In this document: one piece after another, positions 1 through 33,413 of the stretch
Layout: every line of letters starts with the position of its first letter
Numbering within the stretch: the first letter of the stretch is position 1
Assembly (NCBI GenBank): GCA_013822285.1
Contig: PNKF01000007.1
Span: forward strand, 1-33,413
Reading direction: 5' to 3'
From: Gemmatimonas sp.
GTDB taxonomy: Bacteria > Gemmatimonadota > Gemmatimonadetes > Gemmatimonadales > Gemmatimonadaceae
Length of the DNA: 33,413 nt
Made by a program: the position numbers and the translations under genes
The notes under the pieces: generated by a model
The model's input: only the letters and a program-made list of their open reading frames with translations
Told to the model about the DNA's origin: nothing
Database searches by the model: none

Positions 1-1
1 C

Positions 2-661
2 CTAGCGCGACAGTTCCGCCATCATCGCAAGCACGCGCACCCACGCCGGCGTCCACGGCGCCACCAGATCGAAGTGCCCGCCGGGCACTCGCAGCGTCTG
101 TGCAGTCGGAAATCGCGCGAGATACGCCTCCACCTGCGCGCGCGGCACCACGCGGTCGTCGTCGGCGGTGACCATGAGCACGCGCGTCCCCGGCGGCGGC
201 CCTGCGCGCGTGACTGGCGAGGCCACGGCATAGCGCGCAATGCTCTGTTCGTCGTTGGAGTCCCGCGCGCCGCCCATCAGGCGCGGCACTGCCGATCCAC
301 ATCCGGAAGGCGCGGCGAAGGCCGCGAGATCGGTGACCGCGGCCAGCGCAACGACTGCGCGCACACGCACGTCAGGCTCGCTCGCGAGCCAGAGCGCGAG
401 CTGTCCGCCGGCCGAATGTCCCATCACGATCACGCGTGAGGTGTCGAGCGAATGCCGCGTGGCCAGCGCACGCAGCGAGTCGTATGCCGCGCGCACGTCG
501 GCAAACGTGCCCGGCATACCCGCGCCGTCCTCGCTGACGCGGCGGTACTCCGCGGCAAACACGGCGAAGCCCGCCTGCCGTAGCGACTCGGCGATCCCTG
601 CCACGTGGTCCACGCCGTAGGCGCTCAGCCAGCAGCCGCCGTGGAGGAGCAGGATGGTCTA
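2..661 (-). pseudogene. alpha/beta hydrolase (esterase/lipase-like), frameshifted; ORF 2..613 is the main part and the open frame extends upstream to a TAG at 659-661
   Basis: GHSAGG nucleophile motif; in-frame upstream translation TILLLHGGCWLSAYGVDHVAG carries the HGG oxyanion motif but has no start codon; likely N-terminal residues are in another frame at the end of ORF 625..2349. Confidence 0.7.
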
Positions 662-2283
662 CGGTTTGGCACTGGGCGTGACGCGCCGGCACGCGGCAGC
701 CGCAACTCGGCGAACTGCGAAGGCGCAGCGCCATACGTGATGCGCAGGTCGGCCGCGGGTACGCGGCGCGCCGAGTCGGCGACGGCGGAGAAGGGCACGC
801 CTCCGAGCGGCGCGCTGCTGCGCTGCGCCCCAGCGCGCTGCGTGTCAGTACCCTGGGCGTCGACTCGCGTCGGCATCGTGAGCAGCGCGACGATCGCCGC
901 TGCCGCGACCGCGAGTTTGCGTCCGTAGCCCGTGATCACGGCAATCGCGACCATCACGACCAGCGCCCATGCATAGGTGTTATGCATGCCAACCGTGAGC
1001 GGGTTCAGTGCCGGCATGCCCAGTCGCTCGGCGCCGCGCGTGGCGCTCGCGGCGAGAATCGTCGGCAGGAACCACGGCAGCAGAAACGGCCACGTGCACA
1101 CGCTGAGATCATGCAGGTTGGCGCGGCGGTAGGCGTCGAGCCCGTGTCGCTCACCCGTCTCCTTGGCGAAAGGGCCGGTCATCAGCACGGCCACCACCGA
1201 GTGCGTCGTGAGCAACACCGCGGCGGATACCGTGCCTACGATCCACGCCTCGGCGGCACGTGGCGTCGCCGCTCGTCGCTCGACGGCGCGCAGCAAGCGC
1301 TCGAGCAAGTCCGTCGCTTGGATCGTACCCACCAGCGCCATCAGCAGCAGCGTGAACACACTCACGCCGATCGCGCGGTTGAATCCATCGAGGATCGCGC
1401 CGCTCGCGCTGAACGAACCCTCCTCCACGCGCATGAGGTCGCTGGGCGATACCAAGCCGAATGCGAGGGCGAGCAGCGTCGCGACGACGATGCCGACGAG
1501 CAGAGCCTCGATGAGATGGCGCTTGGCGAAGAGCATGGCGAGTACCAGCACCGGCACCGCGAGCATGACCAGCGGCAGGGCCGACGTTCCGTCGTGCGTG
1601 GCCGCCGTGCCCGCGTTGCCGCTGCCCAAGAGCACGGAGACGACGAGCGCGAGCAGCCCAGCCGGCAGCGCATAGCGCAACCGCGCGCGCACGGTGCCGC
1701 CGATGTCCGCGCCCTGCGTGCCACTCGACGCGATCGTCGTGTCCGAGACCGGCGACATCGAGTCGCCCCAAGTCGCGCCTGCGAGAATCGCACCCATCAA
1801 GGCCGCGGGCGCAGCACCTGCCGCGCCACCGGCAGGGTAGAGCAGTGGCCCCGCGACGAGAATCGTGCCGAAGCTGGTGCCAGTCGCGGTCGAGACCAAA
1901 GCACAGGCCACGAAGGCCGCGCCGACGTAGGCGCCGCCGCCGAGGCCGAGCGACTGGGCCGACCAGGCGAGCGCGCCGACGAATCCCGACGCTGCAAGGA
2001 GACTGCCCAGCACGCCCGCAAACAGCCAGGCGCAGACCATGATCATCACGATGCGCTGGCTCATGCCGTCGAGCATCGATTCGGCGAACCGCGCGCGGTC
2101 GTGCGCGAGCAGCAGTCCGGCGATGAGCGCGAGCAAGAGCACGGGCCAGAAGCCCTTCTCGTCCGGCGCACCGGCCAGCGCGAGCGCGGTGACACCGCTC
2201 AGGAACACAAGGAAGGGCGCGAGGGCGCCCAGCGTGCCGCCGCGGAAGGTCAGCGGCGCGGCCGCCGGCGTGTGGTCTGGCAT
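625..2283 (-). CDS. NhaC-family Na+/H+ antiporter-like membrane protein, fused at its C-terminus to a signal-peptide-like segment and hydrolase N-terminal sequence
   Basis: many TM segments; ATWGDSMSPVSDTT and HNTYAW motifs typical of NhaC/MleN-like proteins; start taken at MPDHTPAAAP; tail VDAQG...LRITYGAAPSQFAELRLPRAGA resembles a hydrolase N-terminus. Confidence 0.8.
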   Translation of the reverse strand: MPDHTPAAAPLTFRGGTLGALAPFLVFLSGVTALALAGAPDEKGFWPVLLLALIAGLLLAHDRARFAESMLDGMSQRIVMIMVCAWLFAGVLGSLLAASGFVGALAWSAQSLGLGGGAYVGAAFVACALVSTATGTSFGTILVAGPLLYPAGGAAGAAPAALMGAILAGATWGDSMSPVSDTTIASSGTQGADIGGTVRARLRYALPAGLLALVVSVLLGSGNAGTAATHDGTSALPLVMLAVPVLVLAMLFAKRHLIEALLVGIVVATLLALAFGLVSPSDLMRVEEGSFSASGAILDGFNRAIGVSVFTLLLMALVGTIQATDLLERLLRAVERRAATPRAAEAWIVGTVSAAVLLTTHSVVAVLMTGPFAKETGERHGLDAYRRANLHDLSVCTWPFLLPWFLPTILAASATRGAERLGMPALNPLTVGMHNTYAWALVVMVAIAVITGYGRKLAVAAAAIVALLTMPTRVDAQGTDTQRAGAQRSSAPLGGVPFSAVADSARRVPAADLRITYGAAPSQFAELRLPRAGASRPVPNRRPSCSSTAAAG

Positions 2284-2323
2284 AAGTGGACGAAGATACG
2301 CAGCGGTGGCTATCCTTCGCGAC

Positions 2324-2689
2324 ATGAGCAGCCGCGACGACAGCTTCACCCTCTATGACCTGCGCGTCGAGGTCGTGGCCACCGAGCGCCCGATGGTCTG
2401 CAATCATCAGGCGGGCGAGTGGTTCGAGCTCGTGGGCGAGAACCTGCGATTTCCGCCGGGGCAGTCGTTTCCGATCTATCCGTTGGCAGCGATTCTGCCG
2501 CTGCTGCCGGCCAAGCAGCGGGTCACGCATCCTAATGATTGGATGACCACGGACGCCGAGATCGCCTGCCCGGATCCGCACTGCGGCGGGCGATTCCGCA
2601 TCACGCGCACGGGCACGAGCACCTGGAAGCACGGCGAGGTCACGCGCGTCCCGCTCGCGTCCCCTGATTCGCCCGCCGAGAAGCCGTGA
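2324..2689 (+). CDS. TIGR04076-family small protein
   Basis: MSSRDDSFTLYDLRVEVVATERPMVCNHQAGEWFELVGENL...; ATG at 2324. Confidence 0.6.
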   Translation: MSSRDDSFTLYDLRVEVVATERPMVCNHQAGEWFELVGENLRFPPGQSFPIYPLAAILPLLPAKQRVTHPNDWMTTDAEIACPDPHCGGRFRITRTGTSTWKHGEVTRVPLASPDSPAEKP

Positions 2690-3705
2690 CGACGCGCCTC
2701 ATCAAGGGCGGCTGGCAGCTCGCGGGCGGGCATGGCGCCGTCGAAGACGCCGCGGCGATCGCGGACATGTTCGCCTACGCTGAAGCCGGCATCACGGCCT
2801 TCGACTGCGCCGACATCTACACGGGCGTCGAGGCGCTGATCGGCAAGTTTCTCCTGGCGTGGCGAGCGCGACACGGATCGAGCGCCCCGCAGATCCGCGT
2901 GCACACCAAGTGTGTGCCCGATCTCGACCTGCTGGCGAATCTGTCCCGTGCGGATATCGAGCGCACCATCGACCGCTCGCTGCGCCGCTTGGGCAGCGAA
3001 CAGCTCGACCTCGTGCAGTTCCACTGGTGGGACTACTCGCTCGGCGATCCCGTGCAGGCCGCGCTGCATCTCGATGCCATGCGCCGCGAGGGGAAGATCC
3101 GCGCACTTGGCGTTACAAACATGGACCTGCCGCACCTGCAGGCCATCGGCGATGCCGGTGTGCCCATCGTCGCGCATCAGCTGCAGTGTTCGCTGCTCGA
3201 CCGCCGCGCGCTTGGCCCGATGCGCGACTACTGCGAACGGCATGGCATCGCGCTGCTGACTTATGGCTCTCTCGCCGGCGGGTTTCTCCACGAGCGCTGG
3301 CTGGGCGCACCGGCGCCTGCGGAGCCGCTGGAGAATCGCTCGTTGGTGAAGTACAAGCTGATCATCGACGAGTGGGGCGGCTGGGAGCCGTTCCAAGCAC
3401 TGCTGCACACGCTGCATCGCGTGGCGCAGCGACACGGCACGACGATTGGCGCTGTGGCGCTGCGTTGGGTGCTCGATCAGCGCGGTGTGTCGGCGGCGAT
3501 TGTCGGGGCGCGGCATGCGCGACATCTCCCGGCGACGTTGGCGGCGCTGTCGCTTGCATTGCGCGATCACGAACGCCGCGAGTTGGCGCTCGCGCTCGGC
3601 GATGGGCCGGGGCCGAGTGGCGATGTGTATGCGTTGGAGCGCGAGAAGGGGGGGCGGCATGCGGCGATCATGCGGTATGGGCTCAATCGGGCAGCGAGCG
3701 ACTGA
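2686..3705 (+). CDS. aldo/keto reductase family oxidoreductase
   Basis: AKR TIM-barrel pattern: FDCADIYTGVE, LGVTNMDLPHL, RWVLDQRGVSAAIVGARHARHL. Confidence 0.9.
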   Translation: MTTRLIKGGWQLAGGHGAVEDAAAIADMFAYAEAGITAFDCADIYTGVEALIGKFLLAWRARHGSSAPQIRVHTKCVPDLDLLANLSRADIERTIDRSLRRLGSEQLDLVQFHWWDYSLGDPVQAALHLDAMRREGKIRALGVTNMDLPHLQAIGDAGVPIVAHQLQCSLLDRRALGPMRDYCERHGIALLTYGSLAGGFLHERWLGAPAPAEPLENRSLVKYKLIIDEWGGWEPFQALLHTLHRVAQRHGTTIGAVALRWVLDQRGVSAAIVGARHARHLPATLAALSLALRDHERRELALALGDGPGPSGDVYALEREKGGRHAAIMRYGLNRAASD

Positions 3706-3725
3706 CTCAAAAGGTTGAAATGCCG

Positions 3726-3768
3726 TTGACATACCCAAAAAGGGTATTATAATACCCATTATGGGTAC
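3726..3768 (+). promoter_or_regulatory. Consensus sigma70 promoter (TTGACA 3726-3731, N16, TATAAT 3748-3753) overlaid by two palindromes ATACCC-N5-GGGTAT and ATACCC-N5-GGGTAC, with the ATG at 3761 inside the second
   Basis: read directly from sequence; palindrome centres 3739 and 3760, 21 bp apart. Confidence 0.85.
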
Positions 3769-4381
3769 TTTACAAAGCCGTTCGACCAACCCGCTGCAGG
3801 CGCTGTTCAGTCCTGTTCAGGCGGCCACGCTCACTCTGCTCTTCGGCCACCCCGATCAGCGGTTCGCGACGAACGAGATCATCCGACGCATCGGTAGCGG
3901 ATCAGGTGCCGTGCAGCGTCAATTGGCCGCGCTGGTAGATGCCGACCTCGTGACGATCACGCGCGTTGGCAACCAGAAGCACTACCAGGCCAACAAGAAC
4001 TCCCCCGTCTTCGCTGAATTGCATGGCCTGATGGTGAAGACGGCAGCCTTCAGCGGCGTGCTCCGTGACGCGCTGATGACGCTCGGCGCCGACGTTGTGT
4101 CTGCGTTCGTCTTCGGCTCGGTTGCGGCGGGTACCGCGCGGAGCGGAAGCGATCTCGACCTGTTGGTGATCAAGCGCGATGACGCAGCGCTCGACCACGC
4201 CACTCTATATGATGCGCTCCAGGGCGCGGAGGCAGAGTTGCAGCGCCGCATTGAACCCGTGTTGATGACGCGGTCCGACTGGCAGGCGAAGCGGACGGTG
4301 AACGGTTCCTTCGCGCAGCGAGTCGCGACGGGCCCAACGCTGTCGGTCCTCGGTGGCGTCGATGAAGTCTCCGGCGCTTGA
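3761..4381 (+). CDS. HTH domain fused to minimal nucleotidyltransferase (MntA-like, putative antitoxin)
   Basis: N-terminal winged-HTH-like region; MNT motif FGSVAAGTARSGSDLDLLVI. Confidence 0.85.
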   Translation: MGTLQSRSTNPLQALFSPVQAATLTLLFGHPDQRFATNEIIRRIGSGSGAVQRQLAALVDADLVTITRVGNQKHYQANKNSPVFAELHGLMVKTAAFSGVLRDALMTLGADVVSAFVFGSVAAGTARSGSDLDLLVIKRDDAALDHATLYDALQGAEAELQRRIEPVLMTRSDWQAKRTVNGSFAQRVATGPTLSVLGGVDEVSGA

Positions 4382-4690
4382 GAACCTCGCCCGCATCGGC
4401 AAGTTGCACGCCGCGGTGCACTCGGCGGAAGAAACGGAGACGCGCACAGTCTCGCCCTCGCAGCGCTCTGGCGATGCGGATACCGTTCGGAGGATCGGCA
4501 CACGGTCTTCGCATGCCTGGTTCACACAACCCAGCTGACGCATGGGTCGCAGCGCGTCTTGGTGAACGCGCATCGGACCAGGAATCAAATGGAGTATGAG
4601 GCTGATGACCGTGTCGACGAGGGGTTGCTCGCGTCACTTATCGCCGCCGCGCAGGAACTCGCCTTGCTGCTCGAGGCAGCGGTTCCGTGA
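4362..4690 (+). pseudogene. HEPN-domain toxin partner of the MNT, disrupted by frameshift and probable internal deletion
   Basis: N-part MKSPALENLARIGKLHA at 4362 in one frame; C-part HSLALAALWRCGYRSEDRHTVFACLVHTTQLTHGSQRVLVNAHRTRNQMEYEADDRVDEGLLASLIAAAQELALLLEAAVP* in another, ending 4690. Confidence 0.7.
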
Positions 4691-4789
4691 CTCGGTACAG
4701 TCCTAGTGTGGGCTGTCGCATCCGCAGGAATGCGAAGCGCCAGCGTTGCTAGTCGTCGTGATGTGGAAGCTGTGGTATCGTTCAGGGCG

Positions 4790-5491
4790 ATGCGACTCTC
4801 GCGTGTCATCCCCCGGACGATCCCGCAGCCCCTGCCACTGCTCCTCGCCATCGGCTTGGCCTGTGGGGACTCGGCGCGTCCCACGCCAGATGTTGGAAGC
4901 AATGTAGCGTTGCCGGCGGAGTTGTCGGGGATTCCGACGACTGGCCCGGAAGCCGTGCGTCGCGCACGACTGATCGAGCCGAATGTCGAGCTCGACCTGC
5001 GCGACGCCCCGTATCAGTTCCACGCGGAGCTTGAGCGGAACAACGGGCGCATTGATACGATGGCGGTTGCTGCCACAGGTCTCGACGACACGACGGTGGC
5101 GCAGGTCGTGGACGGGGCGGTGACGCCGCGCGACGTCGGTGCGACGAACGTGCGGATCGACCTCGCGCCGCAGCTTCGCTTGCGGGGTTCGGTGGTAGTG
5201 AGCGAGCGGATCGCGTCGGATTCGGTATGGCTTTCGCGCGGTCAGGTGCGCGCGTGGGAGCTGCGGCCTGGCATGTACCGCATCACGGTGGATGCGAAGG
5301 CAGCGCCGGGTGAGCCGCAGCCGCTGGAGCTGGCCGCGGACTTGCTCTGTGCGCCGGATGCGCGGGCGCCGCGGGAGACGATCTCGTGTCGGGTGCGGCA
5401 GAACACGCGGATGCTGCTGCGGCACACGGGGGCGGGCAGCGCGGCGGGGCCGTCGCTGGCGGTGGTGACGATCGTCAGGGTCAGGTCCTGA
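4790..5491 (+). CDS. hypothetical lipoprotein/secreted protein
   Basis: MRLSRVIPRTIPQPLPLLLAIGLACGDS signal-like N-terminus; no recognised domain. Confidence 0.6.
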   Translation: MRLSRVIPRTIPQPLPLLLAIGLACGDSARPTPDVGSNVALPAELSGIPTTGPEAVRRARLIEPNVELDLRDAPYQFHAELERNNGRIDTMAVAATGLDDTTVAQVVDGAVTPRDVGATNVRIDLAPQLRLRGSVVVSERIASDSVWLSRGQVRAWELRPGMYRITVDAKAAPGEPQPLELAADLLCAPDARAPRETISCRVRQNTRMLLRHTGAGSAAGPSLAVVTIVRVRS

Positions 5492-5858
5492 AGCCGAGTT
5501 TTTCGGCCACGGCGCGCTGTGGCTTATCGAGTGAGAGGAAGGTGAGGTCGCGGTCCGGAGAGTAGTTCAGTGCAACGGCCAGGTGCCAGCAGTCTGCCCC
5601 ACGCAGGTATCCGGCGGCGAGGACCTCCTCGATTTCCAGCGTCAAGGGTTCCGGTGCCGCAAGGAGCAGCGCACCAGTCAATGGAGATTCCGCGAGCGTT
5701 TGGTTCTCGCGACGCAGGGCGCTCGCCAGCTCAGCCTGTGTAAACACTGATGTGACGATCCGCTCAAACCCCTGCAATCGACGACGCAGACGGGCCGCGT
5801 CGGGCTCTCGGAACGCGAGCGCGACGAACACCGAAGCATCGGCATAGGCTGTGCTCAA
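5481..5858 (-). CDS. vapC: PIN-domain toxin (VapC-like)
   Basis: PIN acidic pattern: YADASVFVAL, FTQAELASALRR, GADCWHLAVAL, LTFLSLD. Confidence 0.85.
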   Translation of the reverse strand: MSTAYADASVFVALAFREPDAARLRRRLQGFERIVTSVFTQAELASALRRENQTLAESPLTGALLLAAPEPLTLEIEEVLAAGYLRGADCWHLAVALNYSPDRDLTFLSLDKPQRAVAEKLGFRT

Positions 5859-6142
5859 TCGCGGTCCTCGAGGAACCGCTTCAGGGCGCCGGGGCGGCGA
5901 GTTCCAAGCGGGAACTTGGTCTGGCTTGCGCTGCCTTCGACCACAAAGATGTGCCCGGCACGCTCAAGTTCCGCATGTCGTTCCGCGGTGGCCTTCGGCG
6001 ATGCGTCTTCGTCGATGGGTCGCAGCTCCACGACCGGACGCCCGTGAAGGGTGATGGTGACCGCCTGACCGCCCTCGCGGACGTGGCGCACCAGCTCCGA
6101 GAGCTTCGCCTTGGCCTCGTAGAGGGAGTACTTTCTTGGCAT
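5855..6142 (-). CDS. Phd/YefM-type antitoxin (VapB-like)
   Basis: MPRKYSLYEAKAKLSELVRHVREGGQAVTITLHGRPVVELRPI; 4-bp overlap with vapC. Confidence 0.85.
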   Translation of the reverse strand: MPRKYSLYEAKAKLSELVRHVREGGQAVTITLHGRPVVELRPIDEDASPKATAERHAELERAGHIFVVEGSASQTKFPLGTRRPGALKRFLEDRD

Positions 6143-6143
6143 G

Positions 6144-6177
6144 CTGCAGTATACCCAATTCTGACCAGTCTGGTCAA
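6144..6177 (-). promoter_or_regulatory. vapB promoter (TTGACC-N18-TATACT) with 15-bp palindrome TGACCAGTCTGGTCA at 6162-6176
   Basis: reverse complement reads TTGACCagactggtcagaattgggTATACTgcagcATG. Confidence 0.7.
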
Positions 6178-6181
6178 ACAT

Positions 6182-7153
6182 ATGAACGCGCGTACCATCC
6201 TTTTCGCGACGTTGGCCCTCAGCGCCTGCGCCGGCCGATCAAAGCCCGCGTTCGATCACGCGCTGCCCGGCGGCGCGCTGCCCTGGACCCACGCGAACTT
6301 CGACACCGCCGGCAGCCGCTTCACCTTCGCGATCGTCTCGGACCTGAACGGTGGCGAACGCCGCGACGTGTTCAGCACCGCGGTGCGTCAGCTCGCGCTG
6401 CTGCGCCCCGAACTGGTGATGAGCGTCGGCGACTTGATCGACGGCCCATCGCCGAATGCCGACTCGCTCACGCGCGAGTGGGACGACTTCGACGCGCGCG
6501 CCCGCGCGATGCCCGCGCCGTTCTTCCGCGTGGGCGGCAATCACGATCTCACGGGAGATGAGCTGCGCGACGTGTGGCGCTCGCGCTACGGGCCGACCTA
6601 TTACTCGTTCGTGTACAAGGATGCGTTGTTCCTGGTGCTCGACACCGAAGACCTCTCGCCCGAGCGGGCGCGGGAGATCTTCGTCGCGCGCACGAAGGCC
6701 GTGCAGGCGGCAGCCGAGAACCAGGGCGGTCAGGACACGCTGTCGTACTACCGCATGCAGGAACGTGCGACCGGTGACATCAGCGCCGCGCAAGCGGCGT
6801 ACATGCGACGCGCGATCGCCGAGCACGCCGACGTGCGCTGGACCTTCGTGTTCCTGCACAAGCCGGTGTGGGGCAATCCCGCCGACGACGACTTCAAGGC
6901 GATCGAACGCGCGCTTGCTGATCGCCCATATACGGTCTTCAGTGGCCACCTGCACTCGTTGGCGCTGCGCGAGCGGCTTGGCCGCGAGTACTACACGCTC
7001 GGCACCACGGGCGGCAGCCAGAATCCACGGGATCCGATGGCCTTCGACCATCTGACCTTGGTGACGATGACCAAGGATGGCCCGTCGGTTACGCACTTAC
7101 GGATGGAAGGCGTGCTCGGCCCTGATGGAAAGCTGCCCAGCCCTCGACCATAG
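6182..7153 (+). CDS. metallophosphoesterase (calcineurin-like), lipoprotein
   Basis: lipobox LSAC; metal-binding motifs GDLIDG, GGNHD, FSGHLHS. Confidence 0.9.
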   Translation: MNARTILFATLALSACAGRSKPAFDHALPGGALPWTHANFDTAGSRFTFAIVSDLNGGERRDVFSTAVRQLALLRPELVMSVGDLIDGPSPNADSLTREWDDFDARARAMPAPFFRVGGNHDLTGDELRDVWRSRYGPTYYSFVYKDALFLVLDTEDLSPERAREIFVARTKAVQAAAENQGGQDTLSYYRMQERATGDISAAQAAYMRRAIAEHADVRWTFVFLHKPVWGNPADDDFKAIERALADRPYTVFSGHLHSLALRERLGREYYTLGTTGGSQNPRDPMAFDHLTLVTMTKDGPSVTHLRMEGVLGPDGKLPSPRP

Positions 7154-7168
7154 ATAGGTCGCGCGGCG

Positions 7169-7861
7169 CTAGACGACCTGCGTCCCGAAAAGGCGTCCGA
7201 CACCCGCTGACGCCGCCATCGCGATGGCACCCCAGAAGGCGACGCGGAATGCGGCACGCCCCACCGGAGCGCCGCCGACTTTCGCGGCGAGTGCGCCGAG
7301 TATGGAGAGCAGCACGAGCGTGCTGCCGATCACGAGACGAGACAGCGAAGCTGCGGGCGCGAAGGCGACGATGAGCACGGGCAGGGCAGCGCCCACCGCG
7401 AATGACGCCGCCGATGCCAATGAGGCTTGCAGTGGCCGTGCGGTGCTCGCTTCGGTGAGGCCAAGTTCGTCGCGCGCGTGTGCGCCGAGTGCGTCGTGCG
7501 CGGTGAGTTGCGCGGCGACTTGCTTGGCGAGGTCGGGGCTGAGGCCGCGCGACTCGTAGATGCCCGCGAGCTCCGCGAGTTCGGCTTCGGGCTGCGTCTC
7601 CAGTTCGCCGCGCTCGCGCGCGATGTCTGCCGATTCCGTGTCGGCCTGCGAGCTCACGGAGACGTATTCGCCGGCCGCCATCGACATCGCGCCCGCCACC
7701 ACGCCGGCGACGCCCGCGATGAGGATGGCCGCGCGCTCGCTGCCCGAGGCCGCGACGCCGATAGTGAGACTCGCCGTGGAGATCAGGCCATCGTTGGCGC
7801 CGAGCACCGCGGCGCGGAGCCAGCCGATATGGGCAGTGCGGTGGCGTTCGCTGTGGCGCAC
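7169..7861 (-). CDS. VIT1/CCC1-family transporter
   Basis: RAAVLGANDGLISTASLTIGVAAS; AMSMAAGEYVSVSSQADTE. Confidence 0.92.
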   Translation of the reverse strand: MRHSERHRTAHIGWLRAAVLGANDGLISTASLTIGVAASGSERAAILIAGVAGVVAGAMSMAAGEYVSVSSQADTESADIARERGELETQPEAELAELAGIYESRGLSPDLAKQVAAQLTAHDALGAHARDELGLTEASTARPLQASLASAASFAVGAALPVLIVAFAPAASLSRLVIGSTLVLLSILGALAAKVGGAPVGRAAFRVAFWGAIAMAASAGVGRLFGTQVV

Positions 7862-7872
7862 GGCGACTCCGG

Positions 7873-8229
7873 TCAGGTGGGGGTGCGGAGAATCTTCTCC
7901 ATCGGGCGACCCTTCGCGAGTTCATCGACCAGCTTGTCGAGATAGCGGATCTTCTGCATCAGTGGATCTTCGACGTTCTCCACGCGTACGCCGCAGACTA
8001 CGCCGGTGATCAGCCCCACGTGCGGGTTCAGCTGCGGCGCTTCATCGAAGAAGGTCCGCAGGTCGACCTCGCGCTTGATTTGCTTGGCCAGCCCCGCGGC
8101 GGTGTAGCCCGTGAGCCAGCGGATTACTTGATCCACTTCGGCCTTCGTGCGCTGCTTGCGCTCGGCTTTGGTGACGTAGAGCGGATACACCGAGGAGAAC
8201 TTCATGGCGAAGACGCGCTCGAGCTTCAT
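7873..8229 (-). CDS. DUF2200-family protein
   Basis: [43 protein letters not shown]. Confidence 0.75.
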
Positions 8230-8237
8230 GATGGACG

Positions 8238-8915
8238 CTACTTCTTCTTGGCCGGCTTCGGCAGTGGCGTGATGGTTTCGCCGCGGGCGAGCATGGCGAC
8301 CAGGTCGGCGATCTTTTTCGCGCGGCCTGCTGGCGTGCGCATTGCCGTCGTGCGGTAGTTCAGCGCGAAGAGGTTCATCTTGTTCAGCGTCTTGAAGGTG
8401 CGCTCGGCCTTCGCGTTGGCCTTGATGGCCGCGCGCAGATCGTCGGGGATGCCATCCGAGGAGGCGGCGCGGATGGGCGCGTAGGCGGCATCCCAGCGGC
8501 CATCCTGCTTGGCGGCGTCGACGTGCTTCAGGCCATGCGGCGTCATGCGCTGCTCGCGGATCAGTCGCTCGACGTGCTCGCGGTTCACCTGGCTCCATAC
8601 GCTCTTGGGGCGGCGTGGCGTAAAGCGCTGGATGAATGAGGCTTCATCGAAGCTCTTCTTGAGACCGTCGATCCAGCCCCAGCAGAGCGCGATGTCTAGC
8701 GCCTCGGCGTAACTGACGGTCTGCACGCCGGAGGCCTTCTTGTAGATGCGCAGCCAGAGCTCGTCGGCCTTGGCATGGTTCGCCGAGATCCAGCGCTCGA
8801 AGGCGGCGGCGCTGGGGAAGGGTTTGACCCGTGCGGGGTCGACGGTGACGGGGGGCATACCGAGAATCTGGCGCAGGGTCAGGGCGTTGACGAGGCGTAT
8901 CCGGAAATCCCTCAT
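8238..8915 (-). CDS. YdeI/OmpD-associated family protein
   Basis: [68 protein letters not shown]. Confidence 0.85.
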
Positions 8916-8985
8916 TGCCGCGTCCTCTGAAGAACCGAGATTGAGAGCAGGACGGTCGCGGCGCGCGCGACGCGCGGGAGGCGCT

Positions 8986-9477
8986 ATGTCTGCTGGTTCG
9001 AAGGTTCTCCGAGTGATGGCGATGGCGATGCTGTGGGGGCTGACGGCGATGCCGCTGCCCGCCCAGTGGGTGATGCGGCCGGGCGTTGGTGTGTTCACGC
9101 TGCTGCGACTGGAGGCCGAGCACGAGACTGGGGCGCGGACGACGACGGCGTTTGCGCTCGGTGTGCATCCGTTAGCGGTGCCGAGCCTTGAGGCGCTGAT
9201 GCGGCGTCAGATCGGTGAGGCACGGGCGGACGGCGGCATGGCGTTTGTGGATGTTGCCGTGCTGGGCTTCGTGCCGGGGACGCAGTTCTCGGATGGGTCG
9301 TATCCGGGGGTTGGGCTGCATGTCACGTATGGCAGGCGTTGGATGCGCCCGGCGGAGCGGGTGGAGCAGCTGCGGCTAGGGCTCGGCTTGTATCATGAGA
9401 TTGCGGATGAGCCGGACGCTGAGACGGTGTTGGTGCCGGTGGTTGGACTCGAATTCGGTCGGCGTGCGCGAAAATGA
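8986..9477 (+). CDS. hypothetical secreted protein
   Basis: signal-like N-terminus MSAGSKVLRVMAMAMLWGLTAMPLPAQ; no recognised domain. Confidence 0.5.
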   Translation: MSAGSKVLRVMAMAMLWGLTAMPLPAQWVMRPGVGVFTLLRLEAEHETGARTTTAFALGVHPLAVPSLEALMRRQIGEARADGGMAFVDVAVLGFVPGTQFSDGSYPGVGLHVTYGRRWMRPAERVEQLRLGLGLYHEIADEPDAETVLVPVVGLEFGRRARK

Positions 9478-9499
9478 TTGCGTGCTATGCACGTGCCGA

Positions 9500-9537
9500 G
9501 GATATGCATAGGAAATGCTGACTCTCTATGCATATCC
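9500..9537. promoter_or_regulatory. Exact 12-bp inverted repeat GGATATGCATAG-N14-CTATGCATATCC upstream of HTH/PIN pair
   Basis: arms 9500-9511 and 9526-9537, read directly. Confidence 0.75.
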
Positions 9538-9623
9538 GCAGAAATCGAATTGTCATGCGTTTCGATTGTTGCGGTTGTGTCGTTTGTTTCGAATAATAGG
9601 AGGTACCCTCCACTCCCAGCGCC

Positions 9624-10070
9624 GTGCCGGACACCCTCGATCTCCCCACGAGCGCAGATATCGAGCTCGCACGCCATGCCGCTCGGCGGCTGGCGAATTC
9701 GCTGCGGGCACACACTGACGGAACGGTCACGATCTCCACCGACATCGATGGAGAACAACCGGTCGTGCTTCCGCGCCGAGCGGCGCAGATGCTCGTGGAA
9801 CTGCTGGCGCAGATGGCAAACGGCAACGCCGTGACGCTCGTCCCCGTGCACGAACGTCTCACCACCCAGCAGGCCGCCGACCTGCTCAATGTCTCGCGTC
9901 CGTTCCTCGTGAAGCTCGTCGAGACCGGAGCGATTCCGTACGAAATGGTGGGGACGCATCGGCGGCTGCGCGCCGAGGATGTGTTTGCGTATCGGCGGCT
10001 GCAGGAGCGGAAGTCGCGCGGTGCGCTGGCCGAGCTCTCCGCGCTCGATCAGGAGCTAGGGTTCGGGTAA
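9624..10070 (+). CDS. excisionase-type HTH DNA-binding protein, putative antitoxin
   Basis: LTTQQAADLLNVSRPFLVKLVETGAIPYEMVGTHRRLRAEDVFAY. Confidence 0.85.
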   Translation: MPDTLDLPTSADIELARHAARRLANSLRAHTDGTVTISTDIDGEQPVVLPRRAAQMLVELLAQMANGNAVTLVPVHERLTTQQAADLLNVSRPFLVKLVETGAIPYEMVGTHRRLRAEDVFAYRRLQERKSRGALAELSALDQELGFG

Positions 10071-10634
10071 GTGGCATTCATCGTCGTCTACGAAGCGAAT
10101 GTGCTGGTGCCAGCACGCCTGCGCGATATGGTGATGCGAATTGCGGAGAGCGGAATCGTGCGCGCCCGCTGGAGCGATGACATCCTCGACGAGTGGCGGA
10201 GGGCGCTCACTCGGAGATTTCCCGAACTGAAGGGCGATCAATTGCGTCGCTACCGGAGCGCGATGGTCAATGCCGTGCCGGACTGCCTGGTCAGCAACTA
10301 CCAGGGATTGGGCGCGGACCTGGACTTGGTTGATGAAGCTGACCGGCACGTAGTAGCAGCGGCAATTCGCGCCCAGGCGCAGCTGATCGTCACGTACAAC
10401 CTACGCCACTTTCCCGAGCACGCGCTCGCAAAGTACGACATTGAGGTCAAGCATCCTGATGAGTTCGTGCTGGATGCGATTGACCTCTACTCTGGGCGCG
10501 TGTCGAGCATGATCCAGCAGATGAGCGATAATCTGCGGAATCCCGCGCAAACTGTTGATCAGGTGCTCGCGACGCTTCAAGGGCACCAGCTCACGCAATC
10601 GGTGGCGAAGCTACGCGAGCAGGTCGGCGACTAG
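10071..10634 (+). CDS. PIN-domain protein, putative toxin
   Basis: GTG start directly after HTH stop; VVYEANVLVPARLRD, DEADRHVVAAAIRAQAQLIVTYNLRHFP. Confidence 0.8.
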   Translation: MAFIVVYEANVLVPARLRDMVMRIAESGIVRARWSDDILDEWRRALTRRFPELKGDQLRRYRSAMVNAVPDCLVSNYQGLGADLDLVDEADRHVVAAAIRAQAQLIVTYNLRHFPEHALAKYDIEVKHPDEFVLDAIDLYSGRVSSMIQQMSDNLRNPAQTVDQVLATLQGHQLTQSVAKLREQVGD

Positions 10635-10693
10635 GGCTCCAGTCCCAATAGGAGCGGAATTAGATGAGCCAGAGATGCTGAAGGCCGCCCACG

Positions 10694-11434
10694 TCAACAA
10701 CGAAGGTTCGCTGCTGACATTGTGCCTCGGTAGTTGCCGTCTACCACGATTGCTCCGGCAGTGCGCATGTAGTCGAACCAGAACTGCTTCAACCTCGCCG
10801 CACGTGGAGTGCCCACGTCCACGCCAACGGCGACGAAGCATGCTCCCCGCAGTGAAGGAACGAGGCCCGCGTCCGCGCGCTGGCGTATCCAAGTCGCCCC
10901 AGGAATCGCGTTAGATCTGCTGAGATTCAGCTCCGGCGTGTCGTGAATCATGTCCGACAGCAGGATAAGCAGCGTCTCACGGCCCGACGCGGGTTCGATG
11001 TAGTCGCTCACCCTGGTCAGAAACGCAAAAATGTCAGTGTGCCGAATGCGTGAGATCCCAGCGGTGTCAGTGAAAACCTGCGCCGCACTCCGGAACGCTG
11101 ACTGCACGGCGCGCTTGCGACGTTCTTCGCGGTTAGAGGGAGCCTGTCCCGAGCGCAGCGCAGGGATGCTATCCCGGAACTGCCGAACATTGTCGAGCGG
11201 TGATTGGAGGACCTCGACAATCTCGACGCGGTCGCCATACGACGCCTGCTGTAGCAATGCATCGAGGAACTGACGCATGTCGGCCAGCTGTTGCGCCGTC
11301 CGCGAGCCGCTACGGTCAACACCGATGATGTAGTGACGAGACTTTGCCTGGCCCTGCGCCTGTGCTGGGGAAACAGCGAGAGACACGAGCAGAAGAGCGC
11401 CTGTGAGCGCCACGCGGGGGTGTAATGCGATCAT
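10694..11434 (-). CDS. secreted VWA-like domain protein
   Basis: signal peptide ...SLAVSPAQAQG; MIDAS-like VDRSGS; LLILLSDM. Confidence 0.65.
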   Translation of the reverse strand: MIALHPRVALTGALLLVSLAVSPAQAQGQAKSRHYIIGVDRSGSRTAQQLADMRQFLDALLQQASYGDRVEIVEVLQSPLDNVRQFRDSIPALRSGQAPSNREERRKRAVQSAFRSAAQVFTDTAGISRIRHTDIFAFLTRVSDYIEPASGRETLLILLSDMIHDTPELNLSRSNAIPGATWIRQRADAGLVPSLRGACFVAVGVDVGTPRAARLKQFWFDYMRTAGAIVVDGNYRGTMSAANLRC

Positions 11435-13053
11435 GCCGCGACCAAGCGCTGCGTGTCGAGCTCGCGGTCTACGCTGTACAGCGTGCCCCCAAGCGAGCGC
11501 AGCTCCGACACGTTCGAGTCAAAACCGTCCGGCTTGACCAAATCGGTGTCGTTGCCTGGCGTCGGTAAGATCAGAGGTACGTCTCGCCGAAATGCCGCAA
11601 TCGACGTCGGGTCCAACCCACGCAGCACAGCGTTCCTTGCACGCCAGCGTGGGATGATTGACTCGAGTCTCGAACGCTTGGCTTCGAGAGTCGAGAGCGG
11701 GTCTGATCGCAGTAGGCTGTTCAGCCGCGCAATCGCACGATCTCCTTTCATCAGGTGGTCGTGCGCGAGTGCGCTCTGACGGACGAGCGACTCGGTCAGG
11801 CGCGCGACGCGCTCCTTCAAGCCGCGGAGCTCCGGATGCTCACCCATGGTGTCCGCGATGTCTCGCGAGTCGCTCATGAATCCAAGCACTAGCGCGAAGC
11901 ACACGAGGCTGAGATTGAGGACCAGGATTGTAAAGTTATTCGCCTCGATCGTTTGTGCGAAACCAAGCGTGTTCTCGAGGCGGCTCTGGTTTGCGGTCGC
12001 CTCTTCAAGCAGCAGGGCTCTGTCTGATCCGAGGATCTCCCCGCGGGCCGAACGCGCCGCGTTCTCCGTGTTGATGCGCTCGACAGCGGCAGTGGCAGCC
12101 TTGAGGCGCTCTGCGACTAGCGAGCTCGCGCTCCCACGCGAGGCATAGAGGAACCAAATGACGGCGAATGTGCCGAGCAGGGCAATCCCGAACATCACCC
12201 ACTTCTGTCTGTGCAGAGAGGCGATGGACCGGGAGGCGAAGGGGTAATCCACGGGCTTCAGGGCCACGATGGGTCGCAGGGACGTGCCTAGCGACTTCGC
12301 GAGAATGTAGAGCAAGACTACCACGACGAGAGCGAGCATCGAGGCTTCGAAGTGCGAGATGGCATCGATGAGCGCAATCTTCGGGCCTGCGAGTGGGCCA
12401 CCTGCAGCGACGTCCTGGAGGATTCCTGAGAGTTCGGCTTCTACGTCCGCATTGATGGGCCAGATGACACGGAATACGGGTTGGTTCGCGATGAACTCGA
12501 CCGTGATGAGCATGAACGCGAGAAAGTGGGCCCACCACTTTGCAATGTAGGCGTTGTAGCGTACTGGTCCTTGATTTGCGGCAGTCTCGGCGCGGATGTC
12601 CTCCATCCGCTCCTCGGCTTCTCGAATCTGCGTGCGCGCGAGCCTCATCTCGGTGATCGACGCACGAGCCCCAGAAACCGCCTTGCCGAGTTCCTCTGCG
12701 CAGCCGTCGATCGCGTCCTGAAACTTGGTGTGAATACGCCGCGGCCACCGCTGCCAGAGTTCGCCGCAGCGCTTCAGCAGCACTTTCTCCGGCGAGAGCA
12801 GCTCCTCGTTGACTTCAGCCAGTGTCGGAAGGTTCTCGTGCGCCCATTGTTCGGCGTACGCGTCGGCCTCCTTCTCGATCTGTGATACTTCGATGGCGAA
12901 CCAGACATCTACCGACTTGGTGATGTCGTGGACGCCAGAGAATGTCGAAGTGCCTTCGTCCGCGTCGGTCGAGGGAGGAAGGGTTGCGGCTGTCGCGGGG
13001 ACTGCGGTGGCGTCACCGGCAGCGACGTGTTCAATCGGCAGTGGGATGCTCAT
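11431..13053 (-). CDS. multi-pass membrane protein, about 4 TM with long helical segments, unknown function
   Basis: TM-like segments WWAHFLAFMLITVEFI, MLALVVVVLLYILA, WVMFGIALLGTFAVIWFLYA, FTILVLNLSLVCFALVLGFM; start taken at MSIPLPIEH; ATGA overlap with the VWA gene. Confidence 0.7.
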   Translation of the reverse strand: MSIPLPIEHVAAGDATAVPATAATLPPSTDADEGTSTFSGVHDITKSVDVWFAIEVSQIEKEADAYAEQWAHENLPTLAEVNEELLSPEKVLLKRCGELWQRWPRRIHTKFQDAIDGCAEELGKAVSGARASITEMRLARTQIREAEERMEDIRAETAANQGPVRYNAYIAKWWAHFLAFMLITVEFIANQPVFRVIWPINADVEAELSGILQDVAAGGPLAGPKIALIDAISHFEASMLALVVVVLLYILAKSLGTSLRPIVALKPVDYPFASRSIASLHRQKWVMFGIALLGTFAVIWFLYASRGSASSLVAERLKAATAAVERINTENAARSARGEILGSDRALLLEEATANQSRLENTLGFAQTIEANNFTILVLNLSLVCFALVLGFMSDSRDIADTMGEHPELRGLKERVARLTESLVRQSALAHDHLMKGDRAIARLNSLLRSDPLSTLEAKRSRLESIIPRWRARNAVLRGLDPTSIAAFRRDVPLILPTPGNDTDLVKPDGFDSNVSELRSLGGTLYSVDRELDTQRLVAA

Positions 13054-13230
13054 AGGCGGGCGCGGCGTTCCGAGTCGGGGGGAGGTTGCGACCGAACCTA
13101 CGACCGGGGACTGACACCGATCATTCGTTCGCTTCACGGCTAGAAAGTGAAGCCGTGATTCCTCGCCCGCTAGGACGCCGGCTGCCGATGACCTAGGTCG
13201 TTTTCTGGAGAGCCATTACGCTCGAGGCGC

Positions 13231-13485
13231 TCAGGCCGCCGAGCCCTTCTCCCGCAGCTTCTCATACAGCCCAGCCAAATCGAGCAACACCCTCTTCAGC
13301 CCCTGCTTGGTCTGCGGATTGTTTAGCGCCTGCGCGCTCATAGCAGAGTAGGAGTCCAGCTGCACCGTCATGTAGCTGACGGCAACCGACGGAACGGAAG
13401 AATGGATCATGCATCTCAGAAGTGCAGGGCTAGGCGACACGTTCCGAGGCGAGTCTCCAGTTCTGACGTCTTCTAATACGGTCAA
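13231..13485 (-). CDS. small hypothetical protein, possibly a gene remnant
   Basis: 84-aa ORF; C-terminal LDSYSAMSAQALNNPQTKQGLKRVLLDLAGLYEKLREKG looks protein-like. Confidence 0.4.
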   Translation of the reverse strand: MTVLEDVRTGDSPRNVSPSPALLRCMIHSSVPSVAVSYMTVQLDSYSAMSAQALNNPQTKQGLKRVLLDLAGLYEKLREKGSAA

Positions 13486-13546
13486 GCCTTCCGATTTCTG
13501 TGCGCGGTGAGAGCCTCGATTGACTACGCCTGCATGATCGAGCGTT

Positions 13547-16500
13547 TCACCGATGCCGCTCTGCTTCGAGCAACGTCCTCACGTACGTGGCTGCATCCTC
13601 CTGAAATACTATGTTCCGCCCGAGCATCGCTGCCTTGTCCTGGTTCCACTGCAGTTGCATCGTCGCCGACGGCGTATTCGACACAATGAACGAATCCAGT
13701 CGCACCGCCGGATCCCCCAACCGGGCCTCGATCTCCTTCACCGTCTCGTGGAACAGGATCTTCGGATCATCCCACGACAGGTTGCGAATGCCCTTGGGGT
13801 CCACGAACACCACCCGCTGCTTACCATCCTCAATCACCCAGAGAATGAAGTCTGGGTGAAAGTTTCCCGCCTCGAAGAACCCGACTCCGCGTCCTCGGCT
13901 CAGGTTGCGCAGAAGGTAGAGCTCGCGGGAGGCAAAGAACGCCGTGTTCGCATCATGGAACGCCTTGAGATCCTCCACGAACTGCCGCTCCCCTTTATTC
14001 AGCGGCGCGGGGCTGATCTCCACCACGTTGGTGTCGAGGTACAGCAGCGGCTGGTACAGATGCTTCCCGAACCACACGGCCTTCATCCCCCTGAACTCCC
14101 ACGGCTTCATCTCGCCCCGCTCGATCGACGCCTTGAGTTCCTCCAGCTTGGCGACGATCTCCTCCTGCGATTTGTCTATAAGTATCCGATAGTAGCCGTC
14201 GTTGGGCGTCTCGCGCACGCCGAGGAAGTTTGGGTCGTCGGCCTCGAGGTCGCGATACTCCAGGTGCGGCAACTCCCAGTCTCGCTTCTTGAAGGTGTAG
14301 TACCGCTCGGTGTACTTCCGCAGCAGCGCCAGCGCGATCTCTTCCCACACGCGGACCTTTTCGAACCCGCTTCCGGACAGCTCGGCGGGCGGGATCTGTA
14401 AGCGGTACCAGCTCGTGTCGGCCAGCAGCGCGGCAATCCCCGCTCGCGTGAGGTTCAGGTTGTACCACCCGCGCTCCGCCTTGAACCGCTCTAGCTCGAA
14501 GTACAGGCGGTCCAGGTCGAGGAATGCAACGTGCTTCGGGGACAGGTGGGTCTCGTGCTTGGCCCCATCGCCGTCGCCGCCCTGCAAGCCCAGCGATCCG
14601 ATGGCGCGGATCTTCGGGTACCAATCGAGCACCAACCGGTTCTCGTGTAGTTGCTTGGCCTCGGATGGCCGGGTGAGGTCCGGTGGCGCCACCGTGGGAA
14701 TCGGCGCCAGCTTGCGGAAGGCGTCGCCGAACTCGGTGCTGACGCCGTTGATGGTCTTCTTGAGGCGCACCGTCTTGAGTCGCTGCGTGCCAAGGTTCTT
14801 GATCACCGGCAGGAGGAACTCCACGCGCTCCTCGTTGGACGGCAGCCCTTCCTCCTCCAAGAAGTCGCGGAACTGCGCCATATAGTCGGCATGCACACCG
14901 AAGATCCCCAGCGTCTCCAGCACCGCGATGTGCCGCGGGCGCTCGACACCCTGCGGAAGCTCGGTCTTCGCGCTACGCTTGAGGCTCATCCCGTACCCCT
15001 TCAGTCGCACGCCGCGGCCGAAGAGCTGGATGATCTGTGCTCCCTCACCCTTGCCGACGTTCATCAAGCCCATCGTTGACACGCGCCAACTGCTCCAGCC
15101 CTCGGTGAACTTCTTGGAGCCGATGAGCAGGTTGACCGACGACTCCGGCGCGTTGATGCCGTGGAATAGCGACGTCGCAAAGTCGCGCTCCCCCGTAGCG
15201 AGACCCTTCTCCTCGCAGAGCTTCACCAGCTTGGCGTCATCGCCGACGTTGATCACACCAAAGGGTTCGTTCTCAGCGCCGAGTCGCAGGGCGATCTCTC
15301 CCGTGGCGCCCTTCAGGTTCTCGACGTAGAGCAGGCCGCCGGCCGGCGCATTGAACAGCGTCGCCAGCGTGTCGTCGAAGATCTGCGACGGCGTCAGCCC
15401 GCTCGTATTGAGAGAGGCGAACCGACCAGCGAAGAGATCGCGTCCGGTTGACGTGATCAATCCCTCGTGGAGCACTCGACGAATACGCTCCGTGCTACCC
15501 GCCCGGTCCGCCACGTATCGGGCCATGAACTGCAGAATCTCCACGATGTCCGTGGCATCGCGCGTGGCGAGCGTAGCCGTGACGCTACCGCCCACGAACA
15601 CCCAGAGCGGCCGCTCGATGTTGAACGGCCTGAACGCACCCGTGTGCTCGCGGTACAGCCGCTGCTGCTGGTAGAACGTCAACAGGCAGGCCGTGAGGTA
15701 TAGGTCCTGATGGCTGGCCTGCGTGTCGGCGTCGAGGTTGAGGATCTGGTAGTCCTTTCCGAACCCGTCGCCGTAGAAGTACTTGTACGAGTAGTCCACC
15801 AGCGTGCTCTTTGCGTACAGCGCGGTGAGCGCGGCGCTCCCCTTCACGGCCTGGCCGAAGGTGGCGGAGTACTCAAAGGAGAAGCCCTTCTCGCAGAGCT
15901 TCTCGCGGGCCTTCATCCACGCGCCCTCCTTGCCCCCGCTGGCGCCGCGGTGCCCTTCGTCCACCAACACGAGGTTTTTCCCCTCGAAGGCATCGATGGC
16001 GATGGTCTTCTCGCCCATCTCCTCGCGCAGGCGCGTGACCTCGAGAATCTCCACCGCCTGTCCGCTAAACAGGCCGCGGCCGTCCTTGTTGAACAGCTCG
16101 GCGGCGATCCCCGCCGCCTCGAACTCCCGCAGGTGCTGCTGCGAGAGCCCCTCGTTGGGCGTGAGCAGCAGGATGCGGTTCAGCTCGCGTGTGCGCCCGT
16201 GCGTGGCCAAGGCGTGCTGGTACTGGAGGATGTTGGCGTGCATCAGCAGCGTCTTGCCGCTGCCGGTGGCCATCCAGAACGCCAGCTTGTTGAGCTGCGG
16301 CCACGCCTCGGCCGATTCATCGAACGGAGCAATCTGATCCGGCTCAGGCTTGTCCACGTTGTACGCGGCCACCTGCCCGTTGAGCGCCGCCAGCAACGCC
16401 TGGGCGTCGGTGAAGTAGCGGTCGAGGTAGATCTCCGTGAACAGCAGACTCAGGTACTGGAAGTACTTCCAGACGAGCGGGTCCTCACCGCGCGTCAACC

Positions 16501-16828
16501 GTCGTTCGTTGAGGCGCTGCGTGTGGCGCACGATGTGCTGGTCGTAGCGGAGCAGGTCATCCGTGCTCAGCTGCGTGAGATTGAAGAACTGGGTGGTCAG
16601 CGCGTGGTGGAAGCGGTGGACGTTGTTCTCGTCCATTCCCTCAAGTGCTTCGTCGCGCAGGTGCGCCGCCAGCTCCTCGAAGCGCTTCACGTTGAACAGC
16701 GAGAGCATCCACTGGTTGAGGACCAGCTTGTACGGAAAGGGAATCTGTGGCTGGGTCGCGGCGCGGCGGGCCCTTGGGGCGGGGGCTGGGGCGGCGGCAC
16801 CTGCCGCGCGCGGTCGTCCTCTAGGCAT
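13547..16828 (-). CDS. res: type III-like restriction subunit Res (DEAD/DEAH helicase with C-terminal nuclease)
   Basis: [38 protein letters not shown]-terminal [23 protein letters not shown] resembles PD-(D/E)xK. Confidence 0.9.
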
Positions 16829-19800
16829 CAGCTCTCCGTCCCCTCAAACATCAGTCGATGGAAGTCTTCCTCGATGAGCCGCACCTTCCAGCGGTCATCG
16901 GGCGTCTTCAGGTTCTCGAGGTTGTTGCCGCCGTTCACATAGATGAGGTCGAACTCGCGGTCCTTGGAGGTGTAGCCTTGCTTGGTGAACCACTCGTCGA
17001 GGACCAGGTTGTCCTGCTCCGGGTCGCCGGTGAACTTGCGCCAGATGACCAACGCCTTGCGACCGTCGGGCGTGGTGCCGGTGACGGTGCGGAACCAGTA
17101 CGGGCCAGCGGCATCCTGCTTGATGCGGGCATCCTTGAGCTGCAGGCGCCCCTCGCCGTCGCGCACGAAGGCCGCAGAGAACGTCTGCGGTGCGGCGATG
17201 TGGCGGACCGTAAGGCCGAGCAGCCAGTTGAAGGTCTCCAACAGGTCGACGTGCACCTCGCGGCTCTCGTCGGAGCCTGGGCGCTTGACCTTGAGCTTGT
17301 AGGCCGTTGGATCGCTGAAGGCCTGCACGTTGAGTAGCGACTGCGAGCCGCGCGTTTCGACATTGAGCATATAGCGCAGGACGTACTGCTCCGTGAGCCC
17401 GTCCGGGCCTTGGGCTTCGGGCGAGTCGAGGAGCAGCTGCTGCGTGTCGCTGCGGCGTGTCTCGAGGTTGTTGAGCGCGTCTTCGTACGACTCCAGCCGC
17501 ACGACCTTCACGATGCGTGGCGCGCGCTCCGATTCCTCGGCCGTCGCGAGGCGCTTGGGCTTGCCGTCCTTCCACTCGGGGGTGTAGGTGACCTTCTTGA
17601 TGCGCGGCAGGAGGACGGTGTCGAAGTAGTCGCCCATTTCGACGAGGATGAACTTGCGGCGGCCACCGTCTTCGCGGTTGAGGTTGATGACGGCGTGGCC
17701 GGTGGTTCCGGAGCCGGCGAAGTAGTCGAGCGTAGTTCCGTCCTCGACGAGGCCACTCCTGAGCGCATCCTCGACCGAGAAGATGGATTTGGGGTACGAA
17801 AACAGACTGCGGTCGCCGAGAATCGCCAGCAAGAGGTTTGTGCCGTGGGACGACGCATCATACTTTGAGTCTCCCCAAATGGTCTTTGGCTTACGACCCG
17901 GCTTATAGAAGTCCTTTAAGAGCACGGTGTAGCGCCCGTCATTAACCCTAACAACGAAATCTCCTCGCGCACCTGCGTGATTGATCTTCTCGCGATCCGA
18001 CCAGCGCCATACTCTCCGTCACCCAGCCGAATCAATGGGCATGATAGCTATTGCCCCGGGAGAGTCTACCGTGGACACTCGATGCGTTTGTGGGTCGAAA
18101 TAGAGCGGGAACTCTGAGTTGGGCCGTTCCTCAGGAGTTGAGAGTCCGCCGCTTCGGCGAAACGGCAAGAGTCTAAATGATTCCTGCGCTTCGCCATGCT
18201 GGTAAGAGGCAGCTTGCTCTTCGGTCAGGGGCAAGTCGAAGATGTTTGCCTGGCTAGAATCACGTGCGTATGTGAGATAATAGTCGTGGCTCGTCGCGAA
18301 GAAGCTGTTGATTCCACGACCACGCGGGTTGGACTGCACAACAAGCGGTCCGAGCGCGTTGTCGGCTCCAAAGATCTCGTTGAGAGCTACAGTTAGTCGC
18401 GCCATCTCCGCGTCGTCAATCGCAAAGTACGAGACGCCACTTGGTGCCAGGAGTGTGCGAGCAATCCGTGCACGAGCCTCCATCATTGCGAGCCAGCTCG
18501 AGTGCCGATAGAGGTTCTTGTAGACGAAGGACTCCTCTGACGTGTTGTACGGGGGATCCGCGTACACCATATCGAGCTCGTCGGAGAAACGCTGGCCAAG
18601 GAATTGAAGAACTTGGAAATTCTCGCTGTGAAACAGCACACCATCCGTCTGCTCGTCAACGTCGCGCAGCGCGTCTAACAGCCGAGCCGTGAACCCCGGT
18701 GGAAAGTGTCCCGAATCCACCACTAACGACGGCTGCCCCTTGAGGAACGCCACCGTCAACGGCACACTGTATGCCGTCGCTACAAGATCCCCAGCAATCG
18801 CGTCAATCGCATACAACCGCACCCACTCCTCCCGCTGCGCCTCGTTCGCCGCAATCTCTGCGTAGAACTCCTCCGGAATCACCCCCAGCCGGATGCACCA
18901 CGACGTTTCCACTACGAACTTCTTCTTGAGCCACAACTTCTTCTGGAAGTCCTCTAACTGCGCCAGGAAGTCAATGATCTTCCCCGCAATGCGCCGCACC
19001 ACCTTGATCTTCGACAGGTACTGCTCCACCCGCGGCGCCGTCTCGCTCTCCACGTCGTCGAGGTGCATCACCTCGTTCTTGATATAGAAGTCAAGCTCCC
19101 GGCGCAAAAAGCCGCCCAAGTCCTTGTGAATGAAGTAGTCGAAGGTGTTGCGGTCCGAGTACCCCTTGAGATGCTTGGCCAATACTGTGCGCCTGGGGTC
19201 CTTTTCGGTCGGCGCCAGCGCCTTGAGCGCCGTTATCCAGTCGGCAAACTCGGCATCAGCATTCGCCAAGACCGTCGCTTCCGCCTCGCTGTTCAGTTCC
19301 GCCTGCTTCTTCGCATCGGGCAGGTAGGTGAACCGCACGACCAGCTCGCCATTCTCCAGCGCCAGCGGCTGCTCCGTCGCCAGCTTGAACCGCCGCTCCT
19401 TCCCCTCCGCCGCTTTCACATTGCCGTGCTCGCCCTCAGCGGCGTCCACCAGCCGAAAGTGCACGCGCATCGGATTGGCTTCGTCATCGGGCCGCAGCCG
19501 GAACGCATAGTCGCGCAGGTACTCGCTGGTCTTGATGTAGTACTGGTCCTTGTTGGCCCAGTGCAGTGTGACTTCTTCGCCCTCGTACGGAATGGCGTAC
19601 ACGCCCGGCTTGTACACGCGCTTGGCGAGGTAGTCGCCTTCGGAGTAGTAGCGGCGGAAGAACGCGTACAGGTGGTCGTACACCTCACGCTCCAGCGCCT
19701 TGACGTCCACCGCTTCGGCGGCAAGGCGAGCGCGCAGCTCCTTCACCTTCGGGGAATCGTCCGGGCTCAACCCCGCCGCTTCCACCCCGGCACTCACCTT

Positions 19801-20010
19801 GGCCAGCTCCTTTTCGAGCTCCGCCTTGTCCGCCGACTGGTATTGCGCAAACGCCGCCTGCACCTGGGGCAGCAGGTCCTTATCCAGGAACTGGCTCACC
19901 TCGGCGCTCTTGGCGTGCATCACACGATAGAGGCCAAAGTCCAAGTCCGGCTGGTCGAGCTGGAAGAGTTCCTGCAGGAGGGCCTTCAGCTTGGTGTACT
20001 GCGTACTCAT
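16828..20010 (-). pseudogene. mod: large type III-like N6-adenine DNA methyltransferase (Mod), interrupted by one in-frame TGA at 18019-18021; ORFs 18019..20010 and 16828..17925 are the two halves
   Basis: MVYADPPYNTSEESF in first half; [21 protein letters not shown] in second; both same frame; sequence between halves is [31 protein letters not shown] with no other stop. Confidence 0.85.
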
Positions 20011-21365
20011 TGATTGTCCGTTGAGAAGTATCTGCGCTGTGGGTCCTGCGGTCCGGTGCCGATTTCCCGAATCAAGCCGAGGTCGATCAACGTGGCCAGC
20101 CGTGTGCGCGTCGCCCGCGGTGTCAGGCCGATGTCAGCAGCGATCTCCCGGGTCGCTCGGCCATCCGGTGCCTTGACGAAGGCGATGATGCGGCGGTCCG
20201 TCTCATCCAGTCGCGGCGCCGTCACCTGAGCCGAGCGCAAGGTGACGCGGAACCTGAGGCCGACCTCCTCGAACTCTGGCGGCGCGAGCCCGGCATCACG
20301 ACAGGCTCCGATCATCCGCTGCACGCCACTCCCCCATTGCTCGACCAGACCGAGCTCCTGGAGGACCCGGCCCAGGACACGGTTGCGCAGCTTCGACACC
20401 CCGAGCGGGAGGTCCGCGACCGTCAGTCCGAAGGGCAGGAGCCCCGGGTTCTCGATCTCCATCCGGTCGTCGTAGATCGCCAGACGAATCGGTGCGCCTG
20501 ATTGAGAGTAGTCGGCGTGCGCGACCGCATTGACGATTGCCTCGCGCACCGCCAGGGGCGGGAATGACCAGCGATCAACGCGTTTCGTGCGACCGATCGT
20601 CGCTCCGCGTGTCGCGTGCTTCTCCACAAAGCCAACGGCGTCCGGAATCGCGGTCAGCAGCGACCCCTTGAGGTCGGTATGGTCCGTGAGTGAGGCACGG
20701 TCGATCCCGCGGAAGCGTCCCGCCTGGATCCAGGCATCCGGGAAGTGCGCGAGCCGATCAACGCCAAAGAGCAGCACCCCACCTACCGTGGGGACGCTGC
20801 GGCCTTGATGCGTGGTCGTGAGCCGGAGCGTGTCGAGATCCCGGCGGGTGAGCCGTCGCAGCGGAGCGAACGACTCGGAAGCAGCTCGGAAGTCGATCGC
20901 TTCCGAGTCGAGGTCCGGCAACGGGCGCTCGTCGAAGGCCTCGCCACGGGCGAAGCGGCGCATCTCCGCAATCAACGCCTCGTCGGCTCGGCGGTTCGTC
21001 GAGCCCACCCGCACGTAGGTCCCGGCCACCGGTCCGGCCTTGGTGAGGTAGTGCGGACGGCTGGCACTGGGATACACCTGCACCGCGAGGACCTGTGCCT
21101 TTCGGTACGAGAGCACCTCGAGATCGGGCAGTAGGCGCGGAGTGATCGCATCGGAGATCAGGCTCGCCAGCCGTTCCTCAACGGCCATCGGATCCACCAC
21201 GCCGCGCACGTGCCGAGTGCCATCCTCGACGCCAATCAGGACGGTGCCCCCGGACGTGTTGGCGAAGGCGACGATCGTGCGCAGCACGCCGTCGGGCGAC
21301 GACAGGTCCCGTTTGAACTCGAGGGTCTTGCTTTCGGGGCGCCGCAGCGCGTCGAGGAGGTTCAT
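20007..21365 (-). CDS. AlbA_2 (Schlafen-like) / ATPase-domain transcriptional-regulator-like protein with C-terminal wHTH
   Basis: ESKTLEFKRDLSSPDGVLRTIVAFANTSGGTVLIGVEDG; AVREAIVNAVAHADYSQSGAPIRLAIYDDRMEIENPG; C-terminal ATREIAADIGLTPRATRTRLATLIDLGLI. Confidence 0.9.
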   Translation of the reverse strand: MNLLDALRRPESKTLEFKRDLSSPDGVLRTIVAFANTSGGTVLIGVEDGTRHVRGVVDPMAVEERLASLISDAITPRLLPDLEVLSYRKAQVLAVQVYPSASRPHYLTKAGPVAGTYVRVGSTNRRADEALIAEMRRFARGEAFDERPLPDLDSEAIDFRAASESFAPLRRLTRRDLDTLRLTTTHQGRSVPTVGGVLLFGVDRLAHFPDAWIQAGRFRGIDRASLTDHTDLKGSLLTAIPDAVGFVEKHATRGATIGRTKRVDRWSFPPLAVREAIVNAVAHADYSQSGAPIRLAIYDDRMEIENPGLLPFGLTVADLPLGVSKLRNRVLGRVLQELGLVEQWGSGVQRMIGACRDAGLAPPEFEEVGLRFRVTLRSAQVTAPRLDETDRRIIAFVKAPDGRATREIAADIGLTPRATRTRLATLIDLGLIREIGTGPQDPQRRYFSTDNQ

Positions 21366-21367
21366 TA

Positions 21368-21412
21368 CTCGGAAGTGTACTCTGAAGTATCGGAAGGCGC
21401 CAGACTTCCGAG
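21368..21412 (-). promoter_or_regulatory. Inverted repeat CTCGGAAGT ... ACTTCCGAG directly upstream of the AlbA_2 gene start
   Basis: arms 21368-21376 and 21404-21412; extra TCGGAAG at 21390-21396. Confidence 0.6.
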
Positions 21413-21471
21413 TCGCGCCGTGTCCGGCTGAGTGGAAGGTTGAGGGTTGGCCGAGCGCAACTCGCCGCCGC

Positions 21472-24363
21472 TCATACGACCGCCCAGCGGACTGCGAACA
21501 GCGTCTCCGACTCGGTCCGTTGGGCCAGCCTCCGCTCTAGTTCGTCAATCAGCCGGTCGCGCTTCGCGAACACCTCGTCCTCGGCCGCGAAGATCTCCTG
21601 CCGCTGCTGGCGCTGCTGCCTCTCCAGCTTCTGAATGCGCTCCTGGATGGCGTGCTGTTCCGCAAGTGTCACGGCCTGCCGCGCCTCGCGGCGCAGCACC
21701 TTGATCCGCTCTTTGGTGTCGTGCAGCGCCTTCTCGGCAGCGAACACCAGATCCTCAGCCCAACGCTCGAGCTTCTCGCGCGCCGCCTGGAAGTGGGTGT
21801 TGTTCTGTTCTAGCGACCGGCTGAGCGTGGCCCGGGCGTGGCGCTCCGCCTCCAGCCGCAGGCGCTCGGCCAAAGTATCGGGAATCGTGTACGGGTGGGC
21901 CGTGCCGGCGAGGGCGAAGAGCTTCTCCATCGTCTCTTGGTCGATTGGCGCGTCGGTGTCGTCGAAGCCAGTGAACAGCAGGTACTCCTCGCGCTCGTAC
22001 GAGTCAACGGCCAACCGCGTCAGCGCGAGGTATCCGGAACGGCCTCGAAGTGCCTCCACGGCCGCTACCCGTGTCGGATGCCGCGTCACGTCGAAGACGA
22101 TCTCGGCGTCGGGCGTAAGCAAGGATTTCGCGGACTCCACCACGTGCTCACCGAGCGGGTGTGACAGGCGGTAGAGAAAGCGACTCCCCTCGTCAGCCGT
22201 TGGCTCGCCCTCGCTCACGCGCGGATGAGTTCGGGAGATCAAGTGATACCGGCCCGTCGCGATCTCCGTCGTGGGGGAGCGCAGCAGGTCGAAGGCAAGC
22301 GCCGAATCGTCGAATCGGGCGGCATCGTGTAGCATCCAGCGGGTGAGCGCCCAGAAACGCCGCCCGACGCGGTCCAACTGCGCCTGCGTATCGGCCAAGC
22401 GAAGTCGCAGGCGCTGGTGCACGTCTTCGTCGAAGTGCTCGAGCAGGGCGCGGCGCGTCTCGTCGAGGCGGGAGCGGATCTGCTCGTCCAGTTCGTCCTG
22501 CAGTCGCTTGAACGCCGCGTCAATCTCCGCGGGAGAGCGGCATTCCTGATAGATGGCGAGGATGCGCTGCTCGAAGTCCACGCCACTGTCGATGCTGCCG
22601 AGTACGTCGTCCGAGGCACCGAACACGCCGCTGAAGAGTGAGAACTTCTCGGTGAGCAGCTCGAGCACGCGTCTGTCGGCCGCGTTGCGCTCGTTGAGGA
22701 AATTGATGACGACCACGTCGTGTTGCTGACCGTAACGGTGGCAGCGCCCAATGCGTTGCTCGATACGCTGCGGGTTCCAGGGCAAGTCGTAGTTCACGAC
22801 CAACGAGCAGAACTGCAGGTTGATCCCCTCGGCGGCCGCCTCGGTGGCCAAGAGGATGCTGCCGTGGTCGCGGAAGTGTTCGATCAGCGCCGTGCGGAGA
22901 TCCACCGCCTTGGAGCCCGAGATGCGGTCGCTGTCGCGGTTCGTCTCCAGCCAACGCTCGTAGATGGCGGAGGCATCGGGGCCGCCGTTGCTGCCGTTGA
23001 AGACCACGACTTGGCCGGCGTAGCCATTGGACTCGAGGAAGCTCTGCAGGTAGTCCTGCGTGCGCCGCGACTCGGTGAAAACCAGCGCCTTGCGTGCGGC
23101 GCCAGTCTTGGCCATCTCGCTGAAGCCCACGTCGAGGGCGGTCAGCAGCGCGGTCGACTTGCTGTCCACGCCAATCTGTCGCGCCCGGTCGGCCAGGCGC
23201 CGAAGGATCTCAATCTCCTCCCGGAGCTGTTGCCGATTGATGACCGCTGGCCGCTCAGCGATGCTGGGATCTTCGTCATCCGCTTGCAGGATCTCATCGA
23301 GGAGATCGTCCTCGAGTTCCTCGGCTTCAATCAGCCGTTCCGCGAATTCTGGGTCATTCCCGACTTTCTCGTCGCGGAGCGATTCCAGCCGTTCGCGAAG
23401 TGCATCCAGCGTGGCCGCGATGGCCGGCGACGACGACGCGAGCAGCTTGCGGAGGATCAGCGCCGTCAGGTGGCGCTGCCGCTGCGGCAGGGCGTAGCTG
23501 TTCTCGCGTTGCAGGAAGTCGGAGACCGCCTCGTAGAGCGCGTGTTCGTCGTCCGTCGGGGAGAACGGACGCGTGATCGGCAGTCGCTCGGTGTACCTCA
23601 CGTACTCCGTGACTTGGTTGCGGAGCGTTCGTGTGCAGAAGGTGGCGAGCCGAGCGCGCAGGGCGTCGAGATTGCTACCGGCGCTGGCGTAGAGCGACTT
23701 GAACGCAGTGACGTCACCGAACAGCGTGTCGTCGATCAGCGTGGAGAGGCCGTACAGTTCCAGCAGTGAGTTCTGGAGGGGGGTGGCCGTGAGGAGCAGC
23801 TTGCGACAGTCCTCCGTGGCCCATCGGATGCCTTGGCCGACCTTGTTGCTCGGACGGTAAGCATTGCGGAGTTTGTGCGCTTCGTCAATGACGACGAGAT
23901 CCCAGGCCACGCCCTTGAGGTCGTCGCGCAGCGCGTTGGCGAAGTGGTACGATAGGACGAGGATGTTGCCACTCGCCAGCGGGTCGCGGCTGGCGCGTCT
24001 TGCTTCGCGCACCGATGTGGCATCGAGCACCTTCACAGGCAGGTGGAACTTCTCGGTCAGCTCGAGCGCCCACTGCTTGCGAATGGAGGCCGGACAAATG
24101 ACGAGCAGTCGCCGCTTCCGCTCAGCCCACAGCTGGCAGAGGACGATGCCCGCTTCGACGGTCTTGCCGAGGCCGACTTCGTCGGCGAGGATCACACCCT
24201 TGGACAGTGGCGACTGCAGCGCGAAGAGGGCGGCTTCGATCTGGTGCGGATTGAGATCGACCGCGGCGTCGAAGAGCGCCGTGGAGAGGCGGTCGATGCC
24301 GCCGGCGGCGCGTCGGGTCAGGTCGTGGGCGTAGTACTTGGCGTGGTGTGGTGTCAGGGGCAT
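21472..24363 (-). CDS. SNF2/RapA-like helicase
   Basis: GVILADEVGLGKTVEAGIVL, LVVIDEAHKLRN, LLLTATPLQNSLLELYGL, LLATEAAAEGINLQFCSLVVNYDLPWNPQRIEQRIGRCHRYGQ; start taken at MPLTPHHAKYYAHDL. Confidence 0.92.
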   Translation of the reverse strand: MPLTPHHAKYYAHDLTRRAAGGIDRLSTALFDAAVDLNPHQIEAALFALQSPLSKGVILADEVGLGKTVEAGIVLCQLWAERKRRLLVICPASIRKQWALELTEKFHLPVKVLDATSVREARRASRDPLASGNILVLSYHFANALRDDLKGVAWDLVVIDEAHKLRNAYRPSNKVGQGIRWATEDCRKLLLTATPLQNSLLELYGLSTLIDDTLFGDVTAFKSLYASAGSNLDALRARLATFCTRTLRNQVTEYVRYTERLPITRPFSPTDDEHALYEAVSDFLQRENSYALPQRQRHLTALILRKLLASSSPAIAATLDALRERLESLRDEKVGNDPEFAERLIEAEELEDDLLDEILQADDEDPSIAERPAVINRQQLREEIEILRRLADRARQIGVDSKSTALLTALDVGFSEMAKTGAARKALVFTESRRTQDYLQSFLESNGYAGQVVVFNGSNGGPDASAIYERWLETNRDSDRISGSKAVDLRTALIEHFRDHGSILLATEAAAEGINLQFCSLVVNYDLPWNPQRIEQRIGRCHRYGQQHDVVVINFLNERNAADRRVLELLTEKFSLFSGVFGASDDVLGSIDSGVDFEQRILAIYQECRSPAEIDAAFKRLQDELDEQIRSRLDETRRALLEHFDEDVHQRLRLRLADTQAQLDRVGRRFWALTRWMLHDAARFDDSALAFDLLRSPTTEIATGRYHLISRTHPRVSEGEPTADEGSRFLYRLSHPLGEHVVESAKSLLTPDAEIVFDVTRHPTRVAAVEALRGRSGYLALTRLAVDSYEREEYLLFTGFDDTDAPIDQETMEKLFALAGTAHPYTIPDTLAERLRLEAERHARATLSRSLEQNNTHFQAAREKLERWAEDLVFAAEKALHDTKERIKVLRREARQAVTLAEQHAIQERIQKLERQQRQQRQEIFAAEDEVFAKRDRLIDELERRLAQRTESETLFAVRWAVV

Positions 24364-24436
24364 CGGCGGGGTCGCGAGGGGCGGCTGGCTCCAGTCGGTG
24401 CCGAGTGGAACGTGAAGTGTGGCTAAGTTTCCCGCA

Positions 24437-25297
24437 ATGCTTCGCACGCTTGAAATGCTCGACCTCATCTCAGAGGCCCTAGTCCGCCCCGGCACCCCCC
24501 CCGCTCGCTCCCAAGCCCGCGACCTCATCGCCTGGGTCCTCGACAAGCCGAGGTTCTGGCCCAGCGCCAACCCCGACCACGAGCTCACACCGGCCGAGGT
24601 CGACGCGATCCAACAGGCCGCCGAGAAGCTGAAGCAAGGCATGCCCCTCCAATACGCCGTCGGCAAAGCCCCCTTCCGCCACCTCACGCTAAGGGTCACC
24701 CCTGACACCCTGATCCCCAGGCCCGAAACCGAGCTCCTCGTCGAACTCGTCATCGCCGCCCAAAGAGGCGGCAAGGGCACCGTCGTGGACGTGGGAACGG
24801 GATCAGGCGCCATCGCCCTAGCCCTGGCTGCCGAGAGTGCCTTCGAGCGCATCGTCGCCATCGACATCTCGGAGAAGGCCCTAGAAGTCGCCAAGTCCAA
24901 CCTCCAGGCCATCCCCGAAGACCGTCGGCCCAGACTCGACTTCCGCCTCGGCGACGTCCTCACCCCCATGCAGGGCGAAATCGTTGAAGCCGTAGTCTCC
25001 AACCCCCCGTATATTTCCCCACCTGAGCTGCCCGAACTGCCCCCCAACGTCCGCAACTGGGAGCCCCACTCGGCTCTGTTTGCGGACAAGGACGGGATGG
25101 CGGTCATCGAAAAGCTCATCAGCCAGGCGGGAGACATCCTCCAGCCCGGCGGATTACTTGCCATGGAAGTGGACAGCCGACGCTGCGACCTCGCAGTCCA
25201 AGCGGTCCAAGCCGACGACCGATTCACGGACGTCGAACATCGACTCGACTTGACCGGCCGCCCGCGTTTCGTGGTGGCCCGACGAAAGGAGCGTTAG
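24437..25297 (+). CDS. prmC: release factor glutamine methyltransferase
   Basis: IPRPETELLVELVI, VVDVGTGSGAIALALA, VVSNPPYI. Confidence 0.95.
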   Translation: MLRTLEMLDLISEALVRPGTPPARSQARDLIAWVLDKPRFWPSANPDHELTPAEVDAIQQAAEKLKQGMPLQYAVGKAPFRHLTLRVTPDTLIPRPETELLVELVIAAQRGGKGTVVDVGTGSGAIALALAAESAFERIVAIDISEKALEVAKSNLQAIPEDRRPRLDFRLGDVLTPMQGEIVEAVVSNPPYISPPELPELPPNVRNWEPHSALFADKDGMAVIEKLISQAGDILQPGGLLAMEVDSRRCDLAVQAVQADDRFTDVEHRLDLTGRPRFVVARRKER

Positions 25298-25302
25298 ATC
25301 AG

Positions 25303-25656
25303 ATGCTGAGCGACAAGGCTGTGGAACTGGGCCGCCTCATCGGCCAGAGCGCGGAGTATCAGGCGGTGAAGCGGTCCAACGAGGCGCTGCAGGAAGACAA
25401 GCAGCTCGTCGAGGCGCTGCAGGCCATGGAGACGCTGCGCCGTGACGCGGAAGCGCTGATCCAGGCGGGCTCCTCGCCGACACCGAAGATGGAAGAGCAG
25501 CTCGAGCAGCTGCTCTCGCAGGTGCAGACGAACGCCCTCTACCAGCGCTTCATCGCCGCCAACGAGAACTTCGACAAGGTGATGCAGCAGGTGAATCAGT
25601 GGATGCTCGAGGGCATCAAAAAGGGCGCGGCGAGCCCGATCATCACTCTGGGCTGA
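25303..25656 (+). CDS. YlbF/YmcA-family protein
   Basis: KAVELGRLIGQSAEYQAVKRSNEALQEDKQLVEALQAMETL. Confidence 0.8.
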   Translation: MLSDKAVELGRLIGQSAEYQAVKRSNEALQEDKQLVEALQAMETLRRDAEALIQAGSSPTPKMEEQLEQLLSQVQTNALYQRFIAANENFDKVMQQVNQWMLEGIKKGAASPIITLG

Positions 25657-25667
25657 GCACGCTCGCG

Positions 25668-26336
25668 TTGCGCGGTCAGCTCGTGGTCTTCGAGGGAGGC
25701 GAGGGAGCGGGGAAGTCCACCCAGCTCCAGCGCCTCTCGGCGCGTCTCACGGTCGATGGCGTGAAGCACGCGGTGTATCGCGAACCCGGCGGAACGCCCG
25801 TCGGCGACAGGATCCGCGAGATCCTCCTGCACTCCGACCTTCCGCTGGCCCCGACGGCCGAGGCCTCGCTGTTCGTGGCCTCGCGCGCACAGTTGGTGCA
25901 CACGGTGGTGAAGCCGGCGCTGGTTGCGGGGCAGCACATCCTGCTCGATCGCTTCCTGCTCTCCACCTACGCGTATCAGATCCACGGCCGCGGACTGCCC
26001 TCGCGAGAAGTTCGCGCGGCGAACGAACTTGCCACGCAGGGGCTGGTGCCGGATCTCACGGTACTCCTGCGATTGCCTGTCTCCGAAGGCTTGGACCGTG
26101 CAGGCAAGCGGGGCGAGGCCGACCGCTTCGAGCGCGCCGACCGCGGCTTCCACGATCGCGTGGCCGCGGCCTTCGATCAGTTCGCTGAGCCGAGCTGGCA
26201 GCGCGCGCATCCGGAGTGCGGGAAGATCGTCGCGGTGGATGCGTCTGGCTCTCTCGATGAAGTCGAACAGCGCGTGCAGGCCGCGATCGCCGCGCATTGC
26301 CCGGCCTTGCTCAGCCGCGCGGGGTCTCGCGCGTGA
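25668..26336 (+). CDS. tmk: thymidylate kinase (start codon uncertain, probably TTG at 25668)
   Basis: VVFEGGEGAGKSTQLQRLS; YREPGGTPVGDRIREILL; LLDRFLLSTYAYQ. Confidence 0.92.
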   Translation: MRGQLVVFEGGEGAGKSTQLQRLSARLTVDGVKHAVYREPGGTPVGDRIREILLHSDLPLAPTAEASLFVASRAQLVHTVVKPALVAGQHILLDRFLLSTYAYQIHGRGLPSREVRAANELATQGLVPDLTVLLRLPVSEGLDRAGKRGEADRFERADRGFHDRVAAAFDQFAEPSWQRAHPECGKIVAVDASGSLDEVEQRVQAAIAAHCPALLSRAGSRA

Positions 26337-26370
26337 AGCCTTCGCTCATCGGCTCCCGTAAGGGTCGCGC

Positions 26371-27924
26371 ATGAACCGCTTCCGCCTGCTCCCGCCGACG
26401 GCGCTGATCGCCATCGCGCTGCTCTCCGGCGCCTGGCTGCTGGGCCGCGCCCTCGACCGCGACGAACGCCGCTCCGAGGAAGGCGCGCGCTTGCTCGACG
26501 CCGTGATGGACCGCGTGCGCAACAGCTACGTGGAGCCTGTCGACGAAGAACAACTCTGGCAGGCCGCCGTCGCGGGCATGCTCGACGAACTCGGCGACCC
26601 GAACTCCGCCTACATCACGCCGGATCGCCTCGAGAGCCTGCAGCTCTCGGCCTCCAACGCCTACCGCGGCGTGGGCCTGAGCGTGGACGTCATCGATGGC
26701 TGGATCACCGTCATCCAACCGCGCGCGGGCTCTCCTGCTGAACGCGCCGGTCTGCAGACGGGCGATCGCTTGATCGAGCTCGACGGCAAGTCCATGCAAG
26801 GCTGGACCGTGCAGGAAGCCCGCGAGCGTCTGCGTGGCCCACTGGGCAGCACGGTGCGGCTCGTCGTCGAACGCGGGCAGGGCACGCGCATCACCGTCAC
26901 GCTCGAGCGTGCGGATATCCGCAATCGCGCGGTCACGCGCGCAGTCGTCCTCGACGGCGGCGTGGGCTACCTCGCGGTCACGACCTTTTCCGACTCCACC
27001 GAAGCCGAGTTGATCTCGATGGTGGATTCGCTGCGTCGTGCGGGCGCGACATCGTTGGTCCTCGACATGCGCAACAATCCCGGCGGGCTGCTCGAGCAGG
27101 GCGTCGGTGTGGCCGATCTCTTCTTGATGCCGGGACAGCAGATCGTCACCACCCGCGGGCGGTCGGCGAACGCGAACAAGACCTACGTCGATTCAACCGC
27201 TGAGCGATGGGGCGGATTGCCAATGGCTGTGCTGGTGAACGGTCTGACGGCCAGCGCCGCCGAGATCGTCGCCGGTGCCCTGCAGGATCACGACCGCGCC
27301 GTCGTGCTCGGCCGCGTCAGCTACGGCAAGGGCAGCGCACAAACGGTGTACCCGCTCGACAACGGCGCGGCGATCTCGCTTACCGAAGCGCGCTGGTTCA
27401 CGCCGCTGGGCCGCTCGCTCGAAGTCGCGCCGCCTGACGAAGAACCCCTCGCCGACGCCGACACCGCGCGCCCACTGTTCCGCACGGCCAGCGGTCGCAA
27501 GGTGTACGGCGGCGGTGGCATCGTGCCCGACATCGCCGTGGGCGACAGCACGCTCGACCCCAACGAGCGGCGTTTGCTCGCCGAGCTCGGGGCCGACGTG
27601 CCGCGCTGGCGCGAAGCGCTGACGGCCGAGGCCCGGGCGTTGGTGCAGGCGCGCGCCGTGCGCGACTCGATGTTCACCACGCGCCCCGAGTGGCGCGGAC
27701 GCCTGCAGACGCGCATGCGCGCGATGGGGCTGCGTTTCACCGCATCGACGTTCGCCGAGGCGAGTGCATTTGTGGATCGCCGCCTGGGCGACGAGATCGC
27801 GCGGCAGGGCTGGGGCGCGGCGTACGCGCAGCGGCGGCAGGTGCGCGGTGATGTGGTGGTGCAGCGGGCAGCGGAGTTGCTGCGCAAGGCGCGCGCGCCG
27901 CAGGATGTGTTCGTGGCGGAGTGA
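26371..27924 (+). CDS. S41-family C-terminal processing peptidase with PDZ domain
   Basis: PDZ GVGLSVDVIDGWITVIQPRAGSPAERAGLQTGD; LVLDMRNNPGGLLEQG; LTASAAEIVAGALQDHDRAVVLGRVSYGKGSAQT. Confidence 0.95.
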   Translation: MNRFRLLPPTALIAIALLSGAWLLGRALDRDERRSEEGARLLDAVMDRVRNSYVEPVDEEQLWQAAVAGMLDELGDPNSAYITPDRLESLQLSASNAYRGVGLSVDVIDGWITVIQPRAGSPAERAGLQTGDRLIELDGKSMQGWTVQEARERLRGPLGSTVRLVVERGQGTRITVTLERADIRNRAVTRAVVLDGGVGYLAVTTFSDSTEAELISMVDSLRRAGATSLVLDMRNNPGGLLEQGVGVADLFLMPGQQIVTTRGRSANANKTYVDSTAERWGGLPMAVLVNGLTASAAEIVAGALQDHDRAVVLGRVSYGKGSAQTVYPLDNGAAISLTEARWFTPLGRSLEVAPPDEEPLADADTARPLFRTASGRKVYGGGGIVPDIAVGDSTLDPNERRLLAELGADVPRWREALTAEARALVQARAVRDSMFTTRPEWRGRLQTRMRAMGLRFTASTFAEASAFVDRRLGDEIARQGWGAAYAQRRQVRGDVVVQRAAELLRKARAPQDVFVAE

Positions 27925-27942
27925 ACGGCAACTGCCGTTCAC
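27921..27942. repeat. 10-bp-arm palindrome GTGAACGGCA-AC-TGCCGTTCAC overlapping the S41 stop codon
   Basis: perfect arms, read directly; no T-tract. Confidence 0.7.
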
Positions 27943-27966
27943 CACGGAGACACGAAGACACGGAGA
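27942..27966. repeat. CACGGAGACACGAAGACACGGAGA-type dispersed intergenic repeat
   Basis: CCACGGAGACACGAAGACACGGAGA, related to a second copy at 29259-29286. Confidence 0.6.
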
Positions 27967-28119
27967 CTGCAGAAGAAGTGCTTTGGGGACCGCGCCGCTG
28001 CATCGGTGCGTGCGGAGTGCGTGGATCCGCCACCGGTGGCGATGCGCCGAGCGTCGATCGTCGCTACCCCTCCGCTATCGTCTCGGGGGTCGGCGCCCCG
28101 CCGGCACGATCGCGGCATC

Positions 28120-28148
28120 TTGCTTGTAATAACGCCACGCGTTACTAT
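28120..28148 (+). promoter_or_regulatory. Candidate higBA promoter (TTGCTT-N17-TACTAT) with imperfect palindrome AATAACGCcacGCGTTACT in the spacer
   Basis: TTGCTT 28120-28125, TACTAT 28143-28148, ATG at 28153. Confidence 0.55.
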
Positions 28149-28152
28149 TTCT

Positions 28153-28260
28153 ATGATTCGCAGCTTCGCAGACCGAGACACGGAGCGTCTCTGGGAACGC
28201 GAGCACGTCCGACTGGTGGACGGCAGCGTCGAAGACGTCGAGATCATCGACTACCACTAG
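28153..28260 (+). pseudogene. higB: HigB (RelE-superfamily) toxin remnant with internal in-frame deletion, 35 aa
   Basis: MIRSFADRDTERLWEREHVR resembles a HigB N-terminus; VEDVEIIDYH* resembles a HigB C-terminus; the core is absent. Confidence 0.8.
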
Positions 28261-28268
28261 AGGCAACG

Positions 28269-28571
28269 ATGGCCAAGAAGGTCGCACCGATTCACCCAGG
28301 CGAAGTGCTGCTGGAGGAGTTCTTGGTCCCCCTCGATCTCTCGCAGTATCGTCTGGCGCATTCCATCAGCGTCCCGCCGCGTCGCATCAATGAGATCGTC
28401 CATGGCGATCGGGCGATCTCTGCGGATACCGCGCTGCGACTGTCGCGCTTCTTCGGCAACAGTGCCGAGTTCTGGCTGAACCTCCAAGCGCGTTTCGACC
28501 TTGAGACTGAACGTGACAGGCTCGGGGCACGCTTGGAGCGCGAGGTCGAAGTCTTCGCTTCCGCGAGCTGA
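28269..28571 (+). CDS. higA: HigA-family antitoxin (XRE HTH)
   Basis: IHPGEVLLEEFLVPLDLSQYRLAHSISVPPRRINEIVHGDRAISADTALRLSRFFGNSAEFWLNLQARFDLE. Confidence 0.95.
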   Translation: MAKKVAPIHPGEVLLEEFLVPLDLSQYRLAHSISVPPRRINEIVHGDRAISADTALRLSRFFGNSAEFWLNLQARFDLETERDRLGARLEREVEVFASAS

Positions 28572-28578
28572 TTGGCGG

Positions 28579-28596
28579 GGCCGCGGGCCTGCGGCC
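28579..28596. terminator. Possible bidirectional hairpin GGCCGC-gggcct-GCGGCC between convergent genes
   Basis: 6-bp perfect stem; no T-tract, weak. Confidence 0.3.
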
Positions 28597-28598
28597 GC

Positions 28599-29192
28599 TC
28601 AGTCCTCGAGCGGCGGCCCGAGCATGTCGAGATCGCCAAGATCCTTGTTTCGGCCCGTAGTCGACTTGTTGCGGATGAGGTGCTCGCGCGACAGGAAGCC
28701 AACATCGCGTCCCTCGAACTTGCCGACGACTCGGGCGTCCCAGGCTTCGGCGAACGAGACCCCTGAGATGCTCGTCATTACATCAATCCGATTGGGTGGC
28801 TGACCGACCTGGAAGACCGGCCCTTCGGTCTCGAAGTCCTGCCGCTGCATCTTGAAGTCGGCCAGCGGGACCCCGAATCGGGTCAGTGCTCGCCAGGTTC
28901 GACCCGCATTCTCGGGATTCGCCGCGATGAACAGGTCGAGGTCCCCAGTCGCGCGTGGCACGCCGTGAATCGCGAGCGCGTGCGCGCCGACGATGAGGAA
29001 CTGGACCTCTTCGTCGAGGAACAGCGCGACCATGTCGCGGAAATCCGGGCCGAGGTCGCAGCGGTAGCCCATCGCGCTGAGCTCGCGGACCATGCGTAGC
29101 CGTTCGTCATGATTGCGGCCGCGAGGCGGCATATCTGCCTCGGGATCGCCGAGCTCGAACCGCTTGATCCAGATATCCTTGCGCTCGGACAT
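28599..29192 (-). CDS. nucleotidyltransferase (DUF6036-like) with short N-terminal extension
   Basis: VQFLIVGAHALAIHGVPRATGDLDLFI; PPNRIDVMTSISGVSFAEAW. Confidence 0.75.
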   Translation of the reverse strand: MSERKDIWIKRFELGDPEADMPPRGRNHDERLRMVRELSAMGYRCDLGPDFRDMVALFLDEEVQFLIVGAHALAIHGVPRATGDLDLFIAANPENAGRTWRALTRFGVPLADFKMQRQDFETEGPVFQVGQPPNRIDVMTSISGVSFAEAWDARVVGKFEGRDVGFLSREHLIRNKSTTGRNKDLGDLDMLGPPLED

Positions 29193-29258
29193 ACCTTCAA
29201 TTTACCGCTCGGCGAGCGCCGAGTCCACGAAAATCACGCGCGCATCCTGAAAACAACG

Positions 29259-29345
29259 TTGCCACGGAGGCACAGAGACACGGAGGATTGCGAGTCACTG
29301 GCCAAGAGGCACGCAAGGCTCAGTGCCTCGGTGCCTCTGTGGCAA
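29259..29345. repeat. Palindromic dispersed intergenic repeat TTGCCACGGAGGCAC ... GTGCCTCTGTGGCAA
   Basis: terminal 15-bp arms with 1 mismatch; internal CACAGAGACACGGAGG and GAGGCAC/GTGCCTC units. Confidence 0.75.
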
Positions 29346-29350
29346 GCAGT

Positions 29351-30373
29351 TCAGCCCGCGATCCGCCGCCCAATCGCCTCGGCCACGCGCTTCAGCTGCA
29401 CGACCGTCTCGGCGAACTGCACCGGCGTCTGCGACTGCGCGCCATCGCTCATCGCCTTCTCCGGCTGCGGATGCACTTCGATGATGATGCCATCCGCGCC
29501 CGCCGCGATCGCCGCACGCGACATCGGCAGCACCTTGTCGCGCCGCCCCGTACCGTGCGAAGGATCCGCGACGATCGGCAGGTGCGACAGCCCCTGCACG
29601 ATCGGGATCGCCGTGAGGTCGAACAGGTTGCGCGAGGCCGTATCGAACGAGCGCAGCCCACGCTCGCAGAGCACCACCTTCGTGTTGCCCTCGGCGAGCA
29701 GATACTCGGCGCTCAGCAACAGGTCTTGGATCGTCGCCGCCATGCCGCGCTTCAAGAGCACCGGCTTCTTGAGCTTGCCGGCCATCTTGAGCAGCGAGTA
29801 GTTCTGCATGTTGCGCGCGCCGATCTGGATCATGTCGGCGTACTCGGCCACCAGCTCGGCGCCGGCTTCGTCCATCGCTTCCGTCACGATGGGCAGGCCC
29901 GTCTCCTGCTTGGCGAGCCTGAGCAGCTTGAGACCTTCGAGGCCCATGCCTTGGAACGAGTACGGCGACGAGCGCGGCTTGAACGCCCCGCCACGCAGCG
30001 CGACGGCACCGGCCGCCTTCACCTGGCGCGCCGATTCCATGATCTGCTTCTCGCTCTCGACGGAGCAGGGGCCGGCGATGATCGGCACTTCCGTGCCGCC
30101 GAAGCGCACGCCAGGCGCGATCTCGACGATGGTGGTTTCCTGCTTCCACTCACGCGAGACCTGCTTGTACGGATTCGAGACGTAGATGACCTCGGCGACG
30201 CCGGGGAAATCTTCCAGCGGCGAGCCGTCCACGCGGCCGTCGTTGCCGACGAGGCCGACGGCCGTGCGCTGCGCGCCGGGCATCGGCTGCGCCGTATAGC
30301 CCTTGTCGCGGATCCACTGGCACACCGCCTCGATCTGGTCGGGCGTCGCGCCCTGCTTCATTACGACCAACAT
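29351..30373 (-). CDS. aroF: 3-deoxy-7-phosphoheptulonate synthase (DAHP synthase)
   Basis: [48 protein letters not shown]. Confidence 0.95.
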
Positions 30374-30386
30374 TGCGATTCTATCC

Positions 30387-33300
30387 TTACGCGGGGGTCA
30401 CAGCCGCTTCGGGCTCGGCGGCATCGACCGCGGGACCGCGCATGCGCACGGACACCAGCGACGACACACCAGGCTCCTGCATCGTCACACCGTAGACGGC
30501 ATCGGCCGCTTGGGTGGTCGTGCGCGGATTGTGCGTGATGACGATGAACTGCGTCTTCGTCTTGAACTGGTTCAGCATCTTCACGAAGCGCCCGATGTTC
30601 TGGTCGTCGAGCGGCGCGTCGACTTCGTCCAGCAGGCAGAAGGGGCTGGGCTTGGTCAAGAAGATGCCAAACAACAAAGACAGGGCGACGAGCGCGCGTT
30701 CCCCGCTCGAGAGCAGGTGGATGCGCTGCGTGCGCTTGCCGCGCGGGCTGGCGTGGATCTCGATGTCGCAGTCCAGCGGACGCTCCGGATCCTCGAGGCG
30801 CAGGTCGCACTCGCCACCGCCGAACAGCGTCATGAAGATCTCGCGGAAGTGCGCCCGCACCTGCGCGAAGGTCGCCAAGAACAGATCGCGCGCGGTGACG
30901 TCGATCTCCTTGATGGCCTGCTGCAGCTTGGCCTGAGCCTCGACCAAGTCCGCCCGCTGCGTGGTGAGGAACTCGAGGCGCTTGGTCTCTTCCTCATGCT
31001 CCTCGATGGCCAGCGGATTCACCGGCCCGAGCTGCTCGAGCTGCTTGCGCAGGTCTTCCGCCTCGGCGCGCAGCGCGTCCTCTTCGGCCTCGACGGGCTC
31101 GTAGTTGGCGAAGAGCTCGTCGAGCGGACGACGCCACTCGGTCTCCAGGCGCTCGCGGATCGCGGTGCGCTTGCCGGAGAGTTCGGTGTGCCGCAGCTCG
31201 GCCACGTGCAGCGTCTCGCTGCTGGCGTTGGCATCGATACGCGAGGCATCGAGCGCGGCGACGGCGGCCTGCAACTCCGCCTCCGTCTCACGCACGGCCT
31301 GTTCGGCGCCCTGCAGGGCTTGGTCGGCCTCGGCCTGCGAGGCACGACGCGCCTCGAGCTCCAGCTGCCACACGCCCATCTGCTGCTCGAGCTGACCATC
31401 CTGCTCGGCCAGCGCCTGCATCTCACGCTCCAGCGCGACCAAGCGATCGGCCGCAGCCGCACGCTCACGCGCGAGGCGCTCACGACGCTCGGTCGCGACC
31501 TGACGGCGCGCTTCGGCCTGCGCATGCGCCACCTGCTGCGCGGCGCGGGCTTCGCGGGCCTCGTCCTGCGCACGCTCGGCGGTGCCAAGCAAGCCACGCG
31601 CGGCCGTCGAGGCTTCATCGGCCTCGAGCAGCTTCTGCGTGGTCTCTTCCTGGCGAACCAGCGAGGCGTTGACGCGGTCGCCGAGCTCGGTGTGACGGCC
31701 GGCGAGACGCTCCTGCAGCGCGACAGCGTCGGCGAGCTCACGGGCCGCGCGCTCACGCACGCGATCGCGCTCCGAACGCACCTGCGAGGCCTGCGCGAGC
31801 GACTGCTGGGCAGCGGCCGCGTTGTCGGCGGCAGCGGCCGCGGCGGCCTCAGCCTGCACGACCTCCGCATGCACCGCCTGTGCGCGCGACTGCACTTCCG
31901 CGCGACGCACATCGACGTTGGCCAGCGTGGCGCGCAGTTCTTCAAGTTCGGCGCGACGCGTGAGCGGACCCGCCGAGCCAGCGTCCTTAGCGGGCAACCA
32001 CATCGCACCACGGGCGTCAATGAAGCCAGAACCGTCCGTCGTCGCCTTCACCTTCCCGAGCAGCGTGCGGACCCAGCCGCCACCGGCGCCTTCGGCGCGC
32101 ACACGCGCGGCGAGCTCGTCGGCATCCGTGGTGCCAGCGGCCTCGTGCAAGGCATCCAACGGCAACAGCAACAGCGCGCCGGGGTTGGTCTCGCTGTGCC
32201 AGGCGCGCACCGCATCGGCGGCCGAGCGGTCACGCACGACGACGGCGTGCACCGTGGCACCCAAGAAGCGCTCGATCTGCGCGGCCACGGCGGCATCGGC
32301 GCCGATGAAGTCCGAGAGCGGCCCAAGCACGGCATCGCTGCCGAAGCGCTCGCGCTCACGCATCAACTTCGCGGCCGCGGGGGCGAGGCCCACGCGCTCA
32401 CGCTCCAAGCCTTCGAGCGCGGCGAGGCGGCCCTGCACGGCCGTGTGTTCCTCTTCGACGCGACGCACATCGGCACGGGCCGCCGCTTCGCGGTCACGCG
32501 CCTCACGTGCGGCGGCACGCGACTGCTCCAGCGCCGCTTCTGCGGCAGCCGAAGCTTCGCGGGCCATCACCAACTGCTCATCGGCGCTGCTGAGCTCGCG
32601 CTCGGCGAGCTGCAGGCGCGCGGTCAGCGCCTCGTGCTCGGCGACGAGTGCAGCCGTGCGCTGGGCCACGTCCGCGAGCTCGCGCTCGGCGTTTTCCCGT
32701 TCGAGCTCCAGGCGACGCGCGGTGTCGCGCAGTTCGCGCACCACGCGATCCGCCGCATCGGCCGACTGCCGCGCGGTGGCCACGACGGTGCGGGCTTCTT
32801 CTTCCTCGGCGACCTTGGCGCGCAGCACTTCGAGCGCCTCATGCAGCTGCTCGGTGCACAGCGTCTCTTCCGACTGCGCGGCGTCCATCTCGCCTTGCAG
32901 GCGATCGCCAAAGGCGGCGCCTTCGGAGCGCTCCTGCTGCGCACGCTCACGACGCGTGAGCGCATTGCGATGACGCTCCTCGGCGACGGCGAGCTCCTGC
33001 TGCAACTCCAACACGCTCTGCCGCGCCTGGCCTGCGACGATGGCGCGCTCCTGGCGCGCCGTCTCGGCGGCGGCACGCGCGGCCTGCGCGAGATCGCGCG
33101 CGACTTCGGCGTCGCGCACGGCCTGCTGCTTGGCGGGCAGCGCTTCGCGCAGGCCCCCGAGGCGTTCGTCGAGGTCGATCAACTCCTGCTGCCACGAGGC
33201 CATCTCGCGCGAGGCCAGCGTGAGCTCCACGGCAAAGCGACGCGTGGTGAGGCTCGCCGCCTTCTCGGCCTTGTTGCGCTGGCGGAGCAGCGAACGCACC

Positions 33301-33413
33301 TGCGTCTGCACTTCGCTGGTGAGGTCGTCGATGCGCACGAGGTCGCCCGAGGTGGCCTCGAGCTGACGCTCGGTGGTGCGACGGCGATCGCGATACAGGC
33401 CGACGCCCGCCGC
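30387..33413 (-). CDS. smc: chromosome segregation protein SMC, partial (5' end beyond window)
   Basis: hinge [17 protein letters not shown]; signature [41 protein letters not shown]; frame open to 33413. Confidence 0.95.

Follow-up and report, generated by a model that had tools for sequence, protein, structure and literature searches.

A two-gene envelope module of a predicted four-TM membrane protein and an exported VWA protein in Gemmatimonadota, with one copy inside a defence hotspot

Introduction

The VWA proteins of Tad pili (TadG, and CpaL of Caulobacter) carry an extracytoplasmic VWA domain with a canonical MIDAS (DxS/TxS/T, T, D), and CpaL has been put forward as a possible mechanosensor (PMC12607857). 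The same source proposes extracytoplasmic VWA domains as mechanosensors in Tad and type IV pili, and discusses a disulfide as important in PilY1. In the Bat/MoxR-VWA chaperones (BatA/B, RavA-ViaA, NorQD) a membrane-associated VWA fold occurs together with an AAA+ protein, and MoxR AAA+ proteins typically act with VWA proteins (PMC9976466, PMC13036017). The MoxR-vWA ternary conflict systems, in which a VWA protein encoded in a small linked gene set has a proposed regulatory role, depend on MoxR together with a third component, which is VMAP, iSTAND or FtsH, and contain effector domains (PMC7159879).

The locus described here lies on a stretch of 33,413 nucleotides from Gemmatimonas sp. (henceforth ‘the window’), which is a whole contig (G000:C7) of a draft genome that is 72% complete, and it encodes a four-TM (4-TM) membrane protein followed by an exported VWA protein. 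With TadG/CpaL the pair shares the extracytoplasmic VWA domain, the MIDAS and, in one of its two clades (clade B, see below), a link to Tad pili. Unlike TadG/CpaL, its VWA protein lacks a pilin module and is small, being either lipid-anchored or secreted; it is accompanied by an obligate 4-TM partner and is also found in genomes in which no Tad marker was detected. The clade-B pair is encoded in a Tad operon whereas the window pair is not, and the pair is not a Tad core component. With the Bat/MoxR-VWA chaperones it shares the VWA fold (4jdu), membrane association and, in clade B, an adjoining AAA+ gene, but its VWA protein is not TM-anchored, the AAA+ protein is not recognisable as a MoxR and does not occur in clade A, and the 4-TM partner has no Pfam family; the window contains no MoxR or DUF58 neighbours of the Bat aerotolerance operon type, and the pair is not a Bat operon. 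Nor is it a MoxR-vWA ternary conflict system: both have a VWA protein in a small linked gene set with a proposed regulatory role, but the pair lacks effector domains, the AAA+ is missing from clade A, and the VWA protein is exported. No AAA+ gene lies beside the window pair, neither of its proteins has a VMAP/iSTAND/FtsH or effector Pfam match, and its neighbours are Res and TA genes. The Zorya proteins ZorA/ZorB offer a further likeness, in that a long-helix protein of the inner membrane is combined with a partner facing the envelope, possibly in an anti-phage setting. ZorB is an OmpA-like peptidoglycan binder, whereas the partner in our module is a VWA domain, and neither protein has a ZorA/ZorB match in PADLOC.

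The analysis defines an obligate protein pair in a little-studied phylum, in which the VWA part has a known fold and the other partner has no named family, and so offers a clear case in which to examine how VWA/MIDAS proteins located outside the cytoplasm are coupled to a partner in the inner membrane. Should the Tad link described below be functional, the pair bears on the sensing of pilus contact; if its placement in a defence hotspot is functional, it may represent an envelope-level phage sensor.

Results and Discussion

The gene pair in the window

The original prediction described a membrane protein of 540 aa with about four TM segments and long helices, the stop of which overlaps the start of a signal-peptide-bearing VWA-like protein that keeps a MIDAS-like DRSGS. 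These features were borne out (Table 1): the membrane protein lies where it had been placed and its AlphaFold2 model is all-helical with four membrane-length hydrophobic helices, the ATGA overlap couples the two genes as claimed, and the VWA fold was matched in the PDB, with a MIDAS that is intact and invariant. The structure searches that had been proposed for both proteins gave a clear VWA fold for the one and no known family or fold for the 4-TM protein. The GC3 of the pair is low for this window (0.68-0.74).

Table 1. Positions of the gene pair, its sequence features and its neighbours in the window
Feature	Position	Strand	Basis
HTH_17 / PIN_3 toxin-antitoxin-like pair, convergent neighbour	9624..10634	+	Pfam
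Exported VWA protein (P0002), 246 aa, signal peptide without lipobox Cys	10694..11434	-	
C246, invariant, probable disulfide partner of C199	10697..10699	-	alignment
C199, invariant, probable disulfide partner of C246	10838..10840	-	alignment
MIDAS D161 (SDM)	10952..10954	-	invariant
MIDAS T133 with D134	11033..11038	-	invariant
MIDAS motif 1, D40-R-S-G-S44	11303..11317	-	D40/S42/S44 invariant in 31
ATGA stop/start overlap (translational coupling)	11431..11434	-	ORFs; tight pair spacing in relatives
4-TM inner-membrane protein (P0001), 540 aa, no known family	11431..13053	-	
TM4, residues 373-394; invariant N380	11872..11937	-	model, alignment
Predicted periplasmic antiparallel helical hairpin, residues 305-372	11938..12141	-	helices 271-337, 343-371; loop charges
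TM3, about residues 283-304, within continuous 67-residue helix 271-337	12142..12207	-	model
TM2, residues 235-264; H/K253, invariant G256 and R260	12262..12351	-	model, alignment
TM1, residues 172-197; E/D186 (27 E, 3 D of 30), invariant N190	12463..12540	-	model, alignment
117-bp fossil of type I HsdR 3' end	13244..13360	-	92% identical DNA, C-terminal coding end in genus-mate G129 (L103)
Type III restriction subunit Res, neighbour outside module	13547..16828	-	Pfam, PADLOC
Type III methyltransferase Mod, neighbour, in-frame TGA near 18019	16828..20010	-	PADLOC, frame check

Co-occurrence and distribution of the two proteins

In a survey of 395 Gemmatimonadota genomes, the 4-TM protein was present in 34. 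Strong VWA matches were found in 33 of these 34 genomes and in none of the 361 others (Fisher p = 2e-47), and in the single exception (G317) a contig end lies 129 bp away from the 4-TM match. At each locus examined, the VWA gene immediately follows the 4-TM gene on its strand, barring those where the contig stops short of it, and the two genes of relatives usually overlap or are separated by 7-44 bp. The near-perfect co-occurrence and the constant adjacency and order indicate that the pair is a genuine two-gene module; it is an undescribed one, as neither the 4-TM partner nor the module has a named family in the libraries searched. The 4-TM and VWA trees share the main clades and mirror the host families, a pattern indicative of largely vertical inheritance accompanied by many losses; they give no support to a phylum-wide spread as a mobile defence cassette. 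No relatives of the 4-TM protein were detected in 72,556 plasmids or 50,697 phages, and none of the VWA protein in plasmids or viral contigs. The pair has so far been found only in Gemmatimonadota; restriction to this phylum is not proven, since genome contigs outside it were covered by one scan with a pattern that favours clade B. One match in that scan carries the title Gammaproteobacteria (L072).

The VWA protein

The model of the VWA protein (pLDDT 88.8, pTM 0.84) has the Rossmann-like VWA fold, with 98 PDB matches at E<=1e-3 in Foldseek (probability 1.00), the top match being 4jdu, a Bacteroides aerotolerance (Bat-type) membrane protein. The Pfam VWA model (PF00092) scores the window protein at 14.2 bits against a gathering score of 23.8, which is a curation threshold and not a structural criterion, and 5 of 31 family members reach E<=0.01 with this model. 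Apart from this sub-threshold match, searches of Pfam, NCBIfam and PADLOC assigned the protein to no family. In the alignment, the MIDAS residues D40-x-S42-x-S44, T133 and D161 are invariant in 31 rows of relatives, which argues against a chance motif. A hydrophobic export signal is present in the VWA relatives, followed by a lipobox in 28 of 31 members by pattern matching and in 29 on visual inspection; it is missing from the window copy and from G196. We found no TM anchor after the signal peptide, and only the signal peptide precedes the VWA domain, with no pilin-like N-terminus of the TadG/CpaL type.

The 4-TM protein

The AlphaFold2 model of the 4-TM protein, built on a 30-row family alignment, is all-helical with a pLDDT of 87.4 and a pTM of only 0.59. 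It predicts, in order, a disordered segment (residues 1-38), cytoplasmic helices (39-72 and 87-160), TM1, TM2, a long helix that includes TM3 (271-337), a returning helix (343-371), TM4 and further cytoplasmic helices. A simple hydropathy cut-off used alone finds three TM segments in the window copy and four in most relatives. Loop charges (198-234 acidic in the window copy, 258-284 basic) fit an N-in/C-in arrangement for the first two loops, which would make the hairpin periplasmic; both ends of the protein are accordingly predicted to be cytoplasmic, with the modelled hairpin reaching about 50 A into the periplasm. Residues E/D186, N190, P192, F194, H/K253, G256, R260, R306 and N380 are conserved over 30 members, several of them within the membrane, and the window copy keeps E186, N190, N380, R260 and R306. 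No credible family was found for the 4-TM protein in Pfam, NCBIfam or PADLOC, with every relative also run against Pfam, and comparison with the PDB by sequence and by fold returned coiled-coil noise only (best fold E 0.018).

A proposed envelope sensor or transducer

We tentatively favour, at somewhat less than even confidence, a reading in which the pair is an autonomous and obligate envelope module that acts as a sensor or transducer and is not a defence-specific cassette. The 4-TM protein would be an inner-membrane protein whose two ends are cytoplasmic and whose helical hairpin extends into the periplasm, while the VWA protein would be exported, probably lipid-anchored in 28-29 of 31 members and free in the window copy, and would bind a divalent metal through its MIDAS and contain a conserved disulfide. 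Either the hairpin or a ligand in the envelope may serve as the docking site of the VWA protein, and a ligand or force acting on the VWA domain could be relayed, perhaps in this direction, through E/D186, N190, N380, H/K253 and R260 to the cytoplasmic coiled coil and the conserved C-terminal helices of the 4-TM protein. From there a lineage-specific cytoplasmic reader might take over the signal, a candidate in clade B being the AAA+ ATPase of the Tad operon. In the window, the module would have been captured in, or have survived inside, a defence hotspot. Since the 4-TM protein has no structural relative, the signalling role is drawn by analogy only, and a purely structural or chaperone role fits the pair as well.

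Two clades and the Tad-pilus operon

The family divides into clade B, consisting of families f5 and f7 (100% support), and clade A, consisting of the family of the window (f1) together with f4 and f6. Many clade-B pairs lie directly behind an AAA+ gene that closes a Tad operon of the order CpaB-RcpA-CpaE-CpaF-TadB-TadC-DUF192-AAA+, whereas in clade A the pair stands alone in varying surroundings; most copies outside Tad operons sit among ordinary or housekeeping genes. The AAA+ gene was absent from all 11 clade-A genomes and the Tad marker RcpC was not found in 9 of the 11, which argues that the pair is self-contained and seems to need neither. RcpC was also undetected in several clade-B genomes, probably as a result of fragmented assemblies. 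Conversely, the AAA+ gene was found in 47 genomes and sits in Tad loci also in families that lack the pair, indicating that it belongs to these loci and that the pair is an add-on, and in genus g110 the Tad locus is not followed by the pair, which is located elsewhere. A three-gene AAA+/4-TM/VWA module was rejected as the ancestral unit, given that the AAA+ gene is a Tad-operon gene with or without the pair and that no relatives of the pair were found behind it in the other families examined.

These arrangements bear on the main rival to the sensor/transducer reading, which is a chaperone-like role in the assembly or maintenance of an envelope machine, akin to MoxR/VWA or Bat systems, the VWA protein holding periplasmic clients that the membrane protein (with the AAA+ protein where present) would remodel; the machine would be the Tad pilus in the first place and another elsewhere. 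The position of the clade-B pair behind the AAA+ gene of the Tad operon, the association of pair and AAA+ gene across genomes (p=2e-12), the Bat-type protein as top fold match and the usual partnership of MoxR AAA+ proteins with VWA proteins (PMC9976466, PMC13036017) are all in keeping with such a role. We nevertheless consider it rather unlikely, because the AAA+ gene and the entire Tad operon occur without the pair in other families, all 11 clade-A genomes have the pair without the AAA+ gene, and the clade-B AAA+ protein has no clear MoxR match in Pfam (its best match, TIP49, scores 16.6 bits, below the cut-off).

Three further observations were made at these loci. An AAA+ ATPase of ~450-500 aa with no good Pfam match is a constant feature of Tad operon ends in Gemmatimonadota, beside DUF192 (L045:10458-11954, L111-L123). 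One single-contig genome carries two AAA+/4-TM/VWA sets ~17 kb apart (G125:C1:2055185-2058901 and 2071993-2075956), a lineage-specific duplication. At the non-Tad loci of f7 (L052, L055-L058, L064, L065) a short same-strand ORF, of 74 aa in most and with a weak DUF4398 match, lies upstream of the pair in 7 of 7 cases and is perhaps a third component.

The hotspot and a possible role in defence

The pair lies within a hotspot at about 9478-24436 of the window that contains an SNF2 helicase, an AlbA/Schlafen-type protein, Mod, Res, the pair and a PIN TA. Its placement between a TA pair and an RM operon, as originally described, stands as far as the HTH_17/PIN_3 pair and the type III Res and Mod genes are concerned, but two details qualify it. 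Firstly, the pair and res are separated by about 490 bp containing the HsdR fossil, which means that the pair does not merely form the end of the RM operon; the fossil marks earlier RM turnover at the site. Secondly, mod is one frame broken by a single in-frame TGA (18019-17926 (-), between ORFs 20010-18019 and 17925-16828), which is either a nonsense mutation or a draft-assembly error and means that the ‘RM operon’ may be inactive. The minus-strand genes at 16828-25227 have an unusual order, comprising a DrmD/BrxH-like SNF2 helicase, an AlbA/Schlafen and HATPase_c_4 protein, and the type III Mod and Res, and are possibly a composite DISARM/RM-like system.

None of the 13 genus-mates searched has the pair. 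The closest of them (G129) has the same flanks (a metallophosphatase and a YdeI/OmdA-type gene; prmC and an S41 peptidase), which there enclose a type I RM system, a PIN TA and transposases, and G073 fills the hotspot with JAB, ThiF and metallo-beta-lactamase genes. In more distant genus-mates prfA lies directly beside or close to prmC with no island. In the window, G129 and G073, by contrast, a variable defence hotspot interrupts the prfA-prmC neighbourhood, and the G073 genes (L104:10390-13996; a JAB-domain protein, a large ThiF protein and a metallo-beta-lactamase-fold protein) are a defence candidate of the ubiquitin-like conjugation type.

The original prediction considered an envelope-linked sensor/effector cassette possible, on account of the TA and RM neighbours. 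The coupling and the envelope link have held up well (33 of 34 genomes, adjacent genes); the link to defence is found locally, at the window hotspot, but not family-wide. The co-occurrence of the pair with defence genes across genomes, which had been proposed as a check, gave the same divided picture: besides the window hotspot, two further clade-A loci have PADLOC-type neighbours (AbiU- and HEC-05-like in G159; PDC-S37- and PDC-S11-like in G032), but there was no significant enrichment over the family. Defence-type neighbours numbered 7 of 95 near ten clade-A pair stretches compared to 2 of 95 in controls (p = 0.17; PADLOC models at E<=1e-20, with regions from some of the same genomes as controls), where the 7 and 2 were read from family tallies and not from member lists, and the 7 include generic WYL and kinase models. 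PADLOC-DB contained 0 families for either protein at E<=0.1. Most of the family is a conserved operon unrelated to defence islands, which is not the case for the window copy.

The pair is therefore not supported as a defence family, the position beside RM genes being weak evidence for a defence role, while recruitment of the window copy to defence is possible. An anti-phage sensor/effector, in which the VWA protein would detect perturbation of the envelope by a phage and the 4-TM protein would act as a pore or relay that arrests growth, appears quite unlikely: the differently filled hotspot between conserved flanks, the neighbours in G159 and G032, the absence of the pair from the genus-mates and its low GC3 speak for it, but they are set against trees that follow host families with no sign of wide horizontal spread, the lack of relatives in the plasmid, phage and viral collections, the non-significant neighbour enrichment, and clade-B contexts of pilus or housekeeping genes. 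We regard as more doubtful still a phylum-restricted trans-envelope VWA switch, composed of the VWA lipoprotein and a 4-TM transducer with an intramembrane acidic/Asn set, that would be portable, joined to Tad pili in certain lineages and to phage-defence hotspots elsewhere, and would report envelope contact or phage injection.

Divergence of the window copy

The window copy is the most diverged of the family, having lost its lipobox and forming the longest branch in both protein trees (1.6 and 1.93). In line with this long branch, its 4-TM protein deviates at residues 198, 365, 473 and 476, where the columns are otherwise identical in 29 of 30 members. The missing lipobox and the long branches suggest that its function may have changed or decayed. 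That it is a drifting relic of an envelope module of the family, retaining little function, is nonetheless improbable: these same features and the adjoining HsdR fossil and stop-interrupted mod would fit such decay, but both ORFs are open and coupled, the MIDAS and the cysteines are intact, and so are E186, N190, N380, R260 and R306. Beyond the hotspot, between the S41 peptidase and the next gene, the window carries a HigA-type antitoxin (TIGR02607, E 9e-32) at 27921-28571 (+), which is absent at that position in G129 and G073.
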